A stretch of 64,000 nt of DNA, taken from positions 365,681 to 429,680 of the forward strand of contig JBBEBQ010000005.1 in NCBI GenBank assembly GCA_040882285.1, in the 5' to 3' direction. Shown here piece by piece: positions 1-64,000 of this stretch (its first letter is position 1; every line of letters starts with the position of its first letter). Position numbers and translations under genes: made by a program. The DNA is from Gemmatimonadaceae bacterium. Its GTDB lineage: Bacteria; Gemmatimonadota; Gemmatimonadetes; Gemmatimonadales; Gemmatimonadaceae. Below the pieces are notes generated by a model. That model was given only the letters and a program-made list of their open reading frames with translations. It was not told the DNA's origin and made no database searches.

Positions 1-64
1 TGCTGAGCGCCAGCGGATCGGTAAAGAACTCCGGGAAAATGGTCACGACGTTCACGCGCAGCAT
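1..64 (-). CDS. trmD: tRNA (guanine-N1)-methyltransferase, N-terminal fragment
   Basis: Only the first 21 codons lie in the window; the gene runs off the left edge. They read MLRVNVVTIFPEFFTDPLAL, the usual TrmD beginning (a short beta strand followed by the FPE motif). TrmD methylates G37 of tRNAs with a G at position 36 and so prevents frameshifting. The ATG shares one base with the rimM stop (TGATG), so the two genes are translationally coupled. The order ffh-rpsP-rimM-trmD is the classic arrangement and supports the call. Confidence 0.85.
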   Translation of the reverse strand, partial: MLRVNVVTIFPEFFTDPLALS

Positions 65-591
65 CAGTCGAACAGCCCCTCGACCGGCGTGACGATCACC
101 TTCCCCTCGTGCACCCGCACCTCGCGCACCATTTCCGGGCGGTACGGCAGCAATACGGGTGTGCCGGAATCGCGCGCGATCTCCAGCAGCAATCCCTGGG
201 GGACTTTCACGACGTCGGCCACGCGGCCGAGCCGCTCGCCTTCCGGCGTCTCGGCGACGAGACCGAACAGCTCCTCGACGAATACCTCGTCGTCGGCAGG
301 CGGGGCGAGCTCGCTCTCCGGCGCGAACAGGTAGCGATGGCTCCACAGCTCCGCCGCGTTCCGGTCTGCGACCTCGGCGAACTTCACGATCCTGAGCGTC
401 TCCTTGAAGGGGTTCGCTTCGGTGATCGTGAGCGCCTCGGGATTTTCCGGAGCGTTTCCGAACGAGTCGCCCACAAAAACACGACGGCCGGACGCGAAGA
501 GCGCGTCCGGCGTGTCTGTGATCGGTTCGACGAGCAGCTCGCCCTTGATCCCCTGGGCCTTACGAATCCGCCCGATGATCGCGAGGCGCAA
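64..591 (-). CDS. rimM: 16S rRNA processing / 30S maturation factor RimM
   Basis: A 175-residue protein of the usual RimM length. The N-terminal beta-barrel begins at IGRIRKAQGIKGELLVEP, the characteristic RimM opening, and a PRC-barrel domain follows from about residue 100 (FVEELFGLVAETPEG, then the VLLPYRPEMV stretch). RimM binds S19 in the 30S head and assists maturation of the 3' domain of 16S rRNA. It lies five bases after rpsP and overlaps trmD by one base, so it belongs to the ffh-rpsP-rimM-trmD operon. Nothing unusual. Confidence 0.95.
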   Translation of the reverse strand: MRLAIIGRIRKAQGIKGELLVEPITDTPDALFASGRRVFVGDSFGNAPENPEALTITEANPFKETLRIVKFAEVADRNAAELWSHRYLFAPESELAPPADDEVFVEELFGLVAETPEGERLGRVADVVKVPQGLLLEIARDSGTPVLLPYRPEMVREVRVHEGKVIVTPVEGLFD

Positions 592-596
592 TCACG

Positions 597-938
597 TCAC
601 GCGCCGGCGGCTTCGCCCGCGCTCCCCTCGTCGCCCGCGTCGGAGATCGGCACTGCATTGGCGCTGAGCGTGCGGCCAAGCCGCGCCTCGTGCCGGGCCT
701 TGAGGATGCCGGCGCGGCGCAGCAGCGAGCGCGCGGTGTCGCTCGGCTGGGCGCCGTTGTCGAGCCAGTAGCCGGCGCGATCGGCGTCGATCTTGAGCCC
801 GCCCTCTGCCTGCCTGGGAGCGTACTGTCCGATGATCTCGATGAACTTGCCGTCCCGCGGACTCTTCGAGTCGGCGACGACGAGACGATACACGGGCGCT
901 TTCTTGCGTCCGACCCTGCGAAGTCTGATGCGAACCAT
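597..938 (-). CDS. rpsP: 30S ribosomal protein S16
   Basis: The first 85 residues are a typical S16: [20 protein letters not shown] is the diagnostic N-terminus and [10 protein letters not shown] the next conserved block. S16 is an assembly protein of the 30S body. At 113 residues it carries a short low-complexity alanine/glycine-rich tail beyond the core, common in high-GC bacteria. It sits between ffh (97-nt gap) and rimM (5-nt gap). Confidence 0.97.
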
Positions 939-1034
939 TTTTCGTAACTCCCTGCGGCGGTGATGGGTCGAGCTCCGGGCTCATCGCGTGCCCGGTGTCT
1001 CCGAGCCGCACCCGGTACTAGGTAACCTGTAAAG

Positions 1035-2363
1035 TTAACGCATTCCGAACGGCATCATACCCTGGCGGCCCCCCGAGGCCGCCTTCTTCATCATTTTCTG
1101 CATTTCCCGGAACTGGGTCAGCAGCCGGTTGACCTCGTTGATCGGCCGGCCGGAGCCCTTCGCGATCCGGGCGCGGCGCGAGCCGTTCAGGATCCCCGGC
1201 TCCTTTCGCTCCTCGGCCGTCATCGAGAGCACGATCGCCTCGACGTGCTTCATCCGCTTCGGGTCGAGGCCCTTGGCCTGCTTGAGCGCCGCCGTGTTGA
1301 CGCCGGGCAGCAGCTTGAGCACCCCCTCGAGCGGGCCGAGCTTCTCCATCTGGCGCATGGCGGAGAGGAAGTCGTTCAGGTCCATCCCCTGCTTGCGGAT
1401 CTTCTTCTCCATCCGCTTCGACTCGTCCTCGTCGAACGCGGCCTGCGCCTTCTCCACCAGCGAGACCACGTCGCCCATCTGGAGGATGCGGCCCGCCATC
1501 CGCTCCGGGTGGAACTCCTCGAGGGCGTCCGACTTCTCGCCCACGCCGATGTACTTGATGGGCTTCTTCGTGACGCCGTAGATCGAGAGCGCGGCCCCGC
1601 CGCGCGCGTCGCCGTCCATCTTCGTGAGGATCACGCCCGTCACGCCGAGCCGGTCGTCGAACCCCTGCGCGATCTTCACCGCCTCCTGTCCGGTCATTCC
1701 GTCGGCGACGAGCAGGATCTCGTCGGGCGAGATGGCGGACTTGAGCCGGGAGAGCTCCTCCATCATGGCGTCGTCGATCTGGAGCCGGCCGGCAGTGTCG
1801 ACTATGACTACCCGGTCGCGCTCTCGCCGCGCCGCTTCGATTCCCTGCTTCACGATCCGCACGACGTCGTTGGTCGAGCGATCCGCATGCACCGGGATCT
1901 CGAGCTGCTTGCCGAGCGTCTCCAGCTGGTCGATGGCGGCGGGGCGATACACGTCGGCGGCGACGAGCCGAACAGCGCGTCCCTCTGACTTGAGCTTGCG
2001 CGCGAGCTTCGCCGCGGTGGTGGTCTTACCGGAGCCCTGCAGGCCGACGAGCAGCACGATCGTCGGCGGGACGGAGCTGAGCTTGAGGCCTTCGCGCCGC
2101 TCGCCGAGCATGGCGGCGAGCTCCTCGTGCACGATCTTGACGAGCTGCTGCGCCGGGGAGACGGTGCGGAGCGAGCTGACGCCTACCGCCTTTTTCTCGA
2201 CGCGCTCCAGGAACTCCCGCGTGAGCTGGAAGTTGACGTCCGCTTCCAGCAGTACGCGCCGCACTTCGCGGAGCCCTTCCTTGATGTCCGACTCGCTGAG
2301 CACGCCCTTGCCGCGCAGGCGGGCGAAGGTGGCTTCGAGCTTTTCGCTGAGGGTTTCGAACAT
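1035..2363 (-). CDS. ffh: Signal recognition particle GTPase Ffh (SRP54)
   Basis: A 442-residue protein with the full N-G-M architecture. The N domain is a helical bundle with ALLEADVNFQL-like sequence. The G domain has the P-loop GLQGSGKTTTAAKLA, DTAGRLQ and the specificity motif TKMDGDARGGAALS. The C-terminal M domain is methionine-rich (MRQMEKLGPLEGVLKLLPG, ending MMKKAASGGRQGMMPFGMR) and binds 4.5S RNA and signal peptides. It targets membrane proteins co-translationally to FtsY and SecYEG. It is the first gene of the operon and is divergent from lon, with the heptamer repeat element between them. I did not find a 4.5S RNA gene nearby. Confidence 0.98.
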   Translation of the reverse strand: MFETLSEKLEATFARLRGKGVLSESDIKEGLREVRRVLLEADVNFQLTREFLERVEKKAVGVSSLRTVSPAQQLVKIVHEELAAMLGERREGLKLSSVPPTIVLLVGLQGSGKTTTAAKLARKLKSEGRAVRLVAADVYRPAAIDQLETLGKQLEIPVHADRSTNDVVRIVKQGIEAARRERDRVVIVDTAGRLQIDDAMMEELSRLKSAISPDEILLVADGMTGQEAVKIAQGFDDRLGVTGVILTKMDGDARGGAALSIYGVTKKPIKYIGVGEKSDALEEFHPERMAGRILQMGDVVSLVEKAQAAFDEDESKRMEKKIRKQGMDLNDFLSAMRQMEKLGPLEGVLKLLPGVNTAALKQAKGLDPKRMKHVEAIVLSMTAEERKEPGILNGSRRARIAKGSGRPINEVNRLLTQFREMQKMMKKAASGGRQGMMPFGMR

Positions 2364-2402
2364 GGTGATTGAACGTAACTTGCTGGCTGAGACCGAAACA
2401 GC

Positions 2403-2502
2403 GCTATTGGCTATTGGCTATTGGCTATTAGCTATTAGCCACGGCGGACCGACGGTTGCTTAGGAGCGGTTAGCCAATAGCCAATAGCTAACAGCCAATA
2501 GC
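2403..2502. repeat. Heptamer-built inverted repeat between ffh and lon
   Basis: The left arm (2403-2440) is five tandem 7-mers, GCTATTG three times then GCTATTA twice, followed by GCC. The right arm (2473-2502) holds the complementary units GCCAATA, GCCAATA, GCTAACA, GCCAATA. The arms can fold into a long hairpin with a loop of about 30 nt. The right arm runs into six T residues and then directly into the lon ATG at 2509, so lon has no recognisable Shine-Dalgarno sequence. The element belongs to the family also seen at 10040, 36969, 40720 and 43916. Confidence 0.9.
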
Positions 2503-2508
2503 TTTTTT

Positions 2509-4974
2509 ATGTCCAAACCCGACCGCAAAGAAGAAATCCTCTCCTCCGAGCTGCCCGCCACGCTCCCGCTGATGGCGCTGCGCTCGACCATCGTGTATCC
2601 GCTCGGGACCATCGCCGTTCAGATGGGCGCGCCGGACAATCTCGCGATGCTCCGCGCCAATCCCGATTCCGGATTGATCGTGGCGCTGGTCGTTGCAACG
2701 GCGGACCAGGACACCGACAGCGACCTGCACGAGTTCGTCGGCAAGGTGGGCGTCGCGGCGCGGGTGCACGAGCGGATCAACCTTCCGGGCGACACGGTGC
2801 AGATCACGCTGCAGGGGCTCCGCCGGATCGTGATCGACAAGATCGGGCAGACCGAGCCGTTCGCCGTCGTGCACGCGAAGCCCGCGCGCGAGATCGCGCC
2901 CGACCCGGATGAAGTCAACGAGCTGGTCACCCGTATCATCTCGGCGTCGGAGACGCTGTCGGAGCTGGTCGAGCGGATCCCCGACGAAGTGCCCGGCATC
3001 CTCCGGATGAACGTGTCGGATCCTGGCCGCTTCGCCGACCTGGCCGCGACCAACATGAACTTCCGTATCGCCGACAAGGACGAGGTGCTGCAGCGGCTCG
3101 ACATCGGCCAGCGGCTGCGCTTCCTCCTCACGCGGCTGGAGCGCGAGGTCGCGCGCGCGCGCGTCGTGGACGACGTGAAGAAGCAGACCGAGATCAAGAT
3201 CGAGCAGCACCAGCGCGACTTCTACCTGCGCCAGCAGCTCCGCGCGATTCAGGCCGAGCTGGGCGAGACGGATCCGGGAGAGAAGGAGGCCGTCAACATC
3301 CTCAAGAAGATCGACGAGGCCAATCTCCCGGAGCGCGCCGCGCAGGAAGCGAAGCGCGAGACGGAGCGGCTGCGGCAGCTCTCGCCGGCGTCGAGCGAGT
3401 ACCAGGTCGTGCGGACGTACCTCGACTGGGTGCTGTCGCTGCCGTGGCACAAGCGCTCGAGCGACGACGAGATCGAGCTGAAGAAGGTCGAGGAAGCGCT
3501 GGACTCGCGGCATTACGGTCTCAACGAAGCGAAGGAGCGAATCGTCGAGTACCTCGCCGTGCGCAAGCTCCGCAAAGGGGACCCGCGCGGCCCGATACTC
3601 TGCTTCGCCGGCCCGCCCGGCACAGGCAAGACCTCGCTCGGCTCGGCGATCGCCGACGCGATCGGCCGGCAATTTTACCGGATCTCGGTGGGCGGCGTGC
3701 GCGACGAAGCGGAGATCCGCGGGCACAGGCGCACGTACGTCGGCTCGCTGCCGGGGCTGATCATCCAGGCGCTGCGGCGCGTGGAGGTGAACGATCCCGT
3801 GCTCATGATCGACGAGATCGACAAGATGACCAGCGGCGGCCCGTCGGGCGATCCGACCGCCGCGATGCTGGAAGTGCTCGACCCCTCGCAGAACAAGGAC
3901 TTCGTCGACCACTACCTCAACCTGCCGTTCGACCTGTCGCGCGTGCTGTTCGTCTGCACGGCGAACAACGTGTTCGACATCCCGGTGCCGCTGCGCGACC
4001 GGATGGAGATCATCCGGATCTCGGGCTACACGATCGAGGAGAAGGTCGAGATCGCGTGGCGGTACATGCTGCCGCGGCTGCTCGAGGACCACGGCATCAC
4101 GGACAAGGACATCCAGTTCACCGACGAGGTGCTCGGTTACATCGCGAGCCGGTACTCGCGCGAGGCCGGTCTGCGCAACTTCGAGCGGAACGTCGCGGCG
4201 ATCATGCGCAAGCGGGCGCGGGCCAAGGCCGACGGCGAGGAAGGCGCGTGGATCATCGACATCGAGCGGATCTCCGACATTCTCGGAATTCCGCGCTTCG
4301 CGGTCGAGGCGGCGGAGATGGAGCCCGAGGTGGGCGTCGTCACCGGTCTCGCGTGGACGGCGACCGGCGGCGACCTCATGATCATCGAGGCGCTGCGCAT
4401 GCCGGGCAGCGGCAAGCTCACGGTGACGGGGCAGCTCGGCGACGTGATGCGCGAGTCCGTCGAGGCCGCGTACTCGTACGTTCGCTCGCGCGCGGCGCAG
4501 CTCCGGATCGAGCCGCAGCAGTTCCGCGAGTCGGATCTGCACATCCACTTCCCGGCCGGCGCGATACCCAAGGACGGGCCGAGCGCGGGCGCGGCGGTGA
4601 CGCTGGCGATAGCGAGCGTGCTCAGCGGCCGGCCGGTACGGCGCGACCTGGCGATGACCGGCGAGGTGACGCTGCGCGGCCGCGTCATGGAGATCGGCGG
4701 GGTGAAGGAGAAGGTGCTCGCGGCGTATCGCGCGGGACTGCGAGAGGTGATGCTGCCCAAGACGAACGAGAAGGACCTGCGCGATATCCCCGACGAGGTG
4801 AAGAAGGCGATGGTGTTCACCTTCGCGTCGACGATGGACGAGGTGCTGCACATCGCCTTGCTCTCCGCGCCGGAGCCGGCGCTCGCCGACGCGGCGCCCG
4901 CGGATACCCCGGCCGCGCACGCCGCCGATCCGCCGCCGGAGCTGTCTCCGGAAGCCACGGAGACGCGCGGCTAG
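2509..4974 (+). CDS. lon: ATP-dependent protease Lon (first copy)
   Basis: An 821-residue cytoplasmic LonA protease that degrades misfolded and regulatory proteins. An N-terminal LON substrate-binding domain (about 15-210) opens with LPLMALRSTIVYPLG. A coiled-coil linker follows, then an AAA+ module with Walker A GPPGTGKT (about 368-375) and Walker B VLMIDEIDKM. The C-terminal S16 protease domain has catalytic Ser692 in KDGPSAG and Lys735 in GGVKEKV, 43 residues apart as in E. coli Lon. The last 40 residues are an Ala/Pro-rich tail. A second Lon is encoded at 45452-47887; the two differ substantially. The start follows a T-run immediately, with no ribosome binding site. Confidence 0.97.
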   Translation: MSKPDRKEEILSSELPATLPLMALRSTIVYPLGTIAVQMGAPDNLAMLRANPDSGLIVALVVATADQDTDSDLHEFVGKVGVAARVHERINLPGDTVQITLQGLRRIVIDKIGQTEPFAVVHAKPAREIAPDPDEVNELVTRIISASETLSELVERIPDEVPGILRMNVSDPGRFADLAATNMNFRIADKDEVLQRLDIGQRLRFLLTRLEREVARARVVDDVKKQTEIKIEQHQRDFYLRQQLRAIQAELGETDPGEKEAVNILKKIDEANLPERAAQEAKRETERLRQLSPASSEYQVVRTYLDWVLSLPWHKRSSDDEIELKKVEEALDSRHYGLNEAKERIVEYLAVRKLRKGDPRGPILCFAGPPGTGKTSLGSAIADAIGRQFYRISVGGVRDEAEIRGHRRTYVGSLPGLIIQALRRVEVNDPVLMIDEIDKMTSGGPSGDPTAAMLEVLDPSQNKDFVDHYLNLPFDLSRVLFVCTANNVFDIPVPLRDRMEIIRISGYTIEEKVEIAWRYMLPRLLEDHGITDKDIQFTDEVLGYIASRYSREAGLRNFERNVAAIMRKRARAKADGEEGAWIIDIERISDILGIPRFAVEAAEMEPEVGVVTGLAWTATGGDLMIIEALRMPGSGKLTVTGQLGDVMRESVEAAYSYVRSRAAQLRIEPQQFRESDLHIHFPAGAIPKDGPSAGAAVTLAIASVLSGRPVRRDLAMTGEVTLRGRVMEIGGVKEKVLAAYRAGLREVMLPKTNEKDLRDIPDEVKKAMVFTFASTMDEVLHIALLSAPEPALADAAPADTPAAHAADPPPELSPEATETRG

Positions 4975-4993
4975 CTAAACACGGGAGCTGGTG

Positions 4994-5126
4994 GCTCCTG
5001 GGATTCTGACGGGGAATCCAAGTTTGGAGTGTGGCAGTATGGAGATGGGAGTTCGGAGTGACTCCGTACTGCCAACTCCTGACTGCCACACTCCAAACTT
5101 GGATTCCCTGTCAGTCCTCTCGGAGC
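4994..5126. repeat. Intergenic palindrome with AGTnnGG heptamers, copy A
   Basis: A 133-nt imperfect palindrome. The left end is GCTCCTGGGATTCTGACGGGGAATCC, itself a small GGATTC/GAATCC hairpin. Then come units AGTTTGG, AGTGTGG, an 8-mer, AGATGGG and AGTTCGG (5021-5056). The right half (5061-5102) has complementary 7-mers ACTCCGT, ACTGCCA, ACTCCTG, ACTGCCA, CACTCCA, and the element ends in GGATTCCCTGTCAG...GGAGC. The inner 20 bp on each side (CCAAGTTTGGAGTGTGGCAGT and its complement) match perfectly. A second copy in the same orientation (6097-6231) lies on the other side of the DUF445 gene. Confidence 0.85.
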
Positions 5127-5141
5127 ATACCTTACCGCGCA

Positions 5142-6089
5142 ATGGATCCCGCCCTCGCATCGCTGCTCAACTACGTAGTGGTCGGAACCCTCTCCGGCGG
5201 TGTCACCAACACCGTCGCAGTGTGGATGCTGTTCAATCCCAAACAGCGGCGCTTCGGCTTTCAGGGAGCGATCCCGAAGAACCAGGCGCGGCTCGCCCGG
5301 AGTATCGGCCGCATGGTCGGCGAGCGCCTGCTCACTCCGGCGGACCTCCAGTCGGAGCTGAACCGCCCGGAGCTGCGCGCCGCCTTCGACGTCAAGCTCA
5401 CGGAGCTGGTCCGCGCGGTGATCACCTCGGAGCAGCCGCTCATCGACAAGGTGCCGCCCGCGGTCGTCACTGCGCTCGGCTCGGCGATGACCGACTATCT
5501 CCCGGTCGCCATGGAGAAGCTCGGCGGGTTCCTCGGACAGCCCGCCACGCGCGAGAAGATGCGCGCCGCGCTGCACGCGCTCTTCGACAAGTTCGTCAAC
5601 GACCTCAAGTTCCACGAGCGGGTGCTCGCCAAGCTGATGGTCAGCGAGAACAAGATGGACCGCGTGCTCGACGCGATCGAGACGGAGGGTGTCGAGCAGC
5701 TGGTCGTCCTGCTCGACGACCCCGTGATCCGCGAGGAGATCTCGAAGACGATCCACGACGCGGTGCTCGAGTACCTGCAGAAGCCCATCAGCGAGATCCT
5801 GAGCAACGTCACCGACGCGAGCGACCCGGAGGCGCCGGACCGGATCGCGTCGGCCATGGCGCCGCTGATCTGGACCTGGATTCACGACCAGCTTCCGGGC
5901 CTCGTGCAGCGGCTCGACATTCAGCAGATGGTCGAGCGGAAGGTCATGGCGTTCAGCATCGAGCGGGTGGAGGAGCTGCTCCGCTCGGTCATCCAGAACG
6001 AGCTGAGGATGATCATCGTGCTCGGCTACGTGTTCGGCGCCGTCGTGGGAGCGATGACGTACGGGATATCGCGCGCGATGGGGCTTTAA
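5142..6089 (+). CDS. DUF445 family membrane protein
   Basis: A 315-residue protein from the ATG at 5142; upstream in-frame codons lie inside the repeat element, so I do not count them. A hydrophobic segment with LLNYVVVGTLSGGVTNTVAV sits at the very N-terminus and another (MIIVLGYVFGAVVGAMTYG) at the very C-terminus. Between them is a long charged, mostly helical region with several short DUF445-type repeats. The family is widespread but its biochemical role is not established. The gene is bracketed by two copies of the same palindromic element and has no functionally linked neighbour. Confidence 0.8.
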   Translation: MDPALASLLNYVVVGTLSGGVTNTVAVWMLFNPKQRRFGFQGAIPKNQARLARSIGRMVGERLLTPADLQSELNRPELRAAFDVKLTELVRAVITSEQPLIDKVPPAVVTALGSAMTDYLPVAMEKLGGFLGQPATREKMRAALHALFDKFVNDLKFHERVLAKLMVSENKMDRVLDAIETEGVEQLVVLLDDPVIREEISKTIHDAVLEYLQKPISEILSNVTDASDPEAPDRIASAMAPLIWTWIHDQLPGLVQRLDIQQMVERKVMAFSIERVEELLRSVIQNELRMIIVLGYVFGAVVGAMTYGISRAMGL

Positions 6090-6096
6090 AGCGGCT

Positions 6097-6231
6097 GCCT
6101 CCCGGGATTTTGCCGGGGGATCCAAGTTTGGAGTGTGGCAGTCGGGAGCAATCAGTATGGAGTCACTGCAAACTGTCACACTCCAAACCGTCACACTCCA
6201 AACTTGGATCCCCCGTCAGTCCTCTTGGAGC
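6097..6231. repeat. Intergenic palindrome with AGTnnGG heptamers, copy B
   Basis: A near-copy of the 4994-5126 element in the same orientation. The left end is CCTCCCGGGATTTTGCCGGGGGATCC followed by AAGTTTGGAGTGTGGCAGT. The right end is CACACTCCAAACTTGGATCC then CCCGTCAGTCCTCTTGGAGC. The interior differs from copy A and includes two CACACTCCAAAC units. The right boundary overlaps the 3' end of the minus-strand lipoprotein gene, whose stop codon (6216-6218) and last few codons are written in element sequence. Confidence 0.85.
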
Positions 6232-7481
6232 CCGATGCCGGTCACGTCGATGATATCACCAGTGACGGAAGCAGGGGCGTCGGTGTAGATCACCAGCGGC
6301 CGCCCTCCAACTTCAGCCGTGATCAGCCGCGAGGTCCGGCCGAGGTTCGTGTACACCCGTACGCTCTCCGACTCCGCCGTCCCGCCGACGAGCGTCTTCC
6401 TTTCTAGCGCCGACTGCATCACCTCGCGGAACTCGCCCGCCTCGACCGCGGAATCCCACACGGTGATCCATACAAGCACCTCCCCGGCCGGCGTGTCGAC
6501 GAGCGCGTAGCGGTCGCCGTCCCAGCCGGTCGCGCCGCGGATGGCGTCGTTCTGATCCTCGGTGTGCTGATATAGAAACAGCCGCGTCTCGAATTCGCCG
6601 AGCGTGTTCTCGTAGCGCTTGGTTCCCCGCACCGGACCCAGCGTTATGCGGGTCGGATGATCGCGCGTTCCGAAGTACGCCGCCGGGTGCAGGATCTGCT
6701 CGGTCGAGACGGGCATGTCGGAGTAGGGCGTGCCGCCGGGATTGCGCGTCTTGAATCCACGGATGAACTCCGCGCCGCTCAAGTACGGAAAGATGAGCGT
6801 CTCCTGTATCACGAGCGGCGCCCGGCCGAAGACCGGCATCGACGCCTGGTTCTCGCGGATCATGTCACGCACGCGGTCCCAGCCGCCCGGCAGATTGACC
6901 GCGACGTTCCCGCCGCCGAGCATCGCCGCGACCTGCTCGTACACCGCCTGTCCCTCGAACACCGCCTGCGCCGCAGCCTGGCGGTCGTTCTCGCCCTCGA
7001 GATTCTGCAGCGCTTCAAGATCCACGTACTGGTCCTGCAGCGCGTGCACCAGCTCGTGCGTGATCGTGAGTCCGACGATGTCGTCGGGCGACCCTTCGAC
7101 CACGTATAGCACGTCGGTCGCCGGATCGTAGTAGCCCACGATCTGCTCCTCGAGCAGGCTCACGAGGTACTCGCGCAGATTCAGCGTGTCGGGGATCATG
7201 CCGAACCGCTTGTACGCGGCCTCCTGCCCCGCCATCTCGCGCTGCGCCACGGGCCTGGTGATCTGCGCGAGCACGAACTCGCGCACCTGCGCCTTGGAGC
7301 GCGCCTCGACTTTGGGCGGACGCTTGAACTTGAGCCCCGTGCCCCGCTCGATCAGCGGAATCGCTTCCGCGACCTGCCGGCCATACGGTCCCTCGTACTC
7401 CTGCTTCCGCTCGCGGCAGCCCGTTGCGACGACTGCCACAAGAGCGAGAACGAGCTGCATACGTCGATCGCGAAAAATCAT
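6216..7481 (-). CDS. Lipoprotein with zinc-peptidase-like HExxH motif
   Basis: A 421-residue predicted lipoprotein. A short signal segment (LVLALVAVVATGC) ends in a lipobox with Cys22 as the lipidation site. An HELVHALQDQ motif at residues 142-151 has the HExxH zinc-binding form, preceded by an aromatic block (VGYYDPATDVLYV), a pattern seen in several metallopeptidase-like families. A third zinc ligand was not identified, so activity is uncertain. The starts at Met1 and Met8 are both possible; Met8 gives a more typical signal peptide. The last codons and stop lie inside the repeat element at 6097-6231. I do not recognise a named family. Confidence 0.65.
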   Translation of the reverse strand: MIFRDRRMQLVLALVAVVATGCRERKQEYEGPYGRQVAEAIPLIERGTGLKFKRPPKVEARSKAQVREFVLAQITRPVAQREMAGQEAAYKRFGMIPDTLNLREYLVSLLEEQIVGYYDPATDVLYVVEGSPDDIVGLTITHELVHALQDQYVDLEALQNLEGENDRQAAAQAVFEGQAVYEQVAAMLGGGNVAVNLPGGWDRVRDMIRENQASMPVFGRAPLVIQETLIFPYLSGAEFIRGFKTRNPGGTPYSDMPVSTEQILHPAAYFGTRDHPTRITLGPVRGTKRYENTLGEFETRLFLYQHTEDQNDAIRGATGWDGDRYALVDTPAGEVLVWITVWDSAVEAGEFREVMQSALERKTLVGGTAESESVRVYTNLGRTSRLITAEVGGRPLVIYTDAPASVTGDIIDVTGIGLQED

Positions 7482-7520
7482 GATCTCTGTGTTGTTGTCG
7501 TTGCAGCTAGCTGCTAGCTG

Positions 7521-8378
7521 CTAGCCGTAGTTGACCAGGCTGTCGAGATACCACGCGATCATCGCCTGGCCCCAGAGCAGCGCAATGACGGCTGCCGGAG
7601 CAAGGAACACACCGAAAGGGATCACCGGAACGATCCCGTCGTCGTCCGCGGGCGGACCCAGGCTGCCGCGGCGGTCGCGGTTCAGGCGGATGAGGCGGAT
7701 GGGATAGATGATCAGCACGTACGCCACGGTGCCGAGCGCGGCCGCGAGGAAGATCGTGAGCAGCGCCAGGCGCGGGCCCACGGCCGCTCCGATCACGGCC
7801 ATCAAGGTGACGTCGCCGAAGCCCATCGCTTCCTTGCGCAGCGCGACCTCGCCCAGCCAGCCAGCGATCGAGATGGCGCCGGCGCCCGCGCACGCGCCGA
7901 TGAGGGCCTCGTACGGCAGCGCGAACGGTCCCGCCTCCCCCGCCATCACTCCCACCACGGAGAAGGTCATCATCCACAGCAGCCCGAACACCGTGAAGCC
8001 GTCGGGGATCGTGTAGTGCAGCGCGTCCGTCATCGCGATGCCGATCAGCAGCGTGACGAATACGGCGACACGAAGCGCGGTGAGCGTCGGCCCGAAGTGC
8101 GCGACGGAGGCGAGCCAGGCGAAGGCCACCGCCAGCTCGACCAGCGGGTACATGATCGAGATCGGCTGCCCGCACCCTCGGCAGCGAGCCCGCAGCGCGA
8201 GCCAGCTCAGGACCGGAATGTTCTCGTACCACTTGATGGGCCGCTCGCAGTTGGGGCAGCGCGACCGCGGCGTCACCACCGACTGCCCCGCCGGCCAGCG
8301 CGAGATACACACGTTGAGGAAGGACCCCCAGACGGCGCCGAACGCGAAGGCGAATACGCGGATCAGTGTCTCGGTCAT
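7521..8378 (-). CDS. pilD: Prepilin peptidase / N-methyltransferase (A24 family)
   Basis: A 285-residue inner-membrane aspartyl protease that cleaves and methylates type IV pilin-like precursors. The N-terminal domain (GSFLNVCISRWP) carries the two CxxC pairs of the full-length enzyme (RCPNCERPI and RCRGCGQPI). The A24 core has the catalytic aspartates in MTDALHYTIPDG and GFGDVTLM, with about seven membrane segments. No pilin genes are in the window. Its ATG overlaps the upstream methyltransferase stop (ATGA). Confidence 0.93.
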   Translation of the reverse strand: MTETLIRVFAFAFGAVWGSFLNVCISRWPAGQSVVTPRSRCPNCERPIKWYENIPVLSWLALRARCRGCGQPISIMYPLVELAVAFAWLASVAHFGPTLTALRVAVFVTLLIGIAMTDALHYTIPDGFTVFGLLWMMTFSVVGVMAGEAGPFALPYEALIGACAGAGAISIAGWLGEVALRKEAMGFGDVTLMAVIGAAVGPRLALLTIFLAAALGTVAYVLIIYPIRLIRLNRDRRGSLGPPADDDGIVPVIPFGVFLAPAAVIALLWGQAMIAWYLDSLVNYG

Positions 8379-9133
8379 CCCCTAAGCTCGTGCAGAATTA
8401 TCCCCGCGGCCACCGCCACGTTCAGCGATTCCACCGCCGGCTCTAGCGGAATCGACACCAGCAGGTCGCACCGCTCCCGCACCGCGGGCGTCAGCCCCGC
8501 CCCTTCGTTGCCCAGCGCGACCGCCACCGCGGCCGGTGCCCGCCGACTGCCGATGCTCTCGCCGTCCGCGGCCGCACCCCAGAGCGGGATCGACGCGGCG
8601 CCCAGAAAATCGAATAGCTCCTCCGATGCCGCATGCACGAGCGGATACCGGAAGTGCGCGCCCATCGCGCCTCGGACGACCTTCGGATTCCACAGGTCCA
8701 CGGTTCCCGGGAGGGCGACTATGCCGCTCGCCCCGAGCGCGGCCGCCGTGCGCACGATCGTGCCCGCGTTCCCCGGATCCTGAATCCCGTCCAGAACCAC
8801 GATTCGCGCGATGCCGGTGACCGGGATCGAGGACAGTCGATATTCAGGTGTTTCAGCGACAGCCAGAATGCCTTGCGGTGTATCGGTGTCGGCGGCGGAG
8901 GCCAGGTCACGCTCGTCGACCCGCTCCAGGGTAATGCGGCGATCCGCGATCAGCGCCGCCAGGGCGGAACCGCGGGCGCTTTCCAGGAACTGCGGGGTAA
9001 CAAGAACACCTCGCACCGAAAGCTCCGACCGGATCAGCTCCTCGACGGCGCGGACGCCTTCGGCGAGGAAGAGCGACCGCCGCTCGCGCCCTTTTCGGCG
9101 CTTGAGATCGCGCGCCAGGGTGAGGAGGCTCAT
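8375..9133 (-). CDS. SpoU/TrmH-family RNA 2'-O-methyltransferase
   Basis: A 252-residue SPOUT methyltransferase. A short substrate-binding N-terminal domain (GVLVTPQFLES, RITLERVDERDLASA, TPQGILAV) precedes the knotted catalytic domain. Its motifs are LDGIQDPGNAGTIVRTAAALG (motif 1), VALGNEGAGLTP (motif 2) and IPLEPAVESLNVAVAAGI (motif 3). Members methylate 2'-OH groups of rRNA (RlmB, TsnR) or tRNA (TrmH). This length fits the RlmB/TsnR subgroup, but the exact target nucleotide cannot be read from the sequence. It is translationally coupled to pilD by a 4-nt overlap. Confidence 0.9.
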   Translation of the reverse strand: MSLLTLARDLKRRKGRERRSLFLAEGVRAVEELIRSELSVRGVLVTPQFLESARGSALAALIADRRITLERVDERDLASAADTDTPQGILAVAETPEYRLSSIPVTGIARIVVLDGIQDPGNAGTIVRTAAALGASGIVALPGTVDLWNPKVVRGAMGAHFRYPLVHAASEELFDFLGAASIPLWGAAADGESIGSRRAPAAVAVALGNEGAGLTPAVRERCDLLVSIPLEPAVESLNVAVAAGIILHELRG

Positions 9134-9231
9134 CGCCGGGCCGCTACCGGCGCGATGGCGGCCGTCGGAACCGGAGCCATTGGGAATAGGATTTGCCTTT
9201 GATAGGGCAGAAAATCTACGAAGGAGTAACG

Positions 9232-10032
9232 ATGAGACGTACGTTCACGGCACTTGTGCTCGCTTTCTCGGTCGTCGGCTGTTCCATCTCCCGGCAGCAG
9301 GAAGCCGAGATGGGACGGGATTACGCGATCCAGATCAATCAGCAGCTGCCCATAGTCCAGGACGCCGAAGTTAACCGGTACATCAACCTGCTCGGCGATT
9401 CGATCGCGCGGCTGACGAGCGCGCCCGACCATAACTGGACGTTCTTCATCGTCGACAGCCCGGAAGTGAACGCCTTCGCGGTCCCCGGCGGATACGTCTA
9501 CGTCAATCGCGGGCTGATCGCGCGCACCGAACGCATGGACGAGCTCGCCGGAGTGCTCGGTCACGAGATCGGGCACGTGGTGGAGCGGCATTCCGTCGAG
9601 CAGATGGAGAAAGCGCAGCGCGCCGAGCTCGGCGTCGGACTGGCCTGCGTGCTCACGGGCGCCTGCGGCAGCCAGGCGGCAGGCACGCTGATCAACGTCG
9701 CCGGCACGGCGGTGTTCGCGAAATTCAGCCGCGAGGCCGAGCTGGAAGCGGATGACGTGGGTTTCGACAACGTCGTGCGCGCGGGAATCAGCCCGCAGGG
9801 AATCGCCACGATGTTCCAGAAGCTGCTCGAGGAGCGTCGCACCCGCCCGTCCGCGGTGGCAGGCTGGTTCGCCACGCACCCGCTCGAGGAAGACCGGCTC
9901 GCGAGAATCCAGGCGCGGATAGCGCAGATTCCCGCGGCGCAGCTCTCGCGCCTGTCGCGCGACTCGCGGAACTACCAGACGTTCAAGCGGCGGCTGAACG
10001 CGTTGCCGCCGTCGCCGGCTCCGCGGAGATAG
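9232..10032 (+). CDS. M48-family zinc metallopeptidase lipoprotein
   Basis: A 266-residue predicted lipoprotein with lipobox VVGC at Cys17, so probably anchored in the envelope facing the periplasm. The peptidase core has HEIGHVVERH (zinc ligands His111 and His115, catalytic Glu112) and a downstream SREAELEADDVG that supplies the third ligand. FAVPGGYVYVNRG is the typical M48 block before the active site. It resembles the LoiP/YcaL/BepA group involved in outer-membrane protein quality control. The ATG at 9232 is chosen because AAGGAG lies five bases upstream; an in-frame TTG at 9193 is less likely. Confidence 0.9.
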   Translation: MRRTFTALVLAFSVVGCSISRQQEAEMGRDYAIQINQQLPIVQDAEVNRYINLLGDSIARLTSAPDHNWTFFIVDSPEVNAFAVPGGYVYVNRGLIARTERMDELAGVLGHEIGHVVERHSVEQMEKAQRAELGVGLACVLTGACGSQAAGTLINVAGTAVFAKFSREAELEADDVGFDNVVRAGISPQGIATMFQKLLEERRTRPSAVAGWFATHPLEEDRLARIQARIAQIPAAQLSRLSRDSRNYQTFKRRLNALPPSPAPRR

Positions 10033-10039
10033 ACAGGGC

Positions 10040-10132
10040 GCTGTTGGCTGTTGGCTGTTAGCTATTGGGCACTACGGAAATGCTGGCGATTGGGAGCGGT
10101 CGCCAACAGCCAATAGCCAACAGCCAACAGCC
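10040..10132. repeat. Heptamer-built inverted repeat abutting the thiD start codon
   Basis: The left arm (10040-10069) is GCTGTTG, GCTGTTG, GCTGTTA, GCTATTG. The right arm (10102-10132) is GCCAACA, GCCAATA, GCCAACA, GCCAACA, GCC. The final GCC is followed immediately by the thiD ATG at 10133. The left arm begins seven bases after the M48 peptidase stop. The whole intergenic region is therefore the element, and thiD has no conventional ribosome binding site. Confidence 0.9.
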
Positions 10133-10918
10133 ATGTACATAGCACTGACGGTCGCCGGGTCCGACTCCGGCGGCGGAGCGGGAATCCAGGCCGATCTCAA
10201 GACGTTCCACCAGCTCGGCGTTTACGGAACTTCGGTCATCACGGCGATCACCGCGCAGAACACCCTCGGCGTCTCCCGCTGGGAAGCGGTGTCGGCGGAA
10301 ATGGTCCGCGCGCAGCTCGACGCCGTCGCGACCGACCTCAGGCCGCGCGCCTTCAAGACCGGGATGCTCGCCGACGCCGGCATCGTTCGCGCGGTGGCCG
10401 CCGGCGCGCGCGAGCACGAGCTGTCGGGCTACGTCCTCGATCCGGTGATGGTCGCGACGTCGGGCGACGTCCTGATCGAGCACGACGCGGTGGCCGCGAT
10501 CCGCGAGCACCTGCTCCCGCTCTGCGCGGTGGTCACCCCCAACGCCCACGAAGCCGCGCTGCTCGCCGGACTGGCGGTCGAGACGGAAGCGGATCTCGCG
10601 AAAGCGGCCGAGGCGCTCGTCCGCGAGCTGGGCGCCGGCGCCGCGCTGGTAAAGGGCGGACACGTCGACACGGGTGCCGAGACGGTAGACGTGCTGTATG
10701 CGGACGGGGCCGCCGTGGCGTTCCGGAATCGCCGGCTGGCGACGACGAGCACGCATGGCACCGGGTGTACCCTGTCCGCGGCTATCGCCGCGGAGCTTGC
10801 GAAGGGGAATGATCTCCGTGCTGCCTGTGCGCGCGCCGTCGAATTCGTGCACCGGGCCATAGAAGCGGCGCCGGGGTTGGGATCAGGGCACGGGCCGCTG
10901 AATCACTTCGTCAGGTAG
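10133..10918 (+). CDS. thiD: Hydroxymethylpyrimidine / phosphomethylpyrimidine kinase
   Basis: A 261-residue ribokinase-fold enzyme that phosphorylates HMP and HMP-phosphate for thiamine synthesis. Diagnostic stretches are ALTVAGSDSGGGAGIQADLK at the N-terminus, SVITAITAQNT, the VLDPVMVATSGD substrate-loop block and the anion-hole motif STHGTGCTLSAAIAA near the C-terminus. No other thiamine gene is nearby and no TPP riboswitch is evident; the upstream region is entirely repeat element. The start is fixed by the conserved N-terminal strand. Confidence 0.95.
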   Translation: MYIALTVAGSDSGGGAGIQADLKTFHQLGVYGTSVITAITAQNTLGVSRWEAVSAEMVRAQLDAVATDLRPRAFKTGMLADAGIVRAVAAGAREHELSGYVLDPVMVATSGDVLIEHDAVAAIREHLLPLCAVVTPNAHEAALLAGLAVETEADLAKAAEALVRELGAGAALVKGGHVDTGAETVDVLYADGAAVAFRNRRLATTSTHGTGCTLSAAIAAELAKGNDLRAACARAVEFVHRAIEAAPGLGSGHGPLNHFVR

Positions 10919-10928
10919 AAACGGCGGC

Positions 10929-11055
10929 GAGCGTTGTGCGTTTCCCGTTACAGCGTTGTGCGTTGGGACGTTAACTGCGGGGGGATCACCCTCGCGGTTC
11001 CCACCGCAGTCTACGTCCTAACGCAAGACAGTTGAACGGTTAACGCACAACGCTC
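10929..11055. repeat. Intergenic palindrome with CGTT heptamers between convergent genes
   Basis: This 127-nt element fills the gap between the convergent thiD and purine phosphorylase genes. The left half has repeated GCGTTGTGCGTT-type units with 7-bp periodicity (one 8-bp step) ending in GACGTTAACTGCGG. The right half is its imperfect complement: CCGCAGTCTACGTCCTAACGC, then AACGGTTAACGCACAACGCTC. It could act as a bidirectional terminator, though no T-run marks it as intrinsic. It shares the 7-bp architecture but not the sequence of the GCTATTG family. Confidence 0.8.
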
Positions 11056-11062
11056 CCCGCTC

Positions 11063-11890
11063 TTAGAGCGCCCGGACCAATGTCCGAATCAACTTGACGA
11101 ACTGGTCCGACACCCGTCCCGTCGTGTCCAGCACCTCGGAATGGCTCACCGGCATCGACGACAGCCCCGACGCGACGTTCGCGATGCAGCTCACCGCCGC
11201 GACGCGCATGTCGAGCGCCTGCGCCACGATCACTTCCGGGACCGTCGACATCCCGACGGCATCGGCGCCGAGCCGCTCGAGCATCCTGATCTCGGCCCGC
11301 GTTTCGTAGCTCGGACCGGTGAGCCCGGCGTACACCCCTTCGTGAACCGTCACGTTCAGCTCCGGCGCCGCTTCGCGCATCAGCTTCCGCAGCAGCGCGT
11401 CGTACGCCTCCGTCATGTCCGGAAAGCGGTCGTCGCCCTCCTGTAGCGGCCCCACGAGCGGGTTCTGATTCATCAGGTTGATGTGATCCTCGATGATCAT
11501 CAGATCGCCGGCCCGGTACGACCGGCGGATCCCGCCGGCGGCGTTCGAGAGGAACAGCACCTTGGCACCCAGCGCGTGCAGCACGCGCACCGGAAACGCG
11601 ACCATCGCGGCCGGGTTTCCCTCGTACATGTGCGGCCGGCCGGAGAACACCAGCACTTCCTTCCCTTCCAGCTTTCCCGCGGTCGCTTCCCCGACGTGGC
11701 CCACGACGGATACCTGCGGGAAGCCGGGCACGTCGCGGTACGCGACCTTGCGCGGTGATTCCAGGCTGGCGGCGACTTTTCCGAGGCCGCTGCCGAGGAT
11801 CATGGCCATGGCCGGCGCCTCGACGCCGAGCCTGTCCCGCATCGCCGCTGCTACGGTCTTCGCGGCCGCCGCGCCGTATTGCTCGCTCAT
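11063..11890 (-). CDS. Purine-nucleoside phosphorylase (trimeric type)
   Basis: A 275-residue type of PNP that cleaves (deoxy)inosine and guanosine with phosphate. The motifs are MILGSGLGKVA (phosphate loop), VPGFPQVSVVGHVGEATAG, FSGRPHMYEGN, LFLSNAAGGI, the purine-binding YAGLTGPSYETRAEIRML, GADAVGMSTVPEVIVA and a late SHSEVLDT. It is the last gene of a run from phosphate import through 5'-nucleotidase and adenosine deaminase, so it would split the inosine they generate. The start ATG overlaps the deaminase stop (ATGA). Confidence 0.95.
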   Translation of the reverse strand: MSEQYGAAAAKTVAAAMRDRLGVEAPAMAMILGSGLGKVAASLESPRKVAYRDVPGFPQVSVVGHVGEATAGKLEGKEVLVFSGRPHMYEGNPAAMVAFPVRVLHALGAKVLFLSNAAGGIRRSYRAGDLMIIEDHINLMNQNPLVGPLQEGDDRFPDMTEAYDALLRKLMREAAPELNVTVHEGVYAGLTGPSYETRAEIRMLERLGADAVGMSTVPEVIVAQALDMRVAAVSCIANVASGLSSMPVSHSEVLDTTGRVSDQFVKLIRTLVRAL

Positions 11891-12936
11891 GAGACTGTCT
11901 CCTCTATCGCGTCGATTCCGTCGCGCACGCTCTCGATCAGCAAGAGCCGCTCCTCCCACGGAAGGAACGCGCTCGCAAACCCGTTCAGCGCCACCAGCGA
12001 AAGGTCGGAAACGGTGAATCCCATCTCGTTCGCGGCGTGCAGGTATTCGTCGGTGAGAGTCGTGCCGCTCATCAGCCTGTTGTCCGTGTTCAACGTGACG
12101 TTCATTCCTTTCGCAAAGTACTCCCTGAACGGATGCTTCGCATACGACGGGACCGCGCGGGTCTGGACGTTGCTCGTTGGGCACATCTCCAGGGCGATGC
12201 GGCGGTCGTTCACGTACTGCGCCAGCGAGGGATCCTCGAACAGCCGCGTCGCGTGGCCGATGCGGTTGGCGCCGCAATCGTGCACCGCCTGGCGGATCGA
12301 ATCGACGCCGTAGCCTTCTCCCGCGTGCACGGTGACCGCGAGATCGTGCTCGCGCGCGTACCTGAACGCTTCCGCGTGCCGCGACGCGGGGTTGCCCGCC
12401 TCCGCGCCCGCGAGATCGAAGCCCACAACGCCCCTGGACTTGTGCGCCACGGCGAGCCGCGCCTGCTCCAGCGAGCTTTCCGGCGGCAGGTCCCGCAGGG
12501 CGCAGACGATGAAGCGAGCGACCACGCCGAACTCGCGCTCGCCGCGCTCCAGACCGCGGACGGTGGCGTCCACCACCTCGCCCGGGGACAGCCCGCCGCG
12601 CGTGTTCAGCAGCGGCGCGTTGCGAACCTCGATGTAGCGCACGCCGTCGGCGTGCGCGTCGGCCACTAGCTCGTACGCGATCCGCTCCAGCGCCGCCCCG
12701 GTCTGCATCACTCCGATGGTGTACTGGAAGCGGGTGAGATACTCCTCGAGCGTGGCGGCGTCGGTCACGTGCATCATCCGCGCGACCTCCTCCGGCGTGG
12801 ACGGACACGGGAGATGTACGCCGCATTCGCCGGCGAGCTCCGCCAGGGTGGCAGGCCGCACGGAGCCGTCCAGGTGGCAGTGCAGCTCCGCCTTCGGGAG
12901 GCGGCGGAGCGTCTCGCGCAGGTTGGCGCCGCTCAC
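11887..12936 (-). CDS. add: Adenosine deaminase
   Basis: A 349-residue TIM-barrel hydrolase converting adenosine to inosine. Zinc and catalytic motifs are AELHCHLDGSVRP near the N-terminus, FDLAGAEAG, VTVHAGEGYG (metal-ligand His and catalytic Glu region), NRIGHATRLFEDP, MCPTSNVQT and the C-terminal TLNTDNRLMSGTTL with the metal-binding Asp. The start is taken as the GTG at 12936, which forms a GTGA overlap with the upstream small gene, the coupling used throughout this operon. Upstream in-frame residues read as shadow sequence. Confidence 0.95.
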   Translation of the reverse strand: MSGANLRETLRRLPKAELHCHLDGSVRPATLAELAGECGVHLPCPSTPEEVARMMHVTDAATLEEYLTRFQYTIGVMQTGAALERIAYELVADAHADGVRYIEVRNAPLLNTRGGLSPGEVVDATVRGLERGEREFGVVARFIVCALRDLPPESSLEQARLAVAHKSRGVVGFDLAGAEAGNPASRHAEAFRYAREHDLAVTVHAGEGYGVDSIRQAVHDCGANRIGHATRLFEDPSLAQYVNDRRIALEMCPTSNVQTRAVPSYAKHPFREYFAKGMNVTLNTDNRLMSGTTLTDEYLHAANEMGFTVSDLSLVALNGFASAFLPWEERLLLIESVRDGIDAIEETVS

Positions 12937-13175
12937 GAAGCTTGCCTGGAGCTCACGACGCGGAAGATCGAGCCGTGGGTGACGGGCTCGTCGAGCGGGG
13001 CCGGCAGTCCGCGGTTGTCCACGATGACCCGCGAGCCTTCGCGCACGAGGGCGGCCGCCACGCGGTCGTGCCGCTCGAGAGCCGACAGCGGGGTCGCGCC
13101 GCGCTCCGCGTCGACCGGCTGCGCGTCTATGTAGATGCGCACGGTCGGCGCTTCCCCCGGCGAATCCGCGGTCAC
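12933..13175 (-). CDS. Small conserved-looking protein of unknown function
   Basis: An 80-residue product not recognised. It is placed as a gene because its GTG overlaps the nucleotidase stop and its TGA overlaps the deaminase GTG, both as GTGA, giving unbroken translational coupling. The N-terminal half (VRIYIDAQPVDAERGATPLSALE) looks like the first hairpin of a beta-grasp fold, and GSRVIVDNRGLPAPLDEPVTHG suggests further strands. There are no cysteines for a 2Fe-2S centre and no Gly-Gly tail as in ThiS/MoaD. It ends IFRVVSSRQAS. It may be an accessory to nucleotide scavenging, but that is only positional. Confidence 0.65.
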   Translation of the reverse strand: MTADSPGEAPTVRIYIDAQPVDAERGATPLSALERHDRVAAALVREGSRVIVDNRGLPAPLDEPVTHGSIFRVVSSRQAS

Positions 13176-14707
13176 GGCGCGGCCTGCCCCGCGAGCCATA
13201 TGCGAAGCGTGCGCGGAGCTTCCACGGGCTGCGGCAGCCGCGCGACGTAGTCGCGGAGCGCGTTGCGGTCGATGATCGGAAGGGCTTCGACGGACGCCGC
13301 CGCCGGCGGTCCGAGGCCGTCGCCACCCGCCGCCATGAAATCGTTGATCGCCACTGTATAGCCCGCCGAATCGTCGATCGGCCTTCCCGCCACGCGCACC
13401 GTATCGATCCGGCCCGCGCCGGCGCTGTCCCTTGAGTACACGATCGACGCGCCGCTCACGTGCGCGTTCGGCCGCCCGCGCGCGACGATCTGGGCGAGAT
13501 AACTCCGGAGATCCGAGCCCCGCATCGTCACCCGGACCAGGGTATTGTCGAACGGCTGGACCTCGAACAGCTCGCCGTAAGTGACCACGCCCGAATCGAG
13601 ATCCGCGCGGATGCCGCCGCTGTTCATCACGGCCACGTCCGTCCCCGCCGCCGCCCGCTGCGCGTCGGCGATGAGGTTCCCGAGAGAATGCTGCGCGCCC
13701 GCGCGGGACAACCGCTCGGAGAGCGTCGCCACCGGCCGCGAGAATTCGCCCGCGACTCTCGCAGTCCACCGCGCGACGATCGCCGCCGCCGCCGGATCGG
13801 GCGGGATCCGCGCCGTGAGCACAGGGCGGACCTCGCCGCGTGCCGGCGCGCGTCCGTCGAGCGGCAGGTCGAGGACATCTATGGACCGCCCGCTCGAACG
13901 GGCCTGTACGATCGGGATGCCGTTCACCGTGGTGTCGAGCAGCGTGTGCGAGTGGCCGCTGACGATCGCGTCTACGGGCTCGGTGATCGCGGCCGCGAGG
14001 TCGAAGACCTCGCCGGTGCAAGTCGCCCCGCAATGCCCGCCCACGTGTCCGACGACCACGACGTGCGTGGCACCGCGGGCGCGCAGCGATCGCGCGTGCG
14101 CGTCCACCACCGGCGCGGGATCCACGAAGCGCAGGTGCGCGACGTTCTGCGGGCGCGTCGTCGTCGGCGTCTGCTGCGTGGACAGCCCGATGATCCCGAT
14201 GCGCGCGCGGCCGCGCGCCACGATCGTGTCGTTCGGGATCCATTCCACGTCGCGGCCGTCGGCGTAGCGCACGTTCGCGCCGAGGATGTTGAAGCGCGCG
14301 TCGCGCATTCGGGCGCGCAGCGTGTCTATGCCCCAGTCGAACTCGTGATTGCCCAACGCGGCCGCGGCGTATCCCAGCTCGTTGAACAGCTCGACTACCG
14401 GCTTGCCGTAGGCGGTGTTCGAGGCGGCGGTTCCCTGGAACATGTCGCCGCCGTCGAGCAGCAGCACCTCGCACCGCGGCGCGCACTCGGCGGCTGCCGC
14501 CCGGATCGCGGCGGCCACGTGCGCGGCCCCGCCCAGCTGTACGCCCGCGCTGTCGGCCCGCGGCTCGAGCGCGCCGTGGAAGTCGTTGGTGCCGATGATG
14601 CGGAGAAACTGCCCCGCCGGTGGCGTCGTGGGACTGACGCCGGGGGGAACGCATGCGGCCCCGGCGACCAGGAGCAGATATGCCGCCAATTTCATGGAGA
14701 GCTTCAC
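13172..14707 (-). CDS. Secreted 5'-nucleotidase / metallophosphoesterase
   Basis: A 511-residue exported enzyme that removes phosphate from nucleotides. A signal sequence (LAAYLLLVAGAACVPP) contains a possible lipobox Cys. The N-terminal calcineurin-like domain has the dimetal motifs GTNDFHGALEP, DGGDMFQG, ALGNHEFDWG, VVVGHVGGHCG and AIVSGHSHTLLD. The C-terminal nucleotidase domain has NSGGIRADLDSG and GYTVAINDFMAAGGDG for substrate binding. The GTG at 14707 overlaps the Pit stop (GTGA); the ATG at 14695 is a possible alternative. Located between phosphate permease and nucleoside salvage genes, it would supply both phosphate and adenosine. Confidence 0.93.
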   Translation of the reverse strand: MKLSMKLAAYLLLVAGAACVPPGVSPTTPPAGQFLRIIGTNDFHGALEPRADSAGVQLGGAAHVAAAIRAAAAECAPRCEVLLLDGGDMFQGTAASNTAYGKPVVELFNELGYAAAALGNHEFDWGIDTLRARMRDARFNILGANVRYADGRDVEWIPNDTIVARGRARIGIIGLSTQQTPTTTRPQNVAHLRFVDPAPVVDAHARSLRARGATHVVVVGHVGGHCGATCTGEVFDLAAAITEPVDAIVSGHSHTLLDTTVNGIPIVQARSSGRSIDVLDLPLDGRAPARGEVRPVLTARIPPDPAAAAIVARWTARVAGEFSRPVATLSERLSRAGAQHSLGNLIADAQRAAAGTDVAVMNSGGIRADLDSGVVTYGELFEVQPFDNTLVRVTMRGSDLRSYLAQIVARGRPNAHVSGASIVYSRDSAGAGRIDTVRVAGRPIDDSAGYTVAINDFMAAGGDGLGPPAAASVEALPIIDRNALRDYVARLPQPVEAPRTLRIWLAGQAAP

Positions 14708-15741
14708 GGCCCCACCGTTGCCCGCAGGATGTAATAGCTGAGCGCAGCTATCGCGCCCGCCGCCGGAATGGTCAGGACCCAGGCCCAGACGATTCGTCCG
14801 GCGATTCCCCAGCGTACAGCCGAAATACGATTCGTCGCGCCAACTCCGATGATGGACCCGGTGATCGTGTGCGTCGTGCTCACGGGGATTCCTCCGAACG
14901 TAGCCACGATGATCGCGATCGCGCCGCCACCCTCCGCGCAGAATCCGCCCACGGGTCTGAGCCGCGTGATTCGCGACCCCATCGTATGGACGATCCGCCA
15001 GCCGCCGGTAAGGGTACCGAGAGCGATCGCGGTATGCGCGGTCAGGATCACCCATACCGGAATGTGATCCGCGTTGGGAATGTAGAAGAAGCTCAACCAG
15101 CCCGTCTCCTGCGACAGTGTCGGAGCTACCGACACCAGGAGGCCTACCACGATGCCCATGGTCTTCTGGGCGTCGTTGCCGCCGTGCGCCAGGGAAAAGA
15201 GCGCCGCGCTGAGGAGTTGGCCGCGCTTGAAGATCCGATTCACCCATGCCGGGCTCGTCCATCTGAACAGCCAGAACACGATCACCATCAGGACGAAGCC
15301 GAGCACCATGCCGAACAGCGGCGAGATGACGATGAACGAGATCGTCTCTATCCACTTTCTACCGAGGATGAGCGCCGCGATGCCGGCCTTCGCCAGCGCG
15401 GCGCCCGCGTACCCGCCGATGAGCGCGTGGGACGAGCTCGACGGAAGGCCGTAGAACCAGGTTACGAGATCCCAGATGATCGCGCCGAGCAGGCCGGCCA
15501 GGATGACGTTCGGCGTCACGATGTTGAGGTCGATCAACCCTGATCCGATCGTCTTGGCGACCGCGGTGGTGAACACGAACGCGGCGATGAAGTTGAAGAA
15601 CGCCGCCCATATGACCGCTACCCCGGGGCTGAGTACCCGGGTGGCCACGACCGTCGCAATCGAATTGGCGGAGTCGTGGAAGCCGTTGATGAAATCGAAG
15701 ATGAAGGCGACCGCCACGATCCCCAGCACATAGTAGATCAC
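14704..15741 (-). CDS. pit: Low-affinity inorganic phosphate transporter (Pit family)
   Basis: About 345 residues and roughly ten membrane segments. Both PiT signature repeats are visible: FDFINGFHDSANSIATVVATR at the N-terminus and LFSLAHGGNDAQKTMGIVVG in the second half, with GGWRIVHTMG and VSTTHTITGSIIGVG. PiT carriers import phosphate as metal-phosphate coupled to protons. The start is uncertain: GTG 15741 avoids overlap with the DUF47 gene, whereas an upstream ATG at 15792 would overlap it by 35 nt. The DUF47 gene just before it is the usual Pit partner. Confidence 0.92.
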   Translation of the reverse strand: MIYYVLGIVAVAFIFDFINGFHDSANSIATVVATRVLSPGVAVIWAAFFNFIAAFVFTTAVAKTIGSGLIDLNIVTPNVILAGLLGAIIWDLVTWFYGLPSSSSHALIGGYAGAALAKAGIAALILGRKWIETISFIVISPLFGMVLGFVLMVIVFWLFRWTSPAWVNRIFKRGQLLSAALFSLAHGGNDAQKTMGIVVGLLVSVAPTLSQETGWLSFFYIPNADHIPVWVILTAHTAIALGTLTGGWRIVHTMGSRITRLRPVGGFCAEGGGAIAIIVATFGGIPVSTTHTITGSIIGVGATNRISAVRWGIAGRIVWAWVLTIPAAGAIAALSYYILRATVGP

Positions 15742-15757
15742 GGCTCGTACGGGTGGA

Positions 15758-16369
15758 TCAGCTGTTCTTGATGGCGATGCTCTCGAGGACATTCGCCACG
15801 TCCTCGCACTGGTCCAGCGAATCTTCGAGCTTGTCGTACAGCTCCTTCCACTTGATCACGTCTATCGGGTCCGCGTTGTCCGCGAAGAGCGCCCCCATCG
15901 CGTCGTGATAGATCGCATCCCCTTCTTCCTCCAGCCGCTTGAGCTCGAGAGCGTTGGACTTGACGAGCTTGGCGTCCTTCATCCCCCGCACCGCTTCCTC
16001 CACCGCCGAGGCGGCGCGAACGATCACCTCCGACAGCACGACCGCGGGCCTGCACACGGTAGTGATGTTGAAGATCTCGGCCCGCCGGGCGGTACCGTCG
16101 ATGAGATCGACGACGTCGTCCAGCTCGGACACCAGTGCGTGGATGTCCTCACGGTCAAAAGGAGTGACGAAAGTCTTGTCGATCCGCAGGATCACGTCGT
16201 GCGTCAGATAGTCGGCCTCGTGCTCGAGACGCTTGATCTGCGCCACGTACGCGCTGCGATTCGCGGGATCCTCGAACAGCCGGTGCAGCAGCACGGCGGA
16301 TCCGGAAAGCCGGTGGGCGATCTCCGAGAACAGCTCGTAGAAGTTTTCGGTCTTCGGGAGGAGCCGCAT
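15758..16369 (-). CDS. DUF47 PhoU-like Pit accessory protein
   Basis: A 203-residue all-helical protein of the DUF47 (Pit accessory) family. It contains RLEHEADYLTHDVILRIDKTFVTPFDREDIHAL, the hallmark PhoU-like helix pair with conserved acidic metal-binding residues, and a second similar segment, RLEEEGDAIYHDAM. These proteins modulate the adjacent Pit permease. It is the promoter-proximal gene of the minus-strand phosphate/nucleoside operon and is divergent from phoB across 146 bp containing a 23-bp tandem repeat. Confidence 0.92.
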   Translation of the reverse strand: MRLLPKTENFYELFSEIAHRLSGSAVLLHRLFEDPANRSAYVAQIKRLEHEADYLTHDVILRIDKTFVTPFDREDIHALVSELDDVVDLIDGTARRAEIFNITTVCRPAVVLSEVIVRAASAVEEAVRGMKDAKLVKSNALELKRLEEEGDAIYHDAMGALFADNADPIDVIKWKELYDKLEDSLDQCEDVANVLESIAIKNS

Positions 16370-16414
16370 GGATGGGCTGTGGGGGTTGACGTGACCGAGA
16401 AGATAGCCGGGCGG

Positions 16415-16460
16415 CTGTCCTTCGGGGAGATTACCCGCTGTCCTACGGGGAGACTACCCG
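16415..16460. promoter_or_regulatory. Two perfect-register 23-bp tandem repeats between the divergent DUF47 and phoB genes
   Basis: Two adjacent 23-mers (16415-16437 and 16438-16460), each of the form CTGTCCTwCGGGGAGAyTACCCG, differ at only two positions. They lie in the divergent promoter region, 56 bp before phoB. The leading CTGTCCT resembles the CTGTCAT half-site of the classical Pho box, but the half-sites are 23 bp apart instead of 11. It is a plausible regulator binding region; that is inference. Confidence 0.6.
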
Positions 16461-16515
16461 AAGTCGCCGTGGCGGTTACTCTCCCTAGGCCAAAGGGAGG
16501 CGGAGAAATCTGCAC

Positions 16516-17235
16516 GTGACCGTAGCGCAGGACCACCTCGACCGGATACTGGTCGTGGATGACGAGCCCGACATCCTCGCGTTGTGCGCGTTCCACCTGC
16601 GCAAGGCCGGTTACGTCGTGTCGACCGCCGCCACCGGAGCCGCGGCGCTCGAACGCGCGCGCGACGACCGGCCCTCCCTCATCGTGCTCGACCTCATGCT
16701 GCCCGACGTCGGAGGATTCGACGTGCTGCGCATTCTGCGCTCCGATGAGAGCACCCGCGACACCGCGGTGCTCCTCCTGACCGCGCGCAAGGAGGAAACC
16801 GACCGCATCCGCGGCCTCACCCTCGGTGCTGACGACTATCTCACGAAGCCCTTCAGCCCCCAGGAGCTGGTGCTTCGAGTCGGCGCGATCCTCCGCCGCG
16901 CGTCTCGCGTCGATCAGCCCTTCGAGAGTGCCCTCGATATCGGGCCGATCCGCATCGATCGCGCCGCCCACATCGTCACGGTGGACGGAGCCGAGATCGA
17001 TCTGACCGCCACTGAATTCAAGCTGCTGCTGACGCTGGCGGAAAGGAAAGGACGCGTCCAGTCGCGGGCAGTACTGCTCGACGCCGTGTGGGAAGCAGCG
17101 TCCGACATCCAGACGCGCACCGTGGACATGCACGTGCAACGGCTTCGCGCCAAGCTCGGCGACGCCGGCGCGATGATCGAGACCGTCCGCGCGATCGGCT
17201 ACCGATTGCGGTCGGGCAGAGGGCAGGCAGAGTGA
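16516..17235 (+). CDS. phoB: Phosphate regulon response regulator PhoB (OmpR family)
   Basis: 239 residues. The receiver domain opens ILVVDDEPDILALCAFHL, has the phospho-acceptor Asp59 in VLDLMLPDVGG, the switch LLLTARKEE and the conserved Lys in DDYLTKPFSPQEL. The C-terminal winged helix includes LTATEFKLLLTLAERKGRV and TRTVDMHVQRLRAKLGDAG. With PhoR next door and pst-phoU downstream the assignment as PhoB/PhoP is strong. The start codon is GTG; the stop overlaps phoR's GTG. Confidence 0.95.
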   Translation: MTVAQDHLDRILVVDDEPDILALCAFHLRKAGYVVSTAATGAAALERARDDRPSLIVLDLMLPDVGGFDVLRILRSDESTRDTAVLLLTARKEETDRIRGLTLGADDYLTKPFSPQELVLRVGAILRRASRVDQPFESALDIGPIRIDRAAHIVTVDGAEIDLTATEFKLLLTLAERKGRVQSRAVLLDAVWEAASDIQTRTVDMHVQRLRAKLGDAGAMIETVRAIGYRLRSGRGQAE

Positions 17236-18560
17236 CCGAACCCGCGCGGCTCGCCGCATACGGGCTGGTCGTGGTCACGACGTTCGCGGCAGCCGTCGGG
17301 ACGCTTGGCGCCGCGGATCCCGGATCTTTGATTGCGCCGGCCGCGGTCACCGCAGTGGTGGCTGTCCTTCTCGCCTGGGTTGTGGCGGGACGCTCCACGC
17401 GAGCCCTGGCCCGGCTGCGCGACGCTGCCCGGTCGATCGCCGCCGGCAACCTCGATGCGAATCCCCCGCTCTCCGGTCCGCCCGGGATCGCTGATGTCGG
17501 CGTCGCGGTGCATGATCTCGCGGAGCAGCTGCGGAAGCGCACCCTCGCGGTCGAAGCGGCAGATGCTCTCTTCGCCGGCCTGGTCGAGTCGCTCACCGAA
17601 GCCATCCTCGTCCTGGACGCGGCCGGCCAGGTGAACCTGATCAATGGCGCCGGACGGGACGTCTTCGGTGTGACGGACCCGGTCCCCTTCGCTGCCGACA
17701 GGCTGCCGCGCGTGCGGGCAGTGCATCAGGCGCTGCAGAGCGCGCTGGGAGGAACCCCGGTCGGCCCCCTGGAGATCGATGTTCGAACGCACCACGTCTC
17801 CCTGTCCACCCGGCCGCTGCCGGGCGGCGGAGCCGTGCTCGCGGCACTGGATCTCACGCCGCTTCGCCGGCTCGAGGCGGTGCGCCGGGACTTCGTGGCG
17901 AACGTGTCGCACGAGCTTCGCACGCCGTTGACAGTCGTGCGCGGCTTCGCCGAGACGCTGGCGGCGGAAGACATCGCGCCGGATGCGAGGCGCGAATTCT
18001 CCGAGATGATCCGGGCGAACACCGCGCGGATGCAGCGCATCGTGGACGATCTGCTGGATCTGTCCCGCATCGAGTCCGGTGGCTGGGTTCCACAGCCCGG
18101 TCCCGTCGAGGTCGGAGCGGTTGCGAGCGAAGTATTGGAGCAGGCCGCCGCCCAGGCGAGCGAAAAACACCTGTCGCTCGAGATCGAGATTGCGCCGGGC
18201 GCGGGCGTCGCGCGCGCCGACCGCGTGGCTCTCACACAGATCCTGTCGAACCTGGTCGAGAACGCCATCCGGCATACCGCGGCCGGTCGCGTCACCGTGT
18301 TCGCGGAGCCGGCGGCCGACGGCACATGGCTCGGGGTCAGAGACTCGGGACAGGGGATCCCGCAAGAGCACCTGCCGCGCATCTTCGAGCGCTTCTACCG
18401 CGCCGACCCCGGCAGGTCGCGCCAGAGCGGCGGCACTGGTCTCGGGCTCGCCATCGTGAAGCACCTGGTCGAGGCGCACGGCGGGATGGTCACGGCCGAA
18501 AGTGACGTCGGCCGGGGCACCACGGTGCGCGCGTTCTTCCCCTCCGCCGGAAGCGGCTGA
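17232..18560 (+). CDS. phoR: Phosphate sensor histidine kinase PhoR
   Basis: A 442-residue membrane kinase. Two hydrophobic segments lie in the first 55 residues (LVVVTTFAAAVGTLG; AVTAVVAVLLAWVVAG), then a HAMP-like linker, then a PAS domain (AEAILVLDAAGQVNLIN-type). The HisKA domain has His227 in FVANVSHELRTPLTVVRGF. The HATPase domain has N box LVENAIRH, G1 VRDSGQGIP, F box RIFERFYR and G2 GGTGLGLAIV. It phosphorylates PhoB under phosphate limitation and normally reads the Pst-PhoU status, and those partners follow in the same direction. The GTG start gives a GTGA overlap with phoB. Confidence 0.95.
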   Translation: MTEPARLAAYGLVVVTTFAAAVGTLGAADPGSLIAPAAVTAVVAVLLAWVVAGRSTRALARLRDAARSIAAGNLDANPPLSGPPGIADVGVAVHDLAEQLRKRTLAVEAADALFAGLVESLTEAILVLDAAGQVNLINGAGRDVFGVTDPVPFAADRLPRVRAVHQALQSALGGTPVGPLEIDVRTHHVSLSTRPLPGGGAVLAALDLTPLRRLEAVRRDFVANVSHELRTPLTVVRGFAETLAAEDIAPDARREFSEMIRANTARMQRIVDDLLDLSRIESGGWVPQPGPVEVGAVASEVLEQAAAQASEKHLSLEIEIAPGAGVARADRVALTQILSNLVENAIRHTAAGRVTVFAEPAADGTWLGVRDSGQGIPQEHLPRIFERFYRADPGRSRQSGGTGLGLAIVKHLVEAHGGMVTAESDVGRGTTVRAFFPSAGSG

Positions 18561-18575
18561 CCCGCGCCGCCTTTC

Positions 18576-18608
18576 GTTACAAACTCGTTGCACAACGGTA
18601 AGCAAACA
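18576..18608 (+). promoter_or_regulatory. Candidate Pho box: three 11-bp direct repeats
   Basis: Three consecutive 11-mers read GTTACAAACTC, GTTGCACAACG and GTAAGCAAACA. The spacing of exactly 11 bp matches how PhoB-family regulators bind direct repeats once per helical turn. The site lies 16 bp after phoR and about 70 bp before the porin-pst run. The base sequence differs from the E. coli consensus, so function is inferred from spacing and position. Confidence 0.5.
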
Positions 18609-18676
18609 GAGACGTCGGACGACGATTCTGAGCGCGTGGAGGAAGGATTCCCCTTTCATTCGAGGCGCGAGGAAAC

Positions 18677-19879
18677 GTGGAAAGACCCATCGCAACTTTC
18701 CGCCGGGCAGGCGCAGGAACCGCGGTTGCATTAGCGATTTTCGCGTGGGCCGCACCGCTCGGTGCGCAGCAGCAGCCGGATTCCGCCGCAAAGACGGGAA
18801 CCGATACGACCGGGCCTACCGCACGGGCGGCGCCGAAGCTGGATCTGTCCGGCGTGATGTTCGCGAACTATCAGTACCGCACCAACCGTGACGCATCCCG
18901 CGGCGCCAACAAGTTCGACCTCGAGCGGGTGTACCTCACGCTCAGGATGCCCGCCGGCGAGCGGGCCAGCGTTCGGATCACGACCGACGTCTTTCAGCAG
19001 CAGCAGTCGGATAACGATTCGTATTACCGCGGCTGGACGGTTCGCGCCAAGTACGCGTATCTCCAGTACGACTACCTGAAGCGCGGAACCGTGCGCGCAG
19101 CCGCGCGATTCGGTCTCGTGCACAACGTCTTCATCGAGCACGACGAGACCTACTGGCCGCGCTGGATCTCGACAGTCGCGACCGACCGGCACGGCTACTT
19201 CTCGTCGGCCGACGCCGGCCTGGCGTCGGCCATAACGCTGCCGCGCAAGCTCGGGGAGATCTACGCCGCGGTCACGAACGGTCCGGGATACACGTCGCGC
19301 GAGATCGACCGCTTCAAGGATTACGGCGCGCGCCTGACACTCACGCCGTTCGCGAGCCGCACGGACGGGCTGCTCGGCTCGCTGGCGCTCACCGCGTGGA
19401 GCTATCAGGGCGCGACCGGGAGCAGGTTCGCTGGCGGCGGCGCCGGCCAGCTCGGTCCGGTGGGCAGCTCGCTCCAGCGCGACCGTTGGGGCGTGTTCGC
19501 CGCGGTGACGAATCCGGCGCTCACGATCGCCGCGCAGTACACCGCGCGGACGGACGAAGGCGAGACGGGATCCAACACCGCCGCCGAGCCGCGGGCGGTC
19601 GTCGGCAGCACCGGGCATCTCGTCTCGGCATACGCGATCGTTCGACCGTTTGCGTCGCTGGCGGGCGCGGCGCGATCGGTCTCGCTGGTGGGACGCGTGG
19701 ACAGGGTCACGACGAACAGAGCGCTGAGCGAGGGCCACACGCTCGTGATCGGCGGCGTAGCGATCGATCTGACCAAAGCGGCTTCGTTCTCGCTCGACTA
19801 TCAGGAACAGCTCCCTCGCGCCGGCGGGCCGGCCGCGCCGGGCAAGGCGGCGTTCCTGCACCTCATTGCACGATTCTAG
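18677..19879 (+). CDS. Phosphate-selective porin-like outer-membrane protein
   Basis: A 400-residue exported beta-barrel protein. The signal peptide runs to about residue 34, ending AAPLGAQQQ. The mature part shows alternating amphipathic strands rich in aromatic girdle residues (VMFANYQYRTN, FDLERVYLTLRMPAGER, WTVRAKYAYLQYDYL) and ends in a terminal Phe (FLHLIARF), a typical barrel signature. It resembles OprO/OprP-type porins. Its position between PhoR and PstS supports phosphate passage across the outer membrane. The GTG start is preceded by a GAGGAAAC ribosome binding site. Confidence 0.75.
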   Translation: MERPIATFRRAGAGTAVALAIFAWAAPLGAQQQPDSAAKTGTDTTGPTARAAPKLDLSGVMFANYQYRTNRDASRGANKFDLERVYLTLRMPAGERASVRITTDVFQQQQSDNDSYYRGWTVRAKYAYLQYDYLKRGTVRAAARFGLVHNVFIEHDETYWPRWISTVATDRHGYFSSADAGLASAITLPRKLGEIYAAVTNGPGYTSREIDRFKDYGARLTLTPFASRTDGLLGSLALTAWSYQGATGSRFAGGGAGQLGPVGSSLQRDRWGVFAAVTNPALTIAAQYTARTDEGETGSNTAAEPRAVVGSTGHLVSAYAIVRPFASLAGAARSVSLVGRVDRVTTNRALSEGHTLVIGGVAIDLTKAASFSLDYQEQLPRAGGPAAPGKAAFLHLIARF

Positions 19880-19908
19880 CGCGCCATCGCGCCACAGGAG
19901 ACCTGGAC

Positions 19909-20979
19909 GTGTCCTCACGCATTCTTGCACTGATATCGATTCTCGCGCTGGCCTGCGGCGACTCCCGTCCCGCCGGCGACGCTTCTCCCGCAACGCGCTC
20001 GGGCTCGGTCGATCTGACCGGCGCCGGCGCGACGTTCCCTTACCCGCTGTACTCGAAGTGGTTTTCCGACTACGCGACGGCCACCAACGTCCGCATCAAC
20101 TACCAGTCGATCGGCTCGGGCGGGGGAATCCGCCAGCTGTCGGAGGGCACCGTGGACTTCGGCGCTACCGACGGACCGATGACCGACGACGAGCTCGCCA
20201 AAGCGAAGGGCGGCTCGATCATGCACTTCCCCACCGTGCTCGGCGCGGTCGCGATCGCGTACAACCTTCCGGAGCTCTCCGGCGAGCTGCGGCTGTCCGG
20301 GCCGGTCATCGCGCAGATCTTCCTCGGCACGATCAAGCAGTGGAACGACCCGCGGATCGCGGCGCACAATCCCGGCGTCAGGCTGCCGGCGAGGGACGTG
20401 CTGGTGATCCACCGATCGGACGGCAGCGGAACCACATACGTCTTCAGCGACTACCTGACGGCGATCAGCCCGGAGTGGGCGGGCGGCCCCGGCCGCGGAA
20501 AGGACGTGGCGTGGCCGACGGGACTCGGTGGAAAGGGCAACGAAGGAGTAGCGGGACAGATCAAGCAGATTCCAGGCGCGATCGGATACGTCGAGCTCGC
20601 GTACGCCAATCAGAACGACCTTCCGGTCGCATCGGTCCTCAACTCCGCGGGGCAGTTCGTGGCGCCGAGCATCGAAGCGGTCACGGCCGCGGCCGCCGGA
20701 GTCGCCGCGCAGCTTCCCGCCGACACTGATTATCGCCTCTCGATCGTGAACAGCCCCGGCGCCGGCGCCTACCCGATCTCGTCGTTTACCTGGCTGCTGC
20801 TCTATCGCGAGCAGACAGACTCGGTCAAAGCGCGCAAGCTGGTGGATTTTCTCCGCTGGGCGCTGACAGAGGGAGAGAAGCAAGCCGCCGCGCTGGACTA
20901 CGCGCCGCTGCCTCCCGCGATCGCCGACAGGCTGCTGCAGCGACTCGATTCCATCCAGGTGACGCCAGCCGGTGGGTGA
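19909..20979 (+). CDS. pstS: Phosphate ABC transporter substrate-binding lipoprotein PstS
   Basis: A 356-residue protein. A lipobox (LALAC, Cys16) indicates a lipoprotein. The mature sequence has the PstS signatures TGAGATFPYPLYSKWFSDY, YQSIGSGGGIRQL, FGATDGPM, the phosphate-binding HRSDGSGTTYVFSDYL and GAIGYVELAYA. It delivers phosphate to PstCA. The GTG start lies nine bases after CAGGAG. It overlaps pstC by 8 nt. It is slightly longer than E. coli PstS but complete. Confidence 0.96.
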   Translation: MSSRILALISILALACGDSRPAGDASPATRSGSVDLTGAGATFPYPLYSKWFSDYATATNVRINYQSIGSGGGIRQLSEGTVDFGATDGPMTDDELAKAKGGSIMHFPTVLGAVAIAYNLPELSGELRLSGPVIAQIFLGTIKQWNDPRIAAHNPGVRLPARDVLVIHRSDGSGTTYVFSDYLTAISPEWAGGPGRGKDVAWPTGLGGKGNEGVAGQIKQIPGAIGYVELAYANQNDLPVASVLNSAGQFVAPSIEAVTAAAAGVAAQLPADTDYRLSIVNSPGAGAYPISSFTWLLLYREQTDSVKARKLVDFLRWALTEGEKQAAALDYAPLPPAIADRLLQRLDSIQVTPAGG

Positions 20980-21961
20980 CGCGATCGCGTCCTCCGGGAC
21001 GCCTGGAGGATTCGCGCGCGGGCACCGCGTAGCGAGCCTCGCGGGCGCCGCGCCGGGCGACCGCGTTTATCGGATGGTCATCACCGCATTCGCGCTGATG
21101 ATTCCCGCGTTGCTGCTCTTGATCGCCGTCGCGATCGGCGTCGCCGCGTGGCCGGCGCTCTCGGCCGCCGGACTGTCGTTCATCACCACCAGCGAGTGGA
21201 ACGTGCAGGCGGGAAAGTTCGGCGCCGCGCCGGCCATTTACGGCACGCTTGTGTCGTCGTTCATCGCGCTCGTGCTGGCGACGCCGCTCGCGGTGGGGGT
21301 AGCGATCTTCCTCTCGGAGATCGCGCCGAAGTGGCTGCGGCAGCCAGTCGCGTTTCTCGTGGATCTGCTCGCGGCCATCCCGAGCGTGGTGTACGGGCTG
21401 TGGGGCATCTTCTTCCTGGTCCCGATGCTGCGGGACCACGTGGTCCCGTTTTTCCGGAACACGCTGCACCTGGGAAGCACGCCGCTGTTCAGCGGCCCCG
21501 CGTACGGACCGAGCATGCTGGCAGCCGGCGTCATCCTGGCGATCATGGCGCTGCCGTACATCTCGGCCGTCACGCGCGAGGTGCTCATCGCCGTGCCGCG
21601 CTCGCAGCGCGACGCGGCGCTCGCACTCGGCGCCACGAAGTGGGAGATGATCTGGCACGCCGTGATCCCCTACGCCCGGTCGGGAATAATCGGCGGAGTC
21701 ATCCTCGGCCTCGGTCGCGCGCTCGGTGAGACGATGGCGGTCACGATGGTGATCGGCAACCGGCCCGAGATTTCGGCGTCGCTGCTCGCCCCGGGCTACA
21801 CCATGGCGTCGCTGATCGCGAACGAATTCACGGAGGCAACCAGCGACATGCACCTGTCCGCGCTGATGGCCGTCGGCGCCGTGCTGTTCGCGATCACGCT
21901 GATCGTGAACGGCATCGCGCGCTGGCTGGTCTGGCGCGTCGCGAGCGGGCCGAAACCGTGA
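20972..21961 (+). CDS. pstC: Phosphate ABC transporter permease PstC
   Basis: A 329-residue membrane permease with six predicted membrane segments. The characteristic features are GLSFITTSEWNVQAGKFGAAPAIYGTL, AAIPSVVYGLWGIFFLVP and the EAA-type cytoplasmic loop REVLIAVPRSQRDAALALGATKWEMIWHAVIPYARSGI, which contacts PstB. It is the partner of PstA in the membrane channel. The GTG start overlaps the pstS end; the stop overlaps the pstA GTG. Confidence 0.96.
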   Translation: MGDAIASSGTPGGFARGHRVASLAGAAPGDRVYRMVITAFALMIPALLLLIAVAIGVAAWPALSAAGLSFITTSEWNVQAGKFGAAPAIYGTLVSSFIALVLATPLAVGVAIFLSEIAPKWLRQPVAFLVDLLAAIPSVVYGLWGIFFLVPMLRDHVVPFFRNTLHLGSTPLFSGPAYGPSMLAAGVILAIMALPYISAVTREVLIAVPRSQRDAALALGATKWEMIWHAVIPYARSGIIGGVILGLGRALGETMAVTMVIGNRPEISASLLAPGYTMASLIANEFTEATSDMHLSALMAVGAVLFAITLIVNGIARWLVWRVASGPKP

Positions 21962-22806
21962 GCGCCCTGCGCCGGCGGAAGGCGGGCAACGTCCTTATGC
22001 TGGGACTCACGTACGTCGCGGCCGTGCTCGCCACGCTCCCGCTCCTGTTCATTCTCTTCCATCTTTTGCAGAAAGGCGCGAGCACTCTAACGCCGGAGTT
22101 TTTCACGAACATGCCGCGTCCGGTAGGTGAAGCGGGCGGTGGAATGTCCAATGCCATCGTGGGAACGCTGATTCTGATAGCGATCGCGGGCGTGATCGGA
22201 CTGCCCGTCGGCATCGGTGCGGGGCTGTATCTCGCGGAGAAGCGCGTCGGCGCGCTGGCAATGACCGTGCGATTCCTGTCGGACGTGCTGAACGGGCTGC
22301 CCTCCATCGTGCTCGGGATATTCGCCTGGCAGTTCCTGGTGCGCCCCTTCGGCAGCTTCTCCGCGCTTGCAGGCGGGATCGCGCTCGGCGCCATGATGAT
22401 CCCGCTCGTGACCCGCACCACGGAAGAGATGATCCGGCTCGTGCCGAATTCGCTGCGCGAAGCGGCGCTCGCCCTCGGCTACCCGCGGTGGCGCACGTCG
22501 CTGAGCGTCATCCTTCGTACGGCGTTGCCCGGGATCGTGACCGGCGCGCTTGTCGCCGTCGCGCGCATCGCCGGCGAGACGGCCCCGCTCTTGTTCACCG
22601 CGTTCGGCAACCAGTTCTGGTCCACGGCGCTCGATGAGCCCATCGCGGCGCTGCCGCTGCAGATCTTCGCGTACGCCATCAGTCCGTACGACGAGTGGCA
22701 CAAGCAGGCCTGGGCAGGCGCGCTCGTGCTGATCGTCATCGTTCTCATCATCAGCCTCGCGGCGCGACACGCGACCCGCGCACGCTTTGGCTCAGCTACT
22801 GATTGA
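21958..22806 (+). CDS. pstA: Phosphate ABC transporter permease PstA
   Basis: A 282-residue permease with six membrane segments. It contains VGTLILIAIAGVIGLPVGIGAGLYLAE, LNGLPSIVLGIFAWQFLV and the PstB-contact loop LVPNSLREAALALGYPRWRTSLSVILRTALPGI, followed by RIAGETAPLLFTAFGNQFW, a strong PstA marker. It forms the channel with PstC. The gene overlaps pstC by 4 nt and the first pstB by 20 nt. Confidence 0.96.
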   Translation: MSALRRRKAGNVLMLGLTYVAAVLATLPLLFILFHLLQKGASTLTPEFFTNMPRPVGEAGGGMSNAIVGTLILIAIAGVIGLPVGIGAGLYLAEKRVGALAMTVRFLSDVLNGLPSIVLGIFAWQFLVRPFGSFSALAGGIALGAMMIPLVTRTTEEMIRLVPNSLREAALALGYPRWRTSLSVILRTALPGIVTGALVAVARIAGETAPLLFTAFGNQFWSTALDEPIAALPLQIFAYAISPYDEWHKQAWAGALVLIVIVLIISLAARHATRARFGSATD

Positions 22807-23608
22807 CCCCGAGGTTATCCGCCAGGAGGACGACGACGCGCCCGGGAAGCCGTGTCTCAGCACCCGAGAGCTGAGCGCGTTCTTCGGCAAGTCGCGCGTG
22901 GTGTCGAACGTCAGCATCGACTTCCAGGATCGCGAGGTCACGGCGATCATCGGCCCCTCGGGGTGCGGCAAGTCAACGCTGCTGCGCTGCCTCAACCGGA
23001 TGCACGAAACGCTGCCGGGCGCGACCACGACGGGAACGGTCACGCTCGACGGGACCGACATCTATGCGCCCGGCGCGGATCCCATCGCGGTACGGCGGCA
23101 CGTCGGGATGGTGTTTCAGAGGCCCACGCCGTTTCCAACTATGTCCATCCGCGACAACGTTGCCGCCGGGCTCAAGATCCTCGGGCGGGGAGCTCCCCGC
23201 GGCAGGGAAGCCGAAGGCATCGTCGAGCGCGCGCTGCGGCACGCCGGACTCTGGGAGGAAGTCAAGGACCGGCTCGACGAGAGTGCGATCGCGCTTTCCG
23301 GAGGACAGCAGCAGCGGCTGTGCATCGCGCGGGCGCTGGCGATCCGCCCGCGAGTGATCCTGCTGGACGAGCCGACAGCTTCGCTCGACCCGCTGAGCGC
23401 GCAAAAAGTCGAGGAGCTCGTGTACCAGCTCAAGCAGGATATCGCGGTCGTGATCGTGACCCACAACATGCAACAGGCCGCACGCGTGTCCGACAGGACT
23501 GCGTTCCTGCTGATGGGAGACCTCGTTGAGACCGCGCCGACCAACGCCCTGTTCACCGCGCCAAGCGACACTCGCACCGAAGCCTACATCACGGGAAGGT
23601 TCGGATGA
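22787..23608 (+). CDS. pstB: Phosphate ABC transporter ATPase PstB, first copy
   Basis: A 273-residue ATPase that powers phosphate import. Walker A is GPSGCGKST, the Q-loop segment [21 protein letters not shown], signature [16 protein letters not shown], Walker [14 protein letters not shown] and the switch His in [16 protein letters not shown] 20-residue N-terminal extension precedes the usual beginning. The TTG at 22787 overlaps the end of pstA by 20 nt. The Q-loop region departs from the canonical PstB wording ([10 protein letters not shown]), which the following paralogue keeps. Two PstB genes in tandem for one PstCA pair suggests either a mixed ATPase dimer or condition-specific ATPases. 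Confidence 0.92.
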
Positions 23609-24363
23609 CCGGGTCCGCCGTGAACGCGCGCGACTTTTCTTTCTGGTATGGGAAGAATCAGGCGCTGTACGGGGTCAACATCACCGTGCCGCCGCAGTCG
23701 ATCACGGCGCTGATCGGGCCGTCGGGGTGCGGCAAGTCAACGTTTCTGCGATCGATCAACCGGATGAACGACACGATCCCCGGCGCGCGCCACGAGGGCA
23801 GCGTGCTGCTCGCGGGCCAGGACGTGTACGCGCCCGGGATGGACGTGGTGCACCTGCGACACCGTGTAGGGATGGTGTTCCAGCGATGGAACCCGTTCCC
23901 GAAGTCCATCTACGACAACGTGGCGTACGGGCCGCGCATCAACCGCGGCCTGCGTGGGCGCGATCTGGACGACGTGGTCGAGGGCTCCCTGCGACGGGCC
24001 GCGCTCTGGGACGAAGTTAAGGACCGCCTCAGGCAGAGCGCGCTCGGACTGTCCGGGGGCCAGCAGCAGCGGCTCTGCATAGCGCGCGCGCTGGCCAACC
24101 AGCCTGAAGTCCTGTTGCTGGACGAGCCCGCGAGCGCGCTCGACCCCGGCGCGACGCAAAAGATCGAGGAGCTCCTGTTCGAGCTGAAATCAGAGCTGGC
24201 AATCGTGATAGTCACCCATAACCTTCAGCAGGCAGGGCGCGTGTCCGACTACACAGCTTTCTTCTATCTTGGCCGACTAGTCGAATGCGACGCGACGGGG
24301 CAGCTTTTCACCGCCCCGCGTGAAGCACAGACCGAGGCCTATATCACCGGGAGGTTCGGATGA
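23605..24363 (+). CDS. pstB: Phosphate ABC transporter ATPase PstB, second copy
   Basis: A 252-residue canonical Pst[15 protein letters not shown] near the start, Walker [11 protein letters not shown]-loop [24 protein letters not shown], signature [16 protein letters not shown], Walker [14 protein letters not shown] and [20 protein letters not shown]. It ends EAYITGRFG, as does the first copy, so the two arose by duplication. The ATG overlaps the preceding stop (ATGA) and its own stop overlaps phoU. Confidence 0.95.
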
Positions 24364-25049
24364 CCGCGGCGATCGAGCCGAGCGGAGGATTCCGCCACTT
24401 TCACGACCAGCTCGCCGAGCTCAAGCAGCGGCTGCTCGACATGTCCGAGAAAGCCGAGCATCTCGTAGAGCTGGCGGTCAGCGCGCTGTTGGCGCGCGAT
24501 CGCCGCAAGGCGGAGCTCGTCGTCGGCGGTGACAAGGACCTCAACGACCTCGAGATCGAGATCGAGAAGCGCGCCATCGCCCTGCTCGCGCTGCAGCAGC
24601 CGATGGCGAGAGATCTCCGGTTCATCATCGGTACGATCAAGATCTCGAACGACCTGGAGCGCGTCGGCGACCACGCTGTCAACATCGCCGAGTCGTCGCT
24701 CCGGCTGATAGACTCGAACGCAACCGTCATCCCCGGTCCCGAGCTGGAAGACATGGCCAGGCGGGCGCGATCCATGCTGAGTGACGCGCTCGACGCGTTC
24801 ACCAACGCCGACGGCGCGCTCGGGCGCGAAGTCTGCAAGGCGGACGACGTCGTGGACTCGCTGCACAACTCCGTCTTCCGGATCCTGCTCACGCACATGA
24901 TGGCCGACGCCCGCACGATCACGCCCGCGCTGGAGCTGCTGCTCGTGAGCCGCAATCTCGAGCGCGTCGCCGACCTCGCGACCAACATCGGCGAGGACGC
25001 GGTGTATCTCGCCGAGGGAAAGCAGATCAAGCACCACTTCGAGGACTGA
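24360..25049 (+). CDS. phoU: Phosphate signalling regulator PhoU
   Basis: A 229-residue protein of two similar three-helix bundles. The repeat core is visible twice: [51 protein letters not shown] in the first half, and [50 protein letters not shown] in the second. The E/D-xxx-D pairs bind metals. PhoU links the Pst transporter to PhoR and restrains phosphate uptake. It overlaps pstB by 4 nt and ppx by 1 nt. Confidence 0.96.
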
Positions 25050-26632
25050 TGTCCGAGAGAGTTGCGCGCATCGCGGCCATAGACATCGGGTCGAACTCGA
25101 TCCGCCAGATCGTAGCCGACGTCGGCAGCGACGGCACGATCCGCGTCGTGGACGAGATGAAAGCGGCTCCGCGCCTCGGCGCGGGCACCCGCGAGACGAA
25201 GCGCATCGACGAGAGCCGGATGCGCGACGCCCTCGAGGTCGTCGGCCGCATGACCACGCTCGCCCGCCAGCTCGGCGCCGAGCGCGTCGAGGCCGTCGCG
25301 ACGAGCGCCGTGCGCGACGCGACCAACGGCCAGCTCTTTCTCGATCTTATTCGCGAGGAAAGCGGGCTCGCCGTGCGCGTGCTCGACGGCGAGGACGAGG
25401 CGCGGCTGAGCTTCCGCAGCGCGCTGGCGCACTTCGAGCTCGGCAAGGGCCGCGCGGTCGTGCTCGACATCGGGGGCGGATCGCTGGAGATCGCGCTGAG
25501 CGCCGACGGACTGCTGGATCGGCTGATTTCGCTGCCGTTGGGCGCGCTGCGTCTCACCGAGGAGTTCCTGCCGACCCGGATCAAGCGGTCCCGCGTGAAG
25601 AAGCTGCGCCGCAAGGTGCGCCGCGCGCTCGCCCGCAAGCTGCCGGTGCGCAACTGGCGCGGCGCGACGGTCATCGGGTCCGGGGGCACGTGCACCAACA
25701 TCGGCGAGATGCATCTCGCCCGCCGCGGGCTGCACATGGCGCAGACGGTACAGGGCACCAAGGTCCCTTGCGCCGAGATCGAGCGGATGCTGGACGCGCT
25801 GATCGACCTTCCCGCGGAAGAGCGCGCCCGGGTGCCGGGACTCAATCCCGCCCGGGCCGACATCATCGTCGCCGGCATCAGCGTCATCGTCGAAGTGCTG
25901 GAGCGGCTCGACTCGCCGGAGCTGACCGTCTCCAGCTACGGAATTCGCGAGGGATTGCTGCTGGAGACGGCGCGCGTGCGCCCGACCGTCGCGGATCCCG
26001 GAGAGTCCCGCGAGCGGTCGGTCCTGCAGCTGGCCGAGCGGTCGCACTACGAGGAGCTGCACTCGCAGCACGTGCGGAAGCTCGCGTTGCAAATATTCGA
26101 CCAGATCGGCGGGCGGCTCGGGTGCGAGGAGAGCGAGCGCGCGCTGCTATCCGACGCCGCGCTGCTGCACGACATCGGCTACCACATCAATTACGAAGAC
26201 CACCACAAGCATTCGTACCACCTGATCAGCCACGCCGAGCTGCTGGGGATGTCGCCGGTGGAGCAGGTGATCGTCGCCAACGTCGCGCGCTATCATCGCG
26301 GCCCGCGGCCGAAGAAGAAGCACCGCAACTATTCGGGGCTCGACAAGCAGTCGCGGCAGGTAGTGAAGCGGTTGTCCGCGATTCTCCGCGTGGCCGACGG
26401 CTTCGACCGCGGGCACTCCGCCGCCGTGGAGCGGATTGAAGCGGAGTGGACCGACGATTCGCTCGTACTCCGTGCCGTGCCGTCCACGAAAGGCGGCGAC
26501 ATGCAGCTCGAGCTGTGGGGCGCAGAGCGCAAGTGCCGCCTGCTGGAGAAGCTCTCGGGGGTTCCGGCAACCTTGGTGGCAGCGGGGACGGCCGCCGCGC
26601 GCTCGGAGCCCGCGAAGTCTACCGCCGCGTAA
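25049..26632 (+). CDS. ppx: Exopolyphosphatase / guanosine pentaphosphatase (Ppx/GppA)
   Basis: A 527-residue protein with an N-terminal ASKHA phosphatase module (AAIDIGSNSIRQIVADV, VATSAVRDATNG, LDGEDEARLSF, VVLDIGGGSLEIAL, VIGSGGTCTN) and a C-terminal HD-type domain from about residue 310 (ALLHDIGYHINYEDHHKHSYHLI). The enzyme hydrolyses terminal phosphates of polyphosphate, and some members hydrolyse pppGpp. The start shares a base with the phoU stop (TGATG). Its stop codon is directly followed, with no spacer, by the stop codon of the convergent ppk. Confidence 0.93.
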   Translation: MSERVARIAAIDIGSNSIRQIVADVGSDGTIRVVDEMKAAPRLGAGTRETKRIDESRMRDALEVVGRMTTLARQLGAERVEAVATSAVRDATNGQLFLDLIREESGLAVRVLDGEDEARLSFRSALAHFELGKGRAVVLDIGGGSLEIALSADGLLDRLISLPLGALRLTEEFLPTRIKRSRVKKLRRKVRRALARKLPVRNWRGATVIGSGGTCTNIGEMHLARRGLHMAQTVQGTKVPCAEIERMLDALIDLPAEERARVPGLNPARADIIVAGISVIVEVLERLDSPELTVSSYGIREGLLLETARVRPTVADPGESRERSVLQLAERSHYEELHSQHVRKLALQIFDQIGGRLGCEESERALLSDAALLHDIGYHINYEDHHKHSYHLISHAELLGMSPVEQVIVANVARYHRGPRPKKKHRNYSGLDKQSRQVVKRLSAILRVADGFDRGHSAAVERIEAEWTDDSLVLRAVPSTKGGDMQLELWGAERKCRLLEKLSGVPATLVAAGTAAARSEPAKSTAA

Positions 26633-28729
26633 TCACCGGCTCGCGTCCGGCTCCCCGACCATGCCCCATGAGTCGAGGAGCAGCGTTCTGTGCGTCGCGC
26701 GCTCCGGCTCGGCCCCCGGCAGCCGCTGCTCGTACGTCCCGTCGGACCGGAGCTCCCACGCCTGCCGGTTGTCCGCGAGAGACGTCTCCAGCAGCGACTT
26801 GAGCCGCGGATGCAGCCGCGGATCCTCGACCGGCACCACGCACTCCACCCGGCGGTCCAGGTTCCGCGGCATCCAGTCGGGCGAGCCGAAGTAGTACTCC
26901 GGCTCGCCCCCGTTCTCCCAGTACCAGATGCGCGAGTGCTCGAGAAAGCGGCCAACGATGCTGAGCACGCGGATGCGCTCGCTCACGCCCGGCAGCCCCG
27001 GCCGCAGGCAGCAGATCCCGCGCACGATCAAGTCGATCTCGACTCCGGCCTCCGACGCGCCGTACAGCGCCGCGATGATCTCCTCGTCCACCAGCGCGTT
27101 CATCTTCGCGATGATGCGCGCCGGCTTCCCCGCCCTCGCGAACTTCACCTCGCGGTCGATCATCTCCAGAAAGCGCGCCCGCATGTTCGCCGGCGACACC
27201 AGCAGCTTGCGGTAGATCTCCTGCCGGGAGAACCCGGTCAGCGCGTTGAACAGGTCGCTGACGTCGGCGCCGATGGACGGGCTGCAGGTGAGCAGGCCGA
27301 GGTCGGTGTAGATGCGCGCGGTCCTGGAGTTGTAGTTGCCGCTGCCGATGTGGGCGTACCGCCGGATTCCGTCGCCTTCCTTGCGCACGACGAGCGCGGT
27401 CTTGCAGTGCGTCTTGAGGCCCGGCAGCCCGTACGCGACGTGCACTCCGAAGCTCTCCAGCGTCCGCGCCCAGGTGATGTTGTTCGCCTCGTCGAAGCGC
27501 GCCTGCAGCTCGACCAGCACCGCGACCTGCTTCCCGCGCTGCGCGGCTTCCGTCAGCGCGCGCACGATCGCGGTGTCGCCCGAAGTTCTGTACAGCGTCA
27601 TCTTGATGGCGAGCACGTGCTCGTCCACCGCGGCGGCCTCGAGAAATCTCTCGACGCTCGCCGTGAAGGAATCGAACGGATGGTGCACCAGGATGTCGCG
27701 CTCACGGATCGCCGCGAACACCGAGCGCGTCGTGTCGTGCAGCTCCGCCGGAATCGCGGGCGTGTACGGCGGGTCGCGCAGCTCGGGCGCGTCCAGCGAC
27801 GCAAGGGACATGAGGTCGCCCAGCTCGAGCAGCGGACCGCTCTCCACCAGATCGTCCTCGTGCAGCAGCGCGTCGTCCGTGTCGAGGTCCTGCTGGTCGG
27901 CCAGCTCCTCGCGCAGCAGCGCGCGCAGCGCGGGCGGCGTCCCGTCCTGCAGCTCTACCCGCACGACCTCCGCGAATCTCCGCTGGAACACCTGCTCCTC
28001 GATCATCGCGAGCAGGTCCGACGTGTCGTCCGACGCGGCCAGCTCCAGGTCGGAGTAGCGCGTGACACGGAAGGCGTGCCAGCCGCGGATCTCCATCCCC
28101 GGGAAGAGCGCGCCGAGGTTGGCGCCGATCACCTGCTCAAGCGGCACGAAATGGTGCGGCCGCCCGAACGGGACCCAGCGCGGCAGGCTCTTCGGCACTT
28201 TCACGCGGGCGAAGTGCTCGCTGCCGCGCTGCGGGTCGAACACCTGCACCGCGAGCGACAGCGACAGGTTGGAGATGTACGGAAGCGGGTGCCCGGGATC
28301 GATCGCCAGCGGCGTGAGCACCGGGAACACCTGCGACTCGAAGAACTCGTCCACGACCTGCCACTCCGCCGGCTGGAGATCGTTCATCGTGACGAGCCGG
28401 ATCCCGTGCTCCGCGAGCGCGGGCAGAAGCAGATCGTGCAGGCAGGTGCGCTGCCGCGCCATCAGCTCCGCGATCCTGCGGTTGATCGCGTCGAGCAGCG
28501 CCCGCGTGGCAACTCCTTCCGCGCTCGGCTGCTCCACGCCGGCGGCGAGCTGCCGCCGAAGCCCCGCGATCCGGACCATGTAGAACTCGTCCAGGTTCGT
28601 CGAGAAGATGGCGATGAACTTGAGCCGCTCGAGCAGCGGATTGCGCTCGTCGAACGCCTCGTGCAGCACGCGGGCGTTGAAATCGAGCCAGCTGAGTTCG
28701 CGATTGAAGTAGCGGGGCCGTTCGGGCAT
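26633..28729 (-). CDS. ppk1: Polyphosphate kinase 1
   Basis: A 698-residue polyphosphate kinase, which polymerises the gamma-phosphate of ATP. It begins with the N domain (YFNRELSWLDFNARVLHEA), has the head domain with the FARVKVPKSLPR region, then two phospholipase-D-like C domains. The autophosphorylated histidine lies in RYAHIGSGNYNSRTARIYTDLGLLT, and DEANNITWARTLESFGVHVAYGL and AKMNALVDEEIIAALYGAS are other conserved blocks. Its end abuts ppx, so the polymer-making and polymer-degrading enzymes are encoded tail to tail. Confidence 0.96.
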   Translation of the reverse strand: MPERPRYFNRELSWLDFNARVLHEAFDERNPLLERLKFIAIFSTNLDEFYMVRIAGLRRQLAAGVEQPSAEGVATRALLDAINRRIAELMARQRTCLHDLLLPALAEHGIRLVTMNDLQPAEWQVVDEFFESQVFPVLTPLAIDPGHPLPYISNLSLSLAVQVFDPQRGSEHFARVKVPKSLPRWVPFGRPHHFVPLEQVIGANLGALFPGMEIRGWHAFRVTRYSDLELAASDDTSDLLAMIEEQVFQRRFAEVVRVELQDGTPPALRALLREELADQQDLDTDDALLHEDDLVESGPLLELGDLMSLASLDAPELRDPPYTPAIPAELHDTTRSVFAAIRERDILVHHPFDSFTASVERFLEAAAVDEHVLAIKMTLYRTSGDTAIVRALTEAAQRGKQVAVLVELQARFDEANNITWARTLESFGVHVAYGLPGLKTHCKTALVVRKEGDGIRRYAHIGSGNYNSRTARIYTDLGLLTCSPSIGADVSDLFNALTGFSRQEIYRKLLVSPANMRARFLEMIDREVKFARAGKPARIIAKMNALVDEEIIAALYGASEAGVEIDLIVRGICCLRPGLPGVSERIRVLSIVGRFLEHSRIWYWENGGEPEYYFGSPDWMPRNLDRRVECVVPVEDPRLHPRLKSLLETSLADNRQAWELRSDGTYEQRLPGAEPERATHRTLLLDSWGMVGEPDASR

Positions 28730-28831
28730 CTCCCAAAACTATCGCTCCCGCGGCCCCTCGCCTGGCACGTCAGCAAAATCGTTACACGGGGCTGCGGCAG
28801 TGTCCGAAACAGCCTGCCGGGGCCCGGGACC

Positions 28832-28860
28832 TTGACCAATGCTTGTACGAGTGCTTAGTT
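28832..28860 (+). promoter_or_regulatory. Candidate sigma-70 promoter for the efflux operon
   Basis: TTGACC (28832-28837) is separated by 17 bp from TTAGTT (28855-28860), and an AT-rich ATATAG follows. This AT-rich stretch stands out from the GC-rich surroundings and lies 45 bp before the chosen start of the outer-membrane factor. It is a reasonable promoter, and an ArsR-type regulator could act here, but neither is shown directly. Confidence 0.35.
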
Positions 28861-28904
28861 ATATAGTTGACTTGATGGATAACGCATCACGCGGGACATC
28901 ACCG

Positions 28905-30362
28905 ATGAACCATTCGCTCGCTCCGACAGCGCTGATCGCGGTGCTCGTCGCATACGCTCCGCCCGCCGGCGGACAACTGACTCTTGGAGACGCGCTCCGC
29001 CGCGCCGATCACGCCGCTTACGGCAATCGCATCGCTGCGGGCAACACGGAAGAGCAACGCGCGCGGGCGCTCCTTGCGGCCCGAGGGATACTGCCAAGTC
29101 TTCGGTTCGAGGTCGGCTACCTCAGCACCACGGACCCGGTTGCGGTCTTCGGGACAAAACTCCGGCAGGGAACGATCAGCCCGGATGACTTCGCGCCACA
29201 ACAGCTCGTCAACCCGGAAGCGACGGGCAACTACCAGAGCGCGATCGTCATAGAGCAGCCGATCTTCAACGCCGACGCCTGGACCGGACGGCGCGCCGCA
29301 CTGCGGGCTGCCGACGCCGACCGCGCCTCGCAGGAATGGACGCGACTGTCGCTTCGCGCCGACGTGGTGCGAGCCTTCTACGGCGCGGTCTTCGCGGCCG
29401 AGCGTACCGCTACCATGCGCGTCTCGGCCCGGACCGCCCACGCACATGTCGCCCAGGCCGAAGCGCTCGTCAGGCAGGGCATGGTAACAAAATCGGATGC
29501 CCTGCTTGCCTCCGTCCGCGCCGGTGAGATCGACGCTCAGCTCGCCGAGGCCGTGGGAGATTCGGCGATCGCCGGGCGTCGTCTCGCGCTCCTGATCGGA
29601 GATTACCACGCCGATTCGCGCGACCAGAAGGCGATCGTACCGAACGTTCTCCCGACCGCGGCGATGATTCGTGAGATCACGGCGCGCGATACGGCTTTTG
29701 CAGAGCCAGACGAGCGCGCCGACGTCATCGCCGCCGCAACCGCGCTCGACGCTGCGCGCTCCGACGTCCTTCGCGCCCGCTCCGCGTACCTGCCCCGGAT
29801 CAACGGGTTCGCACGATATGACCGGAACTCGCGCGCGCGCCCCTTCACGGGCGAAACGAACTGGACTGTCGGCGTCCTGGCATCCTGGAGTCCGTTCAGC
29901 GGCGCCGGGGAGCTGGCGGAGCACCGGGGCGCGGCCGCGCGACTCACGTCCGCCAAGGCGCGCGCGGAAGCCGCGGAAGCGAATGCCGGCCTCGACGTGG
30001 AAGCTACGCGCACAGCACTGACCGTTTCCCTCATTCGCCTCGCCATCGCCGAACGCGCTGTGATCCAGAGCGCTGAAGCGCGCCGGATCGTGAGCCGCCG
30101 GTACGCCGGGGGACTCGCGACCGTCGTCGAGCTGTTGGACGCGCAGACAGCCGAAACGCAGAGCGCTCTTTCGCTCGCCCAGGCCCGGTACGCAGCGATC
30201 TCCGCCGCGGCCGCGCGCCGCCAGGCACTGGGCCGCGATCCGGGAACGCTCGCGGCATTCGACTCCGCATCCGCCTCGGCGGATTCATCTCCTCCACGGC
30301 CGATCGCACCCGATGCCACCGCTCACGCCCGACTCCAGAAAGGACCTCTCAATGATTCGTGA
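28905..30362 (+). CDS. TolC-family outer-membrane efflux protein
   Basis: A 485-residue exported protein, counted from the ATG at 28905 because a normal signal peptide (ALIAVLVAYAPPAGG) follows it; an in-frame ATG at 28839 would put charged residues and the candidate promoter inside the protein. The mature part is two similar long helical repeats (residues about 60-240 and 260-440) of the OEP family with heptad Ala-rich helices, including QAEALVRQGMVTKSDALLA and IVSRRYAGGLATVVELLDAQ, the usual TolC turn motifs. It would form the outer-membrane duct for the adaptor and pump encoded next. It overlaps the adaptor gene by 11 nt. Confidence 0.88.
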   Translation: MNHSLAPTALIAVLVAYAPPAGGQLTLGDALRRADHAAYGNRIAAGNTEEQRARALLAARGILPSLRFEVGYLSTTDPVAVFGTKLRQGTISPDDFAPQQLVNPEATGNYQSAIVIEQPIFNADAWTGRRAALRAADADRASQEWTRLSLRADVVRAFYGAVFAAERTATMRVSARTAHAHVAQAEALVRQGMVTKSDALLASVRAGEIDAQLAEAVGDSAIAGRRLALLIGDYHADSRDQKAIVPNVLPTAAMIREITARDTAFAEPDERADVIAAATALDAARSDVLRARSAYLPRINGFARYDRNSRARPFTGETNWTVGVLASWSPFSGAGELAEHRGAAARLTSAKARAEAAEANAGLDVEATRTALTVSLIRLAIAERAVIQSAEARRIVSRRYAGGLATVVELLDAQTAETQSALSLAQARYAAISAAAARRQALGRDPGTLAAFDSASASADSSPPRPIAPDATAHARLQKGPLNDS

Positions 30363-31407
30363 ATCCAGCTTCCTCGCGTACGGCGCACTGTTTGTAGCCG
30401 GCGCGGCGGCAGCGTGTTCGCCGTCGCGCGACGACACGCCTCGCGCCACGCCCGAGCGCGTCGCCGGAAGCGTTTACACCGTGCGCGACACAACCGTCGA
30501 AGCAACGATCGAAGCAACGGGTGTGGCATCGCCCGTCCGCCAGGCGATTCTGAGCACCAAACTCATGGGAACTGTTACGGCAGTCCTCGCCAGCGAGGGA
30601 GATGCCGTCACCACCGGACGCATTCTCGTTCGCATCGACGCACGCGACCTCTCCGCGAAGTCCGCGCAGGTAGCCGCGGCGGTGTCCGACGCGGAATCGA
30701 TGTATCTGGCTGCGGAGACGCAGGCGCGCCGTATGCGTGCCCTCTACGCCGACAGCGCCGCTGCGAAGGCGCAGCTCGACGCCGCTGAAACGGGATTCGC
30801 TCGCGCTGGCGCCGGTCTTCGGGCCGCGCACGCGTCCGCCGCCGAGGTCAGCGCCATGTCCGCGTATGCCTCGGTTCGAGCCCCGTTCGGCGGCGTCGTT
30901 ACGAAGCGCTTCGTAGATCCCGGCTCGTTCGCCGCGCCGGGCGCGCCGCTCGTCGAAGTGCAGGACGCGTCCCGGTTACGCATTTCGGTCAGCGCCTCGC
31001 CGGATGCCGTACGCGGCATCCGGCGCGGCCAATTTGTCAGCGCGACTATCGAGGGCCGGCCCGTCCGCGCGACCATCGAGGGCGTCGTTCCGACGGCGGT
31101 GGGCAACCTGTACACGGTCAACGCTTTGCTGCCCAACCCAGGTGGAGTATTTCTCCCCGGCAGCGCAGCCACCATCTCGTTGCCGCAAGGGACTCGCGGT
31201 TCGATCGTCGTGCCGATTACCGCGGTGATTCATGAAGGCGATCTTACCGGTGTCACGCTGCGCACCGCCGAGGGTGACCAGTTACGCTGGATCCGCTTGG
31301 GAGCAGCAACGGGTGGCGTCGCCGAAGTGACCGCGGGATTGCGTGCGGGAGACCGCGTGATTGTGCCACCGGCGCGCGTATCCGCGACAGCTCCCGGACG
31401 AAACTGA
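30352..31407 (+). CDS. RND efflux periplasmic adaptor (membrane fusion lipoprotein)
   Basis: A 351-residue lipoprotein (lipobox AAAAC, Cys22) of the HlyD/AcrA type. A barrel-sandwich (lipoyl-like) domain is split around a helical hairpin: LSTKLMGTVTAVLASEGDAVTTGRIL before and YASVRAPFGGVVTKRFVDPGSFAAPG after, with heptad helices between. A beta-barrel domain follows (LRISVSASPDAVRGIRRGQ) and a membrane-proximal domain (VTLRTAEGDQLRWIRLGAATGGVAEVTAGLRAGDRVIV). It couples the inner-membrane pump to the TolC-like duct. No His-rich metal-binding segment is present. AAAGGA lies a few bases before the ATG. Confidence 0.9.
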   Translation: MIRESSFLAYGALFVAGAAAACSPSRDDTPRATPERVAGSVYTVRDTTVEATIEATGVASPVRQAILSTKLMGTVTAVLASEGDAVTTGRILVRIDARDLSAKSAQVAAAVSDAESMYLAAETQARRMRALYADSAAAKAQLDAAETGFARAGAGLRAAHASAAEVSAMSAYASVRAPFGGVVTKRFVDPGSFAAPGAPLVEVQDASRLRISVSASPDAVRGIRRGQFVSATIEGRPVRATIEGVVPTAVGNLYTVNALLPNPGGVFLPGSAATISLPQGTRGSIVVPITAVIHEGDLTGVTLRTAEGDQLRWIRLGAATGGVAEVTAGLRAGDRVIVPPARVSATAPGRN

Positions 31408-31410
31408 CCG

Positions 31411-34400
31411 ATGGGCATCGCCGGACGTATCGCGCAGGCATTTCTCCATTCGAAGCTCACCCCGCTCGTCGCCATAGCGTCGCTGGCGGCGGGATTGCTC
31501 GGCATCCTCGCCACGCCCCGCGAGGAAGAGCCGCAGATCTCGGTCCCGATGATCGACGTCATCGCCGCGTTGCCGGGCGCGTCTCCACGCGAGGCCGAGA
31601 ACCTCCTCGCGCGGCCGATCGAGCAGCGCATGCTCGAGATTCCCGGCGTTGATCACGTCTATACGGTGGCCGGCGAGGGGTACGCCATGGTCACCGTCCG
31701 GTTCGAAGTCGGTCAGGACCAGGAGCGCAGCGTCACCAGGGTGCAGGCGAAGCTGGCAGCCTCGATGAATGAAGCGCCGCCGGGCTCCATGCCGCCGATC
31801 GTCAAGCCGCATTCGATCGACGACGTGCCCGTTCTCGCGCTCACGCTTCATTCGCGGGACTACGATGCCAACACTCTGCGACAGATCGCCATCCATCTCG
31901 AGGATGAAATCCGGACCGTCTCCGAGGTTGCCAGCACGTTTGTCGTCGGCGGCCAGCCGCGGCAGTTCCGTGTAATGATGGACGCCGCCCGACTGGCAGC
32001 GACCGGCGTGACACCCGGCGAGATCGCTGCAGCGCTCGGCGGCGCGAACGCGCGGCTTCAGGCCGGCGAACTCGCCACCGCCAACGAGGTCTATCTGATT
32101 GACGTCGGTGCTCCCCTCTCGACCGCCGCCGAGATCGGGAGCGTCGTCGTCGGCATGCGCGGCGGAGCGCCCGTTTACCTGCGAAACGTCGCGGATGTCA
32201 CGGAAGGTTTCGGCGAAGCGGTTACCTACGTTTCGCATACCGGGCTTACCGGGCCCGCCGAACACGCGGTGACGATCGCCGTGGCCAAGCGCCCCGGCGC
32301 CAATGCGACCGAAGTAACGCACGCAGTCATGGAGCGCGTCGGTGCCGCCAAGGGACGTCTTCTTCCTCAAAACGTGGGGGTAGAGGTAACTCGGGACTAC
32401 GGCGAGACCGCGGGCGAGAAGGCGAAGGAGTTGATCCTGCACCTCATGCTGGCTACCGCATCCGTCACGTTACTCGTCTGGTTCTTTCTCGGTTGGCGCG
32501 AAGCGGTGATAGTCCTCGTCGCCGTCCCGGTGACGCTGTCGCTGACGCTGTTCGCGTACTACGTGATGGGATACACGCTCAATCGCATCACCCTGTTCGC
32601 CTTGATATTCTCGATCGGAATCCTGGTGGACGACGCCATCGTCGTCGTCGAGAACATTTACCGGCACTTCCAGAAAGGGGATCGATCGCCTGAGGCGGCC
32701 GCGATCGAGGCGGTGGACGAGGTTGGGAACCCCACGATTCTCGCGACCTTTACGGTGATCGCCGCGATCCTGCCGATGGCGTTCGTGTCGGGGCTGATGG
32801 GTCCGTACATGCGTCCGATTCCTGTTGGCGCGTCCATCGCGATGCTCGCCTCGCTGGCCGTGGCGTTCATCATCACGCCGTACCTGGCCTACCGCCTGCT
32901 CAAGGGCCACGTCGCTTCCGCCGCTCACCCGCTGCCGCGCGCCCACGAGGAGGAGGAAGGCACGCGGTTCGCGCGGTTCTATGCGCGGGTCATGACTCCG
33001 TTGATGGATCACCGCCCCCGCCGTCTCGCCTTCTATGGCGGCGTCGCGGCGCTGCTCCTCATCTCGATGGGGCTCGTGGCGGTAAAGGCCGTTCAGGTCA
33101 AGATGCTCCCGTTCGACAACAAGAGCGAGTTCCAGGTGATAATGGATCTCCCCGAGGGGACCACGCTTGAAACCACGAACGCGCTCGGCCAGGAAATCGC
33201 CGCGTACCTGCGCCATGTGCCGGAGGTGAAGAGCACGGAGCTGTATGCCGGCACGGCCGGCCCGTTCAACTTCAACGGTCTCGTCCGCCACTACTTCATG
33301 CGCGGGGGCCCCAACGTCGGAGACGTGCAGGTCAACCTGGTTTCCAAGAGCGAGCGGTCGAGACAGAGCCACGCGATCGCGGTCGCGGTCCGGCCGGGGA
33401 TCGACTCGATAGCGCGGCGTTATTCGGCGGCGGTGAAGGTCGCCGAAATTCCCCCAGGCCCGCCCGTCCTCTCTACGCTCGTGGCCGAGGTGTATGCGGC
33501 CGATGACTCGACTCGCCTGGAAGCCGCCCGGCAGGTGCTGGCTGTGTTCGAATCTACGGACGGCGTGGTGGACGTGGACTGGACTATCGAAGCTCCGCAA
33601 CAGAAGCGCGTCTTTCGCGTGGATCGGGTACAGGCGGCGGAAGCCGGGGCGAGCGTCGCGCAGATAACCGGAACGCTGTATCTCGCGCTTTCCGGTGCCC
33701 CCGCCGGCGTCGCCAGCTCGGGCACCGCCCTCGAAGGGACCGCCATCGTGCCGCGGCTGCCGATCGAGCGGCGTTCTTCGGTCGAGGCGCTGCTATCGCT
33801 GCCGATCGCCACCCTGTCCGGCCCCCAGCCGCTGGCACGCTTTGTCAACGTGATCCCCGCCACGCGCGACGGGATCCGCATCAGAAAGGATCTGCGCCCG
33901 GTGATCTACGTGACCGGTGACGTCGCCGGTGCCGTGGAGTCGCCGGTATACGCGATCCTGTCCATGAACAAAAAGCTCGATCGGATCCGCATCAACGGCG
34001 CGCGAATCGCGCGGTACAACGCCTCGCAGCCGGATCGCCTGACCGAGACGGCGATCAAATGGGATGGTGAGTGGCAGGTGACGATCGAAGTGTTCCGCGA
34101 TCTGGGGATCGCCTTCGCTATTGTGCTCGCTCTCATCTATGTGCTTGTCGTCGGCTGGTTCCGGTCGCTGACCATACCCCTGGTCATAATGGCGCCGATC
34201 CCGCTCACGCTAATCGGCATACTGCCCGGCCATGCCATGACAGGGGCGTTCTTCACGGCGACATCCATGATCGGCATGATCGCTCTCGCCGGGATCATCG
34301 TTCGAAACTCCATACTCCTGGTCGACTTCATCCAACTTGCGGAAGCCCGCGGGCGATCACTTCGCGAGGCGGTGCTCGAAGCCGGGGCTGTCCGCTTCCG

Positions 34401-34602
34401 TCCGATCGCGCTGACCGCGGCCGCCGTCGTCGTCGGTGGGCTGGTAATGGTCCTCGATCCGATCTTCGAGGGGCTGGCGGTTGCCCTCATGAGCGGTGCG
34501 ATCGTGGCCACGCTCCTCACCATGGTCGTCGTGCCACTTCTCTACTGGGAGCTCCGCCGGCGACAGGAGCCGGCATCTCCCGCAACCGGGGCCATCCCAT
34601 GA
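31411..34602 (+). CDS. RND-superfamily efflux pump, inner-membrane component
   Basis: A 1063-residue pump with twelve membrane segments and two large periplasmic loops. The proton-relay pair is in SIGILVDDAIVVVENIYRHF (two Asp in TM4), with GNPTILATFTVIAAILPMAFVSGLMGPYMRPIPVG after it. Porter-domain motifs (ENLLARPIEQRMLEIPGVDHVYT; MDLPEGTTLETTNALGQ) are visible. The TM4 motif is of the multidrug/HAE type and not the D-E heavy-metal type, although an ArsR-family gene follows the cluster. The next gene encodes a PII-like companion, as in a subgroup of RND pumps. Its stop overlaps that gene (ATGA). The substrate is unknown. Confidence 0.92.
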   Translation: MGIAGRIAQAFLHSKLTPLVAIASLAAGLLGILATPREEEPQISVPMIDVIAALPGASPREAENLLARPIEQRMLEIPGVDHVYTVAGEGYAMVTVRFEVGQDQERSVTRVQAKLAASMNEAPPGSMPPIVKPHSIDDVPVLALTLHSRDYDANTLRQIAIHLEDEIRTVSEVASTFVVGGQPRQFRVMMDAARLAATGVTPGEIAAALGGANARLQAGELATANEVYLIDVGAPLSTAAEIGSVVVGMRGGAPVYLRNVADVTEGFGEAVTYVSHTGLTGPAEHAVTIAVAKRPGANATEVTHAVMERVGAAKGRLLPQNVGVEVTRDYGETAGEKAKELILHLMLATASVTLLVWFFLGWREAVIVLVAVPVTLSLTLFAYYVMGYTLNRITLFALIFSIGILVDDAIVVVENIYRHFQKGDRSPEAAAIEAVDEVGNPTILATFTVIAAILPMAFVSGLMGPYMRPIPVGASIAMLASLAVAFIITPYLAYRLLKGHVASAAHPLPRAHEEEEGTRFARFYARVMTPLMDHRPRRLAFYGGVAALLLISMGLVAVKAVQVKMLPFDNKSEFQVIMDLPEGTTLETTNALGQEIAAYLRHVPEVKSTELYAGTAGPFNFNGLVRHYFMRGGPNVGDVQVNLVSKSERSRQSHAIAVAVRPGIDSIARRYSAAVKVAEIPPGPPVLSTLVAEVYAADDSTRLEAARQVLAVFESTDGVVDVDWTIEAPQQKRVFRVDRVQAAEAGASVAQITGTLYLALSGAPAGVASSGTALEGTAIVPRLPIERRSSVEALLSLPIATLSGPQPLARFVNVIPATRDGIRIRKDLRPVIYVTGDVAGAVESPVYAILSMNKKLDRIRINGARIARYNASQPDRLTETAIKWDGEWQVTIEVFRDLGIAFAIVLALIYVLVVGWFRSLTIPLVIMAPIPLTLIGILPGHAMTGAFFTATSMIGMIALAGIIVRNSILLVDFIQLAEARGRSLREAVLEAGAVRFRPIALTAAAVVVGGLVMVLDPIFEGLAVALMSGAIVATLLTMVVVPLLYWELRRRQEPASPATGAIP

Positions 34603-34889
34603 AGATGCTGATGCTGATATACAGCGGTATCGATCCCGACCGGATCTCGGCGCTGCTCGACGCCCACCCTGACGCCGGGTACACCGAGTTCCGGAACGCG
34701 CACGGGGTTGGCGGCAGCGGGCGACGCGAGGGCTCCCGCGCTTGGCCGGGCGCGTCCACGCTTCTTGTGAGCGTCGTGCCCGATGCGCTCTCGAACGAGC
34801 TTGCCGGGGAATTGCGCGAAGAGACTACCCGGCTTCCCCCCGGCGAGCGCCTGCATGTGGCGGTGCTCCCCGCGGAATCGTTTTTCTAA
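34599..34889 (+). CDS. PII-like transporter-associated protein (PG0541-type)
   Basis: A 96-residue protein with a ferredoxin-like beta-alpha-beta layout: MKMLMLIYSGIDPDRISALL, then AGYTEFRNAHGVGGSGRREG, then SRAWPGASTLLVSVVPDALS. The pattern GYT-x-(n)-GxGGSG-(n)-WPG is what I know from small PII-related proteins encoded next to RND pumps. It is expected to sense a small ligand or metal and adjust the pump, but this is family inference. It is translationally coupled to the pump gene by a 4-nt overlap. Confidence 0.7.
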   Translation: MKMLMLIYSGIDPDRISALLDAHPDAGYTEFRNAHGVGGSGRREGSRAWPGASTLLVSVVPDALSNELAGELREETTRLPPGERLHVAVLPAESFF

Positions 34890-34916
34890 TCCTCATCTCT
34901 TTCCAGGACCTGGACC

Positions 34917-35126
34917 ATGTGCTCCGACCACGTCATTCGCCGCTTCGCCGGCGTATTCGTCCTCATTTCCGTGGCGCTCGCCTACTGGGCCCACCCGGCC
35001 TGGCTGCTGTTCACGGCGTTCGTCGGCTTCAACCTGTTGCAGTCGAGCTTCACCGGCTTCTGCCCGCTCGAACGCATTCTTGGGAAAATCGCTGCGTTCG
35101 GCTGCGAGCCACGACGAGAGGCGTAA
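34917..35126 (+). CDS. Small membrane protein, DUF2892 (YgaP-like)
   Basis: A 69-residue protein with two hydrophobic helices: FAGVFVLISVALAYWA and LLFTAFVGFNLLQSSFTGFCPLERIL. The second includes the NLLQSSFTGFCP motif of DUF2892 domains, found alone or at the C-terminus of YgaP-type rhodanese proteins. It commonly appears next to ArsR regulators and sulfur or metal stress genes. It follows the efflux operon by 27 bp. Confidence 0.88.
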   Translation: MCSDHVIRRFAGVFVLISVALAYWAHPAWLLFTAFVGFNLLQSSFTGFCPLERILGKIAAFGCEPRREA

Positions 35127-35207
35127 CGGTTCTCGCCGCGGATCGCTCGTGCTCCTACTGCGGGTCGGGCTCGGAGAGCGGCCGGTTCGCGGCCCCGGCA
35201 TGCAGGG

Positions 35208-35537
35208 TCACGATGCGAGGAGCCGCCGCCGGGACTTCGCTTCCCCTTCGATGCGGTCGCAGACGATCTCGCAGAGCTGGAACACGCGCCGGTCGGACAA
35301 CGTGTAATGGACGAACAAGCCCGTCTTCCGGCGCGCCACGAAACCGAGGTTGTACAGGATTTGCAGATGCTTGGACAGGTTCGCCTGCCCGAGGCCCGTT
35401 TCGCTCACAAGCTCGCCGACCGTCATCTCGCCGTTTCGGAGCGCGGCCAGCACTTGCAGGCGCGCCGGCTCGGCCAGCGCCCTGAACCGTTGCGCCACGA
35501 GCTCGAGCACCTCGTCGGTCAGTTCATACTTGCCCAT
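35208..35537 (-). CDS. ArsR/SmtB-family transcriptional repressor
   Basis: A 109-residue winged-helix protein: LAEPARLQVLAALRNGEMTVGELVSETGLGQANLSKHLQILYNLGFVARRKTGLFVHYTL is a complete ArsR domain with the recognition helix at QANLSKHLQIL. The alpha-3 CVC motif of As/Cd sensors is absent; one Cys lies in the last helix region (LCEIVCDRIEG has two). It could sense a thiol-reactive or metal ligand via those cysteines. It is divergent from the DUF302 gene and convergent with the efflux-side genes. Confidence 0.92.
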   Translation of the reverse strand: MGKYELTDEVLELVAQRFRALAEPARLQVLAALRNGEMTVGELVSETGLGQANLSKHLQILYNLGFVARRKTGLFVHYTLSDRRVFQLCEIVCDRIEGEAKSRRRLLAS

Positions 35538-35563
35538 TGAGACTCCCGATCATTGTCAGTAGT

Positions 35564-35579
35564 ATTCCTATATGGTAAT
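35564..35579. promoter_or_regulatory. Imperfect dyad, candidate ArsR operator
   Basis: ATTCCTATATGGTAAT is an imperfect inverted repeat in an AT-rich patch between arsR and the divergent DUF302 gene. The outer ATT-x-C and G-x-AAT positions are symmetric. Position and base composition fit an operator for the adjacent repressor; no binding evidence exists. Confidence 0.35.
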
Positions 35580-35662
35580 GTAGTTTTGTTGATAAGGCGG
35601 TGGCAAGGCCGCGCTCGATGGATTCGATGTCTCACCGTCAATTTTCGTCCGGGAGTACGCTG

Positions 35663-36076
35663 ATGATCACGCAGACAACGCCATACGGGATCGGTACCAC
35701 GGTTGCCCTTGATTACGGCCGTGCGGTCGAGCGAACGAGAGAGGAACTCGCCAAGGAAGGCTTCGGAGTGCTCTCCGAAATTGACGTCGCCGCCACTCTC
35801 AAGAAAAAACTTGATGTGGACTTCCGGCCGTATGTCATCCTCGGGGCGTGCAATCCACCGCTCGCCCATCGCGCTCTGACCGCGGAACGCGACATCGGCC
35901 TGCTGCTTCCCTGCAATGTCATTGTCTACGCCGGGGACCAGCCGGGCGAGAGCGTCGTGGCGGTGATGGACCCCGTTCAGGCGCTCGCTCTCACCGGCAA
36001 CGACAACATTCGGCCGATCGCCGAAGATGTAAGGAAGCGGCTCACACGAGTACTTCAGGCGCTGGAGACAGCGTAG
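35663..36076 (+). CDS. DUF302 family protein
   Basis: A 137-residue protein from the ATG at 35663, preceded by GGGAG. Sequence shows the DUF302 pattern: YGIGTTVALDYGRAVERTREELAKEGFGVLSEIDVAATLKKKLDVDFRPYVILGACNPPLAHRAL. The family's conserved Cys-Asn-Pro is present, followed by LLLPCNVIVY. Members are induced with sulfur, copper or stress genes; the biochemical role is not settled. The gene is divergent from the ArsR repressor and probably under its control. Confidence 0.88.
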   Translation: MITQTTPYGIGTTVALDYGRAVERTREELAKEGFGVLSEIDVAATLKKKLDVDFRPYVILGACNPPLAHRALTAERDIGLLLPCNVIVYAGDQPGESVVAVMDPVQALALTGNDNIRPIAEDVRKRLTRVLQALETA

Positions 36077-36088
36077 AAATCGAGCTGT

Positions 36089-36862
36089 TCAATCGCGCGC
36101 AAAGACAGCGCGCGCATCCGCCACAGCCGAGCGTCGCCGTACGAGATTGCGATTTTCGAACACCTTTACCAGCACCACCCCCGCAACGAAACCGCCGACG
36201 TGCGCCCACACCGCGGTGCCGCCGGTCAGCTCCGGGCCGGGGCTGAGCTGCGGAACTCCTTCGAGCACCTGCAGAGCGAACCAGTACAAGAGAACGATCC
36301 AGGCCGGGATGCGGAAGACGCGGAAGAAGATGATGAAGATGAAGAGCATCCGCACGCGTACCCGGGGGTACAGCAGCAGGTAAGCCCCCATGATCCCGGA
36401 GATCGCGCCGGAAGCGCCGATCGTCGGGAGAGCCGAAGACGGCTCGACGAAAACGTGGGCCGCCGCGGCAGCCAGCCCGCAGATCACGTAAAAGAACGCG
36501 AACCGGAGCGGGCCCATGCTGTCTTCGATGTTGTTACCGAATACCCAGAAGAAGAGCGCGTTTCCGAGCAGGTGGCCCCAGCCCCCGTGCAGGAACATCG
36601 AAGTGAATGGGGTGACGACGTTGATCGGATCCCGGTCGATCACGCAGGCGAGCCCCTCGCCGATCGGCACTCCCGAGCCCACGGCTGCCAGGCGGGTCAG
36701 CTCGCCCGGTACCATGCCGTAATTGCAGGCACTGGCCGCGAGGGCATACGCGTCGAAGCCGGCGCCCTGGACGAGGAACCAGACCGCGAAAATCGACCCG
36801 AGGATCACGTAAGTGACCCAAGGCGTCCTCAACGTCGGATTTTCGTCGCCGATTGGAATCAT
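36089..36862 (-). CDS. Rhomboid-family intramembrane serine protease
   Basis: A 257-residue polytopic protein with six membrane segments. The catalytic dyad is the Ser of GASGAISGIMGAYLLLYPR (TM4) and the His of AVWAHVGGFVAGVVL (TM6). The oxyanion-side motif TSMFLHGGWGHLLGNALFFWVFGN (TM2) is also complete, so the enzyme should be active. Bacterial rhomboids cut transmembrane substrates within the bilayer; the substrate here is unknown. It is convergent with the DUF302 gene and divergent from dnaK. Confidence 0.92.
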   Translation of the reverse strand: MIPIGDENPTLRTPWVTYVILGSIFAVWFLVQGAGFDAYALAASACNYGMVPGELTRLAAVGSGVPIGEGLACVIDRDPINVVTPFTSMFLHGGWGHLLGNALFFWVFGNNIEDSMGPLRFAFFYVICGLAAAAAHVFVEPSSALPTIGASGAISGIMGAYLLLYPRVRVRMLFIFIIFFRVFRIPAWIVLLYWFALQVLEGVPQLSPGPELTGGTAVWAHVGGFVAGVVLVKVFENRNLVRRRSAVADARAVFARD

Positions 36863-36968
36863 CGCGCCACTATCGAGACAGTGTTAGTTTCCTGCCATTA
36901 CGGCAGAATAATCAGGCCCCCGAGTTGCTTACTGATAGCCCCGATAAATCGTTGGCGCGCACGTCTTT

Positions 36969-36996
36969 AGCCAACAGCCAATAGCCAACAGCCAAC
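36969..36996 (+). repeat. Four AGCCAAY heptamers directly upstream of dnaK
   Basis: AGCCAAC, AGCCAAT, AGCCAAC, AGCCAAC in tandem, ending 12 bp before the dnaK ATG. Unlike other copies there is only one arm; a GTTGGC at 36951-36956 could pair with one unit. The candidate promoter CCCCGATAAAT (36939-36949), which resembles a heat-shock sigma minus-10 element, lies just upstream, so the repeat would form most of the dnaK leader RNA. No Shine-Dalgarno sequence follows it. Confidence 0.8.
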
Positions 36997-37008
36997 AGCG
37001 AGCCCTCA

Positions 37009-38949
<1,941 letters not shown>

Positions 38950-38955
38950 CTCGCC

Positions 38956-39055
38956 GGCGGGGCGGAGCCGTCGGGGATGGCCTTCGGCCGCTACGCGCGC
39001 AAACAACGCGCGCTAAGCCGCGGCCTGCGGCCACCCCCGACGGCTCCGCCCCGCC
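38956..39055. terminator. 100-nt GC-rich hairpin after dnaK
   Basis: The outer 21 bp are perfectly complementary (38956-38976 with 39035-39055, GGCGGGGCGGAGCCGTCGGGG and its complement). Inside, GCGCGC/AAACAA/GCGCGC closes the tip with a further near-complementary stretch between. It begins six bases after the dnaK stop. There is no T-run, so it may be a Rho-assisted terminator, an mRNA-stabilising structure, or a large cruciform. Confidence 0.6.
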
Positions 39056-39150
39056 TCCAGGCATCTGAAACCCGCACAGGGTCTCGGGTGTCTTATCATT
39101 GAGTTGAGAACCAGAGTTCGAATCCTGAAGCTCTAACCAAGGTGTTGCAT

Positions 39151-40716
39151 ATGGTCCCCTCGTTCTCTCGCGCCCGGTGGGCGCTTGCGGTTGTGCTGGC
39201 ATTCGTCGGCGGGCTGATGATCGCCTCCGGCATGGACTGGACTCGTCCGACGTTCGCTCAGGATCGCCCGTCCGCGATGGACGTACAGACGGTCGCCGAC
39301 GCGAGCAACGCGTTCGTCTCGATCTCCGAGAGCGTCACGCCGGCCGTAGTCTCGATCACGGTGGACATCCGCCCCGACACGACCCGCGGCCGGAGCCGCA
39401 GGCAGCTGCAGATCCCGCCCGGGGCGGTGCCGGATGGAATGGAAGAGCTGTTCGAGCAGCTCCAGCAGGGTCAGACGCCGCGCCCGCAGACAGGCATGGG
39501 CTCCGGCGTGATCGTCTCGAAGGACGGGTACATCCTCACCAACAATCACGTGGTCACGCGCGGCGACATGCGCACGGTCGCGGACCGGGTGACGGTCCGC
39601 CTGCTCAACGGCCGGCAGTACGTCGCGAAAGTGATCGGCACGGACCCGACGACCGACGTCGCGGTGCTCAAGATCGAAGGCGACAACTTTCCGTTCGCCG
39701 TGCTCGGTGACGACAATCGCTCGCGCGTCGGCGAATGGGTGCTCGCCATCGGCAACCCGCTCGGCTTCGACCACACGGTGACGGCCGGCATCATTAGCGC
39801 AAAGGGGCGCGGCACGACGGGCGCGCTGGAGGGAATCCAGGGCACCAACAGGTACGGCATCTTCGACTTCATTCAGACCGACGCCGCGATCAACCGCGGC
39901 AACTCGGGCGGGCCGCTGATCAACAGCCGCGGCGAAGTGATCGGCATCAACACGGCGATCGCGAGCCAGACGGGTTTCAACGCCGGGTACGGCTTCGCGA
40001 TTCCGATCTCACTCGCTCGCAAGGTTATGACGGACATCATCGAGCACGGTCGCGTGCGGATCGCCGTGCTTGGCATCGGCATAGCCGAAGTCGACGCTGA
40101 AGATGCCGCGGCCGCGCGGCTTCAGGAGGTGCGGGGCGTCAAAGTGCAGGGCTTCAGCGGCGAGAATACGCCCGCCGAGCGTGCCGGAGTGCGACAGGGC
40201 GACGTGATCGTCGCTGCTGACGGCCAGCCGGTCGACCGTGTCGCCGGGCTGCAGCGAATCGTGCGCTCCCACCAGCCCGGTGAGACCGTCGAGCTCCAGG
40301 TAGTGCGGTTCGGCAAGCAGCACACGTTCCGCGTTCGCCTCACCGAGGCGCCCGCGCAGGACGTCGCGGTCGCGCCCGCGGACAGGCGCCCGCGCGTCGA
40401 GCCCGCCGCGGTAACGAGCAACAACCGGCTGGGCGTCTCCGTCACGACCGTTTCGGCGCAGCTCGCGCGGAGCCTGCGGCTGGGCGAGCAGCGCGGTGTG
40501 CTGGTGACCAGCGTGGGCCTGGGCCCGGCGTGGCAGCGGCTCGACGAGCAGGACATCATCGTCGGCGTGCTGTCGCCAGTCGAGCGCAAGATCGAGGATG
40601 TCGCCGATCTGCAGGGGGTGCTGAGCGGACTCAAGGCGGGCGACTACATCTCGCTACGAGTGAAAAGACCGGGCCCTAGCGGCCAGGAGCGAGTGGTGAA
40701 CATCAGGGTGGACTGA
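39151..40716 (+). CDS. HtrA/DegP-type periplasmic serine protease
   Basis: A 521-residue protease/chaperone. Signal-anchor region [18 protein letters not shown]; chymotrypsin-like domain with His in [11 protein letters not shown], Asp in [11 protein letters not shown] and Ser in [15 protein letters not shown]. Two PDZ domains follow: [30 protein letters not shown] and a more divergent second ending [19 protein letters not shown]. It degrades or refolds misfolded envelope proteins. The ATG at 39151 is chosen over an in-frame GTG at 39142 because AAGG lies eight bases before it. It is followed by a heptamer repeat and an intrinsic terminator. Confidence 0.95.
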
Positions 40717-40719
40717 CGA

Positions 40720-40750
40720 GCTATTGGCTGTTGGCTGTTGGCTCTTGGCT
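40720..40750 (+). repeat. Four GCTnTTG heptamers after htrA
   Basis: GCTATTG, GCTGTTG, GCTGTTG, GCTCTTG, GCT in tandem starting four bases after the htrA stop codon. It is a single arm in the orientation of the left arms at 2403, 10040 and 43916. It runs directly into the terminator hairpin at 40751-40783. Confidence 0.85.
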
Positions 40751-40783
40751 AAAAGCGGCGCCGATGTTCGGCGCCGCTTTTTT
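40751..40783 (+). terminator. Intrinsic terminator of htrA
   Basis: AAAAGCGGCGCCGA, a short loop, then TCGGCGCCGC followed by six T. This is a textbook Rho-independent terminator, located between htrA and the tRNA-Leu gene. It confirms the + strand transcript end for htrA. Confidence 0.92.
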
Positions 40784-40808
40784 CTTGGTAGGTGTATTTT
40801 CCAGTCAC

Positions 40809-40890
<82 letters not shown>

Positions 40891-40959
40891 CGTCGTTGCA
40901 GGGCGCACGGAGCGAGCGTGCGCGCGCGGGCGGGGCGAGGCGCTCCTATATTCTCGTAG

Positions 40960-41637
40960 ATGCCACCCCCTGCTGGAGATGAGACCCACGAGCGTCAGGT
41001 GAATCCTCCCACAGGAACGTCGCACCCGGCGCTTCCGCCGTATCGCGCTCTGATACGTCCAACGGTCGCGCTCTTGGCGGCGGCTCTGTTGATCATGATC
41101 GCCACCGGCTATTGCGGCAGCCGCCTGCCCTTCGCCTTCTTCAAAGGCGGCACAAAAGTCACCCACGACCTTGTCGTCGAGCAGATGCGCGCGGTAGCGA
41201 AGCTGGTCTCCAGCGAAGCGACTGTGCGCGACGTGATCGTCTACGAGAACACGTGGTATGGGTCGACCAAGCGCTCGCTTGTCGTCGTGACTGGACGCCT
41301 CCTGGCAGGCATCGACCTCGGCGACAAGCCCGACGTCACGATCGATCACTCCGTCAGGCGTATCACGATGCGCATCCCGTCCGCGCGGCTGATCGGCATC
41401 GAGATCACGGACATGACGACGTATGACGAGCGCGGCGGACTCTGGAATCCGTTCAAACCGGCGGATCGGGATGCGATTCAGCGCCAGGCGCGTGCACAGC
41501 TCACCGCGGCGGGGAGCACGCTCGGGCTGCTGCGGCACGCCAACGAGAGCGCCGTTCACCTTCTTCGAGCGTTGCTGGCGAAAGACGGATATACGGTGGA
41601 CGTGACGATCCGGGGTGCGCCGCCAGCGGTTCGCTAG
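40960..41637 (+). CDS. DUF4230 family membrane-anchored protein
   Basis: A 225-residue protein with an N-terminal cytoplasmic Pro-rich stretch of about 30 residues, one transmembrane segment ([18 protein letters not shown]) and a C-terminal soluble domain. The domain pattern [45 protein letters not shown] and [15 protein letters not shown] is typical of DUF4230, whose function is not known. It follows the tRNA gene by 69 bp and is probably monocistronic. Confidence 0.8.
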
Positions 41638-41679
41638 CGCCCGGCGACGTCTTCAGCATCGGCTCGCTTGGGACGCGCC

Positions 41680-42016
41680 CCGCGTAGGCAACCCACTGGA
41701 AGTCTGCGAGGGGAACCTAGCTGTTAGCACTGAGTGGACAAATCAGTGCTCAGCCCGGGAGTGATACCTGCGGACTGCCAAGTACTGAGTAAAGTTGCGC
41801 GCTATTAAGGGCAGGAGTGAAGGAAACTTTACTCACGACTGTGGCAGGCGAGGCTTCCCCGAAGGTCGCGCTTCCGCATCAGTGCCGCAGCCGAGCGGGC
41901 GAACGTCCCGGGGGTACTTCCTGCTCGCCACTGATCAGTTCACTCGCTGCTAACAGCTAGGATTCCCAAGCAGAATCCTGGTAGCCCGCGACACCCTGTT
42001 GCCTACCCCCGCGAAT
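41680..42016. other. Large multi-arm palindromic region upstream of tig
   Basis: This is the only gene-free stretch longer than 300 bp (41638-42028). No ORF is convincing. Nested inverted repeats span it. The outer arms are CGCGTAGGCAAC and GTTGCCTACCCCCGCG. Next come GGGAACCTAGCTGTTAGCACTG and its partner around 41945-41967 (CTGCTAACAGCTAGGATTCCC). The inner arms are GACTGCCAAGTACTGAGTAAAG and CTTTACTCACGACTGTGGCAG. The tip is near 41800. It resembles the other 7-bp-unit palindromes but is over twice as long. It may be a structured RNA or leader of tig. Confidence 0.65.
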
Positions 42017-42028
42017 TAACTTTCTCTC

Positions 42029-43270
42029 ATGGAGTTTACCTCAAAAGAATCCACCGGAGTCGATCGCCGCATTCAGGTCTCCGTTCCGGTCGAAACCGTG
42101 AAGCAGGCAGAAGAAAAAGCCGCCCGCCGCTACGCCACCAAGGTGCGCATGCCGGGCTTCCGCCAGGGCAAAGCGCCGCCGGCGATGATCCAGAAGAAGT
42201 TCGGCAAGGAGATCCGGCAGGAAGCGCTGGAATCCCTGGTGCGCGACGCCTACGAAGAGGTCGTCGTCAAGCAGGACCTCAAGATCGCGTCGCAGCCGCA
42301 CATCCACGACGTCAAGTTCGAGGATGGCAAGCCGCTGACCTTCGAGCTGCACGTCGAGGTGCGGCCCACGCTGGAGCTCGCGCGCACGAGCGGCTTCAAG
42401 ATCACGCGGCCGAAGATCGAGATCACCGACGCGCAGCTCGCCGAGCAGCTCGAGCAGGTCCGCGACGAGAAAGCCACGTGGACTCCGGTCGAGGACAAGC
42501 CCGCGATGCGTGACCGGGTGCGCGTCACGCTCTCCACCAAGGAAGATTCCGGCGAGTTCGCCGAGCCGCGCGAATACCCCGTCGAGTTGGGCGGCAGCCA
42601 GGCGATCGCCGGCATCGAAGACCTGATCATGCAGCTCGCGCCGGGCGAGACGGTCGAGCGCCCGGTGCAGTGGCCGGACGACTTCCCCGACGAGACGCAG
42701 CGCGGCAAGACCAAGACCGTTCGCGTCACGCTGCACGACGTCAAGCGCAAATCGGCGCCCGATCTCGACGACGCGTTCGCGCGCGAGGTCGGCGACTTCG
42801 ATTCGCTCGACGCGCTGAAGGCGGCGGTCCGCTCCGATCTCGAGCGCCACGCCGAGCGCGAGGCCGACAGTCTCGTCCGGCACCGCCTGCTCGGCGAGAT
42901 AATCTCGGCGAATCCGTTCGCGGTCCCGAAGAGCTGGGTGCGGCAGGTGATGGACGGCTACGTCGAAGCGTACCAGATCCCCGAAAGCGAGAAGGAGAAA
43001 TTCGCGACGGAATTCGTGCCGATCGCGGAGCAGCAGGTGCGGCGCGACCTGGTGATAGACGCTCTCGCCGAGCGCGAGGATCTCGTCGCGACCGAGAAGG
43101 ACCTGGACGACCGGATCACGGAGCTGGCCGAAAAGCGCGGCGCCAACCCGGGACAGGTGTATGCTTCACTCGAGAAGGCGGGCCGGCTCAAGGAGCTGGA
43201 GCGGAGCCTGACCGAGGACAAGGTGTTCAAGTGGCTGCTGGAGCAGAATGAATTTCAGACCGATGCCTAA
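42029..43270 (+). CDS. tig: Trigger factor, ribosome-associated chaperone
   Basis: A 413-residue protein. The ribosome-binding domain carries the signature [20 protein letters not shown] central FKBP-type peptidyl-prolyl isomerase domain (about 145-240) has [13 protein letters not shown] and an intact core. The C-terminal helical arms form the chaperone cradle ([34 protein letters not shown]). It binds nascent chains at the tunnel exit. It is the first gene of tig-clpP-clpX-lon, the common bacterial order. The long palindromic region upstream could form its leader. Confidence 0.97.
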
Positions 43271-43298
43271 AGCCGATACCGAGGAAGAAGAGCAAGAG

Positions 43299-43916
43299 AT
43301 GCCAACTATCTACACACCGTACGTAATCGAGCGGTCGAGTCGCGGTGAGCGGACGTACGACGTCTTCTCCCGCCTGCTCATGGACCGCATCGTCTTCATC
43401 GGGACGCCGATCAACGACGACGTCGCCAACATCGTGATCGCGCAGCTGCTCTTTCTGGAGGCGGACAATCCGGAGCGCGACATCCACCTGTACATCAACT
43501 CGCCCGGTGGGTCGGTGTCGTCGGGGATGGCGATCTACGACACTATCCAGTTCCTGAAGTCGCCGGTCAACACGAACTGCATGGGGCTCGCCGCGAGCAT
43601 GGGCGCATTCCTGCTGGCCGCGGGCCGTCCCGGCAAGCGCTCGGCGCTGCCGCACGCGCGGATCATGATCCACCAGCCCTCGGGCGGCGCGCAGGGCACG
43701 GCCGCCGACATCGAGATCATGGCGCGCGAGATCCTGTATCTCCGCTCGCAGATGAACACGCTGTTCGCCAAGCACACCGGCAAGCCGGTGGAGCAGATCG
43801 AGCGCGACATGGACCGCGACCGGTTCATGTCCGCCGAGGAAGCCAAGGCGTACGGCGTCATCGACAACGTGATCTCGCATCGGGGCGAGATCGAAGAGGC
43901 GATAAACAAGAAATAG
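43299..43916 (+). CDS. clpP: ATP-dependent Clp protease proteolytic subunit
   Basis: 205 residues from the ATG at 43299, which has a purine-rich GAGGAAGAAGAG ribosome binding site and matches the usual start ([23 protein letters not shown]). An earlier in-frame ATG at 43263 overlaps tig by 8 nt and would add an acidic extension. The catalytic triad is Ser in [14 protein letters not shown], His in [10 protein letters not shown] and Asp in the [19 protein letters not shown] stretch. It forms the barrel that degrades substrates fed by ClpX. The last base of its stop codon is the first base of the following heptamer repeat. Confidence 0.97.
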
Positions 43917-44010
43917 CTATTGGCTCTTGGCTGTTGGCCATTAGCTAACAGCCCCGTTTTTTCCCTGCTTTTCCGCCTCGCCAACAGCTAATAGCCAATA
44001 GCTAATAGCC
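43916..44010. repeat. Heptamer-built inverted repeat between clpP and clpX
   Basis: The left arm starts on the G of the clpP stop: GCTATTG, GCTCTTG, GCTGTTG, GCCATTA, GCTAACA, GCC. The loop includes a CCGTTTTTTCCC T-run. The right arm from 43980 is GCCAACA, GCTAATA, GCCAATA, GCTAATA, GCC. The hairpin and inner T-run may attenuate transcription between clpP and clpX. The remaining 156 bp before clpX shows nothing else clear. Confidence 0.88.
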
Positions 44011-44166
44011 ACCGTGTAAATGGCCCACAAAGCCTCAACAACCAGTTAAGTTTGTTAATTGGTCGATAAGCGGCACCGCCGCACATTGTTCTTGACCGTT
44101 CCGAGAGCCGCCATTAACTCTCAATTCGAGCTGTCTAAAGCGTAAAACGTCTGGCGCCGAGCGCTC

Positions 44167-45411
<1,245 letters not shown>

Positions 45412-45451
45412 TCCCGCCCGCTCCGCTCGCCGGGGCGGCGAGCCGCCACAA

Positions 45452-47887
45452 ATGCCGATAGAGTTCACCAGAGACAACGACTCGTTCACCACGAGCGAGC
45501 GGCTGCCGGTGCTGCCGCTGCGCGACCTGGTGCTGTTCCCGTACGTCGTCATCCCGCTGCTCGTGGGACGGCAGGCGTCGCTCGCCGCCGTCGAAGCCGC
45601 GGTGAACGCGGACAAGCACCTCTTCCTCGTGGCGCAGAAGAGCGGCGAGATCCAGGAGCCCGGCGCCGACGACCTGTACCGCGTCGGCGTGATCGCGCGC
45701 GTGCTCCAGGTCGCACGAGTACCGAACGGAACCACGAAGGTCCTGGTCGAGGGAATCGCCCGGGCCCGCGTGAAGCGCTTCGGGCGTCCGGGCAAGCAGC
45801 TGCACGCGACGATCGAGGCCTTCCCCGTCACTGCCGGCGAGAGCGCGTCCGACGGCCAAGCGGCGCGGCGGCGCGCGCTGACGCTGTTCGAGGAGTACGT
45901 CGCGCTCCACCGCCGGATCCCCGGTGAAGTCGTCGCGATGGTGCAGGCCGCGGACTCCGAGCACCGCCAGGCGTTCGGCATCGCGGCCCACGTCTCGCTC
46001 ACGCACGAGGTCCGGCAGCAGCTGCTCGAGACCGGGTCGCTCCCGGACATCTTCGCGCGGCTCGGCGACATCCTGTCGAGCGAGACCGAGCTGCTGAATC
46101 TCGAGCGCAAGATCGACGACGACGTGCGCGGCGCGATGGTGCAGAACCAGCGCGAGTTCTACCTGCAGGAGCAGCTGCGCGCCATCCACCGCGAGCTGGG
46201 CGAGGACGAGTCCGACGACTTCTCCGACCTCGAGGCGCAGCTGCGGGAGAAGGCGCTGCCCGAGGCGGTGCAGACCCGCGCGACGCGCGAGCTGCGCAAG
46301 CTCCGCCGCATGTCGCCGATGTCGCCCGAGTACACCGTCGCGCGGAACTTCGTGGACTGGATCGTGAGCCTGCCGTGGAACGAACGCACCGACGACGTGC
46401 TCGACGTGGCGCACGCGCGGCAGACGCTGGACGCGGACCACTACGGCCTCGACGAAGTGAAGGACCGCATCATCGATTTCATCGCCGTGCTGTCGCTCGT
46501 GGGACGCATCGAGGGGCCGATCCTCTGTCTCGTCGGGCCGCCGGGCGTCGGCAAGACGTCCCTCGGCAAGTCCATCGCGCGCGCGCTAGGCCGCAAGTTC
46601 GTGCGCATGTCACTCGGCGGAATCCGCGACGAAGCCGAGATCCGCGGGCACCGGCGCACGTACATCGGCTCGATGCCGGGCCGCATCGTCCAGGCGATGC
46701 GCCGCGCCGAAGTCGTGAACCCGGTCATTCTGCTGGACGAGATCGACAAGCTCGGCACCGACTTCCGCGGCGACCCCGCGGCGGCACTGCTGGAAGTGCT
46801 CGACCCGGAGCAGAACCGCGCGTTCAACGACCATTACCTCGAGGTCGATTACGATCTCTCGCAGGTGCTGTTCATCACGACCGCCAACTCGCTCCAGGGG
46901 ATCCCCGATCCGCTGCGCGACCGGATGGAGATCATCCGGCTCGCCGGCTATCTGGATCACGAGAAGCTCGCGATCGCGCGCCAGTTCCTGGTGCCGCGGC
47001 AGCTCCAGACCAACGGACTGGATCCCGCCGAAGTCACGTGGGACCCCGCCGTCCTGCCCGAGATCATGCGCAACTACACGCGCGAGGCCGGCGTGCGCGA
47101 GCTGGAGCGCCGCATCGCGCGCGTCGCGCGCAAGCTCGCGCGCCGCATCGCGGAGAACCCGGGGACGATCCCCGATCGCGTCGTCCGGACGTCGGACATC
47201 AAGGCGCTGCTTGGAACCCAGCCGCACGATCCGGATGACGTCTCGCTCGAGGACAAGATCGGCGTGGCCGCGGGACTGGCCTACACGCAGAGCGGCGGCG
47301 AGCTGCTCGAAGTCGAAGTCAGCGCGGTGCCCGGCCGCGGCAAGCTCCAGCTCACCGGCACGCTCGGCGACGTCATGAAGGAATCGGCGTCGGCCGCGCT
47401 CAGCTACACGCGCTCGCGCGTGGACGCGCTCGCGCTCCGCCCCGATTTCTACCGCACGCGCGACATCCACGTGCACCTGCCGGCCGGCGCGACGCCGAAG
47501 GACGGGCCCTCCGCCGGCATCGCCATCGCCACCGCGGTGATCAGCGCGCTCGCGCAGATACCCGTGCGCGGCGACGTCGCCATGACGGGAGAGATCACGC
47601 TGCGCGGCCGCGTCCTGCCGATCGGCGGGCTCAAGGAGAAGGCGGTCGCGGCGCACCGGAACAAGGTGCGCGAGGTGATCATTCCGCACGGCAACCTGCG
47701 CGACCTGGACGAGCTCCCGGAGGAAGTGACGCGCACCGTGCGCTTCCATCCCGTGAAGACGATGGACGAGGTGCTCGCCATTGCGCTCCGGGGAGGCGCC
47801 GGCGTGGCCGCGGTCGCGAAGGCTATCGACCAGCCCGCTACGTTCGCCCAGCCGCCCGCCGGCTACGAGCAGCCGACGGCCCACTGA
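45452..47887 (+). CDS. lon: ATP-dependent protease Lon (second copy)
   Basis: An 811-residue LonA. The LON domain opens [23 protein letters not shown], the more usual wording. AAA+ Walker A is [13 protein letters not shown] and Walker [11 protein letters not shown]. The protease domain has Ser687 in [13 protein letters not shown] and Lys730 in [12 protein letters not shown]. It occupies the canonical place behind clpX, so this is probably the housekeeping Lon, whereas the copy at 2509 is an additional paralogue with a different promoter region. The C-terminal tail is short and Pro-rich. Confidence 0.97.
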
Positions 47888-47890
47888 CCG

Positions 47891-48523
47891 TTGACCTCGC
47901 CCGCCGCCGATCCGCTCGTAATACGCAGCATTGAGTTCCTCGGCGGGCTGGCGAGCGTTGGGGGGTGGCGCCCAGAGATCACGGTCCCGGAAGTCGCCTT
48001 CGCCGGGCGGTCGAACGTCGGAAAATCCTCGCTGCTGAACGCGCTGGTCCGCAGGAAGGCGTTCGCGCGAGTCAGCCGCACCCCCGGCCGAACGCGGGAG
48101 ATCAACTTCTTCCTGGTGAACGGCGGCTTCGTCTTCACCGACCTTCCCGGCTACGGCTACGCGCGCGTGTCCAAGACGCAGCGCGCCGGGTGGGAGCCGC
48201 TGATCGAGAGCTACCTCCGCGGCACGAAGCAGCTGCGCGGGATCGTGCAGATCTACGACAGCAGGCGCGACCTGTCGCCCGAAGACCGCACAATGCTCGG
48301 GTTCCTTGCTGAAACCCGCGTTCCTGCGATCTTTGTTGCGACGAAGGTGGACAAGTTCTCCCAGCGCGCGGCCGCGGAGCGCGTCTCCGAGATCGAGCGG
48401 CAGCTCGGCTTCGAGGGCGCGGAGGTGATCCCGTTCAGCGCCGTCACCGGCGAGGGACGCGACGAAGTCGCGGCCGCGATCGACCAGCTACTCAGCGAAC
48501 CTGGCAGGGCCGATGAGGGTTAG
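47891..48523 (+). CDS. engB: Ribosome biogenesis GTPase EngB/YsxC
   Basis: A 210-residue GTPase. G1 is GRSNVGKSSLLNAL, G2 a Thr in PGRTREINFF, G3 DLPGYGYARV, G4 TKVDKFS and G5 in PFSAVTGEG. EngB assists late 50S subunit assembly. The start codon is TTG, three bases after the Lon stop. The stop overlaps the next gene by 11 nt. Confidence 0.95.
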   Translation: MTSPAADPLVIRSIEFLGGLASVGGWRPEITVPEVAFAGRSNVGKSSLLNALVRRKAFARVSRTPGRTREINFFLVNGGFVFTDLPGYGYARVSKTQRAGWEPLIESYLRGTKQLRGIVQIYDSRRDLSPEDRTMLGFLAETRVPAIFVATKVDKFSQRAAAERVSEIERQLGFEGAEVIPFSAVTGEGRDEVAAAIDQLLSEPGRADEG

Positions 48524-49163
48524 GATTTTACTCTGGATTTCGCCGCTGTTCTTCGCCGCGTCGTGCGCGCCCGCGCAGCCGGTCGGCGGCGTCGTACCAC
48601 CGGTGTCCTCGTCGGCGCACGATACCACCGGGATGGACCTCGTTCCCGCCGGCTTCGGCACGCTGCGGCAGGACGAGGTCGCGATCCGGCTGCAGCCGCC
48701 GGGACTGGTGGTGCGGCTGCTGCCGCTGGACGAAGGGCTCATACGGCTGCTGACGCCTGACTCGTACCGCGCGCTCCGCGATCTGCAGCAGAGCGCGAGC
48801 CGGCGGGTCGCCGAGCTGTCGCAGCGCTTCGGCGGACGGCAGCTGTCGCTGTGGCTGGTGTCGTTCTACGGCGTGGAGCCCGACATCAGGTTCAGCCCGA
48901 TGGACGTGATCGTCACCAGCACCGGCCGCGACTTCCGCCCGGTGGACGTGATCGCTCTCAGCTCCGGCTTCGGCGAGCAGCGGCTGAAGCAGCGCGAGAC
49001 CCAGAGCGCGATATTCGTCTTCGACGGCGAGATCGATCTCGATCAACCGCTCGTCGTGCGATTCCTGAACGAGCAGAACGCATTCTGGGAGCAGGCGCTG
49101 CCCCGCATTGAGCGAGAGAGAGCGTTGGTGCGCGCGAGATCTCTGCGGGCGCCAACTCCGTGA
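48513..49163 (+). CDS. Hypothetical lipoprotein
   Basis: A 216-residue protein of unrecognised family. The signal segment ILLWISPLFFAASC ends at a lipobox Cys (about 18). The mature part is rich in beta-forming segments (AIRLQPPGLVVRLLPLD, LSLWLVSFYGVEPDIRFSP, DVIVTSTGRDFRPVDVIALS) and ends in a basic helix (LPRIERERALVRARSLR). No motifs suggest catalysis. The ATG overlaps engB by 11 nt, so it is co-expressed with it. Confidence 0.7.
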   Translation: MRVRILLWISPLFFAASCAPAQPVGGVVPPVSSSAHDTTGMDLVPAGFGTLRQDEVAIRLQPPGLVVRLLPLDEGLIRLLTPDSYRALRDLQQSASRRVAELSQRFGGRQLSLWLVSFYGVEPDIRFSPMDVIVTSTGRDFRPVDVIALSSGFGEQRLKQRETQSAIFVFDGEIDLDQPLVVRFLNEQNAFWEQALPRIERERALVRARSLRAPTP

Positions 49164-49171
49164 CGATACTT

Positions 49172-49273
49172 GCTCCTGGGATATTCCAAGGGGAATCCAC
49201 CTCAACCGCTTGCCCACATGCGGCTACTGCCCTCGAGAAAGATGTTGGTCATCTACACGGGAACGGTTAGGTG
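49172..49273. repeat. Divergent palindromic element ending on an aminotransferase start codon
   Basis: It begins GCTCCTGGGATATTCCAAGGGGAATCC, the same left boundary motif as at 4994 and 50630. Short complementary ends CACCTCAACCG (49198-49208) and CGGTTAGGTG (49264-49273) follow; the right one contains the GTG start codon of the next gene. The centre is not clearly heptameric, so it looks like an eroded family member. Confidence 0.5.
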
Positions 49274-50596
49274 ACGGCTGTTGAGAGCGAAGTAACCACC
49301 GCCCCCGACTTCGGCGATCAGGACCGTCTCGCCGAATCGTTGTCCGAGCTTTCACGGGGAATGCACCTCTCGGGCATTCTCCGCACCGCCAACCAGGTGC
49401 GCGAGCTGCGGGCGGCCGGCGCCGAGATTCTGGACTTCAGCATCGGCGACTTCGGCCCGAAGTATTTCCGGATTCCGGAGAAGCTGCTGCGCGAAGTAGA
49501 GAAAGCACTCGAGTCCGGCGTGACCAACTACCCCCCGCCACCCGGTCTGGCCGCGCTCCGCAAGGCGGTGAGCGGCTACGTCGAGCGGTGCTCGGGCGTG
49601 CGCTACCCCTTGGAGTCGGTCCTCATTACGTGCGGCGGACGGCCGGTGCTGTATGCCGCGTACCGCACGGTTGTCGAGCCGGGCGACACCGTCGTGTACT
49701 CCGTGCCGTCGTGGAACAACGATTCGTACGCGTGGCTATCGGGCGCCAACGCCGTCGAGATCGAGGCGCTGAGCGAGAACGGATTCCAACCCACGCTCGC
49801 CGAGCTCGAGCCGCACATGCGGACCGCGCGGCTGATATGCCTCTGCTCGCCGGGAAATCCGACGGGCACGGCGATGGCGCCCGATACGTTCAAGTCGATC
49901 CTCGAGGCGATCGTGCGGGAGAATCGCCGGCGCGAGAGCGACGGCAACGAGCGGCCGCTGTTCCTGCTGTACGACCAGATCTACAGCTCGATCCGCGTCA
50001 AGGACAACAAGCATCGATATGCGCTCGCGCTCGTGCCCGAGTCAGCACCCTACGTGCTGACGGTGGACGGTGCGTCGAAGGCTTTCTCGGCGACCGGCCT
50101 CAGAATCGGCTGGCTGCTCGCGGCGCCGGCGATCGTGCGGAAGGCCGGTGAGCTCGTGTCGCACATGGGAGCCTGGGCACCGCACGCCGAGCAGGTGGGA
50201 CTCACGGAGCTGCTGAACGATCCGGACTCGATCGCCGAGTACCGGGAGACGATGGACGCGGCGGTGCACGAGCGCCTCGACGCGCTGCACCGCGGGTTCG
50301 CCGCGATGCGCGAGGAGGGCCTCCCCGTGGACGTGCTGTGCCCCGACGGAGCGATCTACGTGTCGCTGCGGCTCGAGCTCAAAGGGAAGCGGATCGGCGG
50401 GCGGGTGCTGGAGGACAACGAGATGATCCGCTCGCTCGTGCTCGAGCAGGCCGGTGTGGCGCTGGTGCCATTCCAGGCGTTCGGCCTGATGCGCGAGACG
50501 GGCTGGTTCCGGTTGAGCGTCGGCGCCGTCTCCATGGAAGAAATAGCGGAAGCGTTAGCCCGGATTCGGGCGCTGCTCTCCCGGGTTACGCGCTGA
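49271..50596 (+). CDS. PLP-dependent class I/II aminotransferase
   Basis: A 441-residue fold-type I enzyme. Motifs: ILDFSIGDFGPKYF, TNYPPPPGLAALRKAVSGY, the NPTG block SPGNPTGTAM, LLYDQIYSSI with the PLP-interacting Asp and Tyr, Schiff-base Lys in VDGASKAFSATGLRIGW and a C-terminal Arg in WFRLSVGAVS that binds the substrate carboxylate. These assign it to the aspartate-aminotransferase superfamily without fixing the amino acid. The GTG start is embedded in the repeat element. Confidence 0.9.
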   Translation: MTAVESEVTTAPDFGDQDRLAESLSELSRGMHLSGILRTANQVRELRAAGAEILDFSIGDFGPKYFRIPEKLLREVEKALESGVTNYPPPPGLAALRKAVSGYVERCSGVRYPLESVLITCGGRPVLYAAYRTVVEPGDTVVYSVPSWNNDSYAWLSGANAVEIEALSENGFQPTLAELEPHMRTARLICLCSPGNPTGTAMAPDTFKSILEAIVRENRRRESDGNERPLFLLYDQIYSSIRVKDNKHRYALALVPESAPYVLTVDGASKAFSATGLRIGWLLAAPAIVRKAGELVSHMGAWAPHAEQVGLTELLNDPDSIAEYRETMDAAVHERLDALHRGFAAMREEGLPVDVLCPDGAIYVSLRLELKGKRIGGRVLEDNEMIRSLVLEQAGVALVPFQAFGLMRETGWFRLSVGAVSMEEIAEALARIRALLSRVTR

Positions 50597-50646
50597 CGTT
50601 GAATGTGCCAGCTCCTTAGGCCCTTCGCTCCAGGAATATTCCAAGG

Positions 50647-50775
50647 GGAATCCAGGCCGTGAGCAGCGAGCTGTTAGCCTTGAGCGGTCAGCAAAGGCGA
50701 TATTGGACGTAACGTCAAATATCGCAGTTGCTGACAGCTAACCGCTGATTGCTCACTGCTCACGGCCTGGATTCC
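50647..50775. repeat. Intergenic palindrome with GTGAGCA-type heptamers
   Basis: A 129-nt hairpin. The outer 20 bp (GGAATCCAGGCCGTGAGCAG) are perfectly complementary to 50756-50775. The left arm is five 7-mers, GTGAGCA, GCGAGCT, GTTAGCC, TTGAGCG, GTCAGCA. The right arm holds TGCTGAC, AGCTAAC, CGCTGAT, TGCTCAC, TGCTCAC. The tip CGATATTGGACG/CGTCAAATATCG closes it. It precedes the acyltransferase gene by 47 bp. It shows the 7-bp register most clearly of all copies outside the GCTATTG type. Confidence 0.88.
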
Positions 50776-50822
50776 GCTAGTCTTCCACCAGGACCATCGG
50801 ACCACCTCCACCGGCTGCCCCA

Positions 50823-51653
50823 ATGGCCATGCTGCCTTTACGAAAGATTGCCGACCGCCCCAATGCCTCCCTCGCGTCGGCGTGGCTCGAACAGATCGCC
50901 GCCGCCCTCACCGACGGCACCACCGACCGCGCGATCCTCTGCCGCGACAGGTTGTGCGAGATCACGTATCCGGAATACGCGACCGACTGGGAGAGTGCGG
51001 TCGAGGACCGCTCGCTCCCGCTCGGCACCAGGCTCGCGCTCTCCGCGCTCGATCCGCGCAACGTCACGCTGGAGCCCGAGTACTACGCCGAGTGCGACGA
51101 CACGCGGTTCCAGAAGGTGAAGCCGCTGCTGTGGCTGTGGTACTCCTTCGACCGCACCGCGCTGGGCGGGCAGTACGTGGATCTCGGCGTGCGGCTTCGC
51201 CGGCTGCTGGCGCCGCACATCTTCAAGCGGTGCGGCGAGAACTTCAAGGCGTTCCAGCACGTCGAGTTCTCCTTCGGCTACAACATGGACGTCGGCGACA
51301 ACGTGGTGGTGCACCGGCACGTGCTGCTGGACGACCGCGGGGGACTCGTGATCGGGGACGGAGCCTCTATCGCGGACTACGCCAACATCTACAGCCACAC
51401 GCACAGCATCGTGGACCAGAAGGACGTGACGAACGCGGTGACGACGCTGAGCGAGGGAACGCGAATCACCTATCACGCGACGGTGCTCGCCGGCGTGCAC
51501 GTCGGGGAGCACGCGATGGTCGGAGCGGTTGCGGTCGCGACCAAGGACGTGCGGCCGTATCACGTCAACGTCGGGATCCCCGCGAAGAGCGTGCGCGTCA
51601 AGCCGAACGCCCCGGAGAACGCGCAGCACTTCACGACGGTCAAGCGGCAGTGA
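50823..51653 (+). CDS. Left-handed beta-helix acyltransferase (hexapeptide repeat)
   Basis: A 276-residue protein. The C-terminal half has hexapeptide turns: VEFSFGYNMDVGDNVVVHRHVLLDDRGGLVIGDGASIADYANIYSHTHSI, then VLAGVHVGEHAMVGAVAVATKDVRPYHVNVGIPAKSVRV, ending as O-acetyltransferases do. The N-terminal half (about 120 residues) is helical and not a known domain. It probably acetylates a sugar, amino sugar or similar acceptor; the target is unknown. The neighbouring hemerythrin-like gene overlaps or follows closely. Confidence 0.8.
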   Translation: MAMLPLRKIADRPNASLASAWLEQIAAALTDGTTDRAILCRDRLCEITYPEYATDWESAVEDRSLPLGTRLALSALDPRNVTLEPEYYAECDDTRFQKVKPLLWLWYSFDRTALGGQYVDLGVRLRRLLAPHIFKRCGENFKAFQHVEFSFGYNMDVGDNVVVHRHVLLDDRGGLVIGDGASIADYANIYSHTHSIVDQKDVTNAVTTLSEGTRITYHATVLAGVHVGEHAMVGAVAVATKDVRPYHVNVGIPAKSVRVKPNAPENAQHFTTVKRQ

Positions 51654-51688
51654 CGCCGGAGCACGACTTACACTCAGGGAGCGAGACG

Positions 51689-52267
51689 ATGGGAGAATCC
51701 GCGAGCGTCAGCGAGGAGCTGATGCAGGAGCACCGGCTCATCGAGCGGGTGCTGGACGCGCTCGAGACCGCCGCGGGACATCTCGAGGCCGGGCATTCCG
51801 TGCCGCCGGAGTTCTTTCTCGACGCCGCCGATTTCATCGCCGGCTTCGCCGACGGGTGCCATCACAAGAAGGAGGAAGGCGTGCTCTTCGGCGCTATGGT
51901 GGAGAGCGGTCTGCCGCGCCCCGAGGAGCCCCCGCTGGAGATCTTTCTCGACGAGCACGTGGAGGGGCGCGCGCTCACGCGCGCCATGCGCGACGCCGCG
52001 GGGCAGCTGCGCGGCGGCGAAGCCGGCGCGCGCGCCACGCTCATCTCGAGCGTGAATAGCTACGTCGCGCTGCTCCGCGATCACATCGTCAGGGAAGACG
52101 AGATGCTGTTCCCGATGGCGGAGGAGATGCTTTCAGCCGACCAGCGGCGGAGCGTGCTGCGCGACTTCGAGCGGGTCGAGCGGGAGGACGTCGGAGCGGG
52201 AGCCCACGAGCGGTTCCATGCGCTCGCCGAGAGACTGGAGCGCGAGGCCGCGGCGATGACCTCGTAG
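51689..52267 (+). CDS. Hemerythrin-like (HHE) domain protein
   Basis: A 192-residue four-helix protein with the iron-ligand pattern of hemerythrin domains: MQEHRLIERVLDALE (His), FADGCHHKKEEGVLFGAM (H-HxxxE), FLDEHVEGRALTRAMRDA (His) and LLRDHIVREDEMLFPMAEE (HxxxE). It may bind oxygen, NO or serve as an iron-based redox sensor. The ATG at 51689 has AGGGAG eight bases before it; a GTG at 51650, overlapping the previous stop, is the alternative. Adjacent to an oxygen-sensitive pathway, a protective role is possible, but this is inference. Confidence 0.88.
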   Translation: MGESASVSEELMQEHRLIERVLDALETAAGHLEAGHSVPPEFFLDAADFIAGFADGCHHKKEEGVLFGAMVESGLPRPEEPPLEIFLDEHVEGRALTRAMRDAAGQLRGGEAGARATLISSVNSYVALLRDHIVREDEMLFPMAEEMLSADQRRSVLRDFERVEREDVGAGAHERFHALAERLEREAAAMTS

Positions 52268-52273
52268 GCGATC

Positions 52274-53359
52274 CTAGGAGGGCACCAGCACGGCGCGCTT
52301 CATGAGCCCGCCGTGGTGGGCGCGGTCGAATACGTCGTTGATGTCCGCGAGCATGTGCCTTTCCACGAACGGCCGCACCGCAATCCGGCCGTCCGCGATC
52401 CACTCCAGCAGCTCGGGATACACCAGCGGGTCGGCGCCCCAATTGCCCTGCGCGATGGCGTCGAAGGCCATCAGGTTCGAGAGCGCGAGCTCGACCTTGC
52501 CCGTCGCGTAGCCGACCACCGACAGCGTCGCGCCGTAGCCGATGAGCCCGTACGCGAGCTCCTGCCCCGCGCGCGTTCCCGACGTCTCGAAGATCTTCCA
52601 CAGAAACGGCCTCGCGCCCAGCTCCTCCGCGAAGCGCTTGACCTGCTTGCGCACGTCCTGCACCGATGAGTCGCTGACGTTGAGCGTCACGTGCGCGCCG
52701 GCAGCGCGCGCCTGCTCGAGCTTGGCGTCGTCTATGTCGAGCGCGACGACTTTCGCGCCCGCCGCGGAGGCTATCTGCACGCCGTACACGCCGATGCCCC
52801 CGACTCCCACGCACACGGCCAGGTCGCCCGCCGCGAGACCCGAGCGCTTCACCGCCTGGAAGGGCGTGGCCACCGCATCGGCGACGACGCTCAGCTCCCA
52901 GAGATCGTGCCGGCGAAGAACCGCGTCGGGTACGGTGCAGATGTACCGCGCCGGCAGGACGACGTGCGACGCGAATCCGCCGTGGCGGTCGTTGCCGGGC
53001 ATCACCTGCTTGCGGCAGATGGAGCGGCGGCCGGCGCGGCACAGGTCGCACTCGCCACACGGCAGCACGGCCGGCACGACCACCGGCCGTCCGACAAGAG
53101 CCGGATCGACGCCGGGTCCAACGGCCCGCACGTATCCGCTTATCTCGTGGCCGAGCACGAGCGGCAACGCCGACCGCGTACGCACTCCGCCATGCAGGAA
53201 GGAGAGATCGGTATGGCACACGCCGCAGCCCGCCACTTCGATCGTCGCTTCGCCGGCGCCCGGCGTCTCCGCCGGCCGCGGTGCATGCTCGAGCACCGCG
53301 TCGGGCGCGGTCATCATCCACGCGTCCCACATTCCGCCGGCGGTCATCGCGGTCGTCAC
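52274..53359 (-). CDS. had: 6-hydroxycyclohex-1-ene-1-carbonyl-CoA dehydrogenase (Had-like)
   Basis: A 361-residue zinc alcohol dehydrogenase. The catalytic-zinc motif CGVCHTDLSFLHGG and GHEISG are at the front, and the structural-zinc cysteines in LPCGECDLCRAGRRSIC follow. The Rossmann motif is VGVGGIGVYGVQ. The C-terminal NWGADPLVYPELL, FVERHMLADINDVFDRAHH stretch is close to what I recall of Thauera Had and Geobacter BamQ. It oxidises the 6-hydroxy intermediate with NAD+ to 6-oxocyclohex-1-ene-1-carbonyl-CoA. The GTG at 53359 overlaps the ligase stop. It is the last gene of the run. Confidence 0.85.
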   Translation of the reverse strand: MTTAMTAGGMWDAWMMTAPDAVLEHAPRPAETPGAGEATIEVAGCGVCHTDLSFLHGGVRTRSALPLVLGHEISGYVRAVGPGVDPALVGRPVVVPAVLPCGECDLCRAGRRSICRKQVMPGNDRHGGFASHVVLPARYICTVPDAVLRRHDLWELSVVADAVATPFQAVKRSGLAAGDLAVCVGVGGIGVYGVQIASAAGAKVVALDIDDAKLEQARAAGAHVTLNVSDSSVQDVRKQVKRFAEELGARPFLWKIFETSGTRAGQELAYGLIGYGATLSVVGYATGKVELALSNLMAFDAIAQGNWGADPLVYPELLEWIADGRIAVRPFVERHMLADINDVFDRAHHGGLMKRAVLVPS

Positions 53360-55251
53360 CCGAACCACTCGCCCGGAGACGCGGCCGGGGACAGGTCACC
53401 GAACAGCACGCTGCCGCACTCGTGACAGCGGTCGAGCGTGCAGTCCTTCCCGGCAAAGCAGTGCCGGTCGTCCGGCATGAGCCGCATGATCTTCCGCAGG
53501 AACCGGCAGTCGCAATCGATGCTCGGCTCGTAAATGGCTTCGAGGTACCCTTCCGCGTTCTGCAGCACGTTCCGCACGCGCACCTTCATGGACGGCGTGA
53601 GCTCGCGCGCCTCGAGCGACAGCTCCTTGGCGACCACCGCGAACGCCTCGATGCGCTCGTACTTTGCCGGCCGCTCCTGGTTGAATCGCATGATGGTCTC
53701 CCGCAGCGAGTCCTTGACGACGCGGTCCGCGGTCGCCTGGTCGTCCCCGAACTGCTCGGCGATCCGGAAATAATCCGGGTAGATCAGCGCGGCAAGGAAG
53801 CGGCGTCCGTCGCCGGCGACGATCACATGCCGGATGAAGCTGTTCATTCCGGCCAGGCGATTCTCGATCTCAGTCGGGACGATCTTCTCCGCGTTGAGCA
53901 TCTTGAAGACGCGGTCCTTCCGGCTGATGAGCTTGAGCCCGGTGCCCACGAATTCCCCGAGATCCCCGGTGTGAAACCAGCCGTCCCCGGGGAGCGCGGC
54001 CTGCGTCGCGGCGGGGTCGTTGTCGTATCCCCGCATCACGTTGGAGCCCTTCACCAGGATCTCGCCGTCTGGGGCGATGCGCACGCTCACGCCCGGAATC
54101 GGATACCCCACCATCCCGGGCAACCCGCGAGCTTCGGTGAGATCCGTCATGGTGCAACATGGGGACGTCTCGGTCAGACCCCACCCCTCGAGCACGGGAA
54201 TCCCCTTCCCGGCGAAGTACGCCGAGATGTTCGCCGGCAATGGCGCGGCCGCGGTGAACACGAAGCGCAGTCCGGGGTGGAAAATTCGCGGCTCGTCTTC
54301 GGGGTGCGTTTGCGCGTGCGCGACCAGCTGCTGGTACACCTGCGGAACGCTGAAGTAGATCGTCGGCTGGACGTCCAGCCAGTTGGCCAGCAGACGGCTC
54401 GTGTCCTTGCCGAGCGAATCGTCGATGTAGATCGTAGCGCCGTTGTACAGCGCGGTGTACTTCTCGAAGATCCCGCCGAAGCTGTGATGCCACGGCAGGT
54501 ACGACAGGAGCCGGTCCTCGGACGTGACATTCCATACCGCGCCGAGCGCGCGCTGCTGGGAGAGAATGTTGTCGTGCGTGAGTACTACGCCCTTCATCCG
54601 GCCGCTCGTGCCCGACGTGTACATCATCAGGCAGGCCGTGGACGGGTCCACTTGCGCCGCGTAGGCGAGGAAAGCGTCCGCGGCCGCGGCGGTGGCGGCG
54701 CCGGCTCCGCGCTCCAGCGCGCCGGCGAACGGCAATATCCGCGTCAGCGGACCGGCCGAAACCGCGTCGCGCTCCGCCTCCGTCAGCGGGTCCAGCGTGA
54801 CCAGCGCGCGCACCGTCTGCGGCACGCACGCCCGCATGAGCTGCTGGCGTCCGGCCACGACGAGGATCGTGGGATCGGCGTACTCGATCAGGTCGCGCAG
54901 CTGCTCGGCGGAGTAGCCCGCGAAGATGGGGACGTACGTGGCGCCGAGGCACATCGTAGCTAGCTCGACGACCAGCAGCTCGCCGCGATTCGGCGAGACC
55001 GACACGACGCGCGTGTTCGGTCCCACTCCCGCGTCCGCCAGAAAGCGCCCGAACGTGACGACGTCTTCCAGGCATTCCCTCCAGCTGACCCTGTGGAACG
55101 CTCCGTCGCGCTTTACGCCGTACATGGCATGGCGCGGGAACCGGGCCGCGTTGCGCGCCAGCATCACGCCCACCGACTCGCGCTCGCCGACCGGCCGCAG
55201 CCGCGAGTAGATGGTGTTGCCGTCCCGGACGGCGGCGCTGCCGAGGCTCAT
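53356..55251 (-). CDS. AMP-forming acyl-CoA synthetase with cysteine-rich tail
   Basis: A 631-residue adenylate-forming ligase. Motifs: MMYTSGTSGRMKGVVLTHDN (A3), YLPWHHSFGGIFEKY, EGWGLTETSPCCTMTDL (A5), GDGWFHTGDLGEF (A7) and LISRKDRVFKMLNAEKIVPTEIE (A8). The arrangement is of the long-chain type. Beyond the normal end is a segment with six Cys (IDCDCRFLRK, HCFAGKDC, DRCHECGS), possibly a zinc or Fe-S site. In this operon it could activate benzoate, cyclohexanecarboxylate or a related acid; the specificity is not visible. It overlaps both neighbours by 4 nt. Confidence 0.8.
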   Translation of the reverse strand: MSLGSAAVRDGNTIYSRLRPVGERESVGVMLARNAARFPRHAMYGVKRDGAFHRVSWRECLEDVVTFGRFLADAGVGPNTRVVSVSPNRGELLVVELATMCLGATYVPIFAGYSAEQLRDLIEYADPTILVVAGRQQLMRACVPQTVRALVTLDPLTEAERDAVSAGPLTRILPFAGALERGAGAATAAAADAFLAYAAQVDPSTACLMMYTSGTSGRMKGVVLTHDNILSQQRALGAVWNVTSEDRLLSYLPWHHSFGGIFEKYTALYNGATIYIDDSLGKDTSRLLANWLDVQPTIYFSVPQVYQQLVAHAQTHPEDEPRIFHPGLRFVFTAAAPLPANISAYFAGKGIPVLEGWGLTETSPCCTMTDLTEARGLPGMVGYPIPGVSVRIAPDGEILVKGSNVMRGYDNDPAATQAALPGDGWFHTGDLGEFVGTGLKLISRKDRVFKMLNAEKIVPTEIENRLAGMNSFIRHVIVAGDGRRFLAALIYPDYFRIAEQFGDDQATADRVVKDSLRETIMRFNQERPAKYERIEAFAVVAKELSLEARELTPSMKVRVRNVLQNAEGYLEAIYEPSIDCDCRFLRKIMRLMPDDRHCFAGKDCTLDRCHECGSVLFGDLSPAASPGEWFG

Positions 55252-56069
55252 GGCTGACCCAGCTCCGCCATGTCGGGCGTGTCCACCGTGTCGTGCGTCT
55301 CACACGCGGCGAAGGCCGCGAGCGCGGCACCGAACGCGCCCATCTCCTGGGGGTGGGGCGGCACGACCACCTCGCCCCGGCATGCCTCAGCGATCAGCTC
55401 CACCATGATCGGGTGGTATGCGACCACTCCCCCCGTCGGCACGATTTTCCCTTCGAGCACGTCCATCGACACGATGCGCTTGAGGAGCGACCGGTACGCC
55501 GCCATGGCCAGATCCGCGGGCTGCTTCCCGCCGCGGATGAGAGTCAGCAGCTCGGTTCCGGCGAACACCGTGCAGAAGCTCGATAGCTCGAGGTTCTCGG
55601 TCGATCCGCGGCCGAGCGCGTTCAACTCGTCGACTCGGATCCCCAGCCGCAGCGCGATCTCGTCGAGGAAGCTCCCCGTGCCGGCCGCGCATTTCCGGTT
55701 CATGCGGTGCGACAGACGGCGGCCGGCGGCATCGAGCCGGATGACCTTCGCGTCCTGCCCGCCGATGTCGACGACGACGAGCGGCCCCGGTATGAAATGC
55801 GCCACGCCGCGCCCGTGACAATCGAGCTCCGTGCGCGATCCGTCCGCGAACGGAATCGTGTTTCTGCCGAAGCCGGTGGACCATACCGCCTTGACGTCGC
55901 CGCGCGCGCGGCCGCTGTTGGCCAGCGCCGTCTCGTAAGCGCGCTCGGCCGCCGCGGTCAAGTCCGCGCCGGACCGCGTGACCGCGGTGCCCAGCACCTC
56001 GCAATTCCCGTCGATGACGACCGCCTTCGTCGTCCAGGATCCGCTGTCGACGCCGGCGTAGTACGTCAT
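55248..56069 (-). CDS. bcrD: Benzoyl-CoA reductase-type ATPase subunit, canonical (BcrD/BadG-like)
   Basis: A 273-residue BadF/BadG/BcrA/BcrD family ATPase. AGVDSGSWTTKAVVID is the phosphate-1 loop and VVVDIGGQDAKVIRL the phosphate-2 loop, both intact. Iron-sulfur ligands are Cys127 in KCAAGTGSFLDEIA and Cys166 in SSFCTVFAGTELL, the same numbers as in the hydroxyglutaryl-CoA dehydratase activator. It would hydrolyse ATP to push low-potential electrons into the catalytic subunits. It is coupled by 4-nt overlaps on both sides. With a second ATPase gene at 57310, the set matches the BcrA/BcrD heterodimer. Confidence 0.88.
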   Translation of the reverse strand: MTYYAGVDSGSWTTKAVVIDGNCEVLGTAVTRSGADLTAAAERAYETALANSGRARGDVKAVWSTGFGRNTIPFADGSRTELDCHGRGVAHFIPGPLVVVDIGGQDAKVIRLDAAGRRLSHRMNRKCAAGTGSFLDEIALRLGIRVDELNALGRGSTENLELSSFCTVFAGTELLTLIRGGKQPADLAMAAYRSLLKRIVSMDVLEGKIVPTGGVVAYHPIMVELIAEACRGEVVVPPHPQEMGAFGAALAAFAACETHDTVDTPDMAELGQP

Positions 56070-57313
56070 CGCCGCGGACCTCTTCCCGCGGTCGCCGCGC
56101 GCGCGTCGGTCAGCTGCTCGACGAACCCCTCGATGTTCGTGCGCGCCTGCTCGTCGGAGAAGCACCGCAGGTCGTTCACGTCGCCGTCGAGCACGAGGGT
56201 CGGAATTCCCAGGCGCCCGGTGATGCGCCCCGGCATCCCGTAGCGCGTGTTCGAGTTGTTCGAGCAGGTCCGGCAGTCGTGGAAGATCACGCCGTCTACG
56301 TCGTAGAACTCCGCCATGCGGGCGATGTAGCGTTCCTTCGGTGCTTCGGAGCGCGCGATGAACAGCTCCAGCAGCGCGCGGGAGACGGACCGCCACGGGT
56401 CGGCGGGGTCGAGGCCCGCGAACGCCCAGCTGTTGCAGTACGTCGAGGCCACGACCGCCGTATCGAACTCGGCGAACATCGTGGACAGCGCGCGCAGCCG
56501 TCCCCAGACAGGCATGCCGTCCCAGTACAGGCGCAGCGTCTCTCCCGGCACGGCTCCCACGCGGCTCTCGACGCGCTGCCGCAGCTCGGCCAGCAACGTT
56601 CGGTAGTACGCGGGAGCGTCCTCGGTGCCGCGCAGCACCACGGCCGGTCCCATGTGGATGGTGCCGTCGAAGAACGTCAGCGGTGCCGGCCGCGCCGCGG
56701 CGGTCTCGAGACACGCGCCCCAGAGATCCGCTCCGTCCCTCGACGCGCGCGTAGCGCTCGCCAGTCGTGAGTCGTCGAGCCGCGTCCCGGCGATCTGCTC
56801 GAGCGGCGCCACCAGCGCTTCGAGCTGCCTCGTCACTGCGTCGATGTCACTTTCCATGACCTCGTCGATCGCGCGCGGCGAGTGCAGGCCGACGACGGGA
56901 ACTCCCAGCTCGCGCCCGTACCACTCGAACCAGTCGCGTACGTCCCGGCACTGGTTCGTATTGAACACGAGCACGTCCGGCGTCGGCGCGCGCTCCAGGC
57001 CGTAGGCCCTGAGCGGCGACTCGCCCGCGAGGTACGCGCCGATGTCGCTGGTGAGGTACGAGCAGATGTCCTGCGAGTACCCCTGCGCGTGCGCCAGCGG
57101 CAGGTACCGGTTGGCCGTGCGCGCGGCGCCCATGATCGCCGCGTGGTTCTCGGGAAAGTGCACCGCGAATCCGAGCGCGCGCAGCAATTCGGCCGGTCCG
57201 ACGCTCGTGCACCACGCCACCGGCGCGGTCCCGCGGAGGGCGGCATCCGCCAACGAGCGGTAATACGCGTCCATGGTGGCGCGCAGCGCGGTGGTGCTGG
57301 CGAGCTCGGTCAA
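56066..57313 (-). CDS. Benzoyl-CoA reductase/2-hydroxyacyl-CoA dehydratase catalytic subunit, canonical
   Basis: A 415-residue member of the HgdB/BcrB/BcrC (FldB/FldC) family. The three typical cluster ligands are Cys35 in VAWCTSVGPAELLRALGF, Cys84 in GYSQDICSYLTSDIG and Cys347 in FHDCRTCSNNSN; extra cysteines lie at 122 and 350. VHFPENHAAIMGA and YWDGMPVWGRLR are further family blocks. It should bind a [4Fe-4S] cluster next to the substrate CoA ester. Which of BcrB or BcrC it corresponds to cannot be decided by eye, so no symbol is given. 4-nt overlaps on both sides. Confidence 0.85.
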   Translation of the reverse strand: MTELASTTALRATMDAYYRSLADAALRGTAPVAWCTSVGPAELLRALGFAVHFPENHAAIMGAARTANRYLPLAHAQGYSQDICSYLTSDIGAYLAGESPLRAYGLERAPTPDVLVFNTNQCRDVRDWFEWYGRELGVPVVGLHSPRAIDEVMESDIDAVTRQLEALVAPLEQIAGTRLDDSRLASATRASRDGADLWGACLETAAARPAPLTFFDGTIHMGPAVVLRGTEDAPAYYRTLLAELRQRVESRVGAVPGETLRLYWDGMPVWGRLRALSTMFAEFDTAVVASTYCNSWAFAGLDPADPWRSVSRALLELFIARSEAPKERYIARMAEFYDVDGVIFHDCRTCSNNSNTRYGMPGRITGRLGIPTLVLDGDVNDLRCFSDEQARTNIEGFVEQLTDARAATAGRGPRR

Positions 57314-58149
57314 TGCAGCGCTCCTCCCGCGTGATCGACCACGCGGAGCGCGGGCTGTTCCCCCCGCTCACTGAAGGCTGCGAGCGCGGCTCCGAATGCG
57401 CCAGTGCAGATCGGCTCCGGCAGCGTGGTCACCCGCAACCCCGAGAGAGATTCCAGCGCGCGGAGCACGCCGGGGAAATACTCCACGACCCCTCCGGACA
57501 CCACGACAGGGTCCGCGAATGAGCCCAGCTCCAGTACGCGCTGCGCGACGGACCGCACGCAGCCCAAAGCCACCTGCTCGCGGCTGGCGCCCTCCCGCAG
57601 GCGCTCGAGCACTTCGGACGCGGAAAACACCGAGCAATAGCTGGTCACGACCGCCGCGTCTCCGGCGGCCGCGTCGGCAAGCTCGTCGAGCTGCGCGGCG
57701 CCGACGTCGAGTTGACGCGCAGCGAGCGTGAGAAAGCTCCCGACTCCCACGGCGCAGCGACGCATCCCGCGGGATCCGGTCTGGCCTCCCGTGGCGTCCA
57801 CGACGATCACGTGCGGATCGCCGCCTCCGATGTTCACCAGCGTCATGGCGTGTGGCAGGTGCTGGAACGCGCCTCGCGCATGCGCCGCGGATTCCATGAG
57901 GGTCAGCGTCGCGCCGGGAACGCATGCCATGCCGAACCCCGTCGCGCCGACGCCTGCCAGGTCCTCGAGCCGGCTCCCCGAGTCGTGCAGAGCGGCGGTC
58001 AGCGCCTCGTATGCGCAGACCTGGAAGTAGCCGCGCGTGGGGAGCACCGAGCGGCCGAGCGTGCGCCCGGCATCCGTTATCACCACGGCCTTCACGCACT
58101 CGGTTCCGACGTCCACACCCGCCGCGATTCCGCTCGAATTCCGGGACAC
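57310..58149 (-). CDS. bcrA: Benzoyl-CoA reductase-type ATPase subunit, divergent (BcrA-like)
   Basis: A 279-residue paralogue of the BcrD-type gene. GVDVGTECVKAVVITD is the phosphate-1 loop. Cluster ligands are kept at Cys132 (RRCAVGVGSFL) and Cys172 (SYCSVFSASEVL). The phosphate-2 loop reads VNIGGGDPHVI where the partner has VDIGGQDAKVI, so the conserved Asp is Asn106 and the Gln is Gly. Nucleotide hydrolysis may be weakened. The adenosine motif VVVSGGVVEYFPG remains. It sits between the two catalytic-subunit genes with a 2-nt gap from the fused one and a 4-nt overlap with the other. Confidence 0.82.
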   Translation of the reverse strand: MSRNSSGIAAGVDVGTECVKAVVITDAGRTLGRSVLPTRGYFQVCAYEALTAALHDSGSRLEDLAGVGATGFGMACVPGATLTLMESAAHARGAFQHLPHAMTLVNIGGGDPHVIVVDATGGQTGSRGMRRCAVGVGSFLTLAARQLDVGAAQLDELADAAAGDAAVVTSYCSVFSASEVLERLREGASREQVALGCVRSVAQRVLELGSFADPVVVSGGVVEYFPGVLRALESLSGLRVTTLPEPICTGAFGAALAAFSERGEQPALRVVDHAGGALH

Positions 58150-58151
58150 GG

Positions 58152-60467
58152 CTAACTCCCCCTCGCAAGTATCGGCTCGCGACCGGCGTGGTGCGCAGCC
58201 CGCAGCTCGTGCCGCTCCAGGAACTCCGCGAGCTGCTGCTCCATCCGATCGGCCGAAAAGAGCCGCTCGTCATGCGAGTCGGACTCGATCACCAGCGCGG
58301 GCACGCCCGTCTGTCGCTCGGTCCGGACCGCGAGGCCGTAGCGCACGGGGCTCCCTTCCGGTGTCGTGCGCGAATCGTGGAACACGGCGGCGTCGACGCG
58401 AAACCGCTCGAACCTGGAGGCGAGATAATCACGCTGGTATCGCTGCGACCGGTTGCCGAACACGCCGGCGTAGGTCCGCGCGACGCTCTCGATCGGGTCG
58501 AGCGCGTCGAGCCCCGGGAGCGTGAACGTCTCGCACGGTGTAGCCGCGACGATCGAGACGCCGTGATCGGCGAACATCCGCGTGACGGGTCGCAACGCGC
58601 TCCAGACCGGCGGGCCGTCCCAGTAGAAGCGGTGTCGCTCGCCCGGTACCGCCGCGATGCCGCTCGCTACGCGGTCCTCGACTTCGCTCTTGAGGAGCCG
58701 GTAGTAGGCGGCCGCCTCCGGCGTCCCGCGCAGGACGACCATCGGCGTCAGGTGCGTCAGCATGTCGCCGAACGTCAGCGGAGCGGGCACGGTGGACGCC
58801 AGCTCCAGAACATCGGTCCAGAGCTGCGCCGCCTCCACCGTGTGCGCCACGGTCTCGCTGAGGCGATCCATGAAGAGCGTGAGACCGGTGGCGTGCTCGA
58901 CCTGCTCGACGAGGCGGAGGACCTGCTCGGTCGCCCCGTACGCCTCGGAGCTGCCCATCCTGTCCATCGCCGGCAACGGGCACAGTCCCGCGACCGGCAC
59001 GCCGAAGTGCGCGCCATAAAACTCGAACCAGCGCGGCAGCTCCTGACCGGTGCTGGTCGAGTACACGGCGATATCGCAACGCGGCGTGCCCGTGATTCCA
59101 TCGGTCATGACGAGCGGACCGCTCTCGGACAGCAGCGCTCCGATGTCCGTGCGCATCGCCGAGCTGGAGAACGGGGAGAAGCCTTCGGCGGACGCCCGCG
59201 CCATGTAGCGGGCGGCCTCGTGCCGGGCACTGATGCGCGCGGCGCGGTTCTCCGGAAACCAGGGAACGATGCCGAGCGCGCGAACGATCTCGACCGGAGC
59301 CAGACACGACGTCGCGGCTACGAAGCGGTCGGGGTCCTCGGATGCGGCGGCGAGGTCGCGGTGGTATTCCCGGATGATCTCCCGCAGGCGCCGCGTGCTC
59401 TCGAGAGCCGGCAGCTCCTGCCGGTTCCATGGCTCGGAACCGGCAGCGGACGGCACGGTGCGACCGCTACCGGCGGTCGCCCGCTTGGATCCGGATCCGG
59501 CGTCGAGCCCCAGCGCGCGCGAGACGCTCTGCCGGTTGAGAAACTTCTGCCGCTCGCGCGAATGCACGAACCGCACGAGCGCCGCGTTGTGCGGCGCGTG
59601 GAGCCCGAGTCGCCCCGCCTCCGCGACCACCGCGCCGTTGAGCGAGTCAATCTCAGTTCGCACTCCGCGCGCGAGGTCCTGCCACATCGTCGGGCGGTTG
59701 TTCCCGAGCGCGGCGAGCGATCCGAGCAGCGGACGGAACGGATCCTCCTCATCGACGATCGGAACGCCGCGCGCGCGCATGACAGCGACGATTTCCGCGC
59801 ACAGGTCGCGGATGAACGCCAGTAGGTCCTCGTCTCCGAGGATCTCGCGGCAGGTGAGTCCGGTAATGGCCGATACCGGATTGATCGACGCGTTGTGCAG
59901 CAGCTTCTGCCACACCGCATGATCGATGTTCGCGACCACGGCGGTATCGAGCCCGGCCGCCCGGAACATCTCTCCGATCGCATCGATCGCCGGAGTCACG
60001 ACGCCGTCGAAGGGAGCGATCTGGATCGGCTTGATTCCGGCGCGGAACTGCAGGCGCCCCGGCCCGACGTGCTGCACGCTGTGATAGGTGATGCCGCACA
60101 GCACCCGATCCGGACCGACGAGACCGGCCACCAGCTCCGCGTTGCCGACGCCGTTCTGCATGGACAGGAAGCGCGTATCCGCGCGCGCGGCCGGTAGCGC
60201 GGCCCGCACCGCGTCCTCGGTCTGATACGTCTTCACCGCGATGAAGACCAGGTCGAACGGATCGAGCCCTTCCAGCGAGGTAACGACGCGCAGCGGAACC
60301 GTGATGGACTCGCCGCCTCCGGACCGCGCGATCTGCAACCCGTCCGTGTTGAGCTGATGCGCGCGCGCGGCATTCACCTCGAGGAGTGTCACGTCCTCTC
60401 CGGCGCGCGTGAGCATTGCTCCCACGAGCCCGCCCAGCGCGCCCGCGCCGACGACGAGGACTCTCAT
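58152..60467 (-). CDS. Fusion: ketopantoate-reductase-like domain plus Bcr/2-hydroxyacyl-CoA dehydratase-like domain
   Basis: A 771-residue two-domain protein. Residues 1-315 form a full KPR (ApbA/PanE) domain: VVGAGALGGLVGAMLTRAG for NAD(P), Lys188 in VWQKLLHN and TEIDSLNGAVV with Glu272, so catalysis looks possible. A Gly/Ser linker (about 320-350) leads to a BcrB/C-family domain (355-771) that aligns along its length with the separate 415-residue subunit. Only one cluster ligand is kept (Cys388); the equivalents of Cys84, Cys347 and Cys350 are Ser435, Ser699 and Thr702. The domain may therefore lack its own [4Fe-4S]. It is in one continuous frame with no sign of a sequencing join. Confidence 0.88.
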   Translation of the reverse strand: MRVLVVGAGALGGLVGAMLTRAGEDVTLLEVNAARAHQLNTDGLQIARSGGGESITVPLRVVTSLEGLDPFDLVFIAVKTYQTEDAVRAALPAARADTRFLSMQNGVGNAELVAGLVGPDRVLCGITYHSVQHVGPGRLQFRAGIKPIQIAPFDGVVTPAIDAIGEMFRAAGLDTAVVANIDHAVWQKLLHNASINPVSAITGLTCREILGDEDLLAFIRDLCAEIVAVMRARGVPIVDEEDPFRPLLGSLAALGNNRPTMWQDLARGVRTEIDSLNGAVVAEAGRLGLHAPHNAALVRFVHSRERQKFLNRQSVSRALGLDAGSGSKRATAGSGRTVPSAAGSEPWNRQELPALESTRRLREIIREYHRDLAAASEDPDRFVAATSCLAPVEIVRALGIVPWFPENRAARISARHEAARYMARASAEGFSPFSSSAMRTDIGALLSESGPLVMTDGITGTPRCDIAVYSTSTGQELPRWFEFYGAHFGVPVAGLCPLPAMDRMGSSEAYGATEQVLRLVEQVEHATGLTLFMDRLSETVAHTVEAAQLWTDVLELASTVPAPLTFGDMLTHLTPMVVLRGTPEAAAYYRLLKSEVEDRVASGIAAVPGERHRFYWDGPPVWSALRPVTRMFADHGVSIVAATPCETFTLPGLDALDPIESVARTYAGVFGNRSQRYQRDYLASRFERFRVDAAVFHDSRTTPEGSPVRYGLAVRTERQTGVPALVIESDSHDERLFSADRMEQQLAEFLERHELRAAHHAGREPILARGS

Positions 60468-60498
60468 CGCTCCGGTCGCTCGCGCCCGCCAGTGCCGG

Positions 60499-61308
60499 TC
60501 ATCGGTTCTTCCACACGGGTCGCCGCTTCTCGAAGAACGACGCGAGCCCTTCGCGCACGTCCTCCGTGGCCATCAGCTCTCCGAGGAAGGCATCCTCGGC
60601 CGCGCGGCGCGCCCCCTCGAATGGCTGACCGAGCAGCGCGCGCGTCAGCCGCACGTTCATCCGCAGCACGAGCGGGCTCGCGCGCCGCAGGTCCGCGAGC
60701 ACGCCTTCCACGGCCGCCGGCAGCTCCGCCGCCGCGACCACGCGCGACACGAGTCCCAGCGCGAGCATCTCGGCCGCCGTATACGTGCGTCCCGTGCACG
60801 TGATCTCGAGCGCGCGGCCCAGCCCGACGCGCGCCGGCAATGCCGTCACTCCGACCGGCGCGAAGAAGCCGAGCCTGATCTCCGGCTGCCCGAACGTGGC
60901 GCGCTCGCTCGCGAGGAGGACGTCGGCCATCATCGCCAGCTCGAACCCGGCCCCCAGCGCGGCTCCGTCGACCGCCATCACCAGCGGCAGCTCGCTCGCG
61001 CCCAGTACCTGGAACAGCCGGCTGAAGGCGGCGATCATCCCGGGCGCCTGTTCCGGCCGGTGCTCGCCGATGTCCGCGCCCGCCGAGAAGGCCTTGCCTT
61101 TCGCCGACAGCGCGATCCCGCAGAGCGACCGGTCCGCCTGTGCGCGCTCGAGGGCTTCGGCGAGCTGCAGCATCGCCGCCGCGGTCAATATGTTGAGCGG
61201 CGGCGCGTCCAGCGTCACGAACGCGATGCCCTCGCGCGCCTCGTAGCCGATGAAGCGCGCGGCGGTCGCCGCCTTCACGACAGGCTCGTGCGTGGGCGGT
61301 GCGCTCAT
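60499..61308 (-). CDS. dch: Cyclohexa-1,5-diene-1-carbonyl-CoA hydratase (Dch-like)
   Basis: A 269-residue crotonase-fold enzyme. LDAPPLNILTAAAMLQLA, KGKAFSAGADIGEHRPEQAPGMIAAF (oxyanion hole) and VDGAALGAGFELAMMADVLLASERATFGQPEIRLGFFAP are the key regions; PPLN and SAGxDxxEH with an FGQPEIxxGxFxP block are the Dch-type wording I know from Thauera and Syntrophus proteins. It adds water to the dienoyl-CoA made by benzoyl-CoA reductase. Coupled to the SDR gene upstream by 4 nt; 31 nt separate it from the fusion gene. Confidence 0.8.
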   Translation of the reverse strand: MSAPPTHEPVVKAATAARFIGYEAREGIAFVTLDAPPLNILTAAAMLQLAEALERAQADRSLCGIALSAKGKAFSAGADIGEHRPEQAPGMIAAFSRLFQVLGASELPLVMAVDGAALGAGFELAMMADVLLASERATFGQPEIRLGFFAPVGVTALPARVGLGRALEITCTGRTYTAAEMLALGLVSRVVAAAELPAAVEGVLADLRRASPLVLRMNVRLTRALLGQPFEGARRAAEDAFLGELMATEDVREGLASFFEKRRPVWKNR

Positions 61309-62054
61309 GCCAGTTGTCCTCCATCCACCCTGATCACCTCACCGGTAATGTGGCGGGAGGCTTCGCCGCACAGGAAGACCACCACACGGGCGATGTCCTC
61401 GGGCTCGGCCATCCGCCCGAGCGGCGTGTCGGCGAGCGCGCTCTCGAGCACGGCGGGCGGAAGCTTCGCGGTCATCTCCGTTCGCACCATCCCCGGAGCG
61501 ATGCAGTTCACGTTCACTCCTTTCGGGCCGAGCTCGCGCGCGAAAGTGCGCGTGAGCGCTATGACTCCGGCCTTCGACGCCGCGTAATTCGACTGCCCCG
61601 CCTTGCCACGCAGGCCGTTGACGGACGCGATGTTCACGATCCGCCCGTGCAGCTGCTTCCGGAACGGGCCGGCGACCGCGCGACAGTACGCGAAGCAGCC
61701 CTTGAGATTGACGTCGATCACCTGATCCCACTGCTCTTCCGTCATCTTCCAGCTCATCGCGTCGCGCGTGATGCCGGCATTGCACACCAGATGATCGAGC
61801 CGCCCGAGCGCATCCACCGCGGCCGCGACCGTCCGCTCCGCGCCGGCGAAATCGGACACGTCGGCGCGAATCGCGATGGACCGCCTCCCCTCGTCACGCA
61901 GCTCCGCGGCCAGGCTCTCCGCTCCGGCGAACGCGCCGAATTCGACGAGCGCCACGTCGCAGCCGGCGCGCGCGAGCTCGCGCACGATCGCCGCGCCGAT
62001 GCCCCGTCCAGCGCCCGTCACCAGCGCGGCCTGTCCCGAGAGCGCGAGATTCAT
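61305..62054 (-). CDS. Short-chain dehydrogenase/reductase (FabG-like)
   Basis: A 249-residue SDR. TGAGRGIGAAIVRELA (cofactor), LVCNAGITRDAMSWKM, catalytic Ser in NIASVNG, Tyr-x-x-x-Lys in SNYAASKAG, and NCIAPGMVRTEMTAKLP. It resembles 3-oxoacyl-ACP or acetoacetyl-CoA reductases. In this operon it is the best candidate for oxidising 3-hydroxypimeloyl-CoA to 3-oxopimeloyl-CoA after ring opening. ATG 62054 is used; upstream in-frame codons overlap the oah end region and look non-coding. Confidence 0.85.
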   Translation of the reverse strand: MNLALSGQAALVTGAGRGIGAAIVRELARAGCDVALVEFGAFAGAESLAAELRDEGRRSIAIRADVSDFAGAERTVAAAVDALGRLDHLVCNAGITRDAMSWKMTEEQWDQVIDVNLKGCFAYCRAVAGPFRKQLHGRIVNIASVNGLRGKAGQSNYAASKAGVIALTRTFARELGPKGVNVNCIAPGMVRTEMTAKLPPAVLESALADTPLGRMAEPEDIARVVVFLCGEASRHITGEVIRVDGGQLA

Positions 62055-62068
62055 CGTGGTCCGTGGTC

Positions 62069-63031
62069 CTAGGCGAGCCCGGCCCCGCAGCTGCCGCAGA
62101 AGCTGAACTGCTCCGGCATTCCCTTCGCCCCGCACTTGCCGCACGCCTTGTCGTACGGGCCCCAGAGGAACTCGCTGCTACCTTCGCCGGCGGCTTTGCG
62201 CCGCAGCCCCATGAAGTCCACCTTCCGCTTCTCGACGAACGCCTGCATTCCCTCGTACGGCTCGAGCGTCGTGAAGTGCGTCGACAGCCAGTCGCGCGCG
62301 TGGCCGACCGTCGCGTGCCACGACACCTCCTTCCAGTAGTTCACCTGCTGCTTGGTGTACCGGGTGCACTCGGGGAACTTCTCGAGCAGCTGGCCGACGA
62401 GCGTGGCGACTTCCTCGTCGAGCTTCGCGCGGGGGACTACGCGATTCACCAGCCCCCATTCCAGCGCTTTCACCGCTGGAATCCGCGGATTGAGAAACAG
62501 CATCTCGCGCGCGCGACGATCGCCTACGTGGATCGACAGCCATTGGGTCGCGCCGCCGCATGCTACGCTGCCGACGCTCGTTCCCACCTGGGCCAGGTAC
62601 GTGTCGTCGGCCATGACCGCGAGATCGCACGCCAGCTGGGTCTCGTTTCCGCCGCCGACCGCGATCCCGTTGATGCGCGCGATCGTCACCTTGCCGCTCC
62701 GGAGGATGCTCTCGATGTACTTGGCGAACAGCCCCATGTACTTGAAGTAGTCGTGCGGACTCCTGGTGTAGACGTTCGCGTACTCTTTTACGTCGCCGCC
62801 GGTGCAGAACGCCTTGTCGCCGGCGCCGGTAAGCACGATCACCCCGACGTTGTCGTCGTTCGAGGCGTCGTCGACGGCGGTGATCAGCTCCTGCAGCGTG
62901 GACGTCGTGTAACAATTGAACGACTCGGGGCGGTTGATCGTGATGCGGCCGACCCAGTCCTTCTTCTCGTACAGGATGTCCTTGAAGCCGAATCCGGCGG
63001 CGTCTTTCGGAGCGAAGTAGTTCATCACCAA
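62069..63031 (-). CDS. oah: 6-oxocyclohex-1-ene-1-carbonyl-CoA hydrolase (Oah/BamA-like)
   Basis: A 320-residue crotonase-superfamily enzyme. TGAGDKAFCTGGDVKEYANVYTRSPHDYFKYMGLF, INGIAVGGGNETQLACDLAVM, VGSVACGGATQWLSIHVGDRRAREMLFLN and ALEWGLVNRVVP are close to the Oah sequences I recall, which are used as marker genes for anaerobic aromatic degradation. It hydrates and opens the ring to give 3-hydroxypimeloyl-CoA. A C-terminal four-Cys zinc ribbon (CGKCGAKG, FCGSCGAG) is appended. It is somewhat shorter than the usual roughly 370 residues, mainly at the N-terminus. Confidence 0.87.
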   Translation of the reverse strand: MVMNYFAPKDAAGFGFKDILYEKKDWVGRITINRPESFNCYTTSTLQELITAVDDASNDDNVGVIVLTGAGDKAFCTGGDVKEYANVYTRSPHDYFKYMGLFAKYIESILRSGKVTIARINGIAVGGGNETQLACDLAVMADDTYLAQVGTSVGSVACGGATQWLSIHVGDRRAREMLFLNPRIPAVKALEWGLVNRVVPRAKLDEEVATLVGQLLEKFPECTRYTKQQVNYWKEVSWHATVGHARDWLSTHFTTLEPYEGMQAFVEKRKVDFMGLRRKAAGEGSSEFLWGPYDKACGKCGAKGMPEQFSFCGSCGAGLA

Positions 63032-63055
63032 GGTTCCTCTGGCAGTCGTATGTGT

Positions 63056-64000
63056 TCAGCGCGTGTCGACCCTTAGCACGATCGCGGCGGCGCTGTCGCC
63101 TGCGGCACAGCCGGTGAATAGCCCATAACCTCCGCCGAGGGTCACCAGGTCCTCGATCAGCTCCATTATCGAGCGAAGCCCGGTCGGCCCCTGGGGGTGT
63201 CCCCACACGAGCGAGCACCCGTGCCGGTTCATCCGCTCGGCGTCGAACTTCAGCTCGCGGACGAAGTACACGTCGTTCACGGCGAACGCGGTGTGGGTCG
63301 TGACGCTCGCGAGATCGCTCGCCCGGATCCCCGCGCGCTCGAGCGCGAGCTGCGCGGCGGGGACGACCGCCATCGGCATGAAGCCCTTCCGTGCGCGCGC
63401 CTGCCCGTAGGAGAGGAGCTGTACGTCCACGTTGCCGTCGGGCGCCAACGAGCGGGCGCGCGCGCGGCCCGCCGTGAGCAGCATGGCGGCGTTCCCGTCG
63501 GCGGGGCGCGTCTGTGTGCCATACGTGACCGTACCGCCTTCGAGAACCGGCCGGAGTCCGGCAAGTCCCGCGGCCGTCGTAGGGAAAACCCCCTCGTCTC
63601 CGGTTACCGTCGCGAGGACCTTCTTCCCACGCGCGTCCCTGACCTCCACCGGATTCAACATGTAGCGGCCGAAAAACGCGCCACCGTCTACACGAGCGGA
63701 CTCGTACTGCCCGTACCTGAGCAGCGCGATCTCGTCCTGCGCCTCGCGCGTGATCCCGGCCTCGCGCGCCACGTTCTCCGCCGTCTGGAGCATGGATCCC
63801 TTGGCGTAGGGATCGTGGCCGAAGCTGTCGAGCACGATGTTCTCCGATTCGCCGGTACCGCCCGGAGCCGCCGGGTTCGGATAGAACACGTGCGGCCCGT
63901 TGCTCGTGCGGTCCGCGGTTGCGGCGAGATAGGTGCGCGCGCCGTTCGACTCGAGCTCCTGCGCGCCCTGCACGACGCAGCGCACCGAGGTCGCGCACGC
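63056..64000 (-). CDS. Thiolase (acetyl-CoA acyltransferase), C-terminal part
   Basis: 315 codons of a gene that begins beyond the right edge. The fragment starts just at the nucleophile region (ACATSVRCVVQGAQ), then has the loop domain and the C-terminal domain with RHGCSLVWGHPQGPTG (catalytic His) and FTGCAAGDSAAAIVL (second Cys). It would split 3-oxopimeloyl-CoA into glutaryl-CoA and acetyl-CoA, which is consistent with the rest of the operon. The Cys in FTGCAAGD replaces the usual CGGG context, as in some lipid-transfer-type thiolases. 24 nt separate it from oah. Confidence 0.87.
   Translation of the reverse strand, partial: ACATSVRCVVQGAQELESNGARTYLAATADRTSNGPHVFYPNPAAPGGTGESENIVLDSFGHDPYAKGSMLQTAENVAREAGITREAQDEIALLRYGQYESARVDGGAFFGRYMLNPVEVRDARGKKVLATVTGDEGVFPTTAAGLAGLRPVLEGGTVTYGTQTRPADGNAAMLLTAGRARARSLAPDGNVDVQLLSYGQARARKGFMPMAVVPAAQLALERAGIRASDLASVTTHTAFAVNDVYFVRELKFDAERMNRHGCSLVWGHPQGPTGLRSIMELIEDLVTLGGGYGLFTGCAAGDSAAAIVLRVDTR

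Follow-up and report, generated by a model that had tools for sequence, protein, structure and literature searches.

An intergenic palindrome upstream of tig as a member of a genus-specific, probably mobile repeat family in Gemmatimonadaceae

The long palindrome that lies upstream of tig, the trigger factor gene, in a Gemmatimonadaceae genome is a copy of an interspersed repeat specific to one uncultured genus, here termed F1 (subfamily F1a), and is best read as a non-autonomous, MITE/ERIC-like element that was inserted between tig and a DUF4230 gene; we put the probability of this reading at roughly 0.65. It is favoured by dispersed copies, by ends found in the genus only, by a tig site that is empty in two relatives, by end conservation that continues past the palindrome, by an insertion at 49172, by an intergenic bias and by arms that are as alike between elements as within them. 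It is weighed against by the lack of a target duplication, of an autonomous copy in the 56% of the genome that was read and of a Y1/RAYT gene, by an entropy pattern in the seven-nucleotide units of F1b and F1c that looks like constraint on every copy, by sites common to species and by a slight similarity between the arms of F1c. The analysis covered a stretch of 64,000 nucleotides (the window), the genome that contains it (G000) and other members of the same genus (G001-G003); coordinates without a contig label are those of the window (table 1).

The palindrome and its neighbourhood

A 337-nt palindrome had been predicted from the sequence, and its inverted repeats lie where they had been placed: CTAGCTGTTAGC (41718-41729) pairs with GCTAACAGCTAG (41949-41960), and GAGTAAAGTT (41787-41796) with AACTTTACTC (41825-41834), all enclosed by GTAGGCAAC (41684-41692) and GTTGCCTAC (41998-42006). 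An inverted-repeat dynamic program gives 41703-41974 a score of 75, the best of 20 dinucleotide shuffles of the whole window scoring 61. RNA folding, proposed at the outset as a check, yields -159.5 kcal/mol for the + strand against a mean of -121.9 for 100 dinucleotide shuffles (z -6.8) and -152.1 kcal/mol for the - strand (z -4.1), and on neither strand did any of the 100 shuffles fold as well. The arms had been thought to pair across a single centre near 41800-41810; they are indeed nested but not concentric, an additional branch of about 60 nt in the right half placing the centre of the inner stem near 41810 and that of the outer arms near 41840. The outermost pair extends partly beyond the element's own end and may be a product of chance, not a shared family feature. 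As had been claimed, the palindrome holds no convincing open reading frame (only frames of 47-52 codons), and the sole Rfam match in the window is a tRNA, with nothing on the palindrome.

Table 1. Features of the window, with strand and basis of assignment.
Feature	Position	Strand	Basis or remark
F1c element	5006..5114	.	palindrome read, end alignment
F1c element	6111..6218	.	palindrome read, end alignment
Upstream gene, DUF4230 protein	40960..41637	+	Pfam PF14014, E 3e-21
Outermost inverted repeat GTAGGCAAC/GTTGCCTAC	41684..42006	.	sequence; other copies without the pair
Left outer end of F1a (degenerate GGCTCC box and GGAACC)	41690..41717	+	family end profile, sequence
F1a palindrome core, modules A (left) and C (right)	41718..41959	.	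copies, arm alignment, fold
CIRCE-like string, not a CIRCE operator	41724..41752	+	copy alignment, CIRCE scans
Right outer end of F1a (GGATTCC...CCTGGTAGCC on + strand)	41960..41987	-	R2 match G000:C5:407620-407668, E 6.4e-7
GAATTAACTT block before tig start	42013..42022	+	common to G001 and G002, both without the palindrome; possible promoter part
tig, trigger factor	42029..43270	+	Pfam PF05697 and PF05698
Insertion relative to G001 and G003, solo F1 end	49172..49303	+	starts exactly at F1 outer end
F1b element (earlier placed at 50647)	50644..50778	.	inverted-repeat scan, end alignment

A rival reading gives the palindrome an RNA role, either in cis as a leader or riboregulator of tig or as an independent RNA; a cis leader and a structured non-coding RNA were among the explanations first offered. 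The strong predicted hairpin on both strands and a distance of 54-65 nt from both flanking genes would suit such a role. However, the tig site can be read in G001 and G002 among the relatives (the contig of G003 ends inside tig), and the palindrome is missing from both, where tig is 93% and 84% identical, respectively. Elsewhere the same element stands beside unrelated genes, one for tRNA-Leu and one identified by eye as trpS being examples; the GAATTAACTT block common to relatives intervenes between palindrome and tig start; Rfam offers no match; and compensatory pairing is lacking. A leader or non-coding RNA is therefore very unlikely. The motif [AG]TTAACTT also occurs upstream of clpX and of a tRNA-Leu gene and is common to relatives; scarce genome-wide, it is enriched in the 80 bases before genes (four upstream matches, 0.064 versus 0.002 per kb), and is possibly a promoter part in the phylum Gemmatimonadota.

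A string within the left arm had been likened to the CIRCE heat-shock operator bound by HrcA. The likeness is present as described, TTAGCACTG...CAGTGCTCA resembling the CIRCE half-sites, and the search for HrcA that had been called for finds it encoded in G000. An operator function can nevertheless be dismissed almost entirely. Scans allowing up to three mismatches detect one CIRCE site per genome in G000-G003 (exact in three, with one mismatch in G002); the single G000 site, an exact one, is at G000:C6:58116, on a contig other than that of the window, and the window has no match to TTAGCACTC-N9-GAGTGCTAA with up to three mismatches. The string itself stems from positions that vary among the 10 F1a copies and is not kept in the others.

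A repeat family with conserved ends

F1 denotes the whole group, in which F1a is represented by the tig copy, F1b by the element at 50644 and F1c by those at 5006 and 6111. A motif shared between the tig palindrome and the 50644 element had already been noticed; the resemblance is borne out and is larger than claimed, both being members of F1. Searched against 99 genomes, the 337-base query matched G000, its congener G003 and, marginally over 30 bases, G025, where the surroundings look coding by eye. F1a has four copies in G000 and six in G003, with the ends GGGATCCTAGCTGTTAGC...GCTAACAGCTAGGATCCC. An arm model recovered both arms of each F1a copy together with one extra arm in G003, and gave no more than weak matches in G001 and G002; when read, most weak matches were other long palindromes with GGAATCC...GGATTCC ends, and two weak arm matches (window 13800, L027:3260) were excluded from the alignment. 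Among 84,980 genomes, a collection that may omit the window's own genome, the F1a pattern matched one species, an uncultured Gemmatimonadetes bacterium, and plasmid and viral collections gave no match.

The ends of F1 are bipartite, a GGCTCC box lying about 27 nt outside GGAATCC on both sides. Aligned ends remain conserved outward beyond the palindrome as far as about 28 nt outside GGAATCC (position -28), and F1 thereby possesses the terminal inverted repeats that are a feature of MITEs. At E up to 0.01, an end model (R2) built from 44 of the 97 listed ends detects 105, 83, 30 and 116 ends in G000, G001, G002 and G003, respectively; 37 further genomes from the same family and order yield none. 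If two ends make up one element, this corresponds very roughly to 15-60 elements per genome.

Palindromes recur in the same intergenic slot across species with differing cores. The 50644 element is common to G000 and G001, is replaced by a different core in G002 and survives as a right-end remnant in G003; the F1c element at 5006 is common to G000 and G003 only; and at the 6111 site G002 has an F1c-like element, G003 has an unrelated palindrome and G001 lacks any. Elsewhere in the genome, the core at C5:32153 is F1a in G000 and G003 and F1b in G001, G002 having none, and C8:65699 has F1a in G000, F1c in G001 and G003, and nothing in G002. Retention of the outer ends despite a change of core is clear against background at 50644, moderate at C5:32153 (both sides for G001 versus G003, the left side only for G000 versus G001) and, for G000 at C8:65699, indistinguishable from background. 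By eye, the inner core at 50644 seemed to be inverted in G000 relative to G001, which a test did not support (forward identity 0.86, inverted 0.77).

In orthologous copies the core is conserved to much the same degree as the flanks (identities of 0.99 and 0.94 for two G000/G001 pairs; six pairs were compared, two with poor flank alignment), so that F1 copies evolve about as fast as their flanks and are not subject to rapid hypermutation. Since several sites are common to more than one species, recent mobility of F1 is not demonstrated. The strongest single hint of a role of F1 ends in insertion comes from the 132-nt insertion at the start of an aminotransferase gene (table 1): G001 and G003 are empty there, and the inserted sequence runs on into an apparent decayed copy of the sequence flanking the 50644 locus. 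Solo F1 ends were found at further places too.

Placement was assessed with a home-made gene caller and with all palindrome families pooled. In the first ~850 kb of G000, which is 82-90% coding, 65 of the 69 palindromes scoring at least 65 are intergenic, 46 of them between tandem, 13 between convergent and six between divergent genes; shuffles of 840 kb produced none with such a score. Over 1.62 Mb there are 131, of several unrelated families. Long palindromes are generally held to be unstable in bacteria.

Several of these other palindromes were followed in the relatives. A second family, with GCTNTTG heptad arms, occurs at gene ends (2403-2502, 10040-10131 and 43914-44004, and also at about 40717-40760); the copy at 43914, between clpP and clpX, has no counterpart in G001 or G002, and G003 has an unrelated palindrome in its place. 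A third palindrome, of the GCGTTGTGCGTT type (10924-11060), is present in G000, G002 and G003, and in G001 only the first ~10 bases of its left arm are left, consistent with deletion of the palindrome. The GC-rich palindrome directly after dnaK (38956-39055) is kept in G002 and is short or different in G001 and G003. Another dispersed family (AACTGCCACATAGAACTGCCAAGC), 130-185 nt long, lies mostly between convergent genes (G000 C5:156655, 172829, 191263, 210609 and 349182). Outside the genus, G049, of the same taxonomic family, has six long palindromes of other heptad-like units in 80 kb (L277-L280), and four other sampled relatives have 0-3 long palindromes in 60-80 kb.

Arms, pairing and seven-nucleotide units

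Conservation of pairing in relatives had been put forward as a test of an RNA function, and the F1a copies speak against it. Across 10 F1a elements, arm identity is 0.760 within and 0.773 between elements (permutation p 0.88), and none of 20 departures from consensus is matched in the partner arm. Further tests, from which loci shorter than 600 bases and elements not near one of the three core types were dropped, used a shorter stretch of the arms: 0 of 17 departures were matched for F1a and 3 of 29 for F1b (p 0.22), and F1c showed a slight within-element similarity (4 of 14 matched, permutation p 0.009). F1a and F1b thus give no sign of maintained pairing and F1c a weak one. The absence of covariation speaks against both a selected RNA stem and arm-to-arm repair; the arms resemble two copies of a single recognised sequence.

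The arms of F1b and F1c are composed of runs of 7-nt units, AGTnnGG in F1c and AGCnnTn in F1b. About five positions of each unit hardly vary, and the other two are almost random from copy to copy and show no correlation between arms. In 14 F1b and 21 F1c elements, passed through the same filter, column entropy is near 0 at the fixed positions and 1.6-1.9 bits at the free ones, the genome background being 1.92. Selection for mismatches at the free positions was considered and not supported (permutation fractions 0.38, 0.52 and 0.71). Simple decay of selfish copies would not be expected to leave frozen beside saturated positions; the pattern may reflect old copies under sequence-specific constraint, or a copying process tolerant of variation at those positions.

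Such columns invite an explanation in which F1 is a host-functional site, its arms consisting of repeated units to which a chromosomal or RNA-binding protein binds, and the element being old and kept by selection at each locus. The recurrence of palindromes with different cores in the same intergenic slot of different species, and the similarity of core to flank identity in orthologous pairs, fit that explanation as well. We consider it unlikely, given that F1 is confined to one genus and that many copies, including the one at tig, are absent from sister species. Less probable again, and speculative, is a machinery for reading or writing DNA or RNA seven nucleotides at a time, which would build or maintain inverted arrays throughout the genome and of which the GCTNTTG, GTGACTA and G049 palindromes would be further products.

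Origin of the element and relation to known repeats

The palindrome could also have been made locally, by replication template switching or as a composite of two inverted repeats formed in place, and a recombination-derived palindrome had been suggested. The genome is rich in long palindromes of unrelated families, and the inner arms, built of modules A, B and C, have a recombined look, as such an origin would allow. Against this, the same sequence with the same ends is found at distant loci, and the two arms of one element resemble each other no more than arms of different elements do; a local origin is mostly refuted by the dispersed copies and is now highly improbable. Under the mobile-repeat reading, F1 would be a non-autonomous intergenic palindrome moved by some enzyme, and we infer that the likeness of its two arms comes from recognition of one sequence by that enzyme at either end. 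The long hairpin would then be a by-product of the presence of this recognition sequence in two inverted copies and would not be an RNA structure under selection; any influence of the F1a copy on tig would be incidental.

Among transposases, the search for a mover covered the Y1/RAYT family (PF01797), which has no match in any of G000-G003 (5 of 14 controls matched); RAYT is rejected as the mobiliser of F1. For 37 elements, a few of them anchored one box off, the mean best direct repeat at the flanks is 3.84, compared with 3.77 ± 0.14 when the flanks are shuffled. None of the 37 has a longer repeat than the tig copy (CCCCGCG, 7 bp, nearby), but the set as a whole is no better than shuffled flanks. 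In 1.62 Mb, or 56% of G000, no pair of F1 ends convincingly encloses a gene as an autonomous copy would, and the two wide pairs present each have at least one end at the noise threshold.

Among described repeats, ERIC/IRU elements are imperfect intergenic palindromes, dispersed and with an unknown mover (PMC2229807). F1 resembles them as an imperfect palindrome of the 100-250 bp class that is intergenic and dispersed in many copies and is absent at the orthologous tig site of G001 and G002, but it differs in phylum and sequence, in the lack of detected TA termini or target duplication, in its ~28-nt bipartite ends and in its arms of 7-nt units. Like the Correia/NEMIS and RUP MITEs it is small and dispersed with inverted-repeat ends; those elements are described as having target-site duplications and TA termini (PMC2229807), whereas for F1 neither was detected and no parent insertion sequence was found. 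With REP/BIME sequences it shares intergenic palindromes, a mosaic arrangement and restriction to close relatives. REPs, however, are given as 20-40 bp long and mostly of GTAG- or CGTC-tagged families (PMC3733652), and RAYTs are proposed to spread them, with complementary changes reported to be kept (PMC2817692); F1 has the end consensus GGCTCC...GGAATCC in place of short GTAG/CGTC-tagged hairpins, no Y1 transposase gene in the four genomes and no compensatory changes in F1a. The 7-nt unit of F1 is shared with heptameric tandem repeats, but in F1 the units, degenerate at set positions, form inverted arrays. STRR-type and G4-type tandem repeats are the heptameric repeats meant here. F1 belongs to the known class of interspersed intergenic palindromes and is not a MITE or REP proper, because defining features of those two groups were tested for and not found.

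A literature search that included Gemmatimonadota found no description of the F1 repeat family, and an apparent regulatory leader of tig becomes a member of a Gemmatimonadota repeat family that looks unreported. The genus bears a heavy load of long intergenic palindromes, and the fixed and saturated positions of the 7-nt units give a definite pattern, open to testing, by which the protein that recognises or spreads F1 might be sought.

What the first reader, a model, noticed from the sequence alone, without database searches (positions are those of the whole stretch)
58152..60467. Ketopantoate-reductase domain fused to a benzoyl-CoA-reductase-type subunit that has lost cluster ligands
A single reading frame joins a KPR-like domain with its key residues present (GxGxxG, Lys188, Glu272) to a BcrB/C-like domain. 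Aligned by eye with the separate 415-aa subunit at 56066-57313, the cluster cysteines at 84, 347 and 350 are Ser435, Ser699 and Thr702; only the Cys35 equivalent (Cys388) remains. I know of no such fusion. KPR-family enzymes reduce 2-oxoacids to 2-hydroxyacids, and the dehydratase superfamily acts on 2-hydroxyacyl-CoA, so the fusion could also mark a new reaction or a redox-sensing module in the reductase.
Basis: partly seen in the sequence, partly recalled or inferred. Interest (0 to 1): 0.88.

Follow-up and report, generated by a model that had tools for sequence, protein, structure and literature searches.

The report
Reductase fused to cluster-less dehydratase subunit
In two groups of bacteria with genes for breaking down aromatic compounds without oxygen, a keto-acid-reducing enzyme has been fused to a spare copy of a radical-enzyme subunit that has lost its iron-sulfur cluster; the fusion is real and ancient, has not been described as far as I could find, and probably tethers two steps that feed the benzoyl-CoA pathway.

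Summary
The 771-aa ORF (58152-60467, minus) is a genuine fusion: KPR/ApbA domain (1-308), non-conserved linker, HGD-D domain (about 353-771). It occurs in 16 of 395 Gemmatimonadota and 7 of 195 Myxococcota genomes, always as FUS-ATPaseA-HGD-ATPaseD beside benzoyl-CoA-pathway genes. The fused HGD-D domain has lost all three superfamily cluster cysteines (positions 84, 122 and 350 of its neighbour, not 84/347/350), while the neighbour keeps them in every sequence. It is not part of the benzoyl-CoA reductase: a complete canonical BcrCBAD lies about 11 kb upstream, outside the window. Both HGD-D proteins are on the active-site-subunit side of the family, and the neighbour carries the signature of 2-hydroxyacyl-CoA dehydratase (HadB), not of BcrB. 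Some Myxococcota show the unfused parts: a separate KPR gene between an enoyl-CoA hydratase and had, and a two-gene HGD+ATPase unit. The fusion therefore arose by duplication of that unit, decay of one copy's cluster site, and joining to KPR. KPR catalytic residues are invariant. Best reading: a one-cluster, 2-hydroxyacyl-CoA-dehydratase-type complex with a tethered 2-oxoacid reductase, plausibly arylpyruvate to cinnamoyl-CoA. Anatomy and evolution are well supported; reaction and substrate are inferred.

The parts
58152..60467 (-). Fused KPR (ApbA/PanE-type) + HGD-D protein, 771 aa (FUS)
   Evidence: conserved as one ORF in Gemmatimonadota and Myxococcota
59544..60467 (-). KPR domain (residues 1-308), catalytic Lys188/Glu272 and Asn105, Asn192, Asn196, Asn257 intact
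   Evidence: Pfam ApbA/ApbA_C; residue columns against E. coli PanE, whose letters were checked identical to PDB 1yjq; dN/dS about 0.11
59412..59543 (-). Linker (residues 309-352), non-conserved, low confidence in the AlphaFold model
58155..59411 (-). HGD-D domain (residues 353-771) without any of the three cluster cysteines (Ser435, Gly474, Thr702)
   Evidence: model matches HadB best among HGD-D structures
57310..58149 (-). ATPa: acyl-CoA dehydratase activase/BcrA-D-family ATPase; bridging-cluster Cys kept, DIGGQD motif altered
56066..57313 (-). HGDb: 415-aa HGD-D catalytic subunit with cluster Cys84, Cys122, Cys350 and HadB-type W34/S37/E55
55248..56102 (-). ATPd: second activase-family ATPase, all motifs and both cluster Cys intact
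53356..55251 (-). AMP-forming acyl-CoA ligase directly downstream; a CoA ligase is found beside the module in the loci examined that reach far enough
52274..53368 (-). [quoted passage not shown]
   Evidence: 437 bits, cut-off 338.65
60499..61308 (-). Enoyl-CoA hydratase (Dch-like, below the Dch cut-off)
61305..62054 (-). SDR dehydrogenase
62069..63031 (-). BadI/MenB/Oah-like ring hydrolase (below all curated cut-offs)
63056..64000 (-). Thiolase (405 aa; its start lies beyond the end of the window)

Best explanation
The four genes FUS-ATPa-HGDb-ATPd encode one complex related to 2-hydroxyacyl-CoA dehydratases and class I benzoyl-CoA reductases. HGDb is the only HGD-D subunit that can hold the active-site [4Fe-4S] cluster. 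It is energised by the ATPd/ATPa pair through their bridging cluster, and probably removes a hydroxyl group from the alpha carbon of a 2-hydroxyacyl-CoA (HadB-type radical chemistry). The HGD-D half of FUS is a cluster-less paralogue of HGDb that fills the partner position; it replaces the double-cubane (BcrC/BzdN/HadC-type) subunit that these modules lack, and it carries a KPR domain. The KPR domain is probably an active NAD(P)H-dependent 2-oxoacid reductase that makes the (R)-2-hydroxyacid. The adjacent CoA ligase would activate this acid, HGDb would dehydrate it, and hydratase/SDR/thiolase would shorten it to an aroyl-CoA that enters the benzoyl-CoA pathway (for example arylpyruvate -> aryllactyl-CoA -> cinnamoyl-CoA -> benzoyl-CoA). 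Shown: anatomy, ligand loss, co-conservation, evolutionary order. Inferred: complex formation, reaction, substrate.
For: Module conserved in order in two phyla. All three cluster Cys lost in every fused sequence and kept in every HGDb. FUS monophyletic (100/100) and grouped with HGDb and unfused HGDb relatives (98/97), next to HadB-type alpha subunits; both on the active-site side, not the BcrC/BzdN/HadC side. HGDb has the HadB signature W34-x-(T/S)36-S37...P54-E55-N56, BcrB does not; NCBIfam HadB 180 bits against BcrB 131; the fused domain's model matches HadB better than BzdO or MbdO. KPR ketopantoate-site residues invariant in 24 fused and 3 solo sequences (only the Ser244 position varies, Ser/Thr). 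Solo KPR (55-61% id) sits between an enoyl-CoA hydratase and had in three Myxococcota genomes that also carry the unfused HGDb+ATPd unit. CoA ligases flank HGDb units. Purifying selection on both domains. An unassigned phenyllactyl-CoA dehydratase step of exactly this kind is discussed for an anaerobic benzene degrader (PMC13416013).
Against: No substrate evidence. Had, and in Gemmatimonadota the ring hydrolase, tie the operon to ring cleavage rather than side-chain degradation. Two distinct ATPases are more like BCR than the single activase of dehydratases. In G195 the SDR and thiolase are missing from the cluster. The W/S/E signature is a similarity, not an assay. Whether FUS and HGDb form a heterodimer was not tested. 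The AlphaFold models are only moderate (mean pLDDT 66 and 60).
Confidence: 0.4

Rival explanations
1. A second ATP-dependent aroyl-CoA (benzoyl-CoA-type) reductase for substituted or further-reduced ring substrates, with one catalytic and one cluster-less HGD-D subunit; KPR handles a neighbouring ring ketone or alcohol and is tethered for channelling.
For: Always in benzoyl-CoA gene clusters with had and usually hcr; a pair of ATPases, one with an altered ATP motif as in BcrD; near perfect co-occurrence with class I BCR.
Against: Active-site signature is HadB-type, not BcrB/MbdO-type; no double-cubane subunit in the module; unfused HGDb units also occur in genomes with AFOR-family (class II BCR-type) enzymes and no BcrBC, so HGDb is not simply the dearomatising enzyme.
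Confidence: 0.25
2. The KPR domain is a nucleotide- or CoA-responsive regulatory module that gates the HGDb/ATPase complex (redox sensing), with catalysis vestigial.
For: Fusion to a subunit that has lost its own catalytic site; the top-scoring KPR structures include an archaeal enzyme solved with bound CoA (5ayv).
Against: Catalytic Lys/Glu and the carboxylate-binding Asn residues are invariant, unusual for a pure sensor; the same KPR exists as a free enzyme gene in related operons.
Confidence: 0.12
3. The KPR domain is the cell's housekeeping pantoate-forming enzyme and is fused only because it lies next to the HGD gene, raising CoA supply for a CoA-hungry pathway.
For: It is the only ApbA_C protein in this genome, and panB is present.
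Against: Congeners G002 and G003 have panB but no KPR at all, while G013 has the fusion and a second KPR but no panB; KPR follows the aromatic operon, not panB.
Confidence: 0.08
4. Assembly or frame-shift artefact joining two genes.
For: None found; all records here are draft assemblies.
Against: Single open frame in more than 20 genomes from two phyla; linker length kept although its sequence is free.
Confidence: 0.01

Closest known systems
(R)-2-hydroxyisocaproyl-CoA dehydratase HadBC + activator HadI (PDB 3o3m, 4eht)
   Same: HGDb is closest to HadB in sequence and active-site signature; the cluster cysteines match; the activases are of the same family
   Different: No HadC-type second subunit; the partner is a cluster-less HadB-type paralogue; two different ATPases; KPR domain fused; lies in a benzoyl-CoA operon
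Class I benzoyl-CoA reductase BcrCBAD / BzdNOPQ / MbdONPQ (PDB 8s02, 9g87, 9gai)
   Same: Two HGD-D plus two ATPase subunits, benzoyl-CoA gene cluster, one ATPase diverged
   Different: No BcrC/BzdN-type double-cubane subunit, active site not BcrB-like; a true BcrCBAD is encoded separately nearby
Double-cubane cluster protein DCCP and its reductase (PDB 6eno, 7yyl)
   Same: The unfused relatives are a two-gene unit of one HGD-D and one activase
   Different: Sequence closer to HadB; not all six double-cubane cysteines are present
Ketopantoate reductase / D-mandelate dehydrogenase family (PDB 5ayv, 5hws, 1yjq, 3wfi)
   Same: Fold, GxGxxG, catalytic Lys/Glu and substrate-binding Asn residues
   Different: Fused to HGD-D; has its own conserved segment (RAGIKPIQ); pathway-linked rather than pantothenate-linked

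Membership tests
ApbA/PanE (KPR) family | Rossmann GxGxxG and ApbA + ApbA_C domains | tested here: met
   (TIGR00745 247 bits, cut-off 141)
ApbA/PanE (KPR) family | Catalytic Lys176/Glu256 and Asn98, Asn180, Asn184, Asn241, Ser244 (E. coli numbering; roles from general knowledge) | tested here: met
   all kept in 24/24 fused sequences, with Ser/Thr at 244; E. coli letters verified
ApbA/PanE (KPR) family | Reduces 2-oxopantoate or another 2-oxoacid | not testable with these tools
   needs an assay
2-hydroxyacyl-CoA dehydratase (HadBC type) | Alpha subunit with three cluster Cys and HadB-type active-site residues | tested here: met
   HGDb; equivalog cut-off not reached (180 of 750 bits)
2-hydroxyacyl-CoA dehydratase (HadBC type) | Second subunit (HadC type) with its own Fe-S cluster | tested here: not met
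   the partner FUS is an alpha-type paralogue without cluster Cys
2-hydroxyacyl-CoA dehydratase (HadBC type) | Single homodimeric activator | tested here: not met
   two different activases in fused modules; one only in the unfused HGDb units
Class I benzoyl-CoA reductase | BcrC/BzdN-type double-cubane subunit | tested here: not met
   the canonical one is encoded elsewhere
Class I benzoyl-CoA reductase | BcrB/BzdO equivalog score for the active-site subunit | tested here: not met
   HGDb 131 bits (cut-off 486.55), FUS 88.7 bits
Class I benzoyl-CoA reductase | ATP-dependent dearomatisation | not testable with these tools
   needs an assay

The most novel reading that the evidence does not exclude
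A new class of 2-hydroxyacyl-CoA dehydratase-type enzyme that works with a single catalytic [4Fe-4S] subunit (ancestrally an HGDb+ATPase two-gene enzyme). In two phyla it has turned its duplicated, cluster-less subunit into a docking platform for a 2-oxoacid reductase, coupling 2-oxoacid reduction to radical dehydration and opening a route from arylpyruvates into the benzoyl-CoA pathway.
Probability: 0.3. Interest if true: 0.8.

Novelty: new variant of a known kind. Interest (0 to 1): 0.62.

Why it matters
Structurally known class I BCRs and 2-hydroxyacyl-CoA dehydratases have a cluster in both HGD-D subunits, and how electrons are stored between the ATPase and the active site is an open question. 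A conserved natural system in which one subunit has lost its cluster tests whether the second cluster is needed at all. The fusion also points to an undescribed entry or side branch of anaerobic aromatic degradation in Gemmatimonadota and Myxococcota, and it sets an unfused ancestor beside the fused form.

Tried and rejected
Frame error or chance: rejected by comparative data. Fusion as part of the benzoyl-CoA reductase: rejected as a family assignment, because a complete BcrCBAD is separate. HGDb as a double-cubane subunit: HGDb-clade Cys35 and Cys293 are clade-specific and lie at or near BzdN/DCCP ligand columns, but the full set of six is absent and most fused copies also keep these two, so I do not claim it. 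HGDb+ATPd as a minimal benzoyl-CoA reductase in genomes without BcrBC: weakened, because those genomes have several AFOR-family proteins, whereas the three genomes with BcrBC have none. Pantothenate role: distribution does not follow panB. The aminotransferase at 49271-50596 as supplier of arylpyruvate: no match to it in the related loci searched. AlphaFold models were too weak for residue geometry. Literature searches for KPR with benzoyl-CoA or with such a fusion returned nothing. In the tree a few HadB-labelled outgroup rows (L182, L191, L192, L193, L196) are probably mis-extracted or very divergent and were not used for conclusions.

Full report
OBSERVATION. The minus-strand ORF 58152-60467 encodes 771 aa without interruption. 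Pfam finds ApbA (3-154), ApbA_C (180-304) and HGD-D (390-751), all far above cut-off. The neighbours on the same strand are, in transcription order: thiolase, a BadI/MenB/Oah-like hydrolase, SDR, enoyl-CoA hydratase, the fusion (FUS), an activase-type ATPase (ATPa), a 415-aa HGD-D protein (HGDb), a second ATPase (ATPd), an AMP-forming CoA ligase, and Had, the only one over its curated cut-off as a benzoyl-CoA-pathway enzyme.

CORRECTION OF THE LIGANDS. PMC11971306 gives the BzdO active-site cluster ligands as Cys95, Cys128 and Cys380. By alignment these are Cys84, Cys122 and Cys350 of HGDb. They are present in all HGDb, BcrB-like, HadB-type and reference sequences. In the fusions position 84 is Ser (rarely Asn, Pro or Gln), 122 is Gly or Ser, and 350 is Thr, Ala, Ser or Asn: none of the 25 fused rows keeps any of the three (some rows are near-identical). 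The fused domain also lost Tyr86 (Ala, Glu or Gly) and mostly Trp34, equivalents of BzdO Tyr97 and Trp46, which line the substrate. So it cannot be a catalytic HGD-D subunit of the known kind.

NOT AN ARTEFACT. The fusion is a single frame in 16 of 395 Gemmatimonadota genomes and 7 of 195 Myxococcota genomes (in G450 it lies across two contig ends), at identities down to 49%. Nei-Gojobori dN/dS against three relatives is 0.11-0.14 for the KPR domain, 0.35-0.83 for the linker, 0.20-0.25 for the fused HGD-D domain and 0.10-0.17 for HGDb. Both domains are selected; the HGD-D part is somewhat relaxed compared with HGDb.

THE REAL BENZOYL-COA REDUCTASE IS ELSEWHERE. About 11 kb upstream, beyond the window, lie BcrC, BcrB, BcrA and BcrD, each over its NCBIfam equivalog cut-off, with a 4-hydroxybenzoyl-CoA reductase-like protein between them and this operon. 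In Gemmatimonadota canonical BcrB is over cut-off in 17 of 395 genomes; 15 of the 16 fusion genomes are among these 17. The sixteenth, G195, has an Mbd-type class I reductase directly beside the module. All seven Myxococcota fusion genomes also encode BcrBC. The module is thus an addition to, not a variant of, the dearomatising enzyme.

ANATOMY AND ORIGIN. The order FUS-ATPa-HGDb-ATPd is invariant where the contig allows it to be read. Trees place FUS as one clade (100/100) grouped with HGDb and its unfused relatives (98/97), next to HadB-type alpha subunits. An independent tree puts both on the HadB/BzdO/BcrB side and not on the BcrC/BzdN/HadC side. ATPa and ATPd also group together (97, with long branches). 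Ten Myxococcota genomes carry only HGDb+ATPd (about 50-57% identical), next to CoA ligases and often had, dch or oah genes. Three of them have a separate KPR gene, 55-61% identical to the fused domain, in an operon thiolase-SDR-thiolase2-ChsH2-like-hydratase-KPR-had as far as the contigs show it. The simplest history: an HGD+ATPase unit duplicated in tandem, one copy lost its cluster site, and the block came to lie between kpr and had, where kpr fused with the first HGD gene.

PREDICTED CHEMISTRY. All KPR active-site positions tested (E. coli K176, E256, N98, N180, N184, N241, S244) are conserved in 24 fused and 3 solo sequences, apart from Ser/Thr exchange at 244 (E. coli sequence verified). 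An invariant Glu at the end of beta-2 hints at NADH preference (inference). HGDb carries W34, T/S36, S37, E55, N56 like HadB; BcrB has T/V, V, P/M, E and I there. Foldseek of the model of the fused protein places HadB (3o3m) above BzdO and MbdO for the HGD-D half and KPRs and D-mandelate dehydrogenases for the first half (model confidence only moderate). Together with the adjacent CoA ligase, hydratase, SDR and thiolase this suggests 2-oxoacid -> 2-hydroxyacid -> CoA ester -> enoyl-CoA -> shortened aroyl-CoA. The same sequence with a still unassigned dehydratase has been considered for anaerobic benzene degradation (PMC13416013). The substrate is a guess; the dehydratase-type reaction is an inference from signatures and context.

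ALTERNATIVES. A second aroyl-CoA reductase is the main rival: the ATPase pair, one of them diverged in the DIGGQD motif as BcrD is, resembles BCR. Against it are the HadB-type site, the missing double-cubane subunit, and HGDb units in genomes without BcrBC but with AFOR-family proteins. The pantothenate role is unlikely: two congeners have panB and no KPR, while G013 has the fusion and no panB. A sensor role is possible but unsupported.

VERDICT. Observation confirmed with corrections; interpretation partly supported. The architecture was not found in the papers searched. It fails the defining features of both HadBC and class I BCR on the partner subunit, so it is filed as a new variant of the HGD-D/activase kind.

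Noticed in passing
L042 (G000:C5 430001-450000), just outside the window: Complete canonical bcrCBAD and a fused HcrC-HcrA-like 4-hydroxybenzoyl-CoA reductase protein, in the same orientation as the window's operon.
   Followed up: yes
window 62069-63031: All 16 Gemmatimonadota fusion genomes lack a canonical Oah (TIGR03200) and have only this BadI/MenB-like hydrolase, with a C-terminal CxxC..CxxC tail; G060 (Bcr, no fusion) has a true Oah. Ring cleavage may differ in these bacteria.
   Followed up: partly
L154 3169-7225, L157 1036-3491, L158 1-8028: More distant KPR-family genes (26-29% identical) lie beside had/oah/dch or other aromatic-pathway genes in other Myxococcota; KPR-type dehydrogenases may have an undescribed general role in the benzoyl-CoA pathway.
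   Followed up: partly
HGDb Cys35 and Cys293 (window 56066-57313): Two extra cysteines invariant in HGDb and its unfused relatives, at or near double-cubane ligand columns of BzdN/DCCP, and kept in most cluster-less fused copies; reason unknown.
   Followed up: partly
window about 51690-52267 (+), L045 8309-8872, L116 4111-4671: A hemerythrin-like small protein next to had in several genomes, possibly oxygen protection for the oxygen-sensitive enzymes (recognised by eye, not by a profile search).
   Followed up: no
L042 11562-18402: hypC, hypD, a [NiFe]-hydrogenase large subunit, cytochrome b and a maturation protease beside the benzoyl-CoA cluster, a possible electron source or sink (named by eye).
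   Followed up: no
G402, G405, G408, G409, G410, G413, G566: Myxococcota with unfused HGDb+ATPd but no BcrBC carry 3-7 AFOR-family proteins each, while three with BcrBC have none, suggesting a class I/class II benzoyl-CoA reductase split within the phylum.
   Followed up: partly
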